A stretch of DNA of 64,000 bases from Phorcysia thermohydrogeniphila (lineage in GTDB: Bacteria > Aquificota > Aquificia > Desulfurobacteriales > Desulfurobacteriaceae). Below, one piece after another: positions 1-64,000 of this stretch (position 1 is its first letter; each line of letters opens with the position of its first letter). The position numbers were made by a program, and so were the translations under genes. A model generated the notes under the pieces. That model made no database searches. It saw only the letters and a program-made list of their open reading frames with translations, and was not told where the DNA came from. The stretch is from assembly GCF_004339575.1 (NCBI RefSeq), contig NZ_SMFV01000004.1, forward strand, positions 124,001 to 188,000, in the 5' to 3' direction.

Positions 1-1
1 A

Positions 2-721
2 ATGAGGCGCTTTAAGGTTGACAAGGTAAAAAACGGCGAGGCCTTCCTGAGAGGACAGGAGGCCCGCCACGCCTTAAAAGTCTTAAGGCTTAAAAAAGGG
101 GACGAGATAATCATCTTTGACGGGGAAGGAAAGGAGTACTTGGCCGAAATTACTGCAGCTTCACCAACGTCTGTGAAGCTCAAAGTCCTTGAAGAGATAA
201 ACATAAACAGGGACAGCCCCTTAAAGTCCATTCTCTACATGGGTATAACAAACAAGCTCCAGAAGTTTGAGCTGGCAATCCAGAAGTCAACGGAGCTCGG
301 AGTTACCGAAATCGTTCCCGTAATCTGTCAACGCTCATCAAACGCCCACAACATAAAGAACTGGGAAGGAAAGTTAAGACGCTGGAACGAGATAGTTATA
401 AACGCAGCAAAACAGTGCGGTAGGAACATCCTTCCCGTAATTCACGAACCTGTAAGGCTTCCGGAGATTGAGAACAACACGGAGCTCTCCTTCGTTCTCT
501 GGGAAAAAGGTGGAAAGTCTTTTAAAGATTACGAGTCCTACAACGCTAGCTCCGTCTCTTTCTTAGTCGGTCCAGAAGGAGGTTTAGACAAAACGGAAAT
601 TGAAATCCTTAAAGAGAAAGGCTTTAAACCCATATACCTTGGAAAACGAATCTTAAGGGCAGAGACAGCAGCGATAGCTGGTATGAGCCTCGTCCAGTAC
701 ATATGGGGAGACTTGGGATAG
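2..721 (+). CDS. rsmE: 16S rRNA (uracil-1498-N3)-methyltransferase RsmE
   Basis: Methylates N3 of U1498 in the decoding region of 16S rRNA using S-adenosylmethionine. The 239 residues match the usual family length. An N-terminal PUA-like part (about 1-70) is followed by a SPOUT trefoil-knot domain, with QKSTELGV at 94-101, AAKQCGR at 135-141, GPEGG at 190-194 and LGKRILRAETA at 213-223, the cofactor-binding knot. The ATG is at the second base of the window, so its ribosome binding site cannot be seen, but the MRRF start is typical of the family and the gene looks complete. It is the first gene of a plus-strand run with the macro-domain gene and mnmC2, a mixed RNA-modification and nucleotide-repair group. 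Confidence 0.93.
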   Translation: MRRFKVDKVKNGEAFLRGQEARHALKVLRLKKGDEIIIFDGEGKEYLAEITAASPTSVKLKVLEEININRDSPLKSILYMGITNKLQKFELAIQKSTELGVTEIVPVICQRSSNAHNIKNWEGKLRRWNEIVINAAKQCGRNILPVIHEPVRLPEIENNTELSFVLWEKGGKSFKDYESYNASSVSFLVGPEGGLDKTEIEILKEKGFKPIYLGKRILRAETAAIAGMSLVQYIWGDLG

Positions 722-754
722 TCCCTTGCAAACCCTAATAGAGGTGATAGGAGC

Positions 755-1300
755 ATGGAAGTTCTCCTTGAAAGGAGCTACAAGGGGGTAACCATAAAGG
801 TAATCCACGGCGATATAACGGACGAGGACACAGAGGCCATAGTAAACGCTGCAAACAGCTCTCTAAAACACGGCGGGGGAGTTGCAGGTGCAATTGTAAG
901 GAAGGGAGGAACGGTTATACAGGAAGAGAGCGACAAAATAGGCTACGTTCCCGTAGGGAAGGCAGTTTACACCTCTGCAGGAAACCTAAAAGCAAAGTAC
1001 GTAATTCACACGGTAGGCCCTGTCTGGGGAGAGGGGAACGAGGAGGAGAAACTGAGGAGCGCAATCCGTTCAGCCCTTGAGGTGGCAGAAGAGTTAAAGG
1101 TAAAGTCTGTCGCCCTGCCGGCAGTTAGCACAGGAATATTCGGATATCCCAAGGAGTCTGGCGTTAAGGTAATCACAGATGAAGTCCTAAAATATATAGA
1201 CAATAACCCAGAAACCTGTTTAAAAGAAATCCACTTTACAAACATAGATAAGCTAACCTCAGAGCTCTTTTACGGGGAGCTCCTTCGCAGGCTGAGGTAA
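755..1300 (+). CDS. Macro-domain protein (ADP-ribose hydrolase-like)
   Basis: Macro domains bind ADP-ribose and often remove O-acetyl or protein-linked ADP-ribose. The hallmark motifs are present in order: GDIT at 19-22, NAANS at 31-35, GGGV at 40-43 and STGIFGYP at 125-132. The protein has 181 residues and is essentially one domain with no fused module. The NAANS and GGGV motifs place it with MacroD/YmdB-type enzymes, which are catalytic, but substrate choice cannot be read from sequence. It lies 33 bases after rsmE and 8 bases before mnmC2, so it is probably cotranscribed with both. A role in ADP-ribose metabolism is supported; a link to tRNA or rRNA modification is only positional. Confidence 0.88.
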
Positions 1301-1308
1301 GAAGTTCT

Positions 1309-2169
1309 ATGCTAAAGGAGCTCAAAACTGCCGACGGCTCTATTACCTTCTTTTCTGAGAAGTTCAACGAAGCCTACCACTCGGTTACTGCCGGAGCTTT
1401 CAGAGAATCAGTAGAAAAGTTCTGCATCCCCTGTAAGGTAGAGGAAAAAGTAAGAAAAAAGGGAGAGCTTAATCTCTTTGACGTCTGCTTTGGCCTTGGT
1501 TACAACACCGTCGCCTTCTTAGACACAGTATTTAAGGCCAACCCAAAAGCTAAGGTTTCAGTAGTCGGCTTTGAGATGAACCTCTCTGTAATAGGGAGCT
1601 CCCTTAAAGTAAACTGGAAGGAGTATGAAATCTGGAAGCCAATTATAAGAACAGCTTTAAAAAACAAGGGGTGTGAAAAAGGATTTCTAAGTCTAAACTA
1701 CGTAGACGAGAGAATTAGACTGAAAATCTTTATAGGAGAAGGAAGGGCTATTCTCAAAGCGTTTGGAGAAAGGTTTTATGGGTTTGCAGATGCAATTTTT
1801 CACGACCCTTTCTCCCCAAAAGTAAATCCGGAGCTCTGGACGCTTGAGTTCTTTTCTATCCTGAGAAGGATTATCAAGGATGATGGAATACTTGCAACCT
1901 ACTCTGCAGCCTCACCTGTGAGGAGAGCTCTCCTAATGGCCGGTTTTGGAGTAAAAGAAGGTATAGCCCTCGGGCGAAAGTCAAAGTCCACCGTAGCCTC
2001 CCCTTCCTTTAAAACGGAAGAAAAGCTCCTCAAAAAGTTCAAAATCTCAACCAAAGCTATCCCATTCAGGGATTTAACCTTAAGTGACCCTCCAGAACTA
2101 ATAAGAAAAAGACAACAGGCCTGCGTAAAAATCCTTGAAAGGACTTTAGCCCTAACTCCAATCTACTGA
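1309..2169 (+). CDS. mnmC2: tRNA wobble-uridine methyltransferase, MnmC2/DUF752 type
   Basis: Catalyses the last methylation in mnm5(s2)U34 synthesis on tRNA. The 286 residues show a class I methyltransferase fold with a cofactor site at about 57-67 (FDVCFGLGYNT), the catalytic DPFSP at 166-170 and a C-terminal GRKSKSTVAS segment typical of the MnmC methyltransferase half. The FAD oxidase half found in Escherichia coli MnmC is absent. This stand-alone form is known from Aquifex aeolicus. In such organisms the substrate is thought to be nm5U made directly by MnmE/MnmG with ammonium. It is closely spaced after the macro-domain gene. Confidence 0.87.
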   Translation: MLKELKTADGSITFFSEKFNEAYHSVTAGAFRESVEKFCIPCKVEEKVRKKGELNLFDVCFGLGYNTVAFLDTVFKANPKAKVSVVGFEMNLSVIGSSLKVNWKEYEIWKPIIRTALKNKGCEKGFLSLNYVDERIRLKIFIGEGRAILKAFGERFYGFADAIFHDPFSPKVNPELWTLEFFSILRRIIKDDGILATYSAASPVRRALLMAGFGVKEGIALGRKSKSTVASPSFKTEEKLLKKFKISTKAIPFRDLTLSDPPELIRKRQQACVKILERTLALTPIY

Positions 2170-2219
2170 GAAAGGACTTAAATTAAAGAGTAGAGACCAA
2201 GAAAAAAGGAGGAAAAACT

Positions 2220-2729
2220 ATGGGAGCAAAACCCGGCTACGTTCCCGCAGAAAGGAAAGAGTACACCTGGGAAAGCGACAACCCCTACTACGAAAAGAGG
2301 AAGTACCCAGAGCCAACAAAGTGTCCAGAGTGTGGAGTGATATTTAAGGACGGAAGGTGGCAGTGGCCAGAACAAATTCCAGAGAAACTGACCGGAGAAA
2401 TTAACGAAACCCTGTGTCCTGCATGCAGGAGAAAAAGGGACAAATACCCGGGAGGTTTAGTTTACCTGAGTGGAGAGTTCCTTGTGAAACACAAGGAGGA
2501 AATACTCAACAGAATAAAGAACATCGTTGACGAAGTAATGGCGCAGAGGCCTCTCCAAAGAATCCTCTGGTTAGAGGAAAAAGAAGACGGGACAATAGAA
2601 ATAGCAACCACAAACGAACACCTTGCAAGACACTTAGGAGAGGCCATAAACAGCGCCTTTAAGGGAGAGTTTGACTTCAAGTACAACGAAGGTGAGAAGT
2701 TAGTAAGGGTTTTCTGGCACAGGGATTAA
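2220..2729 (+). CDS. Zinc-ribbon protein of the BCAM0308/NMD3-like family
   Basis: This protein of 169 residues has one four-cysteine zinc ribbon, CPEC at 35-38 and CPAC at 66-69, followed by an alpha/beta C-terminal part. It resembles a small family annotated as BCAM0308, distantly related to the zinc region of the ribosome-export factor NMD3. The name is from memory of family annotation and no biochemical role is known to me. A good ribosome binding site (GGAGG) precedes the ATG. It ends the plus-strand run that begins with rsmE and is convergent with the ATP synthase operon. An RNA- or ribosome-related job would suit the neighbours but is inference. Confidence 0.6.
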   Translation: MGAKPGYVPAERKEYTWESDNPYYEKRKYPEPTKCPECGVIFKDGRWQWPEQIPEKLTGEINETLCPACRRKRDKYPGGLVYLSGEFLVKHKEEILNRIKNIVDEVMAQRPLQRILWLEEKEDGTIEIATTNEHLARHLGEAINSAFKGEFDFKYNEGEKLVRVFWHRD

Positions 2730-2730
2730 G

Positions 2731-2762
2731 AAAAAATAAAAAGCCCCGCCTTTAGGCGGGGC
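2731..2762 (-). terminator. Intrinsic terminator of the ATP synthase F0 operon
   Basis: A perfect 8-bp stem, GCCCCGCC (2743-2750) and GGCGGGGC (2755-2762), closes a TTTA loop. Read on the minus strand it is followed by a U-rich tract from 2742 down to 2731, the canonical rho-independent form. It lies just after the atpE stop. The plus-strand side has no T-run, so it serves the minus-strand operon mainly. Confidence 0.9.
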
Positions 2763-2780
2763 AGACCAAACTGCTTATAC

Positions 2781-3143
2781 TTACTTTCCGAGAAGATGTC
2801 CAGCAAAAGGATTGGCGTAGAGGAGAATGAGCGCAATAACGAGACCGTAGATAGCCAGCGCTTCAATGATAGCAAGACCGATGAACATTGTAGTTGTAAG
2901 CTTACCAGCCATTTGAGGATTCCTTGCCATTCCTTCACACGCACCCCTTACAGCCTGACCCTGTCCAGCACCTGCTCCACCTGCTGCGGGACCAATGGCA
3001 AGGCCTGCACCAATCGCAGAAAGTCCAAGTAAGAGAGCCACAGCATTAGGGTCCTTTGCACCCTCAGAAGCAAAAGCTGGGAATGCCCCTACTGCAAGAA
3101 GGAAAAGGGTGAAAAGGACGCTCTTGAGAGAAATTCTCTTCAT
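2781..3143 (-). CDS. atpE: ATP synthase F0 subunit c with N-terminal signal peptide
   Basis: This is the proton-carrying ring subunit of F0. From the ATG at 3143 (preceded by AGGAGG at a spacing of 6) the product has 120 residues, about 40 more than a usual subunit c. The extra part is a cleavable-looking signal peptide (about 1-26, ending AFA before SEG). Two transmembrane helices follow: a glycine-rich first helix (about 34-65), the RNPQ polar loop (74-77) and a second helix carrying the ion-binding glutamate E94 in IIEALAIYG. There is no Ser or Thr next to E94 and no sodium-type helix-1 glutamine pattern, so proton coupling is favoured. A signal peptide on subunit c is also known in Aquifex aeolicus. 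Confidence 0.93.
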
Positions 3144-3172
3144 CAGCAACCTCCTGTTCCTAAAAATTATAG

Positions 3173-3877
3173 TTAACTATGTTGCTCCTCGTGTTCTTCA
3201 ATTGCCGTTGCAATGTAGACTACAGTTAATATGCAGAAAATAAAGGTCTGAAGGAAGCTGTTTGCAAAGACGATAAACTCTCCTGCAACGGGCACAAGGA
3301 AAGGAACGAGCATAAGGGCAACGAGAACTACCATCTCATCACCGAACATGTTACCAAACAAACGGAAGGAAAGAGAAAGTATTCTTGAAAGATGAGACAC
3401 GACTTCTATAGGAAACATTATGGGAGCCATCCAAGGAACAGGGCCGGCAAAATGCTTGATATACTTAACAAATCCGTGTTTCTTAATTCCCTCATAGTTA
3501 TAGACAAGGAAAGAAATTATAGCTAAGGCCAAAGTGGTATTGAGATTGGCCGTCGGCTGGGCAAGCCCCGGAATAAGCCCCATGAGGTTTCCAAGAAGGA
3601 TGAAAACCGCCAAACCACCTATCAAGGGGAAGAACTTTCTACCGTAACTTCCCATCGCATCTTCAAGGGTGTAAACTATGAAAGAAGTAAGGGCTTCTAA
3701 GACGTACTGAAACTTGGTCGGGAACTTTTTCAGGTTCTTACCGAAGAAGTAGGCAAAGGGTAAAACCACCGCCATTAAGAGCCATGTCATTGTAATAGCA
3801 TCTGGGAGGTAATCACCCGGTATAAAAGACTTAGGGAATATGTTCACTATCTTTATTATGCTTCCGTGCTCCTGCAT
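3173..3877 (-). CDS. atpB: ATP synthase F0 subunit a
   Basis: Membrane stator subunit forming the proton half-channels against the c-ring. The essential arginine is R172 in [10 protein letters not shown]. Several hydrophobic helices span the 234 residues, and a histidine- and glutamate-rich tail (EEHEEQHS) ends the protein. An in-frame GTG lies at 3886, but the AGGAAGGAG ribosome binding site sits directly against it and 8 bases before the ATG at 3877, so the ATG is the better start. It overlaps the end of the upstream atpI-like gene by 22 bases and is followed by atpE after 29 bases. The remaining F0 and F1 genes are not in the window, so the ATP synthase genes are split. Confidence 0.94.
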
Positions 3878-4248
3878 CCTTCCCACTCCTTCCTGAATTT
3901 TACCGCCGAAACGGCTACTCCAGAAGTAGCTATCGCGACGGCGAGGATTATAGCAAAGAAGTCCACGGAAGTAAACTGAGCCACCAAGAGGAGAAGTAGA
4001 GCAATTATAAAGAAACGTTTCCAGAACTGAGAGCCTGTCTTTTTGCCGAGGAAAACCTTCTCAGGAACCTGCCTTGAAAACTTTATCAGCAGAAAGTAGT
4101 CAACAAACATAATAGAGTAACCTACAATAAAAGAAGCAAGGAATGAAACGTCTCCTCCTGTTAGGATTAAAACCAACGCTACTGAAACAAAAAAGAAGGT
4201 AAGTTGGACTGAGAAAAAAGTTCTTAAAAACTTATCAAACTCCTTCAT
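3856..4248 (-). CDS. atpI: ATP synthase subunit I-like membrane protein
   Basis: This protein of 130 residues has four predicted transmembrane segments (about 10-29, 34-55, 74-92 and 95-113) and resembles the ATP synthase I family, which helps assemble the c-ring and often precedes atpB. It overlaps the preceding 69-residue gene by four bases (ATGA), indicating translational coupling, and overlaps atpB at its end. Position and topology support the call more than sequence identity, since this family is poorly conserved. Confidence 0.75.
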   Translation of the reverse strand: MKEFDKFLRTFFSVQLTFFFVSVALVLILTGGDVSFLASFIVGYSIMFVDYFLLIKFSRQVPEKVFLGKKTGSQFWKRFFIIALLLLLVAQFTSVDFFAIILAVAIATSGVAVSAVKFRKEWEGCRSTEA

Positions 4249-4454
4249 TTCGTTACCTTTTTAAGCTCCCTGTAAACGTTTTTAAGCCCTGCAAAAAAGC
4301 CTATGATAAGCCAAAAAAGCGTCAGCCAAGGGAAAGTGTTAAACTGGCGGTCAAGGTAGTAACCAATCGCAAGTCCAATAATGATGGCGAGGGCAAACTG
4401 CACCCCCACCATCATGTATGAAGTCCTCTCTATGTACTCTTTCAGTTTACCCAC
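4245..4454 (-). CDS. AtpZ/AtpI-family small membrane protein
   Basis: A 69-residue protein with two transmembrane helices (about 14-34 and 40-60) separated by a short loop, the shape of AtpZ/AtpI-type F0F1 accessory proteins. AtpZ-like proteins lie at the head of many atp operons and have been linked to ion uptake and c-ring assembly. Here it opens the F0 gene group, about 30 bases after hemL and ATGA-coupled to the atpI-like gene. The operon therefore has two accessory membrane proteins ahead of subunits a and c. Confidence 0.72.
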   Translation of the reverse strand: MGKLKEYIERTSYMMVGVQFALAIIIGLAIGYYLDRQFNTFPWLTLFWLIIGFFAGLKNVYRELKKVTK

Positions 4455-4486
4455 GCTTTTCCCTCTTACTCATTGAGAACTACACA

Positions 4487-5788
4487 TTAGAGCATATCTG
4501 CAACTTCTCTAAACGCAACCTCAGCTGCCTCTATGGTCTTCTCAATATCTTCGTCGGTGTGGGCTGTTGACATAAAGGCAACTTCAAACTGGGATGGGGC
4601 AAGGTAAATTCCCTGCTCAAGCATCTTCTGGAAGAAGGCTGCGTAAGCTTTTGTGTTGGAAGTTAGAGCATCCTGATAGTTCTTAACGTCCTTAGATGTA
4701 AAGTAAACGATTGAAATGCTCTCTATCCTCTTAAAGCAGAGCTTATCCTCTATGCCTGCCTTCCTTGCTGCCTCTCTTAAGCCTTCAGCAAGTTTTTCCA
4801 TTTTCTTCCTCAGTGACTCGTAAACGCCCTCTTTTTGGAGCTCCCTCAAAGTCGCTATACCGGCCACCATTGCAAGGGGGTTACCAGACAGCGTTCCAGC
4901 CTGATATACAGGGCCTTCTGGTGCAAGGTAGTCCATTATCTCCTTCTTACCTCCAAAAGCCCCAACGGGAAGTCCACCACCTATGATTTTTCCAAAGCAG
5001 GAAAGGTCTGGAGTTATGCCAAAGTACTCTTGAGCTCCTCCTAAGGAGAGTCTAAAGCCGGTTATTACCTCGTCAAATATGAGGACGATTCCCTTCTCTG
5101 CAGTTAGTTCCCTTACCTTCTCAAGGTAACCATCCTCGGGGATTATGAGACCGGCGTTGGCCATTACAGGCTCCATTATTACCGCCGCTACATCATCACC
5201 AACTTCGTCAATTACCCTCTTAAGGGCATCTATGTCGTTAAATGGAACGGTTATCGTGTGCTTTGCAAAGTCCTCAGGAATTCCGGGACTTGTTGGAACT
5301 CCAAAGGTTGTAAGTCCAGAGCCCGCCTTTACGAGGAGAGCGTCAACATGGCCGTGGTAACCACCTTCAAACTTGATAACCTTGTTCCTTCTGGTGTAAC
5401 CCCTTGCAAGCCTTATGGCAGACATTGTGGCCTCTGTTCCAGAGTTGACCATCCTTACCTTTTCAACTCCGGGAACAAGGTCAACTATCATCTTGGCAAG
5501 CTCTACCTCAAGCTCTGTGGGAGCACCAAAACTCGTTCCCTTTTCAGCCTGCTCCTTTATCGCCTCAACAACGGCAGGGTGAGCGTGTCCAAGTATCATG
5601 GGACCCCAAGAGCAGACGTAGTCAACGTACTCGTTGCCGTCAACGTCCCATATGTGAGAACCTTTTGCTTTAGCAATGAACCTCGGAGTTCCCCCAACGG
5701 ACTTAAAAGCCCTTACGGGACTGTTCACTCCACCGGGAATGTATTTCTTTGCCTCCTCAAAGAGCTCCTTAGAACGCCTAACTTCCAT
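4487..5788 (-). CDS. hemL: Glutamate-1-semialdehyde 2,1-aminomutase
   Basis: PLP enzyme that converts glutamate-1-semialdehyde to 5-aminolevulinate in the C5 route to haem and other tetrapyrroles. The 433 residues match the family. The pyridoxal-phosphate lysine is K267 in CFGKIIGGG, the cofactor-binding FDEVITGFR lies at 238-246, and NSGTEA at 115-120 belongs to the phosphate site. GGAGG precedes the ATG. It lies between hisB and the ATP synthase genes with short gaps and is probably part of the same minus-strand transcript. Confidence 0.97.
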
Positions 5789-5824
5789 TTTCTACCTCCT
5801 CCAGTATTTTCTTTTTCTCTTCTC

Positions 5825-6409
5825 TCACAGCACCCCTTTAGTAGAGGGTATTCCCTTTGCCCTTTCATCAATTTCAACAGCTACCCTCAGAGCTCTTGCA
5901 ACGCACTTAAAGGTCCCTTCAGCCATGTGGTGAAGGTTAAGCCCGTAGTGGCAGTTTATGTGAAGGTTGCAGGAAAGAGAAAAGGCAAAGGACTTCCAAA
6001 ACTCTCTGAAAAGGTCAAACTCTATTCCCATTAAAGTAGCCATTTCAGGAAAGCCCTTGTAGACAAAGTAAGGCCTTCCGGAAAGGTCAATAGCCACAGA
6101 GACAAGGGTTTCATCCATAGGTAGGGTAAAGAAACCGTAACGGTTAATCCCCCTCTTATCGCCAAGGGCTTTTTTAACGGCCTCTCCGAGGACTATTCCC
6201 ACGTCCTCTATTAAGTGGTGGTGGTCAACGTCAACGTCTCCCGTAGCTTTTACTTTCAGGTCAAAGAGTCCGTGCTTAGAAAAGAGTTCCAACATGTGGG
6301 TTAAAAAGGGAATATCCGTTTCTACCTCGTACTTACCACTACCGTCAAGGTTTATAGAGATTTCTATCTCTGTCTCCTTCGTAACTCTCTTTACTGTAGC
6401 TTCCCTCAA
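5825..6409 (-). CDS. hisB: Imidazoleglycerol-phosphate dehydratase
   Basis: Sixth step of histidine synthesis, dehydrating imidazole glycerol phosphate; manganese-dependent. Metal-binding histidine clusters appear as DVDHHHLIEDVG and, near the C-terminus, LHHMAEGTFK. The open frame extends to a TTG at 6421, but a second TTG at 6409 has GGAGGG four bases ahead and gives the family-typical beginning (M)REATVKR, so 6409 is my start, giving 194 residues. This is a stand-alone dehydratase without the phosphatase half seen in enterobacteria. It follows pheA and precedes hemL; the his genes are scattered (hisA and hisZ lie elsewhere in the window). Confidence 0.93.
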   Translation of the reverse strand: MREATVKRVTKETEIEISINLDGSGKYEVETDIPFLTHMLELFSKHGLFDLKVKATGDVDVDHHHLIEDVGIVLGEAVKKALGDKRGINRYGFFTLPMDETLVSVAIDLSGRPYFVYKGFPEMATLMGIEFDLFREFWKSFAFSLSCNLHINCHYGLNLHHMAEGTFKCVARALRVAVEIDERAKGIPSTKGVL

Positions 6410-6429
6410 AAGACCCTCCAAGAGAGGTT

Positions 6430-7506
6430 TTATTCCTTAAAGCCTGCAGGGTAAGAGCCGAGTATCTTGAAGAAACTGCACGTTTCCTTTAGCTCCTCAA
6501 GGGCCTTGGCAACTCTATCTTCTTTCCTGTGCCCCTCAATGTCAACGAAAAAGACGTACTCCCAAGGCTTCTTCTTCGTTGGACGTGACTCAATCTTAGA
6601 AAGGTTAACATCATAAACGGCAAAGGGTTGAAGGGCTTTAAAGAGAGCTCCAGCCACGTGCTTGGTGCTAAACATCACAGAGGTCTTGTCCCTTCCCGAA
6701 GGAAACTCAGAGTCGGTCTTACCTATGACGAGGAAACGGGTGAAGTTCTTGGAGAGCTCCTGAATGTTTTTGGCCAAGATGTTTAAGTCGTAAAGAAGCG
6801 CCGCTGCCTCGCTGGCTATCGCTGCCGTTCCGGGCTCTCTGCTTGCAAGCTCTGCTGCCTTGGCCGTGCTTGAAACCTCCTCCACCTCAATCTTTGGAAG
6901 GTTCTCAGAGAGCCACTTCCTTGCCTGAGCTATTGCGTGGCGGTGGGAGTAAACCTTTTTTACCTTGGAGAGCTCTGCCTCCTTACTCATAAGGTGGAGG
7001 TTAACCGACACGAATATCTCTCCGCTTATCTTCAGGTCTGTATCAAGGAACATATCTATCGTGTAGTTAACTATTCCCTCTATGGAGTTCTCAATGGGAA
7101 CAACGCCGTAGTCTACCCTTCCCTTCTCTACCTCGTCAAAGACCTCCTGAATTGAATCCATAGGACGAAGGTCTGAGGAAGTTCCAAAGTGTTTTAGGGC
7201 TGCAAGGTGGGTAAACGTCGCCTGAGGACCAAGGAAGGCCACTTTTGTGGGCTCTTCAAGAGCTCTACATGCAGAAATTATCTCCCTGAAAATAGCCCTG
7301 ATACTCTCTGGAGGGAGAGGCCCTTGATTAATCTCCTCAAGCTTAGAGAGAATTTTTGCCTCCCTGCCGGGAACGTAAAATGGAAGCCCTTTCTTCTTCT
7401 TTATCTCGCCTACTTCCTGAGCAAGACGGGCTCTCCTGTTTAAAAGGGCAAGGATTTCCCTATCTATACGGTCTATCTCCTCTCTGAGTTCTGAAAGGCT
7501 TTTCAT
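6430..7506 (-). CDS. pheA: Bifunctional chorismate mutase/prephenate dehydratase
   Basis: Makes phenylpyruvate from chorismate through prephenate. The 358 residues contain an N-terminal AroQ-type chorismate mutase helix bundle (about 1-85, starting SLSELREEIDRID), a prephenate dehydratase domain (about 90-265) with the NFTRFLVIG catalytic motif, and a C-terminal ACT regulatory domain (about 275-350, with the ESRPTKKKPWEY phenylalanine-binding region). Feedback control by phenylalanine is expected for this architecture. It is the first gene of the minus-strand run that continues into hisB, hemL and the F0 genes. Confidence 0.96.
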   Translation of the reverse strand: MKSLSELREEIDRIDREILALLNRRARLAQEVGEIKKKKGLPFYVPGREAKILSKLEEINQGPLPPESIRAIFREIISACRALEEPTKVAFLGPQATFTHLAALKHFGTSSDLRPMDSIQEVFDEVEKGRVDYGVVPIENSIEGIVNYTIDMFLDTDLKISGEIFVSVNLHLMSKEAELSKVKKVYSHRHAIAQARKWLSENLPKIEVEEVSSTAKAAELASREPGTAAIASEAAALLYDLNILAKNIQELSKNFTRFLVIGKTDSEFPSGRDKTSVMFSTKHVAGALFKALQPFAVYDVNLSKIESRPTKKKPWEYVFFVDIEGHRKEDRVAKALEELKETCSFFKILGSYPAGFKE

Positions 7507-7553
7507 TCTCTCTCCTCACAAGTGAAAGAAGTGTAACTTCTATTTTAACTTAC

Positions 7554-7581
7554 TTGACATTTACCTTCTTTCATTCAAATT
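7554..7581 (+). promoter_or_regulatory. Possible promoter of the fmdB-like gene
   Basis: A perfect TTGACA (7554-7559) lies in the intergenic region between divergent pheA and the small zinc-ribbon gene. The only candidate -10 at a suitable distance is a weak AAATTT near 7577, so the call rests mainly on the -35 box. Confidence 0.35.
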
Positions 7582-7613
7582 TTCCAATGAAACACTTTCA
7601 CAGGGAGGCATGA

Positions 7614-7805
7614 ATGCCAATTTATGAATTCAAGTGTAACGAGTGTGGAAAGGAGTTTGAAAAGTTCGTCCTCTCCTATTCACAGATTGGTAGCGTAAAG
7701 TGTCCAGAGTGTAACTCCGAGAAGGTTACAAAGAAGGTATCTGCCTGTGCAGTTGGAGGAAGTGACTCCGGAACAACGGGAAGCGCCTGCACAGCTTTTG
7801 GCTGA
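7614..7805 (+). CDS. FmdB-family small zinc-ribbon protein
   Basis: A 63-residue protein of the FmdB/CxxC regulatory family: MPIYEFKCNECGKEF begins the sequence, and the CNEC and CPEC pairs (about residues 8-11 and 31-34) would bind one zinc ion. The tail is rich in Gly, Ser and Thr, as is common in this family. FmdB was named from a proposed regulator of formamidase, but the function of most members is unknown. GGGAGG precedes the ATG. It stands alone between two minus-strand operons and has its own candidate promoter. Confidence 0.85.
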   Translation: MPIYEFKCNECGKEFEKFVLSYSQIGSVKCPECNSEKVTKKVSACAVGGSDSGTTGSACTAFG

Positions 7806-7810
7806 GGCAT

Positions 7811-8065
7811 CTAAGGGGCGGGGTTCCCGCCTTCAACCTCTATCTCCCTTCCACAGACAACCACCCTGCTAAGCTCGTTAAGTACCATATTTGGAGTGAA
7901 GTCCATCCCAGTTTCTTCCTTTAGGTTGACGATTAAAAGGGTAACGACCTCCATAAGGAGCTCCCCATCGCTCAAAGAGCTAAACCTTTCACACACATCC
8001 TTATCCACCTCCCAGCCGGCTATGAGAGAACCGTCTTTTCCGTAGATTTCAACTCTCCTTTCCAC
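7811..8065 (-). CDS. Small protein of unknown function after trmD
   Basis: I do not recognise this 84-residue protein. It is acidic, has no membrane segment or metal motif, and reads as a compact alpha/beta domain (beta start VEIYGKDGSLIAG, helical centre, C-terminal VVVCGREIEV). It overlaps the end of trmD by 17 bases, suggesting coupled translation as the last gene of the rimM-trmD run. The overlap and clean reading frame support it as real. A 6-bp hairpin lies within its last codons. Confidence 0.6.
   Translation of the reverse strand: MERRVEIYGKDGSLIAGWEVDKDVCERFSSLSDGELLMEVVTLLIVNLKEETGMDFTPNMVLNELSRVVVCGREIEVEGGNPAP
7817..7831. terminator. Weak hairpin between convergent genes
   Basis: GGCGGG (7817-7822) and CCCGCC (7826-7831) form a 6-bp stem with a three-base loop, between the fmdB-like stop and inside the last codons of the opposing small gene. 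Neither side has a real T-run, so termination is uncertain. Confidence 0.3.
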
Positions 8066-8810
8066 CTTCCATCTCCCTCTCTATTTTCTCAAGTATCCTA
8101 AGCTCCTCCTTAGTTAACATTCCTTCCTTCTTCAACCTTTCAATAACTTCAGGTTTCCTCTTTAAGGTTTTCCTCAAGGACTGCTCCTTCCTCCAGAGCT
8201 CTATCTTTTTGTGGTGTCCAGAGAGGAGAACCTCCGGAACTTTCATCCCCCTAAACTCTGCCGGACGGGTGTAGTTGGGATACCCCAAGAGCCCCCTGTC
8301 CATAAAGGAGTCTGCCTTTAAACTCTCCTCATTCCCCAGAACCCCCGGCAAAAGCCTTATAACGGCATCCATAATTACCATTGCGGGGAGCTCCCCACCG
8401 GTCAGAACGTAATCTCCGATTGAAACCTCCCTATCAACAAGGGCCTTTACCCTCTCATCAACCCCCTCATACCTTCCACATATTATCAGGAGGCGCTCCT
8501 TCTTAGAGAACTCCAAAGCCATATCTTGGTTAAAGGTTTCCCCCCAAGGCTCTGTAAGAATGACGTAAGGCTTTTCTCCCTCCTTCGTAAGCTCCTCGTA
8601 GGCACGAAATATCGGCTCAGGCTTTAAAACCATTCCGGGGCCGCCACCGTAAGGGACGTCGTCAACAACCTTGTGTTTATCCAGAGCAAAGTCCCGAATG
8701 TTTACAACGTTTACCTCAACCTTCCCAGACTGAACGGCCTTCCCTATTATTCCTTCACTTAAAAAGCAGTCAAAAAGGCCGGGAAGAACGGTTAGGACGT
8801 CTATCCTCAT
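8049..8810 (-). CDS. trmD: tRNA (guanine-37-N1)-methyltransferase
   Basis: Methylates G37 next to the anticodon and so prevents frameshifting. This is a SPOUT enzyme of 253 residues, with the N-terminal RIDVLTVLPGLFD start, the VVDDVPYGGGPGMVLKP catalytic stretch, the knot segment ICGRYEGVDER and DYVLTGGELPAMV, followed by a helical C-terminal domain. It overlaps rimM by four bases (ATGA), the classical rimM-trmD pairing of ribosome biogenesis operons. rpsP and rplS, often in the same operon, are absent here. Confidence 0.97.
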   Translation of the reverse strand: MRIDVLTVLPGLFDCFLSEGIIGKAVQSGKVEVNVVNIRDFALDKHKVVDDVPYGGGPGMVLKPEPIFRAYEELTKEGEKPYVILTEPWGETFNQDMALEFSKKERLLIICGRYEGVDERVKALVDREVSIGDYVLTGGELPAMVIMDAVIRLLPGVLGNEESLKADSFMDRGLLGYPNYTRPAEFRGMKVPEVLLSGHHKKIELWRKEQSLRKTLKRKPEVIERLKKEGMLTKEELRILEKIEREMEGGKES

Positions 8811-9385
8811 TCTTCCATTCCTTCAATGAGTGAAACGACTATCTTCTTGTTCTTAACGTCAACTTCCTTTACAAACTGGTTTATGAAGGGAATCAGAACT
8901 TCCTTTCCGTCCTCCTTTTCAACTTCAAGGATGTGGCTTGCAGGCTGTTCCAAGATACCTTTTAAAACTCCTACCTTCCTTCCGTCCTCGGTAAAGACCT
9001 CACAGCCGATAAGGTCAAGGAAATAGAACTCTCCCTCACCGAGCTCAATCTGCTTGTTTTTATCTATCCATATTTCCCCGCCGATTCTCTCTTCTGCCTC
9101 AGTCCTATCGTCAAGACCCTTAAACTTGATTATGTAGAGCCCTTTGTGGTGTCTCATAGACTCAAGCTGTAACTCTTCCCTCTTCGTTCCCCTGTAAATG
9201 GGAACGGTATCAAGAACCTTGATTTGCCTCTCAAAAACGTCGGACTCAGACTTAACCTTCACCTCTCCCCTAATCCCGTGAACGCCGACGATTTTACCTA
9301 TCATAACCTCATCTTTATGGTCAAAGGCCTTCCTCTGACGCCTCTCAAGTATAGCCTTTATGCTCCTCTTCCTCTTTTTTTCCAT
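8807..9385 (-). CDS. rimM: 16S rRNA processing/ribosome maturation factor RimM
   Basis: Assists late assembly of the 30S subunit head. The RimM domain begins at MIGKIVGVHGIRGEV (from about residue 28), and a PRC-barrel follows (about 115-185). A 27-residue, very basic N-terminal extension (KKRKRSIKAILERRQRK) precedes it. It is kept as coding because the ATG at 9385 has a GGAG site 7 bases upstream, whereas the internal ATG has none as good. The extension is unusual for the family and could contact RNA. ATGA overlap with trmD. Confidence 0.92.
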   Translation of the reverse strand: MEKKRKRSIKAILERRQRKAFDHKDEVMIGKIVGVHGIRGEVKVKSESDVFERQIKVLDTVPIYRGTKREELQLESMRHHKGLYIIKFKGLDDRTEAEERIGGEIWIDKNKQIELGEGEFYFLDLIGCEVFTEDGRKVGVLKGILEQPASHILEVEKEDGKEVLIPFINQFVKEVDVKNKKIVVSLIEGMEE

Positions 9386-9403
9386 GTTAGCTCCGGATAT
9401 TGG

Positions 9404-10027
9404 TTAAAGAAGCTTTGTAGCATCAAACCGGCCTTCTAAGGCCATTTTAATTTTAGACCGGAGCTCCGCGATATCAATTCCGTAGAGAACGCCCGAGTAC
9501 CTTTGAAGGAGCTCCAGAGCGTTTTCAAGGAGCTGTCTATAACCTTTTTCATTATAGTTTTCTAAGTGGTAGCAGGCAGCCCCGAGCTGTATAAGGGCTT
9601 GTAGGAACTCTCTTACACTGCCAAACTCAACCATCCAGACGTGCTCTAAGATTTCGTGAACCTCAAAGAAGAGACCGGCCCTAAAGAGCTCCTTTGCCAT
9701 CAGGACGTTCTTCTCTATATCTTCCCCGACAGGCTCAAAATCCCCCAAGCCTTTTAAGAAATTTTCATACCTTTTGGCTTTTTCTTTTAGATAAATCTCC
9801 GTAAAAGGGTCAACCTGACTCAAGTCAAAGAGTATAAAACCCTTATCCTCTGTAAGGAGAGGGAACTCTGACAGGAGCTCTTCTCTGACCTTCTCAGGTG
9901 CTTCTGCCTTTCCGTAAAGGATTGCTTTTATTACAGCGTCAAGTTTTTGAAGTGCATTTTCGTCTTTTTCTCTCAGAAAATCGCAGAGGTTATCGGCAAA
10001 CCGGTCTCTGATTTCAAAAAAGTTCAC
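9404..10027 (-). CDS. DUF309-family protein
   Basis: A helical protein of 207 residues. The C-terminal half carries the DUF309 signature: LFFEVHEILEHVW (about 118-130), then LQALIQLGAACYH, with the conserved His and Glu residues that give the family its metal-site-like look. The N-terminal half (1-105) is not recognised. The start is GTG at 10027 with AAGGGG upstream. It lies between leuC and rimM on the minus strand. The function of DUF309 proteins is unknown. Confidence 0.72.
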   Translation of the reverse strand: MNFFEIRDRFADNLCDFLREKDENALQKLDAVIKAILYGKAEAPEKVREELLSEFPLLTEDKGFILFDLSQVDPFTEIYLKEKAKRYENFLKGLGDFEPVGEDIEKNVLMAKELFRAGLFFEVHEILEHVWMVEFGSVREFLQALIQLGAACYHLENYNEKGYRQLLENALELLQRYSGVLYGIDIAELRSKIKMALEGRFDATKLL

Positions 10028-10085
10028 TTAAATCCCCTTTTTATCGTAGATTTAGGAGAGAAAAGAGGGGAACACCCCTCCCGAA

Positions 10086-11360
10086 TTAGTTCTCAGAGCC
10101 GACGACTTCGTCGGGATGTGCAATTCTTCCGAGGACGGCAGAAGCTGCTGCAACGGCCGGGGAGGCAAGGTAAACTTCGCTCTCTGGGTGTCCCATCCTT
10201 CCAACGAAGTTCCTGTTTGTAGTTGCAACAGCCCTTTCACCCTTTGCAAGGATTCCCATGTGACCACCGAGGCAAGGACCACAGGTAGGTGTAGAGACCA
10301 CGCACTCAGCTTCAAGGAAGATGTCAATGAGTCCTTCTTTTAGTGCCTGCCTGTAGATTTCCTGAGTTGCCGGAATGATGATACAGCGAACGTTGGGGTT
10401 AACCTTCTTTCCTTTTAAGATTTGAGCTGCAACCCTTAAGTCGCTTATCCTTCCGTTGGTGCAAGAGCCTATGACAACTTGGTCTATTGTAACGTGGGTA
10501 GCCTCTGTAACAGGTCTTGTGTTAGATGGAAGGTATGGGAAGGCTACCTGAGGCTCTATCTTGGAAACGTCTATCTCGTAGACCTCTGAGTACTCTGCAT
10601 CCGGGTCAGATTTATAGAGCTTGTAAGGTCTCTTAGCCCTACCCTTCACGTACTCAAGGGTTTTCTCGTCCGGCTCAATGATACCGTTCTTTGCTCCGGC
10701 CTCTATCGCCATGTTGCAGATTGTAAAGCGGTCGTCCATAGGGAGCTCCCTTATGGCTTCACCCGTGTGCTCCATCGTCTTGTAGAGAGCTCCATCCACC
10801 CCTATCATTCCAATAACGTAGAGAATTATGTCCTTTCCGCTAACCCACTTTTGACGCTTTCCGTAGTAGATGAACTTCATCTGCTCAGGAACTTTAAACC
10901 AAACCTCCCCTGTAAGCCAAGCGTAGGCCATGTCGGTTGAACCTACACCCGTAGCGAAAGCGCCGAGAGCTCCGTAGGTACATGTGTGGGAGTCTGCACC
11001 GATAACTACGTCGCCGGGAACAACGATTCCCTGCTCAGGTAAAAGTGCGTGCTCTATACCGACCCTTCCTTCCGGCCAGAAGTGCTTAATACCGAACTCT
11101 TTTGCAAAGTCCCTCATCATCTTAACCTGCTCAGCCGCCTTTATATCCTTGGCCGGAACGAAGTGGTCTGGAACAAGGGCAATCCTTTCTCTGTCCCAAA
11201 CTTTTTTCGCCCCAAGTGCCCTTACCTGCTTAATGGCAATAGGGGCAGTAACGTCGTTAGCAAGGGCAATGTCCACTTTACACATTATCAGCTCACCGGG
11301 ATAGACCTCTTTCTTACCTGCGTGCTCTGCAAGTATCTTCTGGGTTATGGTCATTCCCAT
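10086..11360 (-). CDS. leuC: 3-isopropylmalate dehydratase large subunit
   Basis: Isomerises 2-isopropylmalate to 3-isopropylmalate in leucine synthesis. The 424 residues are of the short, archaeal/Aquifex-type LeuC. Ligands of the 4Fe-4S cluster are the cysteine in IGSCTNGR and the pair in [18 protein letters not shown] is also conserved. Homoaconitase-type activity on other dicarboxylates is possible for this subfamily. AAGGAG lies 7 bases before the ATG. leuD, the small subunit, is not adjacent. It precedes DUF309 and follows dnaB. Confidence 0.92.
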
Positions 11361-11408
11361 TTTTCTACTCCTTAGAGGGGTTTAGGTCTGCAAATTATAA
11401 CAACAGCC

Positions 11409-12860
11409 TTAAAAGTCAAAGCCGTACTCGTCATCGTCAAAGTTAAACTCTTCTGAAGTCTCGTCAATTACCGGAGATTCATGCTCTTCCTGAATGGACT
11501 CTTGGGGGAGCTCCTCTTTAACAACCTTTTGAACTTCAGAGTCGTCAAGGTTCTCAAACCTCGTAAACTCCTTTATAAAGGCAAGCTTTACCGTTCCCGT
11601 TGGACCGTTTCTCTGCTTGGCGATGATTATCTCAGCTATACCCTCTTCCTCAGGGTCTGGATTCTTCTTGTAAACCTCCGGACGGTGGATAAACATCACA
11701 ACGTCTGCATCTTGTTCAATACTTCCCGATTCTCTCAAATCTGAAAGCTGAGGTCTTTTATCTGCCCTATGCTCTACCTGACGGGAAAGCTGTGAAAGGG
11801 CTATTACGGGAACGTTCAGCTCCTTAGCTAAGGCCTTTAAGGAACGGGAAATCTCAGAAACTTCCTGCTGACGGCTCTCTGTCCTCCTAATACCTCTCAT
11901 AAGCTGAAGGTAGTCAACGATTATAAGGTCTAACCCCCTTTCTGACTGGAGTCTCCTTGCCTTGGCCCTCATCTCAACGATTGAAATGCCGGGGGTGTCG
12001 TCTATGTAGAGGGGAGCTCCAGCTATCCTATCGGCAGATTCAACGAACTTATCAACCTCCTGAGGGAAGAGGAAACCTGAACGAATCTTGTAAAGGGGTA
12101 TCTTTGAGTCCTGAGCTATTAGCCTCATAGCTATCTGTTCTTTTGACATCTCAAGGGAAAAGAAGGCAACGTTTTTCCCTTCCTTAACGGCTACGTTGTA
12201 GGCAATTGAGAGAGCAAGGGCGGTCTTACCCATAGAGGGACGGGCAGCGAGGATTATGAGGTCAGAGTCGTGAAGGCCGGAGGTCATCCTGTCAAGCTCT
12301 GTAAACCCGGTCGGGATACCGGTTACCATCTCCCGACGGGCAGCAAGCTCCTCAACTTTTTTAACGATTTCAGGAACAATATCGCCAACCGGAACGAGGG
12401 TATTGGTTATCCTCTCCTCAGATAGGGAAAAAACCTTTTTCTCTATGGAATCAATGAGAAGGTCGGGGTCTGGAGTCTCCTCAACTTTTTCGGTTATAAA
12501 GTTTGCTACCTCAAGGATTCTCCTTAAAAGAGCCTTGTCCTTTACTACCTTACACGCAGACTCAAACTTTTCGTAGCTATCTAAGGCAAACTCTATCACG
12601 TAGGCAAGGTGCTCTTCTCCTCCAACCTTTTCAAGGAGGTTCTTTTTAACGAGCTCATCCTTAAAGGATATCTCGTTTAGCTGAGCCTCCGTATACCCTT
12701 CAGCAACAAGGTCTCTTATAAAGCTAAAGAGAGCTCTATTCTCTTCCCTAAAAAAGTCCTCTGGCTGGAGGAGCTCTACGCCTCTAAAAACAAAAGAAGG
12801 TTGAACAATCATGCTCCCAAGAACCGAATACTCGGCCTCAAGATCAAATAGCTTGCTCAT
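11409..12860 (-). CDS. dnaB: Replicative DNA helicase DnaB
   Basis: Hexameric 5'-3' helicase at the replication fork. The 483 residues comprise an N-terminal domain (about 1-105), a linker helix, and a RecA-like ATPase with the P-loop ARPSMGKTAL (about 205-214), IIVDYLQLM (Walker B) and the arginine-finger region. An acidic C-terminal tail of about 45 residues (EEFNFDDDEYGFDF at the end) follows the ATPase and is unusual; acidic tails often bind partner proteins. Its start overlaps the trpE stop (TAATG). A DnaC/IstB-like loader candidate is at 40408-41088. Confidence 0.96.
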   Translation of the reverse strand: MSKLFDLEAEYSVLGSMIVQPSFVFRGVELLQPEDFFREENRALFSFIRDLVAEGYTEAQLNEISFKDELVKKNLLEKVGGEEHLAYVIEFALDSYEKFESACKVVKDKALLRRILEVANFITEKVEETPDPDLLIDSIEKKVFSLSEERITNTLVPVGDIVPEIVKKVEELAARREMVTGIPTGFTELDRMTSGLHDSDLIILAARPSMGKTALALSIAYNVAVKEGKNVAFFSLEMSKEQIAMRLIAQDSKIPLYKIRSGFLFPQEVDKFVESADRIAGAPLYIDDTPGISIVEMRAKARRLQSERGLDLIIVDYLQLMRGIRRTESRQQEVSEISRSLKALAKELNVPVIALSQLSRQVEHRADKRPQLSDLRESGSIEQDADVVMFIHRPEVYKKNPDPEEEGIAEIIIAKQRNGPTGTVKLAFIKEFTRFENLDDSEVQKVVKEELPQESIQEEHESPVIDETSEEFNFDDDEYGFDF

Positions 12861-14335
12861 TAGAGTCCCCTCTCTGCAATTTCAACAGCCTTAAAGAGAG
12901 CTCTCGCCTTGTTTAGGGTCTCTTTCGCCTCAAGTTCGGGGATTGAATCTGCAACGATTCCAGCTCCAGCCTGAACGTAGACCTTGTTCCTCCTAACTAT
13001 TGCTGTCCTTATGGCTATTGCTGTATCCATGTTCCCGTCAAAGGAAAAGTATCCAACAGCTCCGGCGTAGACTCCCCTCTCTGAAGGTTCCATCTCGTCT
13101 ATGATTTCCATTGCCCTTACCTTTGGAGCTCCAGAAACCGTTCCGGCAGGAAAACAAGCCCTTAAAACGTCAAAGACGTCTTTATCCTCCCGGAGCTCCC
13201 CTACAACGTTTGAGACGATATGCATAACGTGGGAGTACCTCTCTATCACCATAAGGTCTGTAACCTTTACAGTTCCAATTGTTGCTACCCTTCCGACGTC
13301 GTTCCTTGCAAGGTCAACGAGCATTATGTGCTCTGCCCTCTCCTTTTCGTCTGAAAGGAGCTCCTCTTCAAGGGCTAAATCTTCTTCGTAAGTTCTTCCC
13401 CTTCTCCTCGTTCCTGCTATAGGCCTTGTCTCAATACGGCCGTCTTCAACCCTTACTAAAACTTCCGGAGATGCCCCAACTATCTGAAAGTCTCCATAGT
13501 CAAGGTAGTACATGTAGGGAGATGGGTTTATGTGGCGGAGAGCTCTGTAAAGTGTAAGTGAATCCCCGTAAAAGTACTTTTCAAAACGCCTTGAGAGGAC
13601 AACCTGAATGATGTCTCCAGCCCTTATGTACTCCTTTGCCCTCTCAACCATCTCCATGAATTCACTATCGCTTATATTGGCCTTCCAATCTGAAAGTGAA
13701 GGGGAGGGAGTTGCTTCAGGGATAACGGGTGCTTCCCTTAACTTCCTCTCTATCTCCTCTAAAAGACTTAGAGCTCTCCTGTACTCGTTCTCAACCTCTC
13801 CCTTAGTTGTTATAACGTAGCTTAAGAGGGTAATTTTGTGGGTAACGTTGTCAAAGATTAGAAGAGCTGAAGGAAGGGAGAAAAACATGTCATAGAGGTA
13901 AGAGTCCTCCTTGTTCGGGTTAACGTTAACCCTTGGCTCAAAGAACTTTACGGCGTCGTAGGAAAGGTAACCGAAAAACCCTCCCCAGACACGGGGGAGC
14001 TCCACCGGCCTAAAAGGTTTAAAAGATTCATATACTTCCTTTAAAACCTCTAAGGGGTCGTTTTCAAAGGTCTTTACCTCTATACGTCCAAGGTTGTTAA
14101 CTTCAACAAACCTTCCTTTGCTTTTAACAGAGACAAGCCTTCCTATTCCGATGATGGAAAACCTTCCCCACTTTTCGCCCCCCTCAACGCTTTCAAGGAG
14201 CATGTTAGCCCCAAGGGGACGTAGCTTAAAGAAGGCAGAAAGGGGAGTCTCAAGGTCTGCAAGTATCTCCTTATAAATGGGTATAAGGTTATAACCTTCT
14301 GATGCTAACTCCCTAACTCTATCAAGAGATACCAT
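12860..14335 (-). CDS. trpE: Anthranilate synthase component I
   Basis: Converts chorismate and ammonia to anthranilate, the first committed step to tryptophan. The 491 residues show the TrpE N-terminal domain and the chorismate-binding domain with PIAGTRRRG, HIMLVDLARND, FPAGTVSGAPK and YAGAVGYFSFDG. The feedback-site residues near LLESVEGGEKWGRFS are in the usual N-terminal location, so tryptophan inhibition is likely. It heads the minus-strand run into dnaB. trpC is elsewhere (18086), so the trp pathway is dispersed. Confidence 0.96.
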   Translation of the reverse strand: MVSLDRVRELASEGYNLIPIYKEILADLETPLSAFFKLRPLGANMLLESVEGGEKWGRFSIIGIGRLVSVKSKGRFVEVNNLGRIEVKTFENDPLEVLKEVYESFKPFRPVELPRVWGGFFGYLSYDAVKFFEPRVNVNPNKEDSYLYDMFFSLPSALLIFDNVTHKITLLSYVITTKGEVENEYRRALSLLEEIERKLREAPVIPEATPSPSLSDWKANISDSEFMEMVERAKEYIRAGDIIQVVLSRRFEKYFYGDSLTLYRALRHINPSPYMYYLDYGDFQIVGASPEVLVRVEDGRIETRPIAGTRRRGRTYEEDLALEEELLSDEKERAEHIMLVDLARNDVGRVATIGTVKVTDLMVIERYSHVMHIVSNVVGELREDKDVFDVLRACFPAGTVSGAPKVRAMEIIDEMEPSERGVYAGAVGYFSFDGNMDTAIAIRTAIVRRNKVYVQAGAGIVADSIPELEAKETLNKARALFKAVEIAERGL

Positions 14336-14362
14336 TTCCTCTCTCCACTAACTTTTTGGTCA

Positions 14363-14371
14363 AGTATAGCA
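14363..14371 (-). promoter_or_regulatory. Extended -10 promoter candidate for trpE-dnaB
   Basis: On the minus strand TGC directly precedes TATACT (14368-14363), an extended -10 element placed about 28 bases before the trpE ATG. No good -35 box is seen, which extended -10 promoters can lack. Confidence 0.4.
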
Positions 14372-14419
14372 TCGGTTTCAGATAAAATTATGCAAAAGCT
14401 TTTCTTAAAGGCGGATAGT

Positions 14420-15451
14420 ATGAAGGTAAGCGATTTTGACTACGAACTGCCAAAGGAGCTGATTGCAAAGTTTCCGGTAGAACCAAGGGACTCTGCAAGG
14501 TTAATGGTTCTACACAGAGACTCTGGGAAATTAGAACACAGAATCTTCAGGGATATAGTGGAGTACTTGAAAGAGGGAGACGTTCTCGTACTGAACGACA
14601 CAAAAGTCATCCCTGCAAGGCTATTTGGAAGGCTTGAGACAGGTGGAAAGGTGGAGCTCCTCCTCGTCCGTCAGCCCCTCCCAAACCTCTGGGAAGTAAT
14701 GGCAAAGCCTGCAAGGAAGCTAAAGGAAGGAAAGAGAATAATCTTTGACGAAGAGCTTGAAGGAATCGTTAAAGGTTACGCCGGAGAGGGAAGAAGGCTT
14801 GTAGAGTTCAAGGTAAAGGGCAACAAAGACTTTATGGAAAAGCTGGAAAAGGTAGGGCACATTCCACTACCTCCATACATAGAGAGGGAAGAAAGACCGG
14901 AAGACAGGGAAAAGTACCAGACAGTTTTCGCTCAAAAGCCGGGAGCTGTGGCAGCTCCGACGGCAGGATTGCACTTTACTGAGGAGCTCCTTGAAAAGCT
15001 AAGGGATAAAGGCGTTATAATCAAAACTGTAACCCTCCACGTTGGCCCCGGAACGTTTAAACCCGTCAAAGTGGAAAACGTTGAAGAACATCAGATGGAC
15101 TACGAAACCTATAATGTCCCAGAAGAAACGGCTAAAGAAGTTAACAGAGCTAAAGACGAAGGAAGAAGGGTCATCGCCGTTGGAACAACTGTCGTAAGAA
15201 CCCTTGAAAGCGCCGCAGACGAAAGCGGTAGAGTAAAGTCCGGGGAAGGCTCAACTAACTTATTTATATACCCCGGTTACAGGTTTAAAGTGATAGACGC
15301 ACTGATAACAAACTTCCATCTACCCCGCTCAACTCTTTTAATGCTCGTCAGCGCCTTTGCGGGGAGAGAGAGGATACTAAATGCCTATAGGGAAGCTGTT
15401 AAAGAAGGTTATCGCTTTTACAGTTACGGCGACGCTATGCTTATCCTTTAG
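14420..15451 (+). CDS. queA: S-adenosylmethionine:tRNA ribosyltransferase-isomerase
   Basis: Transfers the ribosyl part of S-adenosylmethionine to preQ1 in tRNA to make epoxyqueuosine. The frame opens at 14390, but the ATG at 14420 has AAGGCGG upstream and gives the family-typical MKVSDFDYELP start, so 343 residues. Conserved features include LNDTKVIPARL, GAVAAPTAGLHFT, TLHVGPGTF and the C-terminal TNFHLPRSTLLMLVSAF. It is the first gene of a plus-strand run and overlaps the next gene by 71 bases. Confidence 0.96.
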   Translation: MKVSDFDYELPKELIAKFPVEPRDSARLMVLHRDSGKLEHRIFRDIVEYLKEGDVLVLNDTKVIPARLFGRLETGGKVELLLVRQPLPNLWEVMAKPARKLKEGKRIIFDEELEGIVKGYAGEGRRLVEFKVKGNKDFMEKLEKVGHIPLPPYIEREERPEDREKYQTVFAQKPGAVAAPTAGLHFTEELLEKLRDKGVIIKTVTLHVGPGTFKPVKVENVEEHQMDYETYNVPEETAKEVNRAKDEGRRVIAVGTTVVRTLESAADESGRVKSGEGSTNLFIYPGYRFKVIDALITNFHLPRSTLLMLVSAFAGRERILNAYREAVKEGYRFYSYGDAMLIL

Positions 15452-16271
15452 TGCCGAAAGTGCCTTTCTACCAGAGTTAAAAGTTTCAGGAAGGCCCTCA
15501 GACTACGACTTTGACGGCGAGGAACTCAAGTTCAAGCTCTACTGGACCATATTCCACGTTGCCGATTCAAAGTCAAAGGTTACAAGACTTGATAAGGATA
15601 GATACAAATTTCAAGGAAAAGTTTCTACAGCGGGGATTGCTGCTTGGTTTAAAAAGATAGAAGATAGAGGCTATTCCATCTGGAACGAAAAGACCCTGTG
15701 TCCAGAAAAAACCTACATCTACCAGAAGGAAGGTGACTACGAAAGGGAAAGAATTTTCACGTATGACCTTAAAAGAGGTACTGTAAAGTACGAAAAGCGA
15801 AACCCCAAGAAAAACAAAGTTCAGGTCAAAGTGATAAAAATACCCTTTACTCCTTTTCAGGATATTGTAACCTCCGCCTACTTCTTTAGGCGATACGGAA
15901 TATTTGAGGTTGGAAAAGAAACAGTCTTTCCTCTATTTGCCGGTGGTAAATTCCAGAACGTAAGCTTTAAAGTCGTTAAGAAAGAAACAATAGACACCCT
16001 GTTCGGTAAGATGGAAGTATTTAGAGTTATACCTTCTGAGAACCTTTCCCCAGAAGGAGCCTTTAAGAGAAAGGGAAAAGTAATATTCTGGTTTACAGCA
16101 GATAGAAAACATCTCCCTGTCAAAATTGTTGCAGAAGTCGCCATAGGCAGCGTAAGTGCTGTCTTAGTTGACGCAAAAGGAAAGGGATTTGACTTAAGAA
16201 AGGATTACGAGAAACAGAAGAAACGGGACCTTCTTGAGAAAGTAATGACAGGAACTTTCGGAGGAGAGTGA
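15381..16271 (+). CDS. DUF3108-family exported protein
   Basis: This protein of 296 residues has a signal peptide (basic start, then a hydrophobic run [14 protein letters not shown], about 9-24) and a beta-rich body of the DUF3108 type, with the [13 protein letters not shown] and [16 protein letters not shown] segments that mark this family of periplasmic proteins. Function is unknown; the fold is thought related to lipid-binding periplasmic beta structures. Its start lies 71 bases inside queA; the signal peptide supports this early start, which also has a GAGAGAGG site. It is followed by the Nudix gene with a TGATG overlap. Confidence 0.75.
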
Positions 16272-16711
16272 TGGGTTTTAGACCAGAAACGCCCCTTTTA
16301 GCCGTTGACGGGATAATAAACCTTCAGGACGAAAAGGGAAACTGGAAGGGAATCGTTTTAATAGAGAGGAAGTACCCTCCCGTTGGACTAGCATTACCGG
16401 GAGGATTTGTTGAAATTGGAGAAACTGTTGAAGAGGCATTAATAAGGGAAATGAAAGAAGAGACCGGGCTAGACGTTATAATCATCAAGCAGTTTAGAGT
16501 TTACTCAGACCCTGAAAGAGACCCCAGAAGACACACAGTCTCCGTTGTCTTTGAGTGTGTTGCAAGAGGAGAACCAAAAGGAGCAGACGACGCAAAAACT
16601 GCCAGAATCTACTCTTATGAGGAAATTCCCTTTGAAAAACTCGTTTTTGACCATGAGAAGATACTAAAAGACTACCTCGCCGATATAAAGGCTGTGTGGA
16701 GGGAAAGGTGA
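16271..16711 (+). CDS. Nudix hydrolase
   Basis: Hydrolyses a nucleoside diphosphate linked to another group. The 23-residue Nudix box is complete: it starts [13 protein letters not shown] and ends REMKEETGL (about residues 40-62). The length (146 residues) and the [16 protein letters not shown] lead-in are like ADP-ribose pyrophosphatase/MutT-type enzymes, but the substrate cannot be fixed. The ATG at 16271 overlaps the stop of the DUF3108 gene, with GGAGGAGAG ahead; an upstream in-frame GTG (16268) is less likely. Confidence 0.9.
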
Positions 16712-18111
16712 GCTTTAAAGTTCTCATACTTGCGGCTGGGAAGGGAACGAGGTTTAAGTCGGATTTACCGAAGGTTCTCCATAAGGTTCTCGGTAAACCT
16801 ATGCTCTGGTACGTAGTTAAGGCAGCAAAAGAGTCGGGAGCTCAAGAGGTAATCGTCGTAGTGGGACACAAGAAAGAACTCGTTGAAGAATTTTTAAAAG
16901 CTGAATTCCCCGATGTAAAGACCGTTTACCAGAAGGAGCAACTTGGAACGGGACACGCCGTTATGTGCGCTAAGGAGCTCCTTGACGGCTACACCGGAAG
17001 GCTTGTCGTCCTTAACGGCGATACCCCCTTAGTTCAGCCAGAGGATATAGAGAAGTTAAAGGAAACTGAAGGAGATATGGTCGTCCTCACGGCTAAAGCC
17101 GAAGACCCGACAGGTTACGGCAGAGTGGTAAGGGACGGAGACGAGGTTTCATACATCGTTGAGGAGAAGGACGCAAACAGCGAGGAGAAGAAGATAAAGG
17201 AAGTAAACACGGGAATCTACGCCTTTGACACAGAGAAACTCTTTGAAGCCCTTAGGAGCATAGACAACAACAACGCCCAAGGAGAGTACTACCTGCCAGA
17301 TGTTTTAAAAATCTTTAAAGAAAAGGGCTGGAAAGTCGTCCCCGTCCTTGCAGACGACTTTTCAAGCTTTATAGGAGTTAACAACAGATATGAACTTGCG
17401 AAGGCAGAAAAGATTCTCCTTGAGAGAATAGTAAAACATCACCAGCTAAACGGCGTAACAATACACAACCCAGAAGCTGTCTACATAGAACCGGAAGTGA
17501 AGATAGGAAAGGATACAGAGATTTTTGCTCCCGTTTTAATCAAGGGAAAGACCGAAATTGGGGAAGGCTGTAGCATTGGAGCTTTTACTGAGATAAGGAA
17601 CTCAAAGCTCGGAAACGGCGTTAAGGTAGAAACCCACTGCTGGATAGAGGGAACAGTTCTTGAAGATAACACCTCCGTTGGTCCTTTTGCAAAACTCCGT
17701 CCGGGAACTTACCTTGAGAGCAGAGCAAAGGTTGGAACCTTTGTGGAGACAAAGAACGCTCACCTTGAAAAAGGAGCTAAGGCCAACCACTTAACCTACC
17801 TTGGTGACTGCAGGGTAGGAGAGAATACAAACATAGGAGCAGGAACGATTACCTGTAACTACGACGGCTTTAACAAGTGGAGAACGGAAATCGGAAAGAA
17901 CGTTTTTGTCGGAAGCAACACCCTATTCATAGCTCCCGTAAAAGTAGGTGACGACTCCATTACAGCTGCAGGCTCTGTAATAACCAGCGACGTTCCCGAA
18001 AACACCCTTGCAGTAGCAAGGGCAAGACAGGTTAACTACGAGGGTAAAGCAGAATCCATCAGGGAAAAGGCAAGGAGAAGGAAGGATGAACATTCTGGAA
18101 AGGATAGTTGA
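16708..18111 (+). CDS. glmU: Bifunctional GlcNAc-1-phosphate uridyltransferase/GlcN-1-P acetyltransferase
   Basis: Makes UDP-N-acetylglucosamine for peptidoglycan and lipopolysaccharide. It has an N-terminal nucleotidyltransferase with [12 protein letters not shown] at the start and LNGDTPL (metal site), then a left-handed beta helix acetyltransferase with hexapeptide repeats and the [18 protein letters not shown] and [11 protein letters not shown] segments. The frame opens at a GTG at 16696, but the GTG at 16708 has GGAGGG upstream and overlaps the Nudix stop as GTGA, giving the expected [11 protein letters not shown] start (467 residues). It overlaps trpC by 26 bases. Confidence 0.96.
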
Positions 18112-18862
18112 GTTTAAGAAGGAAGAGGTAGCCGAGCAGAAGAAAAAGTTCAACCTCTCTGTTTTAAGAGAGGAGGCCGAAAAGCTCAAAGTGCCCTACG
18201 ACTTTAAGTCGGCAATATCTGGGAATGGAATAAACATCATCGCTGAAGTCAAAAAGGCCTCCCCTTCAAAAGGGGTAATAAGGGAAGACTTTGACCCTGT
18301 GGAGATAGCAAAGGCCTACGAGAGGGGAGGAGCTAAAGCTATTTCTGTTCTGACGGACAAAAAGTTCTTTCAGGGCTCTCCCTTCTACCTTCGTCAGGTA
18401 GCTGAAGCCGTGAAACTTCCAGTCCTTCGTAAGGACTTCATAATAGACGAGTTTCAGATTTACGGTGCAAAAGCTTTAGGAGCTTCTACCTTCCTCCTTA
18501 TAGTTTCTATCCTCTCAGACCAGCAGTTGAAGGACTTTATAGAGCTCGGAAGGGAGCTTGGACTTGAACCTCTCGTTGAAACCCACGACGAGGAGGAGGT
18601 TGAGAGAGCTCTAAAGGCCGGCGCAGAGATAGTAGGGGTAAACAATAGAGACCTTAAGACTTTCACAGTTTCCCTTGAAACAACTTTAAGGCTTTTACCG
18701 ATAATAAAGGAGGAAGGAAAGCTTCTTGTCTCTGAGAGCGGTATAAAGAACAAGGATGACATTCTGAGGCTCAGAGAAGCTGGTGTTGACGCCTTCTTAG
18801 TAGGAGAAACCCTCATGAGGAGCGAAAACCCAGAGGAGGTTCTAAGAAGTTGGGTATCCTAA
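18086..18862 (+). CDS. trpC: Indole-3-glycerol-phosphate synthase
   Basis: Closes the indole ring in tryptophan synthesis. The 258 residues form a TIM barrel with IIAEVKKASPSKG (about 50-62), VLRKDFIID, GVNNRDLKTF and the phosphate-binding LLVSESGIKN. The start codon lies inside the end of glmU after a purine-rich stretch (AAGGAGAAGGAAGG). It is monofunctional; TrpF is not fused or adjacent. Confidence 0.97.
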   Translation: MNILERIVEFKKEEVAEQKKKFNLSVLREEAEKLKVPYDFKSAISGNGINIIAEVKKASPSKGVIREDFDPVEIAKAYERGGAKAISVLTDKKFFQGSPFYLRQVAEAVKLPVLRKDFIIDEFQIYGAKALGASTFLLIVSILSDQQLKDFIELGRELGLEPLVETHDEEEVERALKAGAEIVGVNNRDLKTFTVSLETTLRLLPIIKEEGKLLVSESGIKNKDDILRLREAGVDAFLVGETLMRSENPEEVLRSWVS

Positions 18863-19464
18863 AGGCATCTTTACTTATAACCCTCCTTCTTTCATCTACA
18901 GCGCTGGCCGACTGGTACATCCTTATTCCCAAGAAACCTCCTGCGAGAAGGGAGAAACCCAGAAATGTCCCCCTTCCACAGCTTAAACCCAACAAGATAG
19001 AGGCCAAACCTTACAGGATAGAAGTAAGGAAAATACTATCTCCTGATTTCGCTATAAGAACTTTAGAACTTAAAAAAATAACTAAGAAGGACCTCGAAGG
19101 AAGGAAAGTGGTTATTGTCTTCTTGAAAAATCTGTATTCCCCTCTGTCAGAATTGCTCCTTTCAACCCTTCAGGAAATTGCTAAAAAGGAGAAGAACTTA
19201 GTTATTCTTGCTGTTGACATTAACGATGCTGACTTTCCTATCTTACGTAAGTTTAAAGAATCTATGGGACTCAAAGATATTGTTGTAACTGCTGACAGTT
19301 ACGTGTATATAGAGTTTAAAGAAAGGTTAAAAGTGCTTAACGTTCCGTCACTGGTCGTTATAGATAAGTACGGTTTCATCAGGTTCTTTGCTAACGAGAT
19401 AGAAGAGGAAAAAATCACAAGTGCAAGTAAGGAACTTGAAAAAATACTAAAGTCTTTAGGATAA
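18850..19464 (+). CDS. Exported thioredoxin-fold protein without a redox CXXC
   Basis: This protein of 204 residues has a signal peptide (about 1-20, ending ALA before DWY), a proline- and lysine-rich linker (about 27-55), and a thioredoxin/peroxiredoxin-like domain (about 65-204): KVVIVFLKNLYSP, a helix, LVILAVDINDADF, and the cis-proline-type LNVPSLVVIDKYGFI. Where CXXC would be expected the sequence reads NLYSPLSE, so it cannot act as a dithiol oxidoreductase. The start is a TTG inside the trpC end with GAGGAGG upstream. Family identity is fold-level inference. Confidence 0.65.
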   Translation: MGILKASLLITLLLSSTALADWYILIPKKPPARREKPRNVPLPQLKPNKIEAKPYRIEVRKILSPDFAIRTLELKKITKKDLEGRKVVIVFLKNLYSPLSELLLSTLQEIAKKEKNLVILAVDINDADFPILRKFKESMGLKDIVVTADSYVYIEFKERLKVLNVPSLVVIDKYGFIRFFANEIEEEKITSASKELEKILKSLG

Positions 19465-19475
19465 ATAGGGAAGGA

Positions 19476-19489
19476 GCGGCCAAGGCCGC
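19476..19489. terminator. Short GC hairpin between convergent genes
   Basis: GCGGC (19476-19480) and GCCGC (19485-19489) pair around a four-base loop, between the thioredoxin-like gene and rpmB, which converge. There is no clear T-run on either side, so this is at best a weak terminator. Confidence 0.35.
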
Positions 19490-19493
19490 CGAC

Positions 19494-19682
19494 TTAAATA
19501 GCTTTGATAACTTTTCCAGCCTTGAGACACTTGGTGCAAACCCAAATTCTCTTCTTCTCGCCATTAACGATAGCTCTAACTTTCTGCAAGTTTGCTCTCT
19601 GCTTTTTGCTTGTAACCCTGTGGGAGTGGCTCACCTTGTTTATGAAGATTGAAGTCTTTCCGCAGATTGCGCACCTTGCCAT
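19494..19682 (-). CDS. rpmB: 50S ribosomal protein L28
   Basis: Small ribosomal protein of 62 residues: MARCAICGK start, HSHRVTSKKQRANLQKVR centre, and a second cysteine pair CTKC (49-52). Together with CAIC (4-7) these make the zinc-binding (C+) form of L28. It lies at the end of the thrC-hisZ-purA minus-strand run without rpmG, its common partner. Confidence 0.96.
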   Translation of the reverse strand: MARCAICGKTSIFINKVSHSHRVTSKKQRANLQKVRAIVNGEKKRIWVCTKCLKAGKVIKAI

Positions 19683-19729
19683 TTCAGTCCCTCCTTAAGC
19701 TAAAAATGCAGGAGCAAATTTATCACCAA

Positions 19730-21019
19730 CTACCAAATTTCGCAAGCAACTATGGTTTCATCCCTCTGAGGCCCAGTAGAAATTATTGGAACGGTAGTTT
19801 CAAGGTAGTCCTCTATGAACTTAATGAAGTTCTGAGCCTCCTTTGGAAGGTCTTCAAACCTCTTTATGTGAGTAGTTTTCGTTTTCCAGCCGGGAAGGGT
19901 CTCGTAAATAGGCTTAACGCGGGAGAGCTCTTTCGCCGTTGACGGGAAGTGGTCAAGAACCTCTCCGTCAAGCTCGTAGCCAACGCACACCCTTATCTCG
20001 TCAAAGGCGTCAAGAACGTCAAGCTTTGTAACTATTACGCCGTCAAGGTCGTTAACCATTTTAGAGAACTTAACGGCAAAGAGGTCAAGCCAACCGCAAC
20101 GCCTTGGTCTCCCGGTTGTAGAGCCGTACTCGTGTCCACGAGCCCTTAGGAGCTCCCCCATCGTATCCTTTAGCTCTGTCGGGAAAGGACCTCCTCCAAC
20201 GCGGGTTGTGTAAGCCTTCATTATTCCGTAAATCTTTTCCACCTTGCGGGGACTTATACCAGCACCCGCCGGAATTCCAAGGGCAGAGGAATTAGAGGAG
20301 GTTACAAAGGGGTATGTTCCTACGTCTATATCAAGGAGAGTAGCCTGAGCGCCTTCAAAGAGGACGTTATCTCCCCTGTCAATTGCCCTGTTAAGGAGGG
20401 TCACGGTATCGCACACAAAGTTCGCCACCTTCTCGTAGACCCTCATTATGTGGGAGTAAACTTCGTCAAAGCTAAAGCTTACCTCGTAGTTGTAGACGTG
20501 TTTAAGGGTTAGCTCCTTCTCCCTTATATTCCAGCGAAGTTTCTCTCTAAAGGTTTCCTCATCCTTTAAATCGGCAATTCTGATGCCAACTCTTCCGGCT
20601 TTATCCCTGTAGGCAGGCCCTATACCTTTAAGGGTAGTTCCTATGGAGCCGTTTCCCCTGAGCTTTTCTGAAGCTGCATCAAGCTCCTTGTGGTAGGGAA
20701 GGATGAGGTGTGCCCTTTCACTTACGAATATCCTGCCCTCAACGCTTTTACCTACTCTCTTTATGAATTCAATCTCGTTTAGGAGTCCCTCAAGGTCTAT
20801 AACCATACCGTTGCCAAGAACACACTTCTTATCCTCGTGGAGAATACCGGAAGGTAGCAGGTGAAGGATGTACTTGTTGCCGTCTATTACGACAGTATGC
20901 CCGGCGTTGTTTCCTCCCTGAAATCTTACGATGTAGTCAGCTTTTTCTGAAAGGATGTCAACGATTTTTCCTTTTCCCTCGTCACCCCACTGGGTTCCGA
21001 CTATCGCAAGTGTGGACAT
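19730..21019 (-). CDS. purA: Adenylosuccinate synthetase
   Basis: First committed step from IMP to AMP, using GTP and aspartate. The 429 residues include GTQWGDEGKGKIVD (P-loop, about 8-21), FQGGNNAGHTVV, GIGPAYRDKAGR and TSNSSALGIPAG, with the GTP-base-recognition TKLDVLD near the C-terminus. All catalytic motifs are intact. guaB at 48891 acts on the same branch-point metabolite, IMP. It lies between hisZ and rpmB on the minus strand. Confidence 0.97.
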   Translation of the reverse strand: MSTLAIVGTQWGDEGKGKIVDILSEKADYIVRFQGGNNAGHTVVIDGNKYILHLLPSGILHEDKKCVLGNGMVIDLEGLLNEIEFIKRVGKSVEGRIFVSERAHLILPYHKELDAASEKLRGNGSIGTTLKGIGPAYRDKAGRVGIRIADLKDEETFREKLRWNIREKELTLKHVYNYEVSFSFDEVYSHIMRVYEKVANFVCDTVTLLNRAIDRGDNVLFEGAQATLLDIDVGTYPFVTSSNSSALGIPAGAGISPRKVEKIYGIMKAYTTRVGGGPFPTELKDTMGELLRARGHEYGSTTGRPRRCGWLDLFAVKFSKMVNDLDGVIVTKLDVLDAFDEIRVCVGYELDGEVLDHFPSTAKELSRVKPIYETLPGWKTKTTHIKRFEDLPKEAQNFIKFIEDYLETTVPIISTGPQRDETIVACEIW

Positions 21020-21051
21020 TTAGCCGCCTCCCGTAAAATTTGCCGACGTAA

Positions 21052-22308
21052 TCATACCCTATCAATTAAGCTCAGGATTGAACCGGGTATGTCCCTCTCA
21101 TCAAGCTTAAAGAACTCATCAGGAGAAGTATAGAGAAGGTGATGGGGAGTTTCCTCTCTGTTCAGGATAACCACAAAGCGGTAACCCTTATCAAAGGCCG
21201 TTTTCATGGACTTTCTAAAGTCCCTCCTCACTATATCCCTTGTAGCTATGTAGCCCCTCTCCCTTAAAGCCCTTGCCACTTCGTAAGCTTTGTGGAGCTC
21301 CTTCCTCAGGTCAATTATGTAAAAGTCTTTCCTGTGGCTTTCAAAGAGCCCTTTCTTTTCAAGGAGGAGCTGAAGGGCATCAACGTTTAAGGCCATTCCC
21401 GTTGCTGGGAGCTCCCTTCCAAACTTTCCTACAAGCTGGTCGTACCTGCCCCCCGCTCCTAAGGAAGAGCCAAAGAGAGGGTGAAAAACTTCAAAGGTTA
21501 CGCCTGTGTGGTACTTCATCCCCCTCTTTTCTGAGAGGTCAAAAATTACTCTCTTTTCAAATCCGTAGCTCCTTAGAATGGAGAAGATTTCTTCAAGCTC
21601 CTTTAGGGCCTTTCTTGACCTTTCGTTCTTAAAGAGTCCTTTAGCCCTCTCTAAAACGTCCTCCTTACCGTAAAGCTCCATAAGTTCCAGAATTCTCTCT
21701 CTCCTGCTACCCGTTATACTCCTCTCTTCAAGAAAGAGCTCTATACCGGAAAGATCCTTGTGAGCTAAGAGCTTTAAAAACTCCTCCCTATCGGGAATCT
21801 CAAGCTCTTCAAGGACGCCCTCTACAAACTCCGAATGGCCTATGTCTATCTGGAAGGACTTAAGTCCCAACTTCTCTAAGATATTTACGACAACGGCAAC
21901 GATCTCAGCATCCCCTTCTGTCTCCTTAACTCCTATCAGCTCAAAGCCAAACTGGAATATCTCCCTCTCCCCCGGAACGTCCCTGAATATCTTTCCCGAG
22001 TAGTAAAAGCGAAAGGGAGGCTCTTCATTCTTGAAAGAGGAGGCAACTATCCGAGCAACCTGAGGGGTAAAGTCGGGACGAACAGCCATTAACTTTCCGG
22101 TAATCCTGTCTACTATCTTAAAGGAGAGCTCCTCTAACCTTTCATCAACCACCTTAAAGGGAGAAAGGAACTCTATGGAAGGGGGTAGAATAGGTTCATA
22201 CCCCCAGAGCTTAATAACCTCTTCCATAAGGAAGAGTATCCTGTTTCTTCTCTCAGCCTCCTCAGGTAAGAGGGTCTTAAAGCCTTCAGGAATTTCCGTT
22301 AATCCCAT
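21052..22308 (-). CDS. hisZ: ATP phosphoribosyltransferase regulatory subunit
   Basis: A histidyl-tRNA-synthetase-like protein without aminoacylation function that partners the short form of HisG and confers histidine feedback on the first step of histidine synthesis. In 418 residues it keeps class II synthetase motifs (VRPDFTPQVAR, FRFYYSGKIFRD, GREIFQFGFE) and the GGRYDQLVGKFG segment, but has the divergent C-terminal region of HisZ. A true HisS is the alternative; the IPEGFKTLLPEEAERR start favours HisZ. It predicts a short hisG elsewhere. Two bases separate it from the thrC stop. Confidence 0.88.
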   Translation of the reverse strand: MGLTEIPEGFKTLLPEEAERRNRILFLMEEVIKLWGYEPILPPSIEFLSPFKVVDERLEELSFKIVDRITGKLMAVRPDFTPQVARIVASSFKNEEPPFRFYYSGKIFRDVPGEREIFQFGFELIGVKETEGDAEIVAVVVNILEKLGLKSFQIDIGHSEFVEGVLEELEIPDREEFLKLLAHKDLSGIELFLEERSITGSRRERILELMELYGKEDVLERAKGLFKNERSRKALKELEEIFSILRSYGFEKRVIFDLSEKRGMKYHTGVTFEVFHPLFGSSLGAGGRYDQLVGKFGRELPATGMALNVDALQLLLEKKGLFESHRKDFYIIDLRKELHKAYEVARALRERGYIATRDIVRRDFRKSMKTAFDKGYRFVVILNREETPHHLLYTSPDEFFKLDERDIPGSILSLIDRV

Positions 22309-22310
22309 CC

Positions 22311-23372
22311 CTAAAACCCTAAGTGCTTTATTATCTCTTCCCTGTCGGCCGGAAGGGTTACAGGTTTTACCCCCATTGAGATTGCAGTGTCTGGATCTTT
22401 AAGGCCATGTCCTGTAAGGGTGCAGACAATAACGTCCCCCTTCTCAAACATACCCTTTTCCCTTGCAGACTTTATAACGCCGGCAATAGAGGCTGCAGAT
22501 GCCGGTTCGCAGAATATTCCCTCAAGCCTTGCAACAAGCCTATAGGCCTCAAGGATTTCCTCGTCGGTAACCATGTCTATGAAACCACCAGATTCCTTGG
22601 CAGCGTTAACTGCTCCCTCCCAGCTTGCAGGGTTTCCGATTCTAATCGCAGTTGCAACTGTCTCTGGGTTTTTAACGGGATGTCCGAGAACTATCGGCGC
22701 AGCTCCGGCCGCCTGCCAGCCACACATCTTAGGCTTTGAATCTACTTTGCCTGCTTCGTAGTACTCCTTGTAGCCCATCCAGTAGGCAGTTATGTTTCCA
22801 GCGTTACCGACAGGGATAAAGTGGTAGTCTGGAGCTCTTCCGAGCTGTTCACAGATTTCAAAGGCAGCTGTTTTCTGTCCTTGGAGTCTATAAGGGTTTA
22901 TGGAGTTAACTATCGTAATTGGATACTCTGCACCAATTTCTCTTACTATCTCAAGAGCTTCGTCAAAGTTACCCTTTATCTGTATAACCTCTGCCCCGTA
23001 CATTACGGCCTGAGAGAGTTTTCCAAGGGCAATTTTTCCTTCCGGTATAAGGACAACCGCCTTTAGGCCTGCTTTTGCAGCGTAGGCAGCTGCAGACGCA
23101 GAGGTATTACCTGTTGAAGCACATATAACAGCCTTTGCTCCTTCCTCAACAGCCTTTGAAACAGCAACGGTCATTCCGCGGTCCTTAAAAGAACCGGTGG
23201 GGTTGAGTCCTTCAAACTTCAGGTATAGCTTTATTCCCGGCTTTATGGCCTCTGCAAGGTTGTTTGCCTCAATTAAAGGGGTGTTTCCTTCAAGGAGGGT
23301 AACAACGGGCGTTTTGTCTGTAACCGGCAAGAACTCACGAAATTCCTCTATAATGCCTCTCCACTTTTCCAT
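22311..23372 (-). CDS. thrC: Threonine synthase
   Basis: PLP enzyme converting O-phosphohomoserine to threonine. The 353 residues are of the short bacterial type. The cofactor lysine is in [12 protein letters not shown] (about 55-66), the phosphate loop is [10 protein letters not shown], and [10 protein letters not shown] is conserved. First gene of the thrC-hisZ-purA-rpmB run, transcribed away from dapA; lysine and threonine branch genes thus share a divergent promoter region. Confidence 0.96.
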
Positions 23373-23410
23373 TAAAAAACCCCCAGAAAACGGATAAAAT
23401 ACGGAAAAGA

Positions 23411-23438
23411 ATTATATTGCTTTTGGCACTTTAAGCAA
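23411..23438 (-). promoter_or_regulatory. Promoter of thrC with an inverted repeat
   Basis: On the minus strand TTGCTT (23438-23433) and a perfect TATAAT (23416-23411) are separated by 16 bases, upstream of thrC. The same stretch is an inverted repeat, TTGCTT (23417-23422) and AAGCAA (23433-23438) around a 10-base spacer, in the divergent thrC-dapA region, so it could also be an operator. Confidence 0.6.
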
Positions 23439-23452
23439 AAAGTGGAGGAGTC

Positions 23453-24328
23453 ATGTTTGAAGGCATTTACGTTGCCATTCCCACACCTTTTAAGAACGGT
23501 AAGGTTGATGAGAGAGCTCTAAGAGAACACATAGAGTTTCTCATTGAAAAAGGCGTTGACGGAATTGTCCCCTGTGGAACTACAGGAGAGAGCGCAACCC
23601 TTTCCTACGAAGAGCACGAGGAAGTAATAGCCATAACCATTGACCAGTGTAAGGGCAGAGTAAAAGTTATCGCCGGAACGGGCTCAAACTGCACAGAGGA
23701 GGCCATAAGGCTCACAAAGTTTGCAGAGGAAGTAAAAGCAGACGGAGCTCTCCTCATAACTCCCTACTACAACAAGCCAAATCAGGAAGGGCTTTACCTA
23801 CACTTCAAGGCCGTCGCAGAGGCCGTAAGTATTCCAATCGTCCTCTACAACGTTCCGGGAAGAACCGGCGTAAACATGCTCCCCGAAACCGTAGCAAGGC
23901 TTGCCGAAATAGAAAACATCGTCGCCATTAAAGAAGCAACCGGCAACACAAACGTAACGACAGAGATTGTTAACCTCTGCGGGGAAAAAATTACCGTCCT
24001 ATCCGGTGATGACACAACTTTCTTCCCCCTCCTTGCAGTTGGAGCAAAGGGAGTTATTTCGGTTACTGCAAATATCGTTCCAGACAAAATGGCAGAAATG
24101 TTTAAAAAGTTTATGGAAGGTAACGTTTTTGAAGCGCAAAAGCTCCACTTAGAGCTCTACCCCCTCTCAAAAGTCCTCTTCATAGACACAAATCCAATAC
24201 CGGTTAAAACTGCCCTCTGGATGATGGGAAGAATGGAAAAGGAGTTTAGACTTCCCCTGTGCCCAACGACTCCTGAAAAGGAAGAGAAAATCAAGGAAAC
24301 TCTTAAATCTATGGGAGTGTTAAGATGA
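23453..24328 (+). CDS. dapA: 4-hydroxy-tetrahydrodipicolinate synthase
   Basis: Condenses pyruvate with aspartate semialdehyde on the way to lysine and diaminopimelate. TIM barrel of 291 residues: GTTGESATLS (about 43-52), ITPYYNKPNQEG, the YNVPGRTG tyrosine, and the Schiff-base lysine in VAIKEATG. GGAGGAG precedes the ATG. Its stop overlaps the start of the globin-sensor gene (ATGA), and dapB follows that gene. The sensor is thus inserted inside a dap operon. Confidence 0.97.
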   Translation: MFEGIYVAIPTPFKNGKVDERALREHIEFLIEKGVDGIVPCGTTGESATLSYEEHEEVIAITIDQCKGRVKVIAGTGSNCTEEAIRLTKFAEEVKADGALLITPYYNKPNQEGLYLHFKAVAEAVSIPIVLYNVPGRTGVNMLPETVARLAEIENIVAIKEATGNTNVTTEIVNLCGEKITVLSGDDTTFFPLLAVGAKGVISVTANIVPDKMAEMFKKFMEGNVFEAQKLHLELYPLSKVLFIDTNPIPVKTALWMMGRMEKEFRLPLCPTTPEKEEKIKETLKSMGVLR

Positions 24329-25338
24329 ACCTTTCTATGAACTACAGGGATTTTGAAAAACTTCTCTACTTCTTTGAGATAAGAGAAAAAGACGTTAAAA
24401 ACATGTTATTCTTGGGACAGATACTCCTTCCGTATGAGGAGGAATTTGCAGATGCCTTCTACAACAACTTAATGAAATTTGATGACATCAAAGAGTTCAT
24501 TCCCGAAGAAAAACTTAACAAGCTAAAAACGACAATTAGAGAGTGGTACAGGAAACTATTCTCTGGAAAATACGACTCTGAATACTTCCTGTACCTCTTA
24601 AGAGTAGCAAAGGTTCACGTTGAAGAAGGCATCCCCCCTCACTATATCATCGTGGCAATGAACTTCGTTAGCCGTTTCTGCACAAGAAGAATCGCAAGGT
24701 TCTTTTCCGAAAAGGCAAAAAAATTTATCGGACAGTTTGAATGTGAATCCTCCGAAACAGAGATTCTTGAAGACTTTGTTCTTGAGGAAGTCTTTGAAAG
24801 AATGGAGGATCTAACCCGTTCACTGAGAAAGTTGCTTGCCCTCAACGAGGACGTTCTCGTTTCCTACTACGTTGATTCAGAACTTCGTATGTTCTTAGAA
24901 TCAGGAAAATTTGAAAGGTTTACTATAAACTTCAGCAAGAAATTTGCCCTCTTTGTGGACGTTGCTATACTCCTTGGGCTCATGCTCCTTGCAACCTTTG
25001 TAGTGGTTCTCTTCGGAATAGACATTTCCCACGTATTCCACGGAGACCTTTCCCACGGTCTCATTGCAGCACTTGGAGACCTCCTGATACTCTGGACGGT
25101 TCTGGAGCTCCTTAACAGTGAAATTAGGTTCATGCTCGGCGGAGAGCTCGCCGTTAGTGCTTTTGTTAGTGTTGCCTTGGCAGCAACAATTAGGGAAGCC
25201 TTGGTTGTCTCCTTAGAGCACGACAAGCCCATAGAGTTTAAGCTCGGCATAGGATTTCTCATCCTCATTCAGGGTATAGTCTACGGAATCGTCAAGTGGT
25301 TTGAAATCAAAAGGGAGAAAAAGAGAGGTAAAAGATGA
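24325..25338 (+). CDS. Globin-coupled sensor fused to a PsiE-like membrane domain
   Basis: A 337-residue protein with two recognisable parts. Residues about 1-175 look like the sensor globin/protoglobin fold: FADAFYNNLMKF, then REWYRKLFSGKYDSEY, then VAKVHVEEGIPPHYIIVAM, where H98 fits the haem-binding proximal histidine. Residues about 205-325 hold four hydrophobic segments (about 209-231, 246-262, 275-297, 306-323) with ELLNSEIRFM and ALAATIREALVV, resembling the PsiE family (phosphate-starvation-inducible E). The usual output (chemoreceptor or cyclase) is missing, so the signal may act on the membrane domain itself. ATGA overlaps with dapA upstream and dapB downstream show tight coupling. 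Haem binding and PsiE kinship are inferences from motifs. Confidence 0.7.
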   Translation: MNLSMNYRDFEKLLYFFEIREKDVKNMLFLGQILLPYEEEFADAFYNNLMKFDDIKEFIPEEKLNKLKTTIREWYRKLFSGKYDSEYFLYLLRVAKVHVEEGIPPHYIIVAMNFVSRFCTRRIARFFSEKAKKFIGQFECESSETEILEDFVLEEVFERMEDLTRSLRKLLALNEDVLVSYYVDSELRMFLESGKFERFTINFSKKFALFVDVAILLGLMLLATFVVVLFGIDISHVFHGDLSHGLIAALGDLLILWTVLELLNSEIRFMLGGELAVSAFVSVALAATIREALVVSLEHDKPIEFKLGIGFLILIQGIVYGIVKWFEIKREKKRGKR

Positions 25339-26117
25339 TAAAGGTTGCTGTAACCGGTGCTAAAGGAAGGATGGGGAACTTGATTGCCAGCTTAGTCCTT
25401 CAGGATAAGGATTTTAAACTCGTTGGCGTAACGGAAAGGGAAACTACCGGAGTAATTGGAAAGGAGTTTTCGGTAGGCGTAAAGTTCTACTCATCCATTA
25501 AAGAGATGCCTGAAAAGCCCGACGTAGTTATAGACTTTACACTTCCGGAGGCTACCCTCAAGCTCCTTGAAGAGGCTAAGGAGCTAAAAACTGCTCTCGT
25601 AATAGGAACGACTGGATTTTCCGAGGAAGAAAAGAGGAAGATAGAGGAAACTGCACAGGAAATCCCCATCGTTTTCTCTCCTAATATGAGTCTTGGAGTT
25701 AACCTCCTTTTTAAGCTCGTTGCCGAAGTTACGAAAGCTCTAAAAGACAAGGGTTACGACATAGAGATATTTGAAATCCATCACCGCTTTAAGAAGGACG
25801 CTCCCTCTGGAACTGCAATGAGGCTTGCAGAGATAATAGCTGAAAATCTCGGCAAAGACCTTTCAGAAATAGCCGTTTACGGAAGGAAAGGAATCGTCGG
25901 AGAAAGAAAGCCCAACGAGGTTGGCGTTTTAGCTGCAAGAATGGGAGACGTAGTTGGAGACCATACCGTATTCTTTGCAACTCTTGGGGAAAGGCTTGAG
26001 CTCACCCACAGGGCTACGAGCAGGGAAACCTTTGCAAGGGGAGCTATAGTCGCTGCAAAGTGGGTAGCCAACAAGAAAGCGGGACTTTACACGATGTTCG
26101 ACGTTCTGGGGATTTAA
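25335..26117 (+). CDS. dapB: 4-hydroxy-tetrahydrodipicolinate reductase
   Basis: NAD(P)H-dependent step after DapA in lysine/diaminopimelate synthesis. The 260 residues show the N-terminal Rossmann motif VAVTGAKGRMGN (about 4-15), IGTTGFSEEE, FSPNMSLGVN, and the catalytic EIHHRFKKDAPSGTA loop. ATGA overlap with the globin-sensor gene; hisA follows 20 bases later. Confidence 0.97.
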   Translation: MIKVAVTGAKGRMGNLIASLVLQDKDFKLVGVTERETTGVIGKEFSVGVKFYSSIKEMPEKPDVVIDFTLPEATLKLLEEAKELKTALVIGTTGFSEEEKRKIEETAQEIPIVFSPNMSLGVNLLFKLVAEVTKALKDKGYDIEIFEIHHRFKKDAPSGTAMRLAEIIAENLGKDLSEIAVYGRKGIVGERKPNEVGVLAARMGDVVGDHTVFFATLGERLELTHRATSRETFARGAIVAAKWVANKKAGLYTMFDVLGI

Positions 26118-26137
26118 CTTTGTAGGAGGTTTTATGC

Positions 26138-26863
26138 ATGTTTGAAATAATTCCGGCAGTTGATATAAAAGGCGGAAAGTGTGTAAGGCTCTATCAGGGA
26201 AGGGCAGATAAGGAGAAGGTTTACTTTGAAAACCCCGTTGAAGTTGCCAAGAGATGGGAAGAGGAAGGAGCTAAGAGGATTCACGTTGTTGACCTTGACG
26301 GTGCTTTTGAGGGAATTCCTAAGAACATAAAAATTGTTGAGGAAATCGTTAAGACTGTTTCAGTTCCAGTTCAGTTTGGTGGCGGCGTAAGGACAATAGA
26401 AGCCGTTGAAAGGTTATTCAGCATAGGCGTAGATAGGGTAATTGTCGGAACAATAGCCGTTGAGAAGCCCGAACTCTTTGAGGAAATGGTAAGAAGTTTC
26501 CCTAACAGAATCGTTCTTGGAATAGACGCCAAAAACGGTAGAGTAACAACAAGGGGCTGGGTAGAGGTAACAGAAATTCCGGCCGTTGAGCTTGCCAAAA
26601 AGTACGATTCTATGGATATATGGGGATACGTCTATACAGACATATCAAGGGACGGAACACTAACAAGTCCAAACTTTGAAGAGATTGAAAAGTTTGCCTC
26701 CTCCGTTAAGAAACCCGTTATAGCCTCTGGAGGTGTCGCAAGGAAGGAGGACATCCTTAAGCTCTCACAAATAGGCAACGTTTCGGGCGTTATCGTCGGA
26801 AAGGCACTCTACGAGGGAAAGGTTAACCTAAGGGAAGTCCTTAAAGAGATTGAAAGTAGATGA
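26138..26863 (+). CDS. hisA: Phosphoribosylformimino-AICAR-phosphate isomerase
   Basis: Fourth step of histidine synthesis. TIM barrel of 241 residues, with the catalytic aspartate in the IPAVDIKGGKCVRLYQG start, VQFGGGVRT (first phosphate site), and the second half with YTDISRDGTLTSPN and VIASGGVA. AGGAGG lies 8 bases before the ATG. It overlaps the RNA ligase gene by four bases (ATGA). Confidence 0.97.
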   Translation: MFEIIPAVDIKGGKCVRLYQGRADKEKVYFENPVEVAKRWEEEGAKRIHVVDLDGAFEGIPKNIKIVEEIVKTVSVPVQFGGGVRTIEAVERLFSIGVDRVIVGTIAVEKPELFEEMVRSFPNRIVLGIDAKNGRVTTRGWVEVTEIPAVELAKKYDSMDIWGYVYTDISRDGTLTSPNFEEIEKFASSVKKPVIASGGVARKEDILKLSQIGNVSGVIVGKALYEGKVNLREVLKEIESR

Positions 26864-27996
26864 AAATCTCCCTTGAAGAAGTTTTAAAGGAAATTGAAGG
26901 CAACAAGTTTTTTAAGGTCATTGAAGAGGGAGGGCTCCTAAAAGTCTCCTACCGATTTAACGCCCCCTTTGTCTTTGATACTCCTCTTAAGAGGGAGCTC
27001 CGCGGTATAACCTTTAATAGACTTACGGGAGAGGTTGTCTCCCGCCCTTTCCACAAGTTCTTTAACCTTAACGAGATAGAAGAGTCAAAGGAGGAAAGGT
27101 TAAAGGGGAAAGAGTTCATCTTCAGGGAAAAACTTGACGGAACGATGGTTCACTTTGCCCTTTACAGGGGAGAGCTCCTTCCTTTAACCCAAAAGTCCTT
27201 CAAGAACGAGCAGACAGAAAGAGCAAAGGAGATAGTAGAGAAGGACGATAAGCTACGGCAATTTATTCTCTCCGCACTCAAAAAAGGGATAACTCCAATC
27301 TTTGAGCTACTAAGTCCAGACTTTCAGATAGTCGTTCCCGTTTCAGAAGAAAAGCTCTACCTTACAGAGCTCCGGCAAAACAACAACGGAAAGTACCTCC
27401 TTGAAAGGTACGAAAGGGAAATCTCAGAGCTCGGCATTCCCCTGCCGAAAAAAAGGGTTTTAACCTTAGAGGGAGCTCTAAAGGAGCTTGAAGGAACAGA
27501 AAACATAGAAGGCTTCGTCCTTAAAGACTTTTCTAAGGAAGAACCTTTTCCCCTCTTTGTAAAACTAAAGTCACCCTGGTATCACGAAAGACACTACATC
27601 TTCACTTACCTTCACAACATCCCAGACCACAAGCTATTTAAGCTGTTCCTTGACGGAAAGGCCGATGAGTTCTTCTCAAAGCTAACAAACAAAAAGCTCA
27701 AAAGAAACAGGATGGGAAAGCTTAAAAAACTTGTAGACCTTTACATTGAACTAACCGAAACTGCGAAGGAGCTCTCCCCTCTCTACGGAAAGAAGAATTT
27801 TGAAAGAAGGGTCTCTAAGGAAACAGAAAGGATTAAGTCAACTTTCTCAAGGGACTTTAAAAAGCTTCAGCTCAGCCCTTCATTCCTTAGGGAATCTGCA
27901 CGGGTAGCCTCAAAGGGAGGGAAGTTTGAGAAGTTTATCGGTATGAAACTCTACTCCCTACTTAAAGAGAAGGAAATTGAACTTAAGCAAGATTAA
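26860..27996 (+). CDS. T4 Rnl1-type ATP-dependent RNA ligase
   Basis: Joins RNA 5'-phosphate and 3'-hydroxyl ends through ligase-AMP and RNA-adenylate intermediates. All nucleotidyltransferase motifs are visible: an upstream RGITFNRLTGEVVSRP then FHKFFNLNE, exactly the T4 Rnl1 signature; motif I KLDGT with the adenylated lysine K91; motif III IFELLSP (about 147-153); motif IV ENIEGFVLKD with E217; motif V KLKSPWY with K235 and K237. The order and spacing follow phage T4 RnlA rather than the Rnl3/Pab1020 family of thermophiles. The C-terminal 130 residues are basic and helical and differ from the T4 tRNA-specific domain as far as I can recall. It is ATGA-coupled to hisA; no polynucleotide kinase partner is nearby. 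Substrate unknown. Confidence 0.85.
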   Translation: MKISLEEVLKEIEGNKFFKVIEEGGLLKVSYRFNAPFVFDTPLKRELRGITFNRLTGEVVSRPFHKFFNLNEIEESKEERLKGKEFIFREKLDGTMVHFALYRGELLPLTQKSFKNEQTERAKEIVEKDDKLRQFILSALKKGITPIFELLSPDFQIVVPVSEEKLYLTELRQNNNGKYLLERYEREISELGIPLPKKRVLTLEGALKELEGTENIEGFVLKDFSKEEPFPLFVKLKSPWYHERHYIFTYLHNIPDHKLFKLFLDGKADEFFSKLTNKKLKRNRMGKLKKLVDLYIELTETAKELSPLYGKKNFERRVSKETERIKSTFSRDFKKLQLSPSFLRESARVASKGGKFEKFIGMKLYSLLKEKEIELKQD

Positions 27997-27999
27997 AAA

Positions 28000-28028
28000 T
28001 TGAAAATCATTCTTACTAAGCATAAAAT
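28000..28028 (+). promoter_or_regulatory. Promoter of the thi4-thiC operon
   Basis: TTGAAA (28000-28005) and TAAAAT (28023-28028) are separated by exactly 17 bases, directly after the RNA ligase stop. The predicted transcription start near 28035 falls at the 5' edge of the TPP riboswitch, which supports both calls. Confidence 0.75.
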
Positions 28029-28036
28029 TAGATAAT

Positions 28037-28126
28037 GCCGCAGGGGTGGAGCGTGAGCTCCTGAGACTCCCCTTACGGGGAGAACCCTTTGAACCTGATC
28101 CGGGTAATACCGGCGTAGGGAGCGGC
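28037..28126 (+). ncRNA. TPP (THI-element) riboswitch
   Basis: Senses thiamine pyrophosphate in the thi4-thiC leader. P1 is GCCGC (28037-28041) with GCGGC (28122-28126). The conserved CTGAGA is at 28061-28066, a variable hairpin CTCCCC-TTAC-GGGGAG follows, and the pyrophosphate-sensor arm ACCTGATCCGGGTAATACC is at 28093-28111 with GCGTAGGGA after it. This matches the THI consensus closely. No terminator hairpin is seen downstream. Instead two CCTCC tracts (28154-28158, 28161-28165) can pair with the ribosome binding site AGGAGG (28189-28194), so translational control is the likelier mode. Confidence 0.95.
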
Positions 28127-28153
28127 GTGGAAGAATTCCTTACTCTTCCCGTC

Positions 28154-28194
28154 CCTCCAGCCTCCCCCCCACGGCAAATCCAAAACACAGGAGG
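28154..28194 (+). promoter_or_regulatory. Anti-Shine-Dalgarno expression platform of the riboswitch
   Basis: CCCTCCAGCCTCC (28153-28165) is complementary to the AGGAGG ribosome binding site of thi4 at 28189-28194, six bases before the ATG. The pairing would block initiation when the aptamer is ligand-bound. This is inferred from complementarity only. Confidence 0.5.
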
Positions 28195-28200
28195 AAAAGC

Positions 28201-29007
28201 ATGCAGAACCTAAACGAAGTCATCATCTCTCAGGCCATCATTGAGTCCTTCATGGAGAAGCTCAAGAACTCCTTAGAGGTGGATGTAGCCATCGTCGGTG
28301 GGGGACCTTCCGGCCTTGTAGCTGGCTACTACCTTGCGAGAGAAGGCTTTAAGGTGTCCATCTACGAAAGACACCTTGCCATCGGCGGCGGAATGTGGGC
28401 TGGAGGTATGCTCTTCAACGAGATAGTCGTTCAAGAAATGGGTAGAGAAGTCCTTGACGAGTTTGGAGTTCGTTACAGGGAGTTTCAGCCCGGATACTAC
28501 GTTGCAGACTCCGTTGAGGCAGTAACTACCATAGCCTCTAAGGCCGTAAAGGCAGGAGCTGTTATCTTCAATGGAGTAACTGCAGAGGACGTCGTTCTCA
28601 AAAAGGTGAACGACGAGTACAGAGTTTGCGGTCTCGTTATCAACTGGACTTCCGTTGAAAGGAGCAGACTGCCCGTAGACCCTCTCGTTATCACAGCCAA
28701 GTACGTTATTGACGCCACAGGACACGACGCTTCCGTCGTTTCAACGCTTCAAAAGAAGGCAGGTATAAAGCTTGCCACCGAAACAGGTTGCGTTATAGGA
28801 GAAAAGCCCCTCTGGGCTTCTGTAGGAGAGGAGGATACCGTTAAGAACACAAGAGAAGTATTCCCCGGTATTTTTGTTAGTGGAATGGCTGCAAACGCTA
28901 CCTGTGGAAGCCATAGAATGGGGCCTGTCTTTGGCGGAATGCTCGTTTCTGGAAAGAAAGCTGCTCAAGAAATAGCTGAAAAGCTCAAAGGAAATAAGGA
29001 GGAGTGA
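28201..29007 (+). CDS. thi4: Thi4-type thiazole synthase (sulfide-dependent)
   Basis: Forms the thiazole half of thiamine as ADP-thiazole from NAD, glycine and a sulfur source. The 268 residues contain the FAD/NAD-binding [16 protein letters not shown] (about 28-43), [12 protein letters not shown] (about 63-74), [10 protein letters not shown] and, near the C-terminus, FVSGMAA and [12 protein letters not shown]. In the stretch after TGHDA, where the yeast enzyme has its sacrificial cysteine, there is no Cys, so this is the catalytic type that uses free sulfide with iron, as in methanogens and relatives of this organism. It is riboswitch-controlled and overlaps thiC. Confidence 0.92.
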
Positions 29008-30308
29008 TGGCTACGCTCGTTGAACTTGCCAAAAAGGGTGTTGTAACGAAGGAGATGGAGCTCTGCGCTCAGTACGAGCGCAGAGCCGTTGACTATATAG
29101 TTCAGGGACTTATTGAAGGAACTATCGTCATACCGGCAAACATCTACCACAGGGAAAGAGAAAACTTCCAACCCAGAGCCATAGGTAAAGGACTTAAAAC
29201 GAAAGTTAACGCAAACATTGGAACGTCTGGAGACATTGAAAAGATAGACCTTGAGCTTGAAAAGCTAAGGGTAGCTGTAAAGTACGGCGCTGACGCGGTA
29301 ATGGACCTCTCAACTGGTAAACACATAGACGAAACGAGGAAGGTAATCGTAGAGAACTCCCCTGTAATGGTGGGAACTGTCCCCATATATCAGGCCGCAA
29401 AGGAAGCCGCTGAAAAGTACGGCTTTATCGGCAAGATGACCGTAGACGATATCTTCAACGTCATTGAAAAGCACTGTCAGGACGGCGTTGACTTCATAAC
29501 GGTTCACTGTGGAGTCACCCTCTCTGCCCTTGAGAGGCTCCAGAAAGAGGGGAGGCTCATGAACATAGTCTCCCGCGGTGGAGCTCTCATGGCAGAGTGG
29601 ATGGTCTACAACGAAAAAGAAAATCCCCTCTACGAGCACTACGACAGACTCCTTGAGATAGCCAAGAAGTACGACGTTACCCTCTCCCTCGGCGACGGCA
29701 TGAGGCCGGGGTGTATAGCAGACGCAACTGACAGGTGTCAGATTGAAGAGCTCATAACCCTTGGAGAGCTCGTTGACAGGGCGAGAGAAGCCGACGTTCA
29801 GGCTATGGTTGAAGGTCCCGGCCACGTTCCCCTTGACCAGATTGAGGCAAACATACTGCTCCAGAAGAGGCTCTGCCACGGAGCTCCCTTCTACGTCCTC
29901 GGTCCCCTCGTTACTGACATCGCTCCCGGTTACGACCACATAGTTAGCGCCATAGGAGGAGCCATCGCTGCTAAGGCCGGCGCAGACTTCCTCTGCTACG
30001 TTACTCCAGCAGAACACTTAGCCCTGCCCGACGTTGAGGACGTAAAACAGGGGGTAATTGCCGCAAGAATTGCAGGCCATGCAGCAGACATTGTAAAGGG
30101 CATTCCGGGAGCTCTTGAGTGGGACATTGAAATGGCAAAGGCAAGGGAAGCCCTTGACTGGGAAAGACAGTTTGAGCTTGCAATAGACCCTGAAACTGCT
30201 AGGAAGTACAGGGAAGAAAGGCGTCCACAGGAAGACGAAAAAACCTGTACTATGTGTGGTAGCCTCTGCTCAATTAAAAGAGTTGAGGAATACCTAAAAA
30301 GGAAATAA
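29007..30308 (+). CDS. thiC: Phosphomethylpyrimidine synthase ThiC
   Basis: Radical SAM enzyme that rearranges aminoimidazole ribotide into the pyrimidine half of thiamine. The 433 residues hold the ThiC barrel ([42 protein letters not shown]) and the C-terminal cluster motif CTMCGSLC (CxxC plus C). The length is of the short bacterial form. The start is ATG 29007, overlapping the thi4 stop as TGATG with AAGGAGG just ahead; a GTG at 29004 sits too close to that site. Together with Thi4 it supplies both halves of thiamine under one riboswitch. Confidence 0.97.
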
Positions 30309-30310
30309 AT

Positions 30311-30342
30311 TTAGTGGGGGGTGTCCTTCCCCCTAATTTTTT
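30311..30342 (+). terminator. Intrinsic terminator of thi4-thiC
   Basis: TTAG and four G pair with CCCC and CTAA (one bulged T), followed by TTTTTT (30337-30342). It lies directly after thiC and separates it from the EAL gene. Confidence 0.85.
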
Positions 30343-30356
30343 AGGAGAATGTTTTT

Positions 30357-32300
30357 ATGGTAATGGACAGTTACTCTAACCTGTTTGAGTTATTTTGCAC
30401 AGAATACCTAAACGAACTACCGGCAGGTATTAGAGAAAAACTTGGAATAGAAAATGTAGAAAGCTTCTGTAAAAGGGCAAGACCAGAATTTGAAAGGCTA
30501 CTCCAGACATTCCAGAACGACAGAAAAACCTTTGAAGAACTGGTAATTTTGTTAGGAAAAAAGCTCTATAAAAGCAACCTGAGCATAGCTTTTGTAATTG
30601 ACGCAATAAACACCATAACTTTTAAGGTTCTTAACTTCATAAACACTGAGTACTTGCCCAACGAACTTTCCGACGAATTCTTAAACTTCCTTAAAGACTT
30701 CCCAAATCTAATAGCTCTGGGCTACACAGAAGAATCCCTTCCAGAGAAGAAGAACCTAATGCTACTCAAACATGGAAAAAGGGAACAGGACAAGGTTATA
30801 AACCACTACAGAACAATAGAGGAAATCATAAGTGGAAACAAGAAAGGCGTTCCCAGTGAAAAGGATTGTCCCTTTGCCAGTTACCTTGAAAGGCTTGATT
30901 TTCAGATTGTCTGCCGGAAACTGGGAAGCTGTAAAGAAGCCAAAAGAATTCACCGTCTTGTCCACATCTACCTTGAGCTGTTTAAGAACTACTTCTCAGA
31001 GAAAAAATTCTTAGCCGCTTACCTTGTACTCGTTACGATTTACTTTTTCCTTGAAAAATTAGCCGAGTTTGTATCAAGCGTAAATACATCAAAGAGAAAC
31101 ATATCCTTAGAAGATATCGTTGACTACTTGGTTAATGAAATAAAAAGCGAAGCTACTCTCCTAGTGATAGACCCTTCAGAAATCTCCTTCGTCAATAAGG
31201 TCTTTGGCTTCTCTGCAGGGGACGCAATATTTGAGTTCCTCACAGAGAAGCTATCAAAGCTCGTGGGCGACGATAAAAGCCACGGCATCATCAAGTGCTC
31301 CTACGGAGCTGTATGTGTCCTATCTAAGGGTAACAACATCAAGTACAAAAGCATATTCCAGACTCTCAAAAAAGAGATAAAAGAGCGCTTTAAGTCCTAC
31401 CCCGTAAACATTGATATAACGGGCTTTCTCCTTAAGTTTCCAAAAGAGATTAACGCCAAGGAAGAGGACATCTTAAACACGGTTAGGTACGCCATAAGGG
31501 AAAGTAAAAGGACTCCCTCCCGCCTACTCATCCTTGACCTGAAGGACCTGTCAAAATCCCGGAAGCTTCAGCTATTCAAGAACATAAACGAGGATCTAAC
31601 AGAAAAGTTCCGCTCCGGCAACCTTAAGTTAGCACTACAGGGAATTTACGACCTAAAGGCAGGAAAGATTTCCCACTACGAGGTTCTCTTCAGGCTAACA
31701 GATGATAGCGGGAAAGTAGTCCCTGCCTACGAGTTTATAGACTTGATATACGAGCTAAGGCTCATACACCTACTTGACCTTGCCGTCCTAAGGAAGATAG
31801 CAGAGAACCTTGAAGTATTCAACGGAAAGAAGTTGTTCATAAACTTAAGCCCAAGAACCTTTAAAGTTCCATCTGCCCTTGAGGAAGTTAAAGAGATAAC
31901 GAAGAACCTAAAGGAGAAAGGTCTTCAGTTCGGCTTTGAGATTACAGAGCAGGCGTCCATAGAGGACTACGACGCCCTTGTTGACTTTATAAGAGAGGTA
32001 GAAGTTCCCATTTCAATTGACGATTTTGGAACTGGCTACTCCTCATTTTCACAGTTCGTAAATCTGGTTGAGGCCGTTCCTGTTGAGTTTTTAAAGATTG
32101 ATGGAAGCTACACAAAGAAGCTCTTAGAGTCACCTCAGGCGAAGAACGTCGTTAAGACAATAAACAGTATGGCCCACTCCCTCAACTTAAAGACAGTGGC
32201 AGAGTTTGTTGAAAATGAGGACATAGTTAAGGAACTAAAGAAACTGTCGGTAGACTATGCTCAAGGCTACTTCTTCTCAAAGCCAGAAATAGTTGTTTAA
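30357..32300 (+). CDS. CZB-like/degenerate GGDEF/EAL cyclic-di-GMP phosphodiesterase
   Basis: A 647-residue soluble signalling protein. Residues 1-140 form an unknown helical region. Residues about 145-240 look like a zinc-binding CZB four-helix domain: H150, C171 in CPFASYL, H199 and H203 (H-x3-H), with C-to-H and H-to-H spacing as in Escherichia coli DgcZ. Residues about 262-400 are a GGDEF fold with the active loop replaced by SYGAV, hence no cyclase activity. Residues about 420-647 are an EAL domain with catalytic residues kept: EVL at 442-444, NLSP 496-499, FEITE 527-531, DDFGTG 555-560, LKID 579-582, AEFVE 615-619 and QGYFF. It probably hydrolyses cyclic di-GMP in response to zinc or a zinc-linked redox cue. 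AGGAG lies 9 bases before the ATG. Confidence 0.82.
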   Translation: MVMDSYSNLFELFCTEYLNELPAGIREKLGIENVESFCKRARPEFERLLQTFQNDRKTFEELVILLGKKLYKSNLSIAFVIDAINTITFKVLNFINTEYLPNELSDEFLNFLKDFPNLIALGYTEESLPEKKNLMLLKHGKREQDKVINHYRTIEEIISGNKKGVPSEKDCPFASYLERLDFQIVCRKLGSCKEAKRIHRLVHIYLELFKNYFSEKKFLAAYLVLVTIYFFLEKLAEFVSSVNTSKRNISLEDIVDYLVNEIKSEATLLVIDPSEISFVNKVFGFSAGDAIFEFLTEKLSKLVGDDKSHGIIKCSYGAVCVLSKGNNIKYKSIFQTLKKEIKERFKSYPVNIDITGFLLKFPKEINAKEEDILNTVRYAIRESKRTPSRLLILDLKDLSKSRKLQLFKNINEDLTEKFRSGNLKLALQGIYDLKAGKISHYEVLFRLTDDSGKVVPAYEFIDLIYELRLIHLLDLAVLRKIAENLEVFNGKKLFINLSPRTFKVPSALEEVKEITKNLKEKGLQFGFEITEQASIEDYDALVDFIREVEVPISIDDFGTGYSSFSQFVNLVEAVPVEFLKIDGSYTKKLLESPQAKNVVKTINSMAHSLNLKTVAEFVENEDIVKELKKLSVDYAQGYFFSKPEIVV

Positions 32301-32320
32301 CGAAAAAGCGGAAAAACCGC
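32301..32320 (-). terminator. Weak minus-strand terminator after the winged-helix gene
   Basis: On the minus strand GCGG-TTTTT-CCGC is followed by TTTTT. The stem is only 4 bp, so strength is doubtful, but the position between convergent genes is right. Confidence 0.4.
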
Positions 32321-32325
32321 CCAAG

Positions 32326-32508
32326 TCACTCCTTGATAGCGTAGTAACATCTCTTGGGGCTGTAAACTTTCCCCTCTTCTTTAAGCTTCTTTATAATCTT
32401 TGAAACTTCTTTGCTCTCAAGTCCGGTCATTTTTGCTATTTCTCCCGGCCTGACGGGCTTTTCGGCCTTCTTCATAGCTTCAAGAACTAACTGCTCCTTG
32501 TTCTCCAT
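32326..32508 (-). CDS. Small winged-helix DNA-binding protein
   Basis: A 60-residue protein that is a bare winged helix-turn-helix: helix 1 (EQLVLEAMKKA), PVRPGEIAKMTGL as the first part of the motif, ESKEVSKIIKKLKEEG as the recognition helix, then a two-strand wing (KVYSPKRCYYAIKE). This pattern is shared by many archaeal-type and MarR/ArsR-like regulators. The ATG at 32508 has AAGGGGG upstream; an in-frame GTG at 32514 is less likely. It follows the polyprenyl synthase gene closely and has no ligand domain. Targets unknown. Confidence 0.7.
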   Translation of the reverse strand: MENKEQLVLEAMKKAEKPVRPGEIAKMTGLESKEVSKIIKKLKEEGKVYSPKRCYYAIKE

Positions 32509-32526
32509 AACCACCCCCTTCTTAGC

Positions 32527-33501
32527 TTAGTAGGTTCTTTCTACTATAAAATCTGCTATTTCGTTTAAAGCTCTCCTGTAAGGAGAGTCAGGGAAGATTG
32601 AAAGGAGCTCCTTCGCCCTTCTAACGTAGTCCCTCGCAAGGTTAAAGGTCTCTCTATCTCCACCTTTCTCAAGGACAAACTGCCTCACTCTTTCTATATC
32701 CTCTCTTGAGGGCTCTACCGAAGAAAGAATCTCGGCTATCTCCTCCCTTTCTTTCTCTGAAGCCTTCTTAAGGGCAGATATTAGAGGATAGGTTACTTTA
32801 CCCTCCCTTATGTCGTTTCCGGCAGGCTTGCCGATTGTCTCTTCCTCAGAGATGTAGTCAAAGGCGTCGTCAACGAGCTGGAAGGCGTAGCCGATGAGTT
32901 TTCCGTAGTCCCTTAGAGCTCTCCTCTCTTCCTCAGAGGCATTACCGATTAGAGCTCCAACCTCACAGCAGGTTGAAAGGAGGGAAGCCGTTTTGCGGTA
33001 GATTATGTCAAAGTACTCCTCTTCTGTAAGGTTTACGTCGCCGATTTTCTCAAGCTGGAGGAGCTCCCCTTCTGCCATATCCTGAACAGTCTGGGCTGAA
33101 ACCTTTAAAACTTCTTCCCCGCCGTAAACGGCCAGAACGTAGATGGCCTTTGCAAACATGTAGTCGCCCACTAAAACGGCAACGTCGTTTCCAAAGACGG
33201 TGTTCGCAGAAGGTCTACCTCTCCTGAGTTTTGCCCCATCAACAATGTCGTCATGAAGGAGAGTTGCCGTGTGCATGTACTCCATAACGGTTGCAACGGG
33301 GATAAGCCTGTCAAGGGGAGCGTCAACGAGCTTTCCGGCGATTATCGTAAGTCCCGGCCTTACCCTCTTTCCACCACTATCAAGGATGTAACCGCCGGCT
33401 CTAAGGACGAGCTCCACTTTTGAGTCAAGGAGCTCCCTTGAAAACTCCTCTGCCTTTAAGAGCTCTTCTCTAATAACCTCAAAAGGTTTAAATATCTTCA
33501 C
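32527..33501 (-). CDS. Polyprenyl diphosphate synthase
   Basis: Trans-type prenyltransferase adding isopentenyl diphosphate units. Both aspartate-rich motifs are present: LLHDDIVDGAKLRRGRPS (first) and LVDDAFDYISEE (second), with GGKRVRPG near the start. The residues before the first motif (YMHTATLLHDD) are small, which fits long products such as the menaquinone side chain (octaprenyl or heptaprenyl). That suits mqnC elsewhere in the window, but chain length is inferred. 324 residues. It lies between pyrE and the winged-helix gene. Confidence 0.9.
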   Translation of the reverse strand: MKIFKPFEVIREELLKAEEFSRELLDSKVELVLRAGGYILDSGGKRVRPGLTIIAGKLVDAPLDRLIPVATVMEYMHTATLLHDDIVDGAKLRRGRPSANTVFGNDVAVLVGDYMFAKAIYVLAVYGGEEVLKVSAQTVQDMAEGELLQLEKIGDVNLTEEEYFDIIYRKTASLLSTCCEVGALIGNASEEERRALRDYGKLIGYAFQLVDDAFDYISEEETIGKPAGNDIREGKVTYPLISALKKASEKEREEIAEILSSVEPSREDIERVRQFVLEKGGDRETFNLARDYVRRAKELLSIFPDSPYRRALNEIADFIVERTY

Positions 33502-33510
33502 CTTATCACC

Positions 33511-34104
33511 TTACTTAAGTGGAATGTTCCTGCTACCCGGCTTAACAAGAGGTATTTTACCCTCTTTGCAAAGTGGACAGGAGTCTGGCTCGTAAACCGG
33601 AACTTCAAGCCTCCACAAGGTCACAAAAGGAACGCCAAAGTTAACCTTTCCACCACTTCTATCAACCAAACTACCGACGGCAACAACTTCTCCACCGTGC
33701 TGTTTCACAACTTCAATCGTTTCACGGGTAGACTTTCCGGTAGTTACAACGTCCTCAACGACAACAGCTCTCTCTCCCTCTTTTATCTCAAAGCCTCTCC
33801 TTAAGGTGAGCTTCCCGTCAACCCTCTCTACAAAGATGCCCCTTACTTTCAAGTGTCTTGAGGTTTCGTAGGATACGATAACCCCTCCAAGGGCTGGAGC
33901 TATAACAAGGTCGTACTCAACGCCGAGCTCGTTTATCCTCCTTGCAAGCTCCCTGCAGAGCTCTTCAGCGTACTCTGGATACTGAAGAACCTTCGCACAC
34001 TGAAGGTAGTAGGGACTGTGAAGCCCACTTGAGAGTAAAAAGTGTCCCTCAAGAAACGCATCTGTTTTAAGGAATATTTCCTTTATTCTCTCCTCTGTAA
34101 GCAT
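33511..34104 (-). CDS. pyrE: Orotate phosphoribosyltransferase
   Basis: Converts orotate and PRPP to OMP in pyrimidine synthesis. The PRPP-binding motif is VVVEDVVTTGKST (about 113-125), and the N-terminal GHFLLSSGLHSPYYLQ is typical. The C-terminus carries a CPLC pair (PDSCPLCKEGKIPL), usual in this subclass. 197 residues. First gene of the pyrE-polyprenyl synthase-winged helix run. pyrD lies 400 bases away in a separate minus-strand unit. Confidence 0.95.
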   Translation of the reverse strand: MLTEERIKEIFLKTDAFLEGHFLLSSGLHSPYYLQCAKVLQYPEYAEELCRELARRINELGVEYDLVIAPALGGVIVSYETSRHLKVRGIFVERVDGKLTLRRGFEIKEGERAVVVEDVVTTGKSTRETIEVVKQHGGEVVAVGSLVDRSGGKVNFGVPFVTLWRLEVPVYEPDSCPLCKEGKIPLVKPGSRNIPLK

Positions 34105-34186
34105 TCTTAAGCCTCCAGCTTAAAGTTGGAGTAATTTTAGTTTTAAGCTTTTACTCTTTCAACCCATGAATAGCCATTGCTGTAAT

Positions 34187-34195
34187 TGTTATAAT
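34187..34195 (+). promoter_or_regulatory. Extended -10 promoter of the small secreted protein
   Basis: TGT followed by a perfect TATAAT (34190-34195) makes an extended -10 element. The predicted start near 34202 leaves a short leader with GGGAGG before the ATG at 34228. The -35 region is poor. Confidence 0.6.
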
Positions 34196-34227
34196 TGGTT
34201 CAAATCAACAAATGAAGGGAGGAAAAA

Positions 34228-34518
34228 ATGAGAACAGTGATGCTAATAATAGCTCTTCTACTCTCATTAACCATCCCTTCCTTTGCTCAAAATAACAGCA
34301 ACTCACAGAATTCATTGCCGAGCTTAATTTTTGATGGAAAGTTCAAAGGACCCTTCAGAGAAACCGTTATCGTAAGAATATACGACCCAACTTACGGAGT
34401 TGTGTGCTACTTATACATCCCTAATAATGTCTCTCTTAAAACATCCATTGACTCAAGCGGTATTCACACCTTTTTAACGAGTTTCGCAGGAAATATAAGC
34501 TGTGTGAAAATAAAGTAA
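34228..34518 (+). CDS. Small secreted protein of unknown function
   Basis: A 96-residue protein with a clear signal peptide (about 1-20, ending SFA before QNN), an Asn/Ser-rich stretch (NNSNSQNS) and a short beta-rich body with two cysteines (in VVCYLYI and ISCVKI) that could form one disulfide. I do not recognise the family. It has its own extended -10 promoter and GGGAGG site and stands alone between two minus-strand operons, so independent regulation is likely. Confidence 0.7.
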   Translation: MRTVMLIIALLLSLTIPSFAQNNSNSQNSLPSLIFDGKFKGPFRETVIVRIYDPTYGVVCYLYIPNNVSLKTSIDSSGIHTFLTSFAGNISCVKIK

Positions 34519-34522
34519 GTTC

Positions 34523-35431
34523 TTATTCCTCCTTGAGGTCACCAACAAGTTCTGAAATATGGGAGTAGCCCATTTCTTTTAAGTATTTTTCAAGGCCGGA
34601 GACGATTTCTTCTACGGCCTTTGGGTTGTAGAAGTTTGCAGTGCCTACCTGAACTGCAGAAGCTCCGGCTAAGAAGAACTCAACGGCATCTTCCCAAGTG
34701 GATATTCCCCCGATACCTATAACGGGAATTTTTACGGCCTTTGCAACCTGATAGACCATCCTAACGGCCACAGGCTTTATTGCTGGGCCGGAAAGTCCCC
34801 CAAAGCGATTCTTAATTTTTGGTTTCCTCTTGTATATGTCTATCGCCATTCCAAGGAGGGTGTTTATCGCTGAAACGGCATCTGCACCGGCAGACTCAAC
34901 TGCTTTTGCTATTTCAGTAATGTCTGTTACGTTGGGAGAGAGCTTGACTATTACCGGCTTATCTGAGTTTTTCTTAACGGCCTCTGTAAGTTTCCCTGCC
35001 TCTACCGGGTCAACTCCAAAGGCAAGGCCACCCTTTTTAACGTTTGGACAGGAGATGTTGAGCTCTATGGCGTGAACGCCGGAAACTCCCTTTAGCTCCT
35101 TTGCAACGGCAACGTACTCTTCAACTGTAGAACCGTAAATGTTGGCTATAACCCTGCACTTGTAGTTTTGGAGCTCCGGCAGAACCTTCTCCACAAAGTA
35201 CTTCACCCCCGGATTTTGAAGGCCTATTGCATTTAACATTCCACAGGGGGTTTCCCATATCCTCGGGGGCTCGTTTCCTTCACGGGGCTCTATGGAAAGT
35301 CCCTTAACGCAGACAGCTCCAACCTTGTTAAGGTCAACGTAAGGGGCGTATTCAAGTCCAAAGCCAAAGGTTCCCGAGGCAGTCCAGACGGGATTTTCAA
35401 ACTTAACGCCAAAGAGCTCTACCTTCAGCAT
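34523..35431 (-). CDS. pyrD: Dihydroorotate dehydrogenase, catalytic subunit (class 1B type)
   Basis: Oxidises dihydroorotate to orotate, FMN-dependent. The TIM barrel has the catalytic cysteine in ELNISCPNVK (class 1 enzymes use Cys, class 2 Ser), SGTFGFGLEY near the start, IVKLSPNVTD, and the phosphate site VIGIGGIST and VQVGTAN. The Cys and length (302 residues) suggest class 1B, which needs a PyrK iron-sulfur/FAD partner, not seen in the window. The ATG at 35431 overlaps the rlmD stop (TGATG). Confidence 0.93.
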   Translation of the reverse strand: MLKVELFGVKFENPVWTASGTFGFGLEYAPYVDLNKVGAVCVKGLSIEPREGNEPPRIWETPCGMLNAIGLQNPGVKYFVEKVLPELQNYKCRVIANIYGSTVEEYVAVAKELKGVSGVHAIELNISCPNVKKGGLAFGVDPVEAGKLTEAVKKNSDKPVIVKLSPNVTDITEIAKAVESAGADAVSAINTLLGMAIDIYKRKPKIKNRFGGLSGPAIKPVAVRMVYQVAKAVKIPVIGIGGISTWEDAVEFFLAGASAVQVGTANFYNPKAVEEIVSGLEKYLKEMGYSHISELVGDLKEE

Positions 35432-36729
35432 CACTTCACCTTCCTAAGGTAAGCTATTGCCTCTATGTGGTATGTCTGGGGAAACATATCTATAAGCTTA
35501 ACCTTTTCCATATCTATGCCAAACTGGTGGAAAAGAGCTATGTCCCTTGCAAGAGTAGATGGGTTACAGGAGACGTAAACAATCTTCCTGAGACGGGGAA
35601 TCTGTGACAGCTCCCTTACAACCCTCTGGTTTAAACCGCTACGGGGAGGGTCAACAATGACAAGGTCGGGGTTATAGTCCTTCACAATGCTCAGTGCTTC
35701 CTCTGTCTGACGGCAGTAGAAGGTGATGTTCCTGAGGCCGTTTATGTCTTTATTGTAGAGGGCATCGCTAACTGCAGAAAAGCTTGCCTCAACGCCAAAG
35801 GCCCTGTGGACGTACCTGCCAACCGGTATGGTCAACGTTCCAACGCCACAGTAAAGATCTCCAGCAAGCATGTACTGCTGTTCCATAGCAGCTCTTGATA
35901 CCCTGTTTATGAGGTTCCCCACCTGAAACCTGTTAACCTGAAAGAAGGAGTCTGCACTCACCCTAAACTTGAACTTATCAATTACCTCGTAAGTAAAGTC
36001 CCTGCCGAAGAACTTTATCCTCTCTGGGTAGCCGTCACCACCGGTCTTATAGATTCCGAATCCAACAACGTTGAGGTTCAGTATCTCTCTAACCCTTTCC
36101 AAAGTGAGGTTAATCCTCTTAAACCTGCCGGAGTAGACAATCTTTAACAGGACTTCGCCTTTAGAGGAGGAATAGATGTGAAAGTCAGAAGGTTCTGAGG
36201 GGAGCTCCTTTAAGAGCTCCTTTAACTTTGGCATTATGTCGTGAATGTCCTCTTTTAAAAGGTAACACCTGTCTATATCAACAACGTTGTGGCTACCCTT
36301 AGCAAAGAAGCCTACTTTTCCGTTCCTTACTTTTAGCTGAGCCCTGTTCCTGTAGTACCAAGGTGAAGAGGAAGGGATAACTTCCTCTATGTTGGGACGT
36401 TTTATCTTTCCTATCTTCTGGAGATTCTCCTCTAAGATGTCTCTCTTGAATCTCACCTGACTTTCATAGTCTATGTGCTGCCAGTCACAGCCACCGCACC
36501 TACCAAAGTAAGGACAGCGCGGAGTAGTCCTGTACTTGCTCCTTTCAAGGTAACGAACAACCTCTGCCTCGCTGTAACCACTTTTCCTACTCGTCTCCTC
36601 TACTATTACAACGTCTCCGGGAGCTACCTGAGGAACAAAGACAGCTCTACCGTTTAACCTACCAAGTCCTTTCCCACCGTAAACGAGCTTCTCTATTTTT
36701 ATCTTGAATTGCTTTCCCTTCTGCTTCAA
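35431..36729 (-). CDS. rlmD: 23S rRNA (uracil-5-)-methyltransferase, RlmD/RumA type
   Basis: SAM-dependent C5 methylation of a uridine in RNA. An N-terminal TRAM domain (about 5-60, KLVYGGKGLGR) is followed by a 4Fe-4S cluster site (CPYFGRCGGCDWQH, about 73-86, with an earlier or later fourth cysteine), and a class I methyltransferase fold with DLYCGVGTLTIP and the catalytic cysteine in IVYVSCNPSTLARD. It starts at TTG 36729 with GGAGG upstream. Target position U1939 is inferred from the family; related enzymes modify U747 or tRNA U54. Confidence 0.88.
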   Translation of the reverse strand: MKQKGKQFKIKIEKLVYGGKGLGRLNGRAVFVPQVAPGDVVIVEETSRKSGYSEAEVVRYLERSKYRTTPRCPYFGRCGGCDWQHIDYESQVRFKRDILEENLQKIGKIKRPNIEEVIPSSSPWYYRNRAQLKVRNGKVGFFAKGSHNVVDIDRCYLLKEDIHDIMPKLKELLKELPSEPSDFHIYSSSKGEVLLKIVYSGRFKRINLTLERVREILNLNVVGFGIYKTGGDGYPERIKFFGRDFTYEVIDKFKFRVSADSFFQVNRFQVGNLINRVSRAAMEQQYMLAGDLYCGVGTLTIPVGRYVHRAFGVEASFSAVSDALYNKDINGLRNITFYCRQTEEALSIVKDYNPDLVIVDPPRSGLNQRVVRELSQIPRLRKIVYVSCNPSTLARDIALFHQFGIDMEKVKLIDMFPQTYHIEAIAYLRKVK

Positions 36730-36836
36730 GGAATGGCCTCCAAGGGCGGAAGTGAAGCTTAGAGTCGGATTATACGAATTTCAAGGAACATTTGCTAACA
36801 TAGAAATTAAGAGCTATAACCTTCAAGGAGTCGGCC

Positions 36837-38675
36837 ATGAAGATAAAGACGAAACTTCTGATTTCCCTCGTGGTTGAAGTCCTGATGATTCTTTTCTTCA
36901 CTGAATTTGCCACCTACAAACTCCACAGCTTTCGTGAAGCCTACGAGTTAGAGAAAGTTATGTTTAACGTTGAAAAGGATATAGCCGACTTGAGAACTTA
37001 CCTCCTGCTTTCTGACCAAGAATTTAACAGCTCTTCAGACATAAACGATAGGCTGGAAAAGGACCTAATGAAACTTGGAGAGTTTAGCTCTCCAGAGGCC
37101 TCAAAAGTTTACTCTATCTTCCTTTCTGCAATCAGCGAGGTCAAGAAAGGAAGTCCAGACCTCCAGACGCTAACAAAGAGCCTATCAGACAAGGAAATGC
37201 AAGTCTACCACCTCCGGGAAAGCCTTTCAAAGGAAGCAGAAGGCATCCTCTCCTTTGCCGAAAGCATCGTCAGGATTATTCCCCTCTTTAGCCTCTTCAT
37301 CATAGGTATAGGAGCTTTCAGCTCCTACAGGGCAATAGTTATGCCCATCCAAAAGATGACAGAGACGATGAAAGAGATAGAAAAAGGAAACCTCACAAAG
37401 CGCCTCTCCATAGATAGGGATGATGAACTCGGCCTTCTGGCCAAGGAATTTGATAAGTTCGTTACTTGGATTAAGTCAACCTTTGAGGAACTCGGGAAAC
37501 TATCGGTCAAAGTCTCTAACGATGCCGGTGTTCTTATACTTGAACTCTTTAACACCAACCTGAAGAACAGCGATATCAAGAAGAGGTTCATGGAGCTCTC
37601 TGTCTCCTCAGAAATCCTCGCAAGCTCCATATCGGACGTAAACAGGCTAATAAAGACTGCCAGCAAGGAAGTTGAAAACGTAGATAGCGAAACCCGCAAA
37701 GGAGCCGAGATAGTTTCAAGGTCTGTTAACGACGTTCAGGAGCTTGCAGATAGAGTTATCTCCTTAAGGAGCAGGATTGAGAAACTACAGCAGAGCTCTG
37801 TAACAATCCAGAACGTAGTTGAAACAATTAAGACGATTGCAGACCAGACTAACCTCCTTGCCCTCAACGCCGCAATTGAAGCCGCGAGGGCAGGAGAGGC
37901 AGGAAGGGGCTTTGCAGTTGTAGCTGAAGAGGTAAGGAAACTTGCAACGAGGACGGTTAGCTCTGCCGAAGAGATTGGAAAAATCGTCAGCGACATCATC
38001 TACCTTATAGAAGAGTTTTCAAAGGACCTTGAGGAACGCGCAAGTGAGGCTTACAACGTTAAGCAGGAGATGGCAAAGACAGAGAACGTCCTTGTAACGA
38101 TAAGGAAGAGAGTAGAGTCCCTATCAAAAGTTACGGAGAACATGCTCTTCTCCTTAAAGCAACAGTTAAGTGCTCTTGATACCGTAAGGAACAACGTTGC
38201 TGCAATTAACGAAGAGATGCTTAAGTTCCAAGAAGTGTTTAGGAAACTTGAAGAAAGAATATACAGGACAAAGGCTTCTATCAGGTCTGTTCAGGACAAC
38301 ATTTCAAGGTTCAACATAGGAAAGCTCCTCACAATCATCAGGGGAGAGGAGCTCTTTGCCGACTGGATAGCGAGACTTCCAAAGGTAAGGGAAGGTGGAG
38401 GAACTGTTCTTGACTTTGACGCTTCTCCTATAAGGGAGTGGATAAGGAAGGAGCTCCGTCAGCTTGACGTTAAGGGAATAAGTGAGGTGGCCAATCAGCT
38501 TGAAACGGCAATAGAAGGGTGTTTTGCTGTGGCGAGGGAGATAATGAAAGCAGTAGGCGAAGGCAAACCGGCAGACAGGTTCTTCAAGGACTTGGAAAAT
38601 AAGGCCCTTCGTGTTATAGAGCTGTTTGAAGAGATAATAGAAAGGATTACCAATGGAGAGACAGAAAAGGTATGA
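36837..38675 (+). CDS. Methyl-accepting chemotaxis protein
   Basis: Membrane chemoreceptor of 612 residues. TM1 is about 7-26, followed by a helical external domain of about 120 residues, the 4HB-like size. TM2 is about 149-168, then a HAMP domain ([14 protein letters not shown] on, 169-222) and a long coiled-coil signalling domain with the hairpin tip [21 protein letters not shown] near 338-358 and EEVRKLA. The C-terminal 110 residues after the coiled coil are extra: [20 protein letters not shown] and a helical tail resemble the shape of a CZB domain but lack its zinc-binding His and Cys. AAGGAG precedes the ATG. Its last 23 bases overlap the PilZ-like gene. Confidence 0.92.
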
Positions 38676-39297
38676 AGGTATCTGCTACTTCAGGAGATTC
38701 TGCAACAGCAGGCTACTCCCTCATATAAATATTCCTCTCTTCTTTAGCTTTAGGGTTGTAAAAGTTGACGGGTCTGCCCTTTATGCAGACCGCTTTTCTC
38801 CCCCCGGAATCGTGGAGCTCCTTTTAGACAAGGAAGCTTTCCTTACAAAGAACGTCCTTGATAACGGGAAAGTAGTTCTCGTTAAGTCGCTCATAGAGAA
38901 GAAAATAGACAGCTCCACTGTACTTCTAAGGCTCGGTGAAGAAGTATGCGAAAACAGGCGTCTATTTGACAGGTACGTATTCTGTCCAGAAAAGCTTGGT
39001 GCCTTTGAGCTCTCATCTGAAAATGCCCCCCTCGGAAAAGCCTACATCGTCAACGTAAGTCTCTCTGGAGTTGAGTTTGTTTCTCCCTCGGCAGATACCT
39101 GTACCATTCTACCGGGCTTAATCTTGAATGCATCCCAAGGAAATAAGCGTCTAAGGGTAAAAGTTCTGAGAGTTAAAACAGAGCCCGGAAAGGTATTTAT
39201 TGCTGGAGAAATACTAAACACAACCTTCAACCTGATGGACTTCATTATTGATAATTACGTCAAATTAGTAGGCGAAATTCTGCTCAAAAACTTCTGA
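38653..39297 (+). CDS. PilZ-like cyclic-di-GMP-binding protein
   Basis: A 214-residue soluble protein. Residues about 1-95 are a beta-rich N-terminal domain of the YcgR-N/flagellar-brake type. The second half shows the PilZ signature spread: RRLFDR (RxxxR, about 102-107) and, 35 residues on, NVSLSGVEF (NxSxxG). Its start lies inside the chemoreceptor gene, so the two proteins are translationally linked. It probably binds cyclic di-GMP and adjusts receptor or motility output. The PilZ call is motif-based and moderately divergent. It converges with mqnC, overlapping it by 14 bases. Confidence 0.68.
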
Positions 39298-40351
39298 GCT
39301 TCTGGTATAGAGTATCCCTCTGAACTGGCGTGTAGCCTGCGTCCTTTATCAGCCTTATGATTTCAGACAGGGGCATTCTGAACTTTACGCCTGCTGCTGC
39401 CACAACGTTTTCCTCAATCATGAGAGAGCCAAAGTCGTTTGCGCCAAACTTAAGGGCAACCTGTGCAAGCTTTCCCCCCTGAGTCACCCAAGAGGCCTGA
39501 ACGTTAGGGATATTGTCAAGGTAAATTCTGGAAACTGCTAAAACTCTCAGATATCTCTCCCCACTGGCCTTATCTTTTACTTCTCTTCCAAGTTCGGTGT
39601 TATCCGGCTGGTAGCTCCAAGGTATGAAGGCTGTAAAACCTCCTGTTTCATCCTGTAATTCCCTTATCACTTTAAGGTGTTCAACAATATCCTCGTCGGT
39701 GTCCAAACTCCCAAACATCATCGTTGCCGTGGTTCTTAAACCGAGTCTGTGGGCAGTCCTGTGAACTTCAAGCCATTCCTTAGTTTTTGCCTTTCGGGGG
39801 GCTATTCTCTCCCTTACCTTGTCAACGAGTATTTCTGCTCCCCCACCGGGAATTGAACCAAGACCACAAGACTTAAGACGCTTTAAAACTTCCTCTATAG
39901 AGAGTCCTGAAACTCTTGAAATGTGCAGAATCTCTGGCGCAGAAAAGCCGTGAACGTGTATCTGTGGGAAGTTTGACTTTATAAAGCTGAGGAGCTCCTC
40001 GTAGTACTCAATGCCAAGACTTGGGTGGAGTCCTCCCTGAAGGAGAACTGCCGTCCCTCCCAGTTCTACAGTCTCCTCTATCTTTTTCCTTAAAGTTTCC
40101 CAGTCTATAACGTAAGCGTCGGGGTCTTTTTCTTCCCTATAGAAAGCGCAGAACCTACACTTACAGGTGCAGATGTTCGTGTAGTTTATGTTCCTATCTA
40201 TGACGAAGGTAACCTCTTTTTCTGGATGTTTCCTATTCCTCACGAAATTCGCAAGTTGACCAAGCGTAATGAGGTCTGCTTCCCTTAAAAGCCACAGAGC
40301 CTCACCCTCAGAAATCCTCTCTCCAGAGAGAACCTTTTCTACAACCTCCAT
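39284..40351 (-). CDS. mqnC: Cyclic dehypoxanthine futalosine synthase
   Basis: Radical SAM enzyme that cyclises dehypoxanthine futalosine in the futalosine route to menaquinone. The cluster motif is CTCKCRFC (CxxxCxxC, about 61-68), followed by FYREEKDPDAYV; LLQGGLHPSLG and IPGGGAEIL are family hallmarks. The ATG at 40351 with AGAGG upstream is preferred to the GTG at 40357, so 355 residues. It implies a menaquinone-based respiratory chain, as in Desulfurobacteriaceae and Campylobacterota. Other mqn genes are not in the window. Confidence 0.95.
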   Translation of the reverse strand: MEVVEKVLSGERISEGEALWLLREADLITLGQLANFVRNRKHPEKEVTFVIDRNINYTNICTCKCRFCAFYREEKDPDAYVIDWETLRKKIEETVELGGTAVLLQGGLHPSLGIEYYEELLSFIKSNFPQIHVHGFSAPEILHISRVSGLSIEEVLKRLKSCGLGSIPGGGAEILVDKVRERIAPRKAKTKEWLEVHRTAHRLGLRTTATMMFGSLDTDEDIVEHLKVIRELQDETGGFTAFIPWSYQPDNTELGREVKDKASGERYLRVLAVSRIYLDNIPNVQASWVTQGGKLAQVALKFGANDFGSLMIEENVVAAAGVKFRMPLSEIIRLIKDAGYTPVQRDTLYQKLRSF

Positions 40352-40407
40352 TCTCACCTCTGCGGAATATAATTAAACCTTAGAACTTTTAGTCTAAGAG
40401 GTAAACT

Positions 40408-41088
40408 TTGGAGTGTCAAATTTGCGGTGGCAGCGGTTGGATTGTAGAGGAATCGGGGGGCGTAAGCAAAGCAGTCCGCTGCAGGTGCCAGTTTGAACGC
40501 TTCAGCAAAGAATTCCTAAGGAGCTCCTCCATCCCTGCCAGATACAGGAACTGTAAGTTCTCAAACTTCTACCCAGAAACAGAAACTCAGCTAAGAGCTC
40601 TAAAGGCATGTAAGGAGTTCTTTTACCAGTTTCCCTTCGTTGACAGGGGAATTCTCCTCTATGGTAACCCCGGAACGGGAAAGACCCACCTTGCAGTTGC
40701 ACTACTCAGGAACGTTATAAAGTATAAAGGGCTAAGGGGAGTTTTCTGCGACTTTAGGAATTTACTCATAGAGCTAAAGAGTACATTTGGTACCGGTGAA
40801 TCTGAGACGGAGATTTTAGAAAACGTTATGAGAGCTCCCCTCCTTGTCCTTGACGACGTTGGAGCCGAAAGGGGAACGGAGTGGGCCAAAGACAAGCTGG
40901 CAACGATAATAAACTATAGGTACGCCAACAACTTACCCACAATCATAACGACGAACCTACGCTTTGACGTTCCAACAGGTGAGAGTTTCTCCTCAAGGTT
41001 TGACGAGAGAACGGAATCACGCATCTACGAAATGTGCACAATAATAAAGGTGGAAGGTCATGACAGGAGGAGGAAAGCCCGTTTATAA
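40408..41088 (+). CDS. DnaC/IstB-like ATPase, probable helicase loader
   Basis: AAA+ ATPase of 226 residues. An N-terminal zinc finger (CQIC at 3-6, CRC around 25-27) precedes the ATPase, with Walker A GNPGTGKTH (about 86-94), Walker B LLVLDDVGAE and the sensor segment IITTNL. This arrangement is that of DnaC/DnaI-type loaders and their IstB relatives. No transposase is near, so a loader for DnaB (11409-12860) is preferred. It starts at TTG with AGAGG upstream and overlaps nadK by 29 bases. Confidence 0.85.
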   Translation: MECQICGGSGWIVEESGGVSKAVRCRCQFERFSKEFLRSSSIPARYRNCKFSNFYPETETQLRALKACKEFFYQFPFVDRGILLYGNPGTGKTHLAVALLRNVIKYKGLRGVFCDFRNLLIELKSTFGTGESETEILENVMRAPLLVLDDVGAERGTEWAKDKLATIINYRYANNLPTIITTNLRFDVPTGESFSSRFDERTESRIYEMCTIIKVEGHDRRRKARL

Positions 41089-41950
41089 GAACATCGGCAT
41101 AATAGCCAACCCGATAAAACCTGAAAGCGGTAGGGGTGTCCAGAGGATAATAAGGAAACTCAGAGACTATCCAGTTAGACTATACACAGATGAGGAAACC
41201 TGCAAGCTAACGGGAGAACCCGTTTGCAAGGAAAAGGTAAAAGTCGTTGATAGGCTAATTTTGCCCGACAAAGTTGACGTCATTCTGGTTCTTGGCGGAG
41301 ACGGCACGTTCCTCACGGTGGCAAAGCTCGTTGATAAAAGACCCGTCCCTCTCCTTGGAATAAACTTTGGAACCCTCGGATTTTTAACGGAAATTTCCAT
41401 AGACAACATAGAAGAAAGCCTTGAAAGACTGTTAAGGGGAGAATTTACCGTTGAAAACAGGCCGGTAATAAGGGTTAAAGTTCTTCGTAAAAACGGCCAC
41501 ATTTCCATCTATAGGTGCGTTAACGAAGTTGCAATAAAGAGGGACACCTTAGCGAGAATTATTGAAATAGAGGTTGAGGCAGATGGGGACTACGTTACAA
41601 CCTTTAGAGGGGACGGTGTAATCGTTGCAACGCCAACAGGCTCAACTGCTTACTCTCTCTCCGCCGGTGGTCCCATACTGATGCCCACTTTGAGCGCAAT
41701 GCTCCTTACGCCCATATGTCCCCACACGCTCACCCTTAGACCTCTCGTCCTTGAAGGAAAGATCTGTCTTACGGCAAAACTAAAGACTGAAAGCGAAACT
41801 GTGATGGTCATTTTTGATGGTCAGGAGGGGATAGAGCTCCGAAAAGGTGACATCATAGAGATAACCCGCTCACCCTACGACCTCCTAATCCTGAGAGACC
41901 CAAAGAAGTCTTACTACCAAACCTTAAGGGAGAAACTTAAATGGGGGTAG
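41060..41950 (+). CDS. nadK: NAD kinase
   Basis: Phosphorylates NAD to NADP. The 296 residues contain LVLGGDGTFL (GGDGT, about 77-82), NFGTLGFLTE, the NEVAIKRD site and the GDGVIVATPTGSTAYSLSAGGP glycine-rich C-terminal motif region. The 29-base overlap with the dnaC-like gene is long but no later start keeps the N-terminal strand. Followed by the beta-propeller gene with a 10-base overlap. Confidence 0.95.
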   Translation: MTGGGKPVYKNIGIIANPIKPESGRGVQRIIRKLRDYPVRLYTDEETCKLTGEPVCKEKVKVVDRLILPDKVDVILVLGGDGTFLTVAKLVDKRPVPLLGINFGTLGFLTEISIDNIEESLERLLRGEFTVENRPVIRVKVLRKNGHISIYRCVNEVAIKRDTLARIIEIEVEADGDYVTTFRGDGVIVATPTGSTAYSLSAGGPILMPTLSAMLLTPICPHTLTLRPLVLEGKICLTAKLKTESETVMVIFDGQEGIELRKGDIIEITRSPYDLLILRDPKKSYYQTLREKLKWG

Positions 41951-42741
41951 GAATAATCTCCGCTATAGCTGCTGCAGCTTTTTTGCTTCCAGTAATTTTT
42001 GGAATAAACGGTAAGTTAACTACACCCGAAAGTTCTCAATGTTACAGAGGAAAGCTCTACATCTCAAACATAGGAGGTTTACCGCCAGACAAAAAAGACG
42101 GAGACGGCTACATCCTGCTCGCCGACCTTAAAGGAAACGTCATTAAACGTAAGTTTATAACGGGACTAAACGCTCCAAAAGGAATAACCTTCGCAAAAGG
42201 CAAACTATTTGTGGCGGATATTGACACCGTTGTTGTCGCAGACCCGGAAACGGGAAAAATACTTAAGAAGATTCCAATACCCGGCGCTAAGTTTTTAAAC
42301 GATATCGCCTTTGACGGAAAAAGGACTGTCTACGTTACAGATACCCAGACAAACTCCATATACACCATAGATACCGAAAACTTTAAAGTCTCCCTCTACT
42401 TAAAGGATTCAAGACTTCAAGGACCAAACGGAATAGCCTTCCTCCCTGACGGAAAAATACTCATTGCAAGCTGGGGCGGAGGGAAGCTACTTCTCCTTGA
42501 CGGCAAGGATATAAAAGTAATAGCCTCTGGCTTTGAAACGCTTGACGGCGTTGTAGCTTTAGAGGATGGAACTATTCTATTTTCTGATTTTTCCGCCGGC
42601 AAAGTTTACGAGCTTAAAGGCGGAAAACTTAAAGAAATCTACAAAGGGTTTTCCCCTGCCGATATAGGCTACTGTAACGGCATTCTGTTTATTCCGGAGT
42701 TTATGGTCAACAGCGTTAAGGCCGTGAGGGTGAAAAAATGA
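41941..42741 (+). CDS. Exported SMP-30/NHL-like beta-propeller protein
   Basis: This protein of 266 residues begins with a hydrophobic export or anchor segment (about 3-21) and then has repeated propeller blades: APKGITFAKGKLFVAD, NDIAFDGKRTVYVTD, GPNGIAFLPDGKILIAS and DGVVALEDGTILFSD. The blade pattern is of the SMP-30/gluconolactonase and strictosidine-synthase-like type, with N and D residues at the sites that could hold a calcium ion. No enzyme activity can be assigned. ATGA overlap with rapZ. Confidence 0.75.
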   Translation: MGVGIISAIAAAAFLLPVIFGINGKLTTPESSQCYRGKLYISNIGGLPPDKKDGDGYILLADLKGNVIKRKFITGLNAPKGITFAKGKLFVADIDTVVVADPETGKILKKIPIPGAKFLNDIAFDGKRTVYVTDTQTNSIYTIDTENFKVSLYLKDSRLQGPNGIAFLPDGKILIASWGGGKLLLLDGKDIKVIASGFETLDGVVALEDGTILFSDFSAGKVYELKGGKLKEIYKGFSPADIGYCNGILFIPEFMVNSVKAVRVKK

Positions 42742-43637
42742 AGAGAAAAAAGAAAATACTAATCTTGACGGGAGAATCTGGTGCTGGTAAATCCAGCGCA
42801 ATGAGACATTTAGAAGATTTAGGTTTTTACTGTATAGACAACATCCCGCCCTCCCTCATTCCTAACCTCATAAGGCTCGTGGAAGATAACCCCGAAATAG
42901 AGAAGGCCGTCCTTGTAACAGATATAAGAAACCCTTCTTTCCGTACTACAGCTCCTTCAGTCCTTGAGAACATTAAGTCTAAGTTCCCAGAAGTTGAAAT
43001 ATGGTACTTCACAGCAGACAAAGAAACGCTCATTAAACGCTTCAGCGAAACTAGGCGCCCCCATCCTTTTGAACGTTACGAGCCGGGCAAAAGCCTTGAA
43101 GCTCTTATAGAGGAAGAGAGAGAAATCCTTGAACCGATAAAGGCCTTGGCGGATAGAGTCATAGACACCACTGAAATGACAACCCACGACCTCAAACGTT
43201 TCCTGAAGGAAATGATTCTCAGCGGTAAGCCAAGACTAAAAGTTACAGTTATGTCCTTCGGCTTTAAGTACGGTCTTCCGCCATCTGCCGATAACGTCTT
43301 TGACGTTAGGTTCTTACCCAACCCCCACTTTGTGCCAGAGCTCCGTCCAAAAACCGGTATGGACAAGGAAGTTGTTGACTACATCTTTCAGTTTCCAGAA
43401 GCTAAAGAAATCTCAGAACTAATAACCCGCTTTGTAGAGTTTACCCTCCCTATGTATGAGCAGGAAGGAAAAGCCTACGTCACCTATGCTATCGGCTGCA
43501 CCGGCGGACAGCACAGGTCAGTAGCTATTACTGAGCTCGTAGCTCAGGAGATTGCAAAGAAGTTTAGAGGCTACAACGTGTTTGTTGAACATAGGGAACT
43601 AAGCGAAAGGAGGCAAATTAGTAGCGGCGAAGAATAG
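42738..43637 (+). CDS. rapZ: RapZ-family nucleotide-binding protein
   Basis: P-loop protein of 299 residues: Walker A TGESGAGKSSA (about 9-19), DNIPPSLIP, and the C-terminal domain with SFGFKYGLPP and GCTGGQHRSV. In enterobacteria RapZ guides RNase E to small RNA GlmZ and so controls glucosamine-6-phosphate synthase; glmU is also in this window. Outside that group its role is less defined, and RNase E/GlmZ are not shown here. It converges with the esterase gene and overlaps it by 20 bases. Confidence 0.93.
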   Translation: MKRKKKILILTGESGAGKSSAMRHLEDLGFYCIDNIPPSLIPNLIRLVEDNPEIEKAVLVTDIRNPSFRTTAPSVLENIKSKFPEVEIWYFTADKETLIKRFSETRRPHPFERYEPGKSLEALIEEEREILEPIKALADRVIDTTEMTTHDLKRFLKEMILSGKPRLKVTVMSFGFKYGLPPSADNVFDVRFLPNPHFVPELRPKTGMDKEVVDYIFQFPEAKEISELITRFVEFTLPMYEQEGKAYVTYAIGCTGGQHRSVAITELVAQEIAKKFRGYNVFVEHRELSERRQISSGEE

Positions 43638-44235
43638 TTAAGTGGTCCTCTTCAGGGAAAACAGATAAGGTGGAGCTCCGAATAAGCAAGTGGAGCTTAA
43701 GAGCTCCCTGAACCCCCGTCACAGAATCTTTTTCTCCAACAAAGATTTTAGCAGGCACACTGAGATTCCTAGCGAAGTTAGACAGGTCAAAGTAAGAAAA
43801 AGACTCTAAGAGTTCTGTAACCTTTCCTTCGTCAAGCTCTGGAAGGGGCAAGTTCACTTTAGAACAGAGAGCTCTGAACTCCTTTACTGTTCTTTTAAAA
43901 TCTTTTTTGAGCTTCCTTAAAAACCGCTTTACCACTACCTCTGGCTGGGAAATTCCAGAAAACCTTACTGTAGGAGCAAAAAGTATCAGTTCCTTAACTT
44001 TATCTGGGTAGAGGGAAGCCATTACAACGGCTAAGGTCGCGCCTAAGGACCACCCAACAAGGGCAGAGTTCTCAGGAAGGTACTCTCCAATTTCCCTCGC
44101 TAACTCTACGATATCTGAAGAACTAAAAAAGCTCTCCCCGTGGCCGGGGAGAATTATATGTTCTGCACTTTCAAAATGAGTTCCTTCCCAAACCGACGGC
44201 TCAAAGCTCCAGCCGTGGATAGTAAAAAGTTTCAT
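43618..44235 (-). CDS. Alpha/beta hydrolase, BioH-like
   Basis: Compact esterase of 205 residues. The serine nucleophile is in VGWSLGATLA (about 69-78), the acid is the Asp in VGEKDSVTG and the base is the His in EEDHLTILRR. GW near the start (IHGWSFEPSVW) is the oxyanion region. The size and motifs resemble BioH, which frees pimeloyl-ACP for biotin synthesis, but no bio genes are adjacent. ATGA overlap with ctpA upstream. Confidence 0.8.
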   Translation of the reverse strand: MKLFTIHGWSFEPSVWEGTHFESAEHIILPGHGESFFSSSDIVELAREIGEYLPENSALVGWSLGATLAVVMASLYPDKVKELILFAPTVRFSGISQPEVVVKRFLRKLKKDFKRTVKEFRALCSKVNLPLPELDEGKVTELLESFSYFDLSNFARNLSVPAKIFVGEKDSVTGVQGALKLHLLIRSSTLSVFPEEDHLTILRRY

Positions 44236-45530
44236 GCAGCCTTTTTCCCGCTGTGCCCTAAGATACGCTGTATAAGGTGGTACTCCTTAATAACCTCTAT
44301 TGCTCTCTTCATCTGGCTGTCAATACGTTTCTCCCTCTTCTTCCTTATCTCTTCCGTCTTCTCCGGATGCTCCTCCATTTCTTTAAACTCTTTCTTAAGC
44401 TTCTCTATGTCCTCCTTTGAGAGCTTGACTACGATGTCTGGATTGATTCCCTTGCCGTCTATACACTCGTTGTTGGGCATGTAGTACTTTGCAGTTGTTA
44501 TCTTGACGGCGTAGCCCATCTCTAAGGGGTAGAGAGTCTGAACTGAACCCTTACCGAAGGTCTTTTCTCCAACAACTATTGCCCTGTTATTAAAGCGGAG
44601 AGCTCCGGTTAAAATCTCAGCAGCACTTGCCGTCCCGGAGTTAACAAGCATCACAACGGGCACGGAAACCGGCACAACTGGGTCATGTGTAGAGTAATAC
44701 TTCCTAACGCTCTGGGGAATCCTTCCTTTCGTGTAGACTATGAGCTTACCCTTAGGGAGGAAGTAGTCGCTAATCACAACAGCAGCTTCAAGGAGACCTC
44801 CGGGGTTGTTCCTAACATCAACGATGATTCCTTCAAGTTTCTTGTTCTTCTTTAAGGCCTCTAAGGCCTTCTTAAACTCATCAACGGCGTTCCTCTGGAA
44901 CATTGTAAACCTAATGTATCCAATGTTCCCTTCAAGTATTCTGTACTTAACACTCTGAATCTTTATAACTGCCCTTGTTATCGTGAAAGGCTTTGGCTCT
45001 GCCCAACCTTTACGCCAGACCCAAATCGTTATCTTTGTCCCCGGCTTACCCCTCATGAGCTTGACAGCTTCCATAAGGGTCATGTCGGGAGTAACCTTTT
45101 TATCCTCTATCTTAACGATAACGTCCCCAGCTTTTAGACCGGCCTTATAGGCTGGGGTATCCTCTATCGGGGCAATAATCAGTAACCTTCCGTCCTTCGT
45201 CTTCGTTATCTGTATGCCAAGGCCTCCAAACTCTCCACTGGTTTCAACCTGAAACTCTTTGAGTTTATCCGGAGTGAAGAGGGTACTGTGGGGGTCAAGC
45301 TTTGAGAGCATCCCTTGGATAGCGCCCTCAAAGAGTTCCTTGGGAGTAACAGGCTCAACGTACCTCTCCTTCACAAGCTGATAGGCCTCAGTAAACAGCC
45401 TGATAAAGCTGAGCTCTTGGTTACTCTTAGCCTCTCCCTTCATTGCAGCAGAGAGGGAAACCTTGGCAACCGAAAGCATCAGCAGTATAACCACAGAAAA
45501 GAAGACGGAAGTCTTCAGGAACCGTTTCAT
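44232..45530 (-). CDS. ctpA: Carboxy-terminal processing peptidase, S41 family
   Basis: Periplasmic serine protease that trims C-termini. A signal peptide/anchor (about 1-28) is followed by a PDZ domain (about 85-165, GGLGIQI and AYKAGLKAGDVI), then the protease core with serine in VNSGTASAAEIL and lysine in GEKTFGKGSVQ, the Ser-Lys dyad. The C-terminal stretch (about 380-432) is charged and helical. It overlaps the transketolase C-terminal subunit by four bases (ATGA). Confidence 0.95.
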   Translation of the reverse strand: MKRFLKTSVFFSVVILLMLSVAKVSLSAAMKGEAKSNQELSFIRLFTEAYQLVKERYVEPVTPKELFEGAIQGMLSKLDPHSTLFTPDKLKEFQVETSGEFGGLGIQITKTKDGRLLIIAPIEDTPAYKAGLKAGDVIVKIEDKKVTPDMTLMEAVKLMRGKPGTKITIWVWRKGWAEPKPFTITRAVIKIQSVKYRILEGNIGYIRFTMFQRNAVDEFKKALEALKKNKKLEGIIVDVRNNPGGLLEAAVVISDYFLPKGKLIVYTKGRIPQSVRKYYSTHDPVVPVSVPVVMLVNSGTASAAEILTGALRFNNRAIVVGEKTFGKGSVQTLYPLEMGYAVKITTAKYYMPNNECIDGKGINPDIVVKLSKEDIEKLKKEFKEMEEHPEKTEEIRKKREKRIDSQMKRAIEVIKEYHLIQRILGHSGKKAA

Positions 45531-46465
45531 TTTTTCCTCGCAAGGACTTTTTTAACCTTCTCAATTATCCCATTTTCATCTAACTTAAAGTAGTGTAGCA
45601 AATCCCATCCCTTACCTGAAAGTCCGAAAACATCAGGAGTGCCAAGCCTCTCCATTGGTACCGGGTAATTCTCCACCAGAACTTCTGCCACTGCAGAACC
45701 AAGACCTCCTACAACCGAGTGCTCTTCAGCCGTAACGACAGCCCCAGTTTTTGAAGCTGACTTAACTACAAGCTCAACATCTATAGGCTTAACGGTCGGC
45801 ATGTGAATCACTTCTACGGAAATTCCCTCCTTCTCAAGGATTTCTGCTGCAAGGAGGGCAAAGGAAGACATCACCCCGTTAGAGATAACTGTTACGTCCT
45901 CTCCTTCCCTTAAAACGTGTCCCTTGCCTATTTCAAACTTGTAGCTTTCATCAAAAATTCTTGGAAACTTTTCCCTTGAAAGCCTTACGTAAAAAGGACC
46001 TTCTGTATAGGCCACCTTCCTTATAACCTGCTTCGTCTCTATATCGTCGGCAGGAACTATTACCCTCATGTTTGGAATACTTCTCATAACGGCAACGTCT
46101 TCAAGAGCCTGATGGCTTGCTCCGTCCTCTCCTACCGTTATTCCACCGTGAGAGCAGACTATCTTAACGTTTAAGTTGGGATAACAGATTGTCTGTCTAA
46201 CGGCCTCCCAAGCCCTTCCTGTCCCGAAAATGGCAAAGGTGCTAACAAAGGGTATTTTGCCGGAAACTGCAAGTCCGGCAGCAACGTTCATCATGTTAAT
46301 CTCTGCAATTCCCATGTTGAAAAATCTTTCAGGAAATACCTTTGCAAACTTTGCAGTCTTTGTAGAACCAGAAAGATCAGCGTCAAGAACGACTATCCTT
46401 TCGTCTTCCCTTCCAAGCTCAACAAGTGTATCTCCATAGGCGTCCCTAAGGCTAACCTTTTCCAT
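45527..46465 (-). CDS. Transketolase, C-terminal subunit
   Basis: Carries the pyrimidine-binding and C-terminal domains of transketolase. The 312 residues show VVLDADLSGST, RFFNMGIAEINMMNVAAGLA (with the catalytic Glu), GITVGEDGASHQALED and the last domain with TAEEHSVVGGLGSAVAEVL. It pairs with the N-terminal subunit encoded 11 bases upstream. Two-gene transketolases are common in archaea and in deep-branching bacteria. It is needed for ribose and erythrose phosphate in an autotroph using the reductive TCA cycle. Confidence 0.93.
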   Translation of the reverse strand: MEKVSLRDAYGDTLVELGREDERIVVLDADLSGSTKTAKFAKVFPERFFNMGIAEINMMNVAAGLAVSGKIPFVSTFAIFGTGRAWEAVRQTICYPNLNVKIVCSHGGITVGEDGASHQALEDVAVMRSIPNMRVIVPADDIETKQVIRKVAYTEGPFYVRLSREKFPRIFDESYKFEIGKGHVLREGEDVTVISNGVMSSFALLAAEILEKEGISVEVIHMPTVKPIDVELVVKSASKTGAVVTAEEHSVVGGLGSAVAEVLVENYPVPMERLGTPDVFGLSGKGWDLLHYFKLDENGIIEKVKKVLARKK

Positions 46466-46476
46466 CTTCTCCTCCT

Positions 46477-47340
46477 CTAAGTAACCTCTCCCAGTTCTTT
46501 AAGGGCTTCCCTTAGAAGGTCTGGAGGTAGAGCCTTACCGTGCCACTCTGCCCTGTTCTCCATAAAGGAAACTCCCTTACCCTTAACAGTCTTAGCGATA
46601 ATCATCGTTGGCTTGTACTTTACGGTATCAGCTTCGTCAAGGGCGTTCCTTATCTCTTTAAAGTCGTGACCATTTATCTCTATAACGTGCCATCCAAAGG
46701 CCTTCCACTTCTCTACTGTGGGGTAGATGGACATAACCTCATCAACCGGCCCATCAATCTGCAGGTTGTTGTTGTCTAAGATAACGCAGAGGTTATCAAG
46801 GTTATAGTGGGATGCTGCCATTGCCGCTTCCCAGACGCTCCCTTCCTGAGCTTCCCCGTCCCCTATCATGCAGTAGACCCTGCTGTCACTCCTATCAAGC
46901 TTTAAAGCCAACGCCATTCCGACGGCAGCACCTATACCGTGTCCAAGAGAACCTGTGCTTATTTCCACTCCGGGAGTTGTAAGCATGCTTGGGTGTCCCT
47001 GAAGGTCTCCCTCAAGGACTCTAAACTCCTTTAACTTCTCAAGGGGGAAGTAACCAGTCCTTGCAAGAACGGAGTAAAGGGCAGGAGAGGAGTGTCCTTT
47101 TGATAGAACAAAGCGGTCTCTCTTTTCCCACTTTGGATTTTCGGGGTTATGTCTCATCTTGTAGTAGTAGAGTGTAACGAGGATATCTGCTGCAGACATT
47201 GAACCACCGGGGTGTCCTGAGTTAACGGCCGTTGTCATCTTGAGAATATCTTTTCTCACTTCCCTTGCGATAGCCCTTAAGGTAACGTCATCTATTTCCC
47301 TGTTCCTCTCAAGGAAAAAGGAAGGCTCAAACCTTATCAT
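46477..47340 (-). CDS. Transketolase, N-terminal subunit
   Basis: Thiamine-diphosphate-binding half of a split transketolase. The 287 residues include NSGHPGGSMSAADI, SKGHSSPALY, GSLGHGIGAAVGMA and the GDGEAQEGSVWEAAMAASHYNLDNL cofactor region. The frame extends upstream to 47424, but the ATG at 47340 has GGAGG six bases ahead and starts just before conserved sequence, so it is my start. The gene works with the adjacent C-terminal subunit and depends on thiamine from thi4-thiC. Confidence 0.93.
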   Translation of the reverse strand: MIRFEPSFFLERNREIDDVTLRAIAREVRKDILKMTTAVNSGHPGGSMSAADILVTLYYYKMRHNPENPKWEKRDRFVLSKGHSSPALYSVLARTGYFPLEKLKEFRVLEGDLQGHPSMLTTPGVEISTGSLGHGIGAAVGMALALKLDRSDSRVYCMIGDGEAQEGSVWEAAMAASHYNLDNLCVILDNNNLQIDGPVDEVMSIYPTVEKWKAFGWHVIEINGHDFKEIRNALDEADTVKYKPTMIIAKTVKGKGVSFMENRAEWHGKALPPDLLREALKELGEVT

Positions 47341-47433
47341 TCGTAACCTCCAAACAGATTCTAATAGGCCTTCTCTCCTCAGAGAGCCAGAAAAAAGATA
47401 GGCCTTTTTAGCAACTTTTAACACTCTTAGGAG

Positions 47434-48819
47434 TTAAAAACCTTCTTCCTCCTTAATTCTCCTTATCTCCTGTTCAACCTGCTCCCTTGCCGTTCCTCCT
47501 ACTATGTTCCTGCTGTTTATAGAGCCTTCAACGCTCATAAGGGAGAGAACGTCCTCCTCAAACTTATCGGAGAACTTCCTAAACTCCTCAAGGGTAAGAT
47601 CCTCAAGGGTCTTTCCGTTATCAAGGCAGTAGGCAACCACTTTCCCAACTATCTCGTGAGCTTCCCTAAATGGAACGCCCTTCTTTGCCAAGTAGTCGGC
47701 AACGTCGGTTGCAAGGGAAAAGCCCTTCTTTGCCTGTTCTCTCATTCTCTCCTTTCTTGGCTTCATGCCTGAGACTATCTTCTCGTTTACCCTTAAGGCC
47801 ATCTTGACAGTATCTATGGCGTCAAAGAGGGGCTCTTTGTCCTCCTGAAGATCCCTGTTGTAGGTAAGGGGTAAACCTTTTAAAACTGTAAGGATTGCAA
47901 TTAAATCCCCGTAAACCCTTCCTGTCTTACCCCTTGTAAGCTCAGAGACGTCTGGGTTTTTCTTTTGGGGCATTATGGAGCTCCCCGTGCAGAAAGCGTC
48001 GGGTAGCTCAATGAAGCCAAACTCTTCAGTTGACCACAGGACAAGCTCCTCAGAAAGCCTTGAAAGGTGCATCATAACCATTGCACAGTTAAAGATTGTC
48101 TCTGCTACAAAGTCCCTGTCGCTAACAGCGTCCATACTGTTCCTTGTAACGCCGTCAAAACCAAGGAGCTCCGCGGTAAACTCCCTATCAAGTGGATAGC
48201 TCGTTCCAGCCAATGCAGCAGAACCCAAAGGGGAAACGTTAACCCTCTTCAGGGTATCTTTAAACCTCTCGGCATCCCTCTTAAACATCTGGTAGTAGGC
48301 AAGCATGTGGTGAGAATAAAGAACCGGCTGGGCAATCTGTAGGTGGGTGTATCCGGGCATCACAACGTCTAAGTTCTCCTCTGCCTGTTTTACGAAGGCC
48401 CTGCGCAGAGCTTTGAGGAGCTCCAGTATCTCCTCAATCTCGTGACGGACGTAAAGCCTTACATCTGTCGCTACTTGGTCGTTCCTTGAACGGCCGGTGT
48501 GGAGCTTTCCTCCAACAGCTCCTATCTTTTCTGTAAGCCTCTTCTCAACGTTCATGTGGACATCTTCAAGCTCTGTCTTCCAGACAAACTCTCCCCTCTC
48601 TATCTCGTCAAGGATTTCCCTTAGTCCAGAAACTACTTTCTCGGCCTCTTCCTTCTTTAGGATTCCCTGCTTTTCAAGCATCTTGACGTGGGCAATACTT
48701 CCGGCTATATCAAAGGGTGCAAGCCTCTTATCGTAGGAGACGGACTCGGTGAACTCCTCAACGAGCTTATCAGTAGACTCTTTAAACCTTCCGCCCCAAG
48801 GCTTTTTACCGCTTGCCAC
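47434..48819 (-). CDS. argH: Argininosuccinate lyase
   Basis: Splits argininosuccinate into arginine and fumarate, the last step of arginine synthesis. The 461 residues show KPWGGRF at the start, [21 protein letters not shown], and the signature [12 protein letters not shown] with the catalytic serine. Intact. First gene of a minus-strand run continuing with the split transketolase. Confidence 0.97.
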
Positions 48820-48835
48820 GTTAGACCCCCTTCAC

Positions 48836-50357
<1,522 letters not shown>

Positions 50358-50360
50358 GTG

Positions 50361-50381
50361 GGTGGGTTCTGCCCACCTTTT
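50361..50381 (+). terminator. Intrinsic terminator of guaB
   Basis: GGTGGG (50361-50366) and CCCACC (50372-50377) close a five-base loop, followed by TTTT. It is placed just after the guaB stop. Confidence 0.8.
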
Positions 50382-50383
50382 CA

Positions 50384-50923
50384 CTAAATTGCCACCGTTC
50401 CAAAGTCAACCCCGTAGGTACTTAGGACACTCAGAAACTCTCTATTCATCCTTCCTTTCCACCTATTTAAAGCTATCTGTAAGCCCGTTGGTCTCTTTGG
50501 CTTATAGAGAAGTGACATCCCAGCCTCTTGAGGCGTTCTATCACCCTTTTTCTGGTTGCAACTACTGCAACAGGTTACCAAGTTTTCCCACTCCCACTTT
50601 CCCCCTTTACTCTTTGGGACGATGTGGTCTATCGTTGCTTCACTATCTTTAACAACCTTCCCGCAGTAAGCACAGATAAAGTTGTCCCTTATGAAAACCG
50701 CTCTCCTCGTTGGAGAGGTAGTTTGCCAGTGCCTCATCAGAACGGGAATTCTTATAACCAAAGGAGCTGGATACTCTAATCTAGGCGAAGAAATCGTAAT
50801 GGAGCTATAGTACTCAAGAACTTCACACCTGTTAAGGTAGTCAAGGAGGAAGGCCTTTTTATGGGAGAATATGGTTATCGGAAGGTAGGTCTTATCAAGA
50901 ACAAGGGTTGGGTACAGGACCAT
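50384..50923 (-). CDS. HNH endonuclease-family protein
   Basis: A 179-residue protein with a C-terminal HNH domain: CAYCGK (first zinc pair), TIDHIVPKSKGG (catalytic His), WENLVTCCSSCNQKKG (Asn and second zinc pair). The N-terminal 85 residues are typical of stand-alone bacterial HNH proteins found in many genomes. No methylase, intron or phage genes lie near, so it is not obviously part of restriction or a mobile element. GGGGAG lies six bases before the ATG. Biological role unknown. Confidence 0.88.
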   Translation of the reverse strand: MVLYPTLVLDKTYLPITIFSHKKAFLLDYLNRCEVLEYYSSITISSPRLEYPAPLVIRIPVLMRHWQTTSPTRRAVFIRDNFICAYCGKVVKDSEATIDHIVPKSKGGKWEWENLVTCCSSCNQKKGDRTPQEAGMSLLYKPKRPTGLQIALNRWKGRMNREFLSVLSTYGVDFGTVAI

Positions 50924-50973
50924 GACCGACTCCCCATTACACTTTGTTCAAATTTAATGCTCAGGAGGCTCAG

Positions 50974-51684
50974 GTGGTTACAGAGCTCTTAAAACTCCTT
51001 AAGTCATTTACAGAACAAGAGATTGCACTCCTTGAGTCCAAAGATAGACAGTACAGAGCTCTTAAAAAGCTTTTCTCCGCCATAAAAGAGCCGGAGCTCT
51101 TCTTAAAGCTCGTGGTTGTAAATGCCCTCCTCTCCTACCAGCTCCAGATGAAAGGGGAAGACTACTGGGAAACCTTTTCCCGCTTTTTCTCAAAAAGTCC
51201 CAAACTTGAAAATTTTGAGGAGTTTTTAAAGCTCTACAACAAACGGTTTCTCCCCGCAAAGCTTAAAAGGCTTAAGAAAGTTATCAGGTGCATAGAGAAG
51301 ATAACCGAAGAAAAGAGCATTCTCGCCTTTGGAAATAACCTAAAAGAACTTGTTAGAGAACTCTCCTCCTGTCTAAACCAGAAAGAGGACAGCAAAACAA
51401 TCGTCTTCGCCGCAAAGATGTTTATGTACGGCTACAGAATAGCCTTCGGGGAAGAACCAAAAGGAGCTGATGAGATAGGTATACCTCTTGACTCAAGACT
51501 ATCAAAAATTAACCCAGACAAAAGGTTCTGGGAGGAACTTTCAGAAAAAAGCGGTATTCCTCAGATACACCTTGACGCCGTTTTCTGGATTCCGGCAGGA
51601 ATGAAGGAAGAAGAGATGAAGGAGCTCCCAGAAAACTTAAGGGAAAAGCTGGAGAAGTTACAGCAAATCCTTAGTAGCGGTTGA
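50974..51684 (+). CDS. Archaeal-type 8-oxoguanine DNA glycosylase/AP lyase (AGOG family)
   Basis: Removes 8-oxoguanine from DNA and nicks the backbone. The helix-hairpin-helix glycosylase core shows KTIVFAAKMFMYGYRIAFG, with the likely catalytic lysine in AAKMF, then IPLDSRL with the conserved aspartate, and FWEELSEKSGIPQIHLDAVFWI at the C-terminus, all as in the AGOG family of hyperthermophilic archaea. The frame opens at a TTG (50944), but GTG 50974 has a perfect AGGAGG five bases ahead and is chosen (236 residues). Monocistronic, divergent from the HNH gene. Call is by motif recognition. Confidence 0.8.
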   Translation: MVTELLKLLKSFTEQEIALLESKDRQYRALKKLFSAIKEPELFLKLVVVNALLSYQLQMKGEDYWETFSRFFSKSPKLENFEEFLKLYNKRFLPAKLKRLKKVIRCIEKITEEKSILAFGNNLKELVRELSSCLNQKEDSKTIVFAAKMFMYGYRIAFGEEPKGADEIGIPLDSRLSKINPDKRFWEELSEKSGIPQIHLDAVFWIPAGMKEEEMKELPENLREKLEKLQQILSSG

Positions 51685-51784
51685 CTGGAAGGAATAACAG
51701 CTCTTTGAACAACTTTCAGGTCTAATACGACTACATCCAGAGAAAAGGAGTAAAAGAGAGGGAAATAAAAACAATTCTGCTCAT

Positions 51785-52582
51785 TTACTCCTCCAAGCTG
51801 ATAACGTCGTTCACGGTGTTCTCGTTTACTCTATCATCCTCTGGATTTTGAGAAAGTAGAACAAGGAACTCCTTATTTCCTTTCGGCCCTCTCGGCTTTG
51901 ATAGTGTAAGGTTTTCTGGGTAGAGGCCTATCTCCCTTGAAAAGTTAAGAATCTTTTCAATCGCCCTTTTATGAAGAGAAGGGTCTTTAATAACCCCTTT
52001 TCCCCTATCAACCTCCCTTTTTGTCAGCTCAAACTGGGGCTTAATCAGGGCTACTATTTTCCCGCAAGGCTTTAAAAATTGCTTTACGACTGGAAGAATT
52101 TTGGTGAGAGAAATAAACGAAACATCAACAACTACAAGGTCAACCTTCTCCGGAACTTCCTTATCCGTAAGATACCTTGCATTAAAGCCCTCTATTGAAA
52201 CCACCCTTGGGTCGTTTCTCAGCTTCCAGTCAAGCTGTCCTTTGCCAACGTCAACGGCGTAAACCTTCTCTGCACCGTATTGAAGGAGGCAGTCGGTAAA
52301 CCCTCCAGTTGAAGCACCAACGTCAAGGCAGGTAAATCCCCTAACGTCAAGGTTAAAGGCCTTTATAGCCGTTTCCAGCTTAAGGCCACCGCGGGAAACG
52401 TAGGGAATGTCCTCTCCCTTTATTTCTATCTTGGCGTCTAAGGGGACAGAAGCCCCCGCCTTATCTACAACTTTCCCGTCAACGAGAATCTTCCCGGCCA
52501 TTATGAGGGCTTTCGCCCTCTCCCTGCTCTTTACAAGTCCCCTCTCAACGAGGAGCTTATCAAGCCTTCCTTTACCTGCCAT
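51785..52582 (-). CDS. tlyA: TlyA-family rRNA 2'-O-methyltransferase
   Basis: An N-terminal S4 RNA-binding domain (GRLDKLLVERGLVKSRERAK) is joined to an FtsJ/RrmJ-like methyltransferase with CLDVGASTGGFTDCLLQ (cofactor) and the K-D-K-E type residues (DVSFISLTKIL, ALIKPQFE). The family 2'-O-methylates C1409 of 16S and in some species C1920 of 23S rRNA; older annotation as hemolysin is misleading. The frame opens at TTG 52597, but ATG 52582 (MAGKGRLDK) gives the normal start, 265 residues. It is followed by a gap of about 100 bases without features and preceded by serA. Confidence 0.9.
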   Translation of the reverse strand: MAGKGRLDKLLVERGLVKSRERAKALIMAGKILVDGKVVDKAGASVPLDAKIEIKGEDIPYVSRGGLKLETAIKAFNLDVRGFTCLDVGASTGGFTDCLLQYGAEKVYAVDVGKGQLDWKLRNDPRVVSIEGFNARYLTDKEVPEKVDLVVVDVSFISLTKILPVVKQFLKPCGKIVALIKPQFELTKREVDRGKGVIKDPSLHKRAIEKILNFSREIGLYPENLTLSKPRGPKGNKEFLVLLSQNPEDDRVNENTVNDVISLEE

Positions 52583-52604
52583 TACCAACAGTTCCAAGAA
52601 TTAA

Positions 52605-54203
52605 CTAAAGATTTATCTGCTTAACCTCTAGTATCTCAGGAATGCCCTTTATCTCCCCAATTGCCTCCGGTGGAACGTCGTCGTCCACCAAGATAACTCC
52701 TTTTGCCTCTTTACCCTTTTCCATCCTTCCAAGCTGGAAGCCGGCAATGTTCACGTTGTACCTACCAAGGATTGAGCCAAGCTTCCCTATTACGCCGGGA
52801 ACGTCAAAGTTCTTGATGAGGAGAAGTTTGCCTTCTGGTGTAAGGTCAAAGAGGAATCCATTAATCTCAACAATCTTTGGAAACTTCTCATCCATAACCG
52901 TTCCGGCAATAGAGAACTCTCCACTTTCGGACTTACAGGTTACCCTTATGAGCTTCTTAAAGTTTATGCCCTCAGGTCTTTTAACCTCTACTATGGAAAT
53001 GCCCTTCTCCTTTGCAAGGAAGGGAGCGTTTATGAGGTTAACCGGTATATCAACCATCTTCTGCAAGAAACCTTTAAGGAAGGCAGTCGTAAGGGGCTTT
53101 GTATCCTCTGAAATCTCTCCCCTGAACTCAAGGACAATCTCCTTAGAACGTGAGCAGGCAACCTGAACGGCAAAGAGTCCGAGCTTTTCGGCAAGGTCCA
53201 TAAAGGGCTTTAACACCTTCGCGGCAGCAGTGTCCTCGTAAGGAGCGTTAACTGCAAACTCTACCTCTTCTCCCCTTAAGGCGGCAAGAACCTGATTTGC
53301 AATTATTACAGCTACGTTTGTCTGGGACTCGTAGGTGTTAGCTCCAATGTGGGGAGTTACGATGATGTTTGGAGCGTCAAGGAGGATGTTGTCAGTTGCG
53401 GGCTCTTTGGAGAAGACGTCAACTGCAGCAGCCCTTACCTTACCACTAACTAAGGCATCGTAGAGGTCTTTCTCGTTTATTATTCCTCCCCTTGCGATGT
53501 TGAGGATTATAACGCCGTCCTTCATCTTCTCTATTTCTTTCTTGGTTATCATGTTCTTTGTCTCTTCGGTCAGGGGAGTGTGAACCGTTATGATGTCGGA
53601 GCGCCTTAGGAGCTCCTCAAGGTCGTCAACAAGTTCAACCCCAAGCCTTTCGGCCTTTTCCCTCTTTATATAGGGGTCGTAGGCTATCACCTTCATATCA
53701 AAGGCTTTAGCCCTTATACCTACGCGAGAACCTATCCTTCCAAAGCCGATTATTCCAAGGGTCTTACCGGCAAGCTCAACACCCATAAACTTCTTCCTTT
53801 CCCACTTCCTCTCTTCCTTTAAGGACTTGTGAGCATAAGGAATTAGCCTTGCGGCGGCAATCATCATTCCCATTGTGTGTTCTGTGGCCGCCAAGGTGTT
53901 ACCGGTTGGGGCGTTTACAACCAAGATTCCCCTGCGGGAAGCTGCGTTAAGGTCAATGTTGTCAACTCCAACCCCTGCCCTTCCTACAACTTTCAGCCTC
54001 TTTGCCCTTTCTAATAACTCTTCCGTTACGGGAGTTCCGCTACGGGTAATGAGGGCGTCGTACTCAGGGATTATTTCTAAGATCTTTTCAAAGTCCCTAA
54101 AGAGCTCCGGCTCGTAGGTTACCTCAATGTCGGGCTGGCTCTTAAGGAGCTCTATTCCGGCCTCTGCTATGTGCTCTGTAATGAGAACTTTATATACAGA
54201 CAT
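52605..54203 (-). CDS. serA: D-3-phosphoglycerate dehydrogenase
   Basis: First step of serine synthesis. The 532 residues are of the long type: substrate-binding domain, Rossmann domain with LGIIGFGRIGSRVG (about 147-160) and catalytic Arg/Glu/His (NIARGGIINE, VTPHIGANT), an intervening allosteric-substrate-binding domain (about 315-450), and a C-terminal ACT domain (NFDVPGVIGKLGSILG) that may bind serine. Conserved start VLITEHIAEAG. Lies between truD and tlyA. Confidence 0.97.
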   Translation of the reverse strand: MSVYKVLITEHIAEAGIELLKSQPDIEVTYEPELFRDFEKILEIIPEYDALITRSGTPVTEELLERAKRLKVVGRAGVGVDNIDLNAASRRGILVVNAPTGNTLAATEHTMGMMIAAARLIPYAHKSLKEERKWERKKFMGVELAGKTLGIIGFGRIGSRVGIRAKAFDMKVIAYDPYIKREKAERLGVELVDDLEELLRRSDIITVHTPLTEETKNMITKKEIEKMKDGVIILNIARGGIINEKDLYDALVSGKVRAAAVDVFSKEPATDNILLDAPNIIVTPHIGANTYESQTNVAVIIANQVLAALRGEEVEFAVNAPYEDTAAAKVLKPFMDLAEKLGLFAVQVACSRSKEIVLEFRGEISEDTKPLTTAFLKGFLQKMVDIPVNLINAPFLAKEKGISIVEVKRPEGINFKKLIRVTCKSESGEFSIAGTVMDEKFPKIVEINGFLFDLTPEGKLLLIKNFDVPGVIGKLGSILGRYNVNIAGFQLGRMEKGKEAKGVILVDDDVPPEAIGEIKGIPEILEVKQINL

Positions 54204-54239
54204 TCCTTCTCAACCTCCTTAAACTCTTTAGTGAGTGGA

Positions 54240-55313
54240 TTATACTGCATCAAGGAGAAACCTTAGGACGTTCGTCGCGTAAGCCCCGGAGGGGAGGAAA
54301 AAGGAAAGCCTTATCCCATCCACGCCCTTAGAAAGTTTAAAGTCCTTAACAGGGACAAAAGTCCTGCGTGAGAAACTATGAAAGAGTTTAGAGTAACTTT
54401 TCATTTCTTCCCTTTTAATTCCAATTTCCCTTAGCTTACTCTCGTAGAAGGGAACAGAAACTTCTGGATGGAACACCGGAAGGGTTTCCGGAATCTCAAC
54501 TTTCTCTAAAGGAAAGAGCATATCTCCTAACTTGTACCTAAACCTTACGAATTTACACGTCTTAGACTGGATTAACTCTTTAAGCCACTCGTTGAAAAGA
54601 AAACTCTGGAAAACGTTAAACTGAAACTCAATCTCTGAAGGAGGAATTAAGTTAAAAGCCTCTTTTAGTCTATCAGGGTTTTTTCTCAGGAAATTGGCTA
54701 CCATCTTTCTCCAGCCTGTAAGAAACTTTTCGGCCGTCCCGTAATCCCCTTTTAAGAAAGCTCTTTTACCTTTACGGCTCCTTGAACCCTCCCAGCCGGC
54801 AGGTTTAAAGAGGTAGAGAAGAGCTCCCTCTAAATCTCCCTTAGCAATGTACTCCACAAAGAAGGTATTACCCCTTACCGGAGTAAACCTCTGCTCACCG
54901 TAGTAGTTCGGAATTCCGTAAGTTTTCAGAACATTTACTCTCTCCTCTGGAGGGAAAGGAGCTCCCCTTACAGTTATCCTGAAAAAGTTTCCTGCAACTT
55001 CTGAAGGGTTTAAAGGTTTATTTCTCCTTCCTGCAAAGGTAAGCTTTAAGTTTGGGAAGGATAGCTCTTTTAACCTGAACTTCTCAGGAACGGCTATGAA
55101 CTGAACAGTAACGGCGTTTTTGTCCTTTAAACCTCCTTTTGAAATTACTTTTACGGGAACTCTACAAAGGTTAGCAACTTTTCTTATCGCCTCTTCCGTC
55201 TCAAGTCCCTTTTTCCAGAGCTTATAGACCAGAAAAGCCCCTTCCTTCTTAAGGGGCTCTTTTAAGACTTCTGTAACTTCAAAATCTTCAGGCTTTTGTT
55301 TTATTTTCGCCAA
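54240..55313 (-). CDS. truD: tRNA pseudouridine-13 synthase TruD
   Basis: Isomerises U13 in tRNA. 357 residues: KQKPEDFEVTEVL start, the catalytic aspartate in GGLKDKNAVTVQ, NYYGEQRF, then an inserted TRUD domain and FQSFLFNEWL. All family markers are present, with the shorter insertion usual in thermophiles. Five bases from the rfaE2 stop. Confidence 0.94.
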   Translation of the reverse strand: MAKIKQKPEDFEVTEVLKEPLKKEGAFLVYKLWKKGLETEEAIRKVANLCRVPVKVISKGGLKDKNAVTVQFIAVPEKFRLKELSFPNLKLTFAGRRNKPLNPSEVAGNFFRITVRGAPFPPEERVNVLKTYGIPNYYGEQRFTPVRGNTFFVEYIAKGDLEGALLYLFKPAGWEGSRSRKGKRAFLKGDYGTAEKFLTGWRKMVANFLRKNPDRLKEAFNLIPPSEIEFQFNVFQSFLFNEWLKELIQSKTCKFVRFRYKLGDMLFPLEKVEIPETLPVFHPEVSVPFYESKLREIGIKREEMKSYSKLFHSFSRRTFVPVKDFKLSKGVDGIRLSFFLPSGAYATNVLRFLLDAV

Positions 55314-55317
55314 CCTT

Positions 55318-55791
55318 TTAGTCCCGACAGTACCTTTCCTTTATTCTCTCTATTATTTTTGTAGTTGAAATGTCATACTCAAAGGGAATTCTCTCTACCC
55401 TTTCGGCAAACTCCCTTCCGACAATCTTTTCAAGTTCCCAGTCCGCCCCCTTAACAAGAACGTGAGGCCTAACAGTTTTAATCACTTCATAAGGAGTATC
55501 GTCCTCAAATATAAAAACGTAGTCCACAGCCTTAAGACCTATTAAAACCCTTGCCCTGTAACTTTCTGGAACTATTGGGCGCCTCTCCCCTTTTATCCTC
55601 CTTATAGAGCTATCGCTGTTCATTCCGACTATCAGAACATTCCCAAAGGACTTGGCCTTTTCCAAGTAGTCAACATGACCGGCGTGAAGTATGTCAAAGC
55701 ACCCGTTTGTGAAAACTATCCTTTTCCTCTGAGACTTTAAGTCCTCAACGAGCTTTTTTAATTCCTCTATGTCCCTAATAATCCTGCTCAA
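55318..55791 (-). CDS. rfaE2: ADP-heptose-pathway adenylyltransferase (RfaE2/HldE C-domain type)
   Basis: Nucleotidyltransferase adding AMP to heptose-1-phosphate for lipopolysaccharide core. 157 residues with [17 protein letters not shown] (HxGH-type motif), [14 protein letters not shown], and the [10 protein letters not shown] (ISTT) C-terminal signature. It is a stand-alone domain; the kinase half (RfaE1) must be elsewhere. The related enzymes for glycerol-3-phosphate or ethanolamine phosphate are less likely given [13 protein letters not shown]. Its presence implies an LPS-type outer membrane. Confidence 0.9.
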
Positions 55792-55850
55792 AGCACCTCT
55801 CCAGACTAAATTTCTCTTTTAAAGCTAAGTCTATTTTAAAGGAGAAGAAA

Positions 55851-57167
55851 TTGAAAGGAAAGGAAGTTATAAACGTAATTGGAGCTGGGCTTGCAGGGGT
55901 TGAAGCTGCTTGGAGGATAGCCCAAAGTGGCCACAAGGTTAGACTCTTTGAGATGAGACCGAAGAAGACAACCCCTGCCCACAAGACGGACAAGTTTGCA
56001 GAGCTCGTCTGCAGTAACACCCTCGGCGGGAAGGAGCTAACGACCCCAAGGGGACTTTTAAAGGCTGAGATGGAGCTCCTTGACTCCTTAGTCGTTGAAG
56101 CTGCCAAGAAAACGGAAGTTCCGGCAGGGGGAGCTCTCGCCGTAGATAGGGATAAGTTCGCAGACTACATAACAGAAAAAATAGAAAACCATCCAAATAT
56201 TGAGGTAATAAGGGAAGAGGTAAAAGAGATACCGGAAGAGGGAATAACGATTGTCGCGACTGGCCCTCTTACCTCAGATGAATTTTCTGAATACTTAAGG
56301 AACTACTTGGGAGAGAAGGAGCTCTACTTCTACGACGCAATTTCGCCGATAGTCTATGCAGACACGATTGACTACTCAAAGTGCTTCTGGGGCTCCCGTT
56401 ACGGGAAAGGTGGAGACGACTACCTAAACTGTCCCATGACGGAAGAGGAGTACGAGAGGTTCTACAACACCCTGATGGAGGCCGAAAAAGTTCCCCTTAA
56501 GGACTTTGAGAAGGCCTGCTACTTTGAAGGCTGCATGCCAATAGAAGAAATGGCAGAGAGGGGAAAGCAGACGCTACTTTTTGGGCCTTTAAGGCCTGTC
56601 GGAATTATTGACCCGAGAACCGGAAAACAGCCCTTTGCCGTAGTCCAGCTCAGGAAAGAGAACAAGGAAGGAACGCTACTAAACCTTGTCGGCTTCCAGA
56701 CAAAGCTCAAATACCCAGAGCAGAAAAGGGTTTTCAGACTTATACCCGGCCTTGAAAATGCCGAGTTCGCCCGTTACGGAAGTATCCACAGGAACACATT
56801 TATAAACTCCCCTAAGCTCCTCCTGAGAACTCTCCAGTTAAAGAAGAACCCAAAAGTCCTATTTGCCGGTCAGATAACCGGCGTGGAAGGTTACCCCGAG
56901 TCGGCCGCAAGCGGTATCATAGCCGGAATGAACGCAGTTAGACTCCTTGAGGGTAAAACCCCAGTCTACCCTCCAGAGACAACGATGATAGGCGCTTTGC
57001 TAAAATACATCACCGAAGCTGACCCCAAGAGCTTTCAACCAATGAACGCAAACTTTGGCCTTCTCCCTCCACCGGAAAAGAGAATAAGGGGGAAGAAAGA
57101 GAGAAGGGCTTACTTAGCAGAAAAAGCCTTGAAGGACATGAAAGAATGGTTAAAAGAGCTGTCCTGA
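55851..57167 (+). CDS. trmFO: Methylenetetrahydrofolate-tRNA-(uracil-5-)-methyltransferase
   Basis: Flavoenzyme that makes m5U54 in the T-loop of tRNA using folate instead of SAM. The 438 residues have the FAD motif [16 protein letters not shown] (about 7-22), [22 protein letters not shown] with a conserved Cys, and [15 protein letters not shown]. It starts at TTG with GGAG six bases ahead. Divergent from rfaE2. Overlaps the LysM gene by 22 bases. Confidence 0.96.
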
Positions 57168-58363
57168 GTTTGGCCCTCTTGTTACTCTTAGGAACGAATG
57201 AGGCACAAGGAACCATTTACGAGATAAAGATAGTCAAGGAAAAGGAACGTCAGGGAGCTCCCAGTCAGCTGATTATCTATAAGGTCAAGAAAGGAGATAC
57301 CCTTTACGGTATCCTTAGGAAGTTCCATATCCCTCCCATCTACCTTAACAAAGTGGTTAAGATTAACAAACTAAAGAACCCCAACCTCATATACGTTGGC
57401 CAGCGCCTAAAACTCCCTGTAGGGAAAGACTCTCAGGGAAAGACAAAATCCTCCCCGGAAAGGTACTTGATTCCTTCAGTAAAAGTAGTCGGAGGTAAAG
57501 TAGAGAATGAAGGCGTTTTCTTCTTAGGAGAAAAGAAAATTGACTACAGGGAAACGCCTAAGGTAGAAATCGGTGGAAAAAAGTTTATTGTGGACCTTTC
57601 TAAAAGCTTAGACGAAGAAACACGGAAAGCCCTCGGCGACTTGGGAATAGAAATCATAGACGGCAAGAAACTCAAAGAGCTAATAGAAGAACAAATTGCA
57701 GGTAACTTCCTTGATATCAAGAAAAATGGAAAGATAATTCTGGGGCTAAACGATATTCTTACTTACCACTACGACTACATGGGCTACAACAAACTTTCAG
57801 GACAGTTGACCATTATTAACCTTAAACCCGATACTCCTTGTGGCCTTCTTGGACTTTTACGCTCCTACGGTATAGAAGTTCTCCAGCCGAAAGCTCCTCA
57901 TCTTGATATTAAAAAGGAAGGGAAAGGAGAGCTAAAAATCCTCCCCGGTGAGGGTCTGGATAAGCTAAATAGCCTTGTAGAAATTCTCCTCGGAGAAAAG
58001 GGAAAAGTAAACGAGCTTGGACTGGAGCTCCCCAAAAGCAAGATATACGTTGTCTACGACTACGTTGACCCAGAGGAAAGGGTCAAGCTGGAGCTCTCAG
58101 GTTATAAGGTTGCCGTTCTTTCAGGAAACTTTTTGGCAGACGTTGAAAAACTTCTGGAAATCGTCCCCTTAGCAAACAAGAGAATTAATCTGATACTCTA
58201 CGAACCTCCCCTTTCTAAGGACAAGAACTTCCGTTCAAAACTTGAAATAAAGGGACTCTTGGTTAGCACAGGAAAGAAGGAGTGGTTCTTGGTAGACGCA
58301 TTAGATAAACCTGAAGAGATTCCATACCTGCTTGAGAGGGGAATAAACTTGATTATCTATTAA
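57146..58363 (+). CDS. Exported LysM-domain protein
   Basis: This protein of 405 residues has a signal peptide (about 1-21, [13 protein letters not shown] end) and one LysM domain (about 43-92: [35 protein letters not shown]) that should bind peptidoglycan. The remaining 300 residues are not recognised; they include [25 protein letters not shown] and repeated alpha/beta units with LVSTG and ILYEPP, like a divergent polysaccharide- or peptidoglycan-related domain. No catalytic motif was found. Its start lies within the trmFO end, and a GC-rich hairpin follows its stop. Confidence 0.8.
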
Positions 58364-58366
58364 TGA

Positions 58367-58391
58367 GGGGGGCACGAGCCCCCAGAGTTTT
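58367..58391 (+). terminator. Terminator between the LysM gene and pgk
   Basis: GGGGGC (58368-58373) and GCCCCC (58378-58383) form a strong 6-bp stem with ACGA loop; TTTT follows at 58388-58391 after a short gap. It serves the LysM gene and may also block readthrough from pgk, which converges on it. Confidence 0.65.
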
Positions 58392-59604
58392 ACTGTTTAT
58401 CGGTTAAAGCCATAACGCCGGGAAGTTCCTTACCGGATAAAAACTCAAGAAAAGCTCCGCCGCCGGTTGAGACGTGGTCAATCTGATGCTCAAGTCCTAA
58501 CATCTCTATCGCTGCAACGCTGTCTCCACCTCCAACGATACGAAGAGCCTCTTTATGCTCGGCAACTATCTTTCCTACCTCCATAGTTCCGTAGCGGAAC
58601 TTTTCAAACTCAAAGACTCCCATAGGACCGTTCCAGAGGATAGTCTTGGCATCCGCAAGGGCTTCCTTAAAGAGCTCTACAGTAGCAGGCCCTATGTCAA
58701 GTCCCATCATGTCGTCAGGTATTTCCTTGTAAGTTGTCAGCTTAGTGTGTGCCATCGGTGAAAACTCATCGGCATTGTTGCTGTCAACCGGCAGGTAGAG
58801 TTTAACGCCGTTACCGTTGGCTTTTTCCATTATTTCCTTAGCCGTGTCAAGGAGCTCCTCTTCAACAAGGGACCTACCTACGTTATAACCTGCAGCCTTT
58901 AAGAAGGTGTAAGCCATTCCACCGCCTATAAGCATCTTGTCAACAATCTTGAGGAGATTCTCTATGACCTCAAGCTTTCCTGAAACTTTTGAACCACCGA
59001 TGATAAGAACGAGAGGTCTCTCCGGATTTTCAAGAGCTCTCTGGAGGTACTTTATCTCCTTCTCTAAGAGGAACCCAGCAACAGCAACTTTTACAAACTG
59101 AGCTATACCAAAGGTAGAGGCGTGTTTTCTGTGAGCCGTTCCAAAGGCGTCATTAACGTAGATGTCGGCAAGCTTAGCAAGCTTCTTCGCAAACTCAGGG
59201 TCGTTTTTAGTCTCTTCCTTGTAGAACCTAACGTTTTCAAGGAGAGCAACCTCACCCGGCTTTAGGTTCTCAACTTCCCACTCAACTTCCTCGCCAACGC
59301 AATCGGGAATAAACTTAACCTCCTTCTCTAAAAGCCTTGAGAGCCTCTCAGCAACGGGCTTTAACGTCAGCTTAGGATCCCAGCCTTTAGGTCTATCAAG
59401 GTGAGAACAGAGAACTACTTTTGCTCCGTGGTCTATGAGGTAGTTAATTGTAGGGAGAGCTGCCCTTATACGCTTGTCGTTCTGGATTACTCCGTTCTCA
59501 ATGGGAACGTTAAAATCTACCCTTACAAAGACTTTCTTTCCTTCAAGCTCTTCTTTTGGGATATCTCTTAAGGTCATTTTTCTAAACATCTTACTGAAAG
59601 ACAT
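58390..59604 (-). CDS. pgk: Phosphoglycerate kinase
   Basis: Interconverts 1,3-bisphosphoglycerate and 3-phosphoglycerate; in an autotroph it runs toward sugar synthesis. 404 residues with [14 protein letters not shown] (about 25-38), [19 protein letters not shown], the hinge and nucleotide site [15 protein letters not shown], and [11 protein letters not shown]. It starts at ATG 59604 with a purine-rich GGAGGTGG upstream; ATGs at 59589 and 59577 are alternatives. Its start overlaps the end of nadD by 14 bases. Confidence 0.96.
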
Positions 59605-60229
59605 CTTTCCACCACCTCCGTAGTATTTTTTCAGCTTCTTCCGGCAAGAAGAAGGAAATTGGCTTCCCCGATTTTAGCCTATTTCTAATTTCGGTTGAAC
59701 TTATCTCTACCGCTCTTCCCTTGAAGATGAGCAGATCCACCCCATCGCTAAGAAGAAATTTCTTTCCTCTCTCCACCGTTACGTGACGTAAGGTTACTCC
59801 GAGTTTGCTAAAAACTTCGTCTAACTTTAGCTGGTATCCCGGCCGTAAGAGGATAAGAATTTTTGCCAGCTTTAATATTTCTTTTGGCTCTTTCCAGAGG
59901 TGAAAGGAGTTAAAGGAATCTGCCCCCATCATAAAAAGGGGCTTTTCTCCATGTATCCTGTGAAACTCCCTCAAAGTCTCAACCGTATAGGAGATTCCAC
60001 CTTCCCTAATCTCGTAGTCCCAGACCTCAAACCCTTCTTCCCCCTTAATGGAAGCCTTAAGGAGCGCCAGCCTTACCTCTGGAGGGATAAGGAGCTCCCC
60101 CTTTAAAGGCTGAAGGTAAGCCGGAACGAAAATGACTTTTTCCAGATTTAAAGTCTCAAGAACGTCCCTTGCAAGGATAAGATGTCCAAAGTGAACCGGG
60201 TTAAAACTTCCCCCAAAGAGGGCTTTCAA
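59591..60229 (-). CDS. nadD: Nicotinate-nucleotide adenylyltransferase
   Basis: Makes deamido-NAD from nicotinate mononucleotide. The conserved [15 protein letters not shown] (GGSFNPxHxGH) starts at residue 3, [16 protein letters not shown] is the substrate region, and [13 protein letters not shown] the C-terminal ISSTxxR motif. The open frame extends to 60313, but the TTG at 60229 has AGGAG upstream, begins right at the conserved fold (212 residues), and overlaps the stop of a small upstream ORF as TTGA. The longer version would add 28 residues that instead encode the small membrane protein in another frame. Confidence 0.93.
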
Positions 60230-60348
60230 TTCTTTCTCCTTCTCAGTATCTCCCAGAGCTTTTGAAAAATGGCAACGATAGTCCAAACAACCGTAACGAT
60301 AAAGAAAAACCAAAAGAAGAAAGTTCCAACTTCCGGCTTACTTATCAA
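60226..60348 (-). CDS. 40-residue single-span membrane protein (overlooked small gene)
   Basis: A short frame on the minus strand between proA and nadD: TTG at 60348, stop TGA at 60228-60226. It translates to a leader ISKPEVG, one strongly hydrophobic aromatic span (FFFWFFFIVTVVWTIVAIF, about 10-28), and a basic end [18 protein letters not shown] stands six bases before the start, only three bases after the proA stop, and the stop overlaps the nadD start (TTGA). The topology (span, then positive tail) would leave the C-terminus inside. Function unknown; size class and coupling resemble small membrane regulators. Confidence 0.7.
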   Translation of the reverse strand: MISKPEVGTFFFWFFFIVTVVWTIVAIFQKLWEILRRRKN

Positions 60349-60351
60349 GGG

Positions 60352-61599
60352 TTACTCCCTTATCTGGCCGTCACCAAAAATTACGTACTTTGTAATTGTC
60401 AAATCCTCAAGTCCCATAGGCCCTCTTACGTGAACCTTATCCGTTGAGATTCCCATCTCTGCACCGAGTCCAAAGACGTTGCCGTCGGTAAAACGGGTTG
60501 AGGCGTTAATATAAACGGCGGCGGAGTCTACTCTATTTATGAACTTCATCCCGTTTGTGTAGTTTTCCGTAACAATTGCGTCGCTATGGTGAGAGCCGTA
60601 GGTGTTTATGTGGTCAATGGCCTCATCAAGGGAGTCCACAACTTTTACGGCCAGTATCAGGTCAAGGTACTCAGCGTGCCAGTCCTCTTCCGTTGCAGGC
60701 TTTACGTAGTCGGGGTCGTACTTTATCGTCCTTTCACATCCTCTTAGCTCAACTTTGGCCTTTTTAAACATTTCAATCATCGTAGGTAAAAAGGCATCTG
60801 CTATCTTGCTGTGGACGAGCATTGTCTCCATTGCGTTACAGACGCCCGGCCTCTGAACTTTCGCGTTGAAGCAAATGTTCCAAGCCTTTTCAAGGTCTGC
60901 AAACTCATCAACGAAGACGTGGCAAACACCCTTATAGTGCTTTATAACGGGCATTCTGGCGTTCTCTGCAACAAACCTTATCAGTCCCTCACCACCCCTT
61001 GGGATTACTACATCTATAAACTCGTCAAGCTGGAGCATCTCCTTAACGGCAGACCTATCTGTTGTGTCTATGAACTGAATAGCTTCCTCTGGGAATCCTT
61101 CTAAAGCTGCTGCCTCCTTCAGGATATTAACGAGAACCCTGTTGGAGTTTATCGCCTCAGAGCCCCCCTTAAGAATTACGGCGTTGGAGCTCTTTATACA
61201 GAGGGATGCCGCCTCTACCGTAACGTTTGGCCTTGACTCGTAAATGATTCCAACAACCCCAAGAGGAACTCTCATCTTTCCTATCCTGAGGCCGTTTGGC
61301 CTCTTCCACATCTTCACAATCTCACCAACGGGGTCGTTAAGGGAGGCAACATCGTGAAGAACTTGAATAAGCCCATTGATTCTTTTGTCGTTCAGAAGGA
61401 GCCTATCAAGCATCGCTTTGGAAAGACCTTTCTCTTCACCGGCAGAAAGGTCTTTACGGTTTTCTTCCCTTATGACATCTCTTTTCTCTTCTATTATCCT
61501 CGCTGCTCTTAACAGAGTTCTGTTTTTCACGTCAGTAGGAATATCAACGAGGGAAAAACTTACTTTTTTTGCCTTTTCTGCAATCTCTCTCACCTTCAT
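60352..61599 (-). CDS. proA: Gamma-glutamyl phosphate reductase
   Basis: NADPH-dependent second step of proline synthesis. Aldehyde-dehydrogenase fold with LGVVGIIYESRPNVTVEAA, LKGGSEAINSN, VIPRGGEGLI, and the catalytic cysteine in KVQRPGVCNAMET. The frame opens at 61686, but that part would run through a terminator hairpin; the ATG at 61599 with GGGAG six bases upstream gives a normal MKVREIAEKAKK start and 415 residues. First gene of the proA-small protein-nadD-pgk run. Confidence 0.96.
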   Translation of the reverse strand: MKVREIAEKAKKVSFSLVDIPTDVKNRTLLRAARIIEEKRDVIREENRKDLSAGEEKGLSKAMLDRLLLNDKRINGLIQVLHDVASLNDPVGEIVKMWKRPNGLRIGKMRVPLGVVGIIYESRPNVTVEAASLCIKSSNAVILKGGSEAINSNRVLVNILKEAAALEGFPEEAIQFIDTTDRSAVKEMLQLDEFIDVVIPRGGEGLIRFVAENARMPVIKHYKGVCHVFVDEFADLEKAWNICFNAKVQRPGVCNAMETMLVHSKIADAFLPTMIEMFKKAKVELRGCERTIKYDPDYVKPATEEDWHAEYLDLILAVKVVDSLDEAIDHINTYGSHHSDAIVTENYTNGMKFINRVDSAAVYINASTRFTDGNVFGLGAEMGISTDKVHVRGPMGLEDLTITKYVIFGDGQIRE

Positions 61600-61629
61600 C
61601 TTCTTCTCCCTCTCGGCTTTGTTAGGAAA

Positions 61630-61663
61630 TTTTAATAAAAAAGGGCGGCAACGAAGGCCGCCC
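61630..61663 (-). terminator. Intrinsic terminator of the large surface-protein gene
   Basis: GGGCGGC (61643-61649) and GCCGCCC (61657-61663) pair around a seven-base loop; read on the minus strand it is followed by TTTTTT and an AT-rich tract down to 61630. It sits directly after the stop of the large minus-strand gene and before proA. Confidence 0.9.
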
Positions 61664-61687
61664 TTCAAAGCTTTCATAAAACTCAAA

Positions 61688-64000
61688 TTACTCTAAGTCA
61701 TCAAGGAACTCATCCATTTTCTCCGTATTGGTAAAGAACTTACACTCACTCGGTTGGTTGTTCTCTAACTTACAGACCGTAAAGCCGACTTCTGTAGCAT
61801 CAACAATCGTACACTCGCTACCCTCTCCAAAGATTGGGCAGGCAGATAACTTTCCGGTATCTTCGTTGAAGTCAACAGCGTCTCCACCATTAAAGCTGAT
61901 TTTTAGTTCGTCATTCTCACACCACAAGGTCGCTTGATTATCGGGGTTATCAACGTCTTGAAGTGTTACTCTCTCATCTTCTATATACTCCTCACAAACG
62001 AACTTCTCAAAGGAATCCGTCATGTTAATAGTTTCTCCTTCAGGAGGCTGCATTCCGTATATCGCAAAAGGATCACTGACAAAGGACTGAACGAAGTCAA
62101 CCCTTGTGTAAAGAGTCATCTTTAAGTTATCCGCTGCAAAGAGAACTATGACGTTTCCGACCTGCGGAGTTGCTTCACTTACAGGGAACGTTACTCCCTC
62201 AGCCCCTTCTCCTTCCAATTCGGAAGAAGTAGCCGTTCCTTCGTCCTGAGATAACTCACCCGTAGTTCCTTCGGTTGGTAACTCCCCTGTCGTGTCTTGG
62301 AGCTCTGAAGGAGGCTCCTCTACCGTTCCATCAGTTGGAATATCTCCCGTATCTTGGAGCTCCGGAGGTGGCTCTTCAAGCGTTCCATCAGTTGGAACAT
62401 CTCCTGTTGTTATATCTCCTGCATCCTGAAGTTCTGGAGGCAGCTCTCCTGTTGTTCCATCAGTAGAAACATCTCCTGTATCTTGGAGCTCCGGAGGAAC
62501 ACCTTCCACCGTTCCATCAGTAGTAAGCTCTTCCTGTCTCAACGCTCTCATTGTATAAAGACTTGCTTCCTGACTCTGTGCCTCTTCCGCCAGTTGCTGG
62601 TCAACAAGCCTTACATAAATAACAGGCTGGAAGTTCGGAGGGAATATCTGATACTCTACATCGTCATACTTGACCGGTGTGAAGGTTATTTTCATCTCAT
62701 TTCCGTTTATTTCATAACTACCAAAGACTAAATCCCTGCTACCTGTCAGATTTCCAAACTGGTCAAAGGTCGGCATTGAAAAGATAACTTGGTGATTCTG
62801 AGTATCAAACTTGAAAGCCCCTAAGAAACAGTTACCTTCAAGTTGTTGAGCTGTTTCAAAATTGCCACTCATATAGGCCTGAATTATCTGAGCCACGTCA
62901 CAGTTCGTAAAGTGAGAAACAAAGTCCTCAAGACTCTGGTAGGTGGTAGAAGTATCTCCATAGATGAAAGCGTACTTGTCACTTAGCCAATTAATGTTAC
63001 TATCATCTTCTGCCGTAGCAATACCTACGATTTTATCTTCATCCATAGAGAGAACATTAAAGAGGTACTTTATATTGGCGTCTGAGTAGACGTATAGCTT
63101 ACCTCCTGAAACCTCCCATCTCTTGAGGTATAGAGGTATTTTAGAAACGTCATTTTCCTCTATCCACTGCCCTCCAGATTCACCTTCCGTGTATACATAG
63201 GCATGAGTTTCTATCTCCCCTTTTCCATCTCCATCTTCATCTTCTTCAAAAGTAATTGTCTGATAAACGGGAGCGTACTCATCTTCCTTAAAGTAGAAAG
63301 TCTTTCCTTCTATGGCATTTATGACTTCCTCATCCTCAGGAGCAACTGCACTTTCCACGAGAACTTTCTTAAGGTTCTCATCCCCTTTAACTTCAACTAT
63401 TGCCTCTCCAAACTTTCCTATGTCATCTTCACTGGCAAATATCTCCTTGAGCTCACTTGTCGTTAATTGACCGTCATCGTTAACGTGCTTTATAACTTCT
63501 CTTACAAGCCCAGCAAGGTCACTTATTCCCTCTTTTAGTTCAGCCCCCTTGTCTACGTAAGCCTTAATTGCCGCCGCTACGTTTAACCTTTCGTCAAGCT
63601 TTAAAGCTTTTACTTGTGCTAAGAGTTTCTCTAAGTCCTCAGTATTTATCTCACTTAAACTTCCGTATTCAGACTTGAGGAGTAAGTAATCGGCCGTAGA
63701 CACGTTACTAACAACAAGTTCGGGAATATCTTCCTGAGATACTTCACCGTTATTCTCCTGAACTTTTGAAATGATGGTTTCTCCACTTCCCAAGGTAGAT
63801 ACAAACTTGACTTCTTTCCCTCCTATCTGGCCTTCAACCTTAACAATATACTTAGCGTCACTTTCTATGTCCCCTTCCGTAATTTCAAAGGAAAACTCCC
63901 CTCCCGTAAATTCTGTCTGCGTAACCTCTACAAGGGTTCCATCAGGATTCACTTTATACAGGTGAGCAACTCCGCTATCCACCTCACTATCATAGGCTAA
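61688..64000 (-). CDS. Large acidic repeat-containing surface protein (5' end beyond the window)
   Basis: At least 770 residues; the frame stays open through the last base of the window, so the start and any signal peptide are missing. The visible part is very acidic and poor in Lys, unlike its neighbours. It has a beta-rich start (VAHLYKVNPDGTLVE), a helical region with an EF-hand-like loop NDDGQLTTSEL, then DEDGDGKGE, a calcium-site-like loop, a Pro/Thr/Gly/Asp-rich tandem repeat near the C-terminal third (encoded at 62234-62530), and a C-terminal domain with paired cysteines (FVCEEY, LWCEND, LSACP, ECTIVD, TVCKLE, ECKFF). This suggests an extracellular or cell-surface protein stabilised by calcium and disulfides. 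No family recognised. Confidence 0.75.
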   Translation of the reverse strand, partial: LAYDSEVDSGVAHLYKVNPDGTLVEVTQTEFTGGEFSFEITEGDIESDAKYIVKVEGQIGGKEVKFVSTLGSGETIISKVQENNGEVSQEDIPELVVSNVSTADYLLLKSEYGSLSEINTEDLEKLLAQVKALKLDERLNVAAAIKAYVDKGAELKEGISDLAGLVREVIKHVNDDGQLTTSELKEIFASEDDIGKFGEAIVEVKGDENLKKVLVESAVAPEDEEVINAIEGKTFYFKEDEYAPVYQTITFEEDEDGDGKGEIETHAYVYTEGESGGQWIEENDVSKIPLYLKRWEVSGGKLYVYSDANIKYLFNVLSMDEDKIVGIATAEDDSNINWLSDKYAFIYGDTSTTYQSLEDFVSHFTNCDVAQIIQAYMSGNFETAQQLEGNCFLGAFKFDTQNHQVIFSMPTFDQFGNLTGSRDLVFGSYEINGNEMKITFTPVKYDDVEYQIFPPNFQPVIYVRLVDQQLAEEAQSQEASLYTMRALRQEELTTDGTVEGVPPELQDTGDVSTDGTTGELPPELQDAGDITTGDVPTDGTLEEPPPELQDTGDIPTDGTVEEPPSELQDTTGELPTEGTTGELSQDEGTATSSELEGEGAEGVTFPVSEATPQVGNVIVLFAADNLKMTLYTRVDFVQSFVSDPFAIYGMQPPEGETINMTDSFEKFVCEEYIEDERVTLQDVDNPDNQATLWCENDELKISFNGGDAVDFNEDTGKLSACPIFGEGSECTIVDATEVGFTVCKLENNQPSECKFFTNTEKMDEFLDDLE
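62234..62530 (-). repeat. Tandem repeat encoding about five copies of a 19-24-residue unit
   Basis: The unit reads roughly TDGTxEExPPELQDTGDxP, in successive copies TDGTVEGVPPELQDTGD, TDGTTGELPPELQDAGD, TDGTLEEPPPELQDTGD, TDGTVEEPPSELQDT and a decayed TEGTTGELSQDEG. At DNA level the copies share the tract CTTGGAGCTC. Such Pro/Thr-rich acidic repeats usually form extended stalks and vary in number between strains. Confidence 0.85.

Follow-up and report, generated by a model that had tools for sequence, protein, structure and literature searches.

Studied globin-coupled sensors carry an N-terminal globin that serves as the input, and protoglobins are established binders of O2, CO, and NO. One such sensor is GsGCS, a Geobacter protein whose globin structure was reportedly solved in 2009; the full-length protein has a transmembrane C terminus. 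E. coli PsiE, a membrane protein of a separate family, is linked to phosphate starvation. For the outputs of sensor globins, a published census lists STAS domains as well as five groups whose domains were left unidentified (PMC3287990), and a Roadblock/LC7 output has been described for a globin-coupled sensor (PMC4476040). The original prediction, which named only chemoreceptor, cyclase, or kinase modules as the outputs of known globin-coupled sensors, was therefore too narrow on this point. The GsGCS globin is bis-His hexacoordinate, with His66(E11) as the sixth ligand (PMC4476040).

We analyzed a stretch of 64,000 nucleotides from Phorcysia thermohydrogeniphila (the window), in which a gene for a globin-coupled sensor with a PsiE output lies between dapA and dapB. 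The open reading frame at 24325-25338 runs from ATG to TGA as a single open frame and encodes both domains in one chain. The features, in window positions, are as follows.

23453..24328, + strand: dapA, overlapping the sensor gene by ATGA
24325..25338, + strand: globin-coupled sensor gene with PsiE output, 337-aa ORF (Pfam Protoglobin and PsiE)
24346..24882, + strand: sensor-globin domain, residues 8-186 (Pfam; Foldseek to 2w31, 5ohe, and 1or6)
24460..24462, + strand: Tyr46, the predicted B10 tyrosine on the distal side (opposite AfGcHK Tyr45 in the alignment)
24616..24618, + strand: His98, predicted proximal heme ligand (F8) (alignment with solved sensor globins)
24820..24882, + strand: conserved signal helix, residues 166-186, with K169, N174, D176, and E186 (alignments of relatives; end of the GsGCS chain)
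24961..25299, + strand: PsiE domain of four predicted membrane helices, residues 213-325 (Pfam, hydropathy, AF2, conservation)
25335..26117, + strand: dapB, overlapping the sensor gene by ATGA

Domain architecture of the fusion

Both families exceeded their curated Pfam cut-offs in the product of 24325-25338, Protoglobin with an E value of 7.7e-24 (84.9 bits against a curated cut-off of 25) and PsiE (PF06146) with 8.4e-15 (55.5 bits against a gathering score of 23.9). This profile search, which the original prediction had proposed, bears out its claim of a sensor globin fused to a PsiE-like domain. NCBIfam gave no match for the 337-aa protein. The genome-level Protoglobin match at G000:C4:148346-148882 is the globin domain of this same gene, and a genome search found no second Protoglobin or PsiE match in its own genome.

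When the globin half was compared with solved structures by sequence, the GsGCS globin domain (2w31) ranked best, followed by AfGcHK, a stressosome protein, and HemAT. A profile built from 31 Aquificota fusions aligned with 2w31 from end to end, signal helix included (E 4e-45), with twice the bits that it gave AfGcHK. The full-length AlphaFold2 model, which has a shallow alignment behind it, reached a pLDDT of 78 and a pTM of 0.53. Foldseek with this predicted fold returned 2w31 on top (TM-score by target of 0.85) and also 5ohe and 1or6. The N terminus is thus predicted to share the fold of solved sensor globins.

H98 is the His of VAKVHVEEG and, counted along the alignments, falls on the proximal His of both AfGcHK (chain position 99) and GsGCS (chain position 93). 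Y46, counted in the same way, falls on AfGcHK Tyr45, the distal residue there. The alignment of H98, with its retention in Desulfurobacteriaceae, argues for the predicted role of this residue as proximal ligand. The position of GsGCS His66(E11) is Ile71 in the 337-aa protein, which is therefore not expected to be bis-His coordinated like GsGCS; a His at the E11 position was found in 0 of the 104 fusions compared.

The C-terminal half has hydrophobic segments centered near residues 214-232, 245-263, 277-295, and 305-323. Modeled alone with AF2, also from a shallow alignment, the PsiE domain forms four helices (pLDDT 83, pTM 0.68). Hydropathy, AF2, and Pfam agree with the four PsiE-like membrane segments first proposed from the sequence. 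A membrane output domain is supported by the profile matches, by the predicted fold, and by its conservation within Desulfurobacteriaceae. Foldseek found no relative of the PsiE domain in the PDB (best E value of 0.7). Local alignment with E. coli PsiE showed that the core Glu, Phe, and Arg are retained, and the corresponding E261, F280, and R290 are invariant in all 104 full-length fusions. W74 and K169 are each kept in 103 of the 104.

The segment connecting the globin to TM1 (residues 169-212) has a length of 44 residues in 92/104 fusions and of 43 in the other 12/104. In the full-length model, residues 142-237 form one long helix, with a confidence of only 56-60 around residues 190-210, before TM1. 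Mean Lys/Arg counts over the 104 relatives were 3.7 before TM1, 0.8 in loop 1, 2.3 in loop 2, 1.3 in loop 3, and 2.3 in the tail. This pattern suggests an inside-out-inside-out-inside topology, with both termini and the TM2-TM3 loop predicted to be cytoplasmic.

Genome context and distribution

The flanking genes were named dapA and dapB from recognition of their products. In line with the translational coupling noted earlier, ATGA overlaps join the sensor gene to dapA at 24325-24328 and to dapB at 25335-25338, and cotranscription of the three genes is plausible. The order dapA-X-dapB on one strand was found in 14 Desulfurobacteriaceae genomes, including the source genome. The sole break in the order seen in this family is an insert of about 1.9 kb after dapA and before the fusion (L071 3630-5531). 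None of the fusions compared outside Desulfurobacteriaceae showed the dapA-X-dapB order, and their neighborhoods contained no recurrent partner gene.

Could the gene act through the dapA/dapB operon to regulate the supply of diaminopimelate or of cell-wall precursors? The overlaps, and an order conserved in 14 genomes with one 1.9-kb insert among them, would fit such a role. However, 0 fusions lie between dap genes outside the family, and the surrounding block, purA-hisZ-thrC / dapA-X-dapB-hisA, brings together housekeeping genes of mixed kinds. We regard this regulatory role as highly improbable. Since the dap gene order was seen in no lineage besides Desulfurobacteriaceae, the link to cell-wall precursor supply drawn in the original prediction comes down to synteny within one family and goes unsupported, while the gene order itself stood up within that family.

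Other neighbors were seen. An ORF at 26860-27996, RNA ligase-like by eye, follows hisA and is kept in several Desulfurobacteriaceae relatives. A secA-like gene (cluster c5) adjoins the fusion in two unrelated phyla (L056-L058 and L122-L123), which may be chance. Elsewhere, the source genome encodes a cytochrome bd oxidase, and a COX1-type oxidase was not found in it, which makes O2 a plausible signal in this organism.

The fusion itself is widespread. In Aquificota, 97 of 136 genomes match the protein at an E value of 1e-3, some of these matches not being fusions, and all 31 diverse Aquificota members scanned (31/31) matched both Pfam families. Outside Aquificota, 14 of 255 sampled genomes encode a full-length fusion. 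Phylum-wide searches of four other phyla gave fusions in 9/12, 9/24, 3/4, and 4/4 genomes, the remaining match in the 3/4 phylum covering the PsiE part only; the 9/12 count held up in the comparison of the 104 fusions. In a fifth other phylum, 31/51 match end to end and 8 more match from about profile position 60 onwards. Full fusions are therefore present in at least five phyla other than Aquificota. A search of one other phylum with the 2w31 chain gave a best identity of 43%, which shows that the protein hit is not the Geobacter one. The proposed survey of relatives thus found the fusion throughout Aquificota and beyond, and its novelty is weakened accordingly, the globin being nearest to the already solved GsGCS.

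Several single cases accompany this distribution. One Aquificota genome (G077) encodes two different full-length globin-PsiE fusions (L053 and L054), and several genomes of family f4 have, besides the fusion, a second PsiE-like protein that is divergent, stands alone, and measures about 165-185 aa (L073 4957-5469 and similar ORFs). Some Desulfurobacteriaceae, though not the source genome, encode a second sensor globin that stands alone, is about 183 aa long, and has a His in the proximal position; examples are the following.

L076 5679-6227 (G128): stand-alone sensor globin
L077 145-696 (G134): stand-alone sensor globin

Spread of the fusion by plasmid was considered and rejected, because plasmid matches were only EAL-type globin sensors with about 30% identity over the globin. 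A sequence titled Gammaproteobacteria bacterium (L007) shares the fusion with G106, a genome from the class of the source organism, and its title looks misassigned.

Loss of heme ligands and erosion of the globin

H98 is present in 44/50 Aquificota fusions and in 79/104 overall, and Y46 in 70/104. Both residues are found in 67 of the 104, neither in 22, H98 only in 12, and Y46 only in 3. Desulfurobacteriaceae keep H98 in every copy examined and Y46 in all except three copies of genus g4. Another Aquificota family (f5) has Phe at position 98 and has lost Y46 too, and in the fifth other phylum noted above H98 is missing from most fusions. Lack of conservation of H98 had been named as grounds for rejecting the predicted globin-coupled sensor. 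The residue is indeed lost in 25/104 fusions, so heme sensing is not universal for this architecture, but it is kept in all Desulfurobacteriaceae copies examined.

Ligand changes were placed on a tree built from the linker and PsiE only. Parsimony on this tree requires a minimum of 7 changes for H98 and of 12 for Y46. A formal test for correlated loss of the two residues was not significant, with too few independent pairs. The globin diverges faster than PsiE, and more so after loss of H98: at equal PsiE distance (0.35-0.5 bin), the globin difference was 0.69 without H98 versus 0.48, among pairs that are nonindependent. When members lacking H98 were rescanned, some still matched Protoglobin and others did not, while PsiE remained strong. 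Weak Rsbr_N matches occurred in six relatives among the 31 Aquificota scanned. As a mark of heme loss, such a match was rejected, as there was none in three H98-less Aquificota members rescanned.

These losses raise the idea of a heme-independent sensor, in which the globin fold would take a lipid, a protein partner, or a redox signal, as in the heme-less RsbR. The 25/104 fusions without H98, of which 22 are also without Y46, and the at least seven changes on the PsiE tree speak for it. For the source family, we consider it unlikely: H98 is kept in every Desulfurobacteriaceae copy and Y46 outside genus g4, globins that retain the ligands have diverged less, and the weak Rsbr_N matches did not come from the three H98-less members rescanned.

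Genus g14 shows the globin disappearing in place. One locus (L046) has a normal fusion of 299 aa. With the same flanking genes, L045 encodes a protein of only 267 aa whose globin is eroded, whereas in L044, L074, and L075 essentially the PsiE part is left, the match starting from residue 163 or 165 (from 126 in L075). In these g14 counterparts, the PsiE parts cluster with family f3 fusions (98/91). At this locus, PsiE has outlasted the globin. Faster globin divergence, together with survival of PsiE after in-place deletion of the globin, is consistent with input and output being separate modules. Most simply, a heme-based sensor domain would drive a PsiE effector in the membrane, with PsiE as the module kept and the globin as a replaceable input, altered or removed in some lineages. 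The findings most likely to be new to specialists are, we expect, that the ligand was lost repeatedly and that the globin was deleted in place.

The same data bear on whether PsiE is a mere anchor, holding at the membrane a heme globin whose task would be to bind or detoxify O2 or NO, with no signaling involved. Protoglobins do bind these gases, and with a bd oxidase and no COX1-type oxidase found, handling O2 at the membrane would be sensible. An anchor should vary, however, yet PsiE is the more conserved half, has invariant charged residues within its membrane part, and is retained after loss of the heme ligand or of the entire globin. We therefore find a simple anchor unlikely.

Proposed mechanism and known systems

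We favor, as a probable though far from certain account, a membrane-bound globin-coupled sensor in which a heme-based gas or redox input drives PsiE through a helix of near-fixed length. It builds on features that computation shows: two domains, a predicted fold, ligand positions that align with those of known sensors, a spacing and a topology pattern shared among relatives, and a PsiE core that does not vary. In this account, the globin domain lies in the cytoplasm, probably as a dimer; H98 would bind the heme, Y46 would face it from the distal side, and the domain would respond to O2 (or to NO, CO, or the heme redox state). The change would travel along helix 169-212 into the first PsiE membrane helix and alter the TM2-loop-TM3 core (E261, E266, G272, F280, and R290), whose loop is predicted to be cytoplasmic. 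The altered core may then switch the membrane activity of PsiE. Heme binding, dimerization, the identity of the gas, the direction of signaling, and the activity of PsiE are steps that we infer.

The sequence leaves the direction of signaling free, and the link of E. coli PsiE to phosphate starvation would suit the reverse order, in which PsiE would sense the state of the membrane (its potential, phosphate, or lipids) and the globin would be the output, either by a change in heme reactivity or by binding a partner. This order is very unlikely in our judgment, as the globin is the input in studied globin-coupled sensors and retention of PsiE without a globin suits an effector. Returning to a globin that drives PsiE, a bolder version makes PsiE a gated membrane effector, e.g., an ion or proton pathway on E261 and R290, and thus a direct gas-to-membrane switch whose input was rewired or dropped in heme-less lineages; we hold this version to be doubtful. 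If true, such a switch would work without a kinase, cyclase, or transcription factor. PsiE is widespread in bacteria, and because the sensor fused to it here should have a spectrum that can be read, the fusion offers a direct route to PsiE function. Lineages in which the sensor is heme-less, eroded, or deleted at the same locus help to ask what PsiE listens to.

Compared with known systems, the 337-aa protein has E. coli PsiE (PF06146) as its membrane counterpart, with four membrane helices and the core Glu, Phe, and Arg, but E. coli PsiE is 136 aa long and has no sensor domain. AfGcHK and HemAT share the globin fold and proximal His, and AfGcHK Tyr45 corresponds to Y46; unlike the fusion, however, they have no PsiE domain, and their output is either a histidine kinase or a chemoreceptor. 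The heme-less stressosome globins of the RsbR type are a precedent for fusions without H98, but their output is STAS, whereas the 337-aa protein keeps H98 and has no Rsbr_N match at an E value of 1 (Pfam). Searches of an open library of papers returned no paper joining "globin-coupled sensor" and "PsiE" and nothing usable on PsiE-globin fusions or the GsGCS C terminus. The best match in both sequence and fold is GsGCS (2w31, of which only the globin chain was compared), which shares the Y46 and H98 positions and ends in the same K-N-D-E signal-helix motif; it differs at E11, where its His66 corresponds to Ile71 of the 337-aa protein. The unidentified outputs in the census cited above and the membrane C terminus of GsGCS place the fusion among known kinds. 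Taken together, with the fusion widespread and a Geobacter sensor as its closest solved relative, this gene is a member of an understudied known type and not a one-off.
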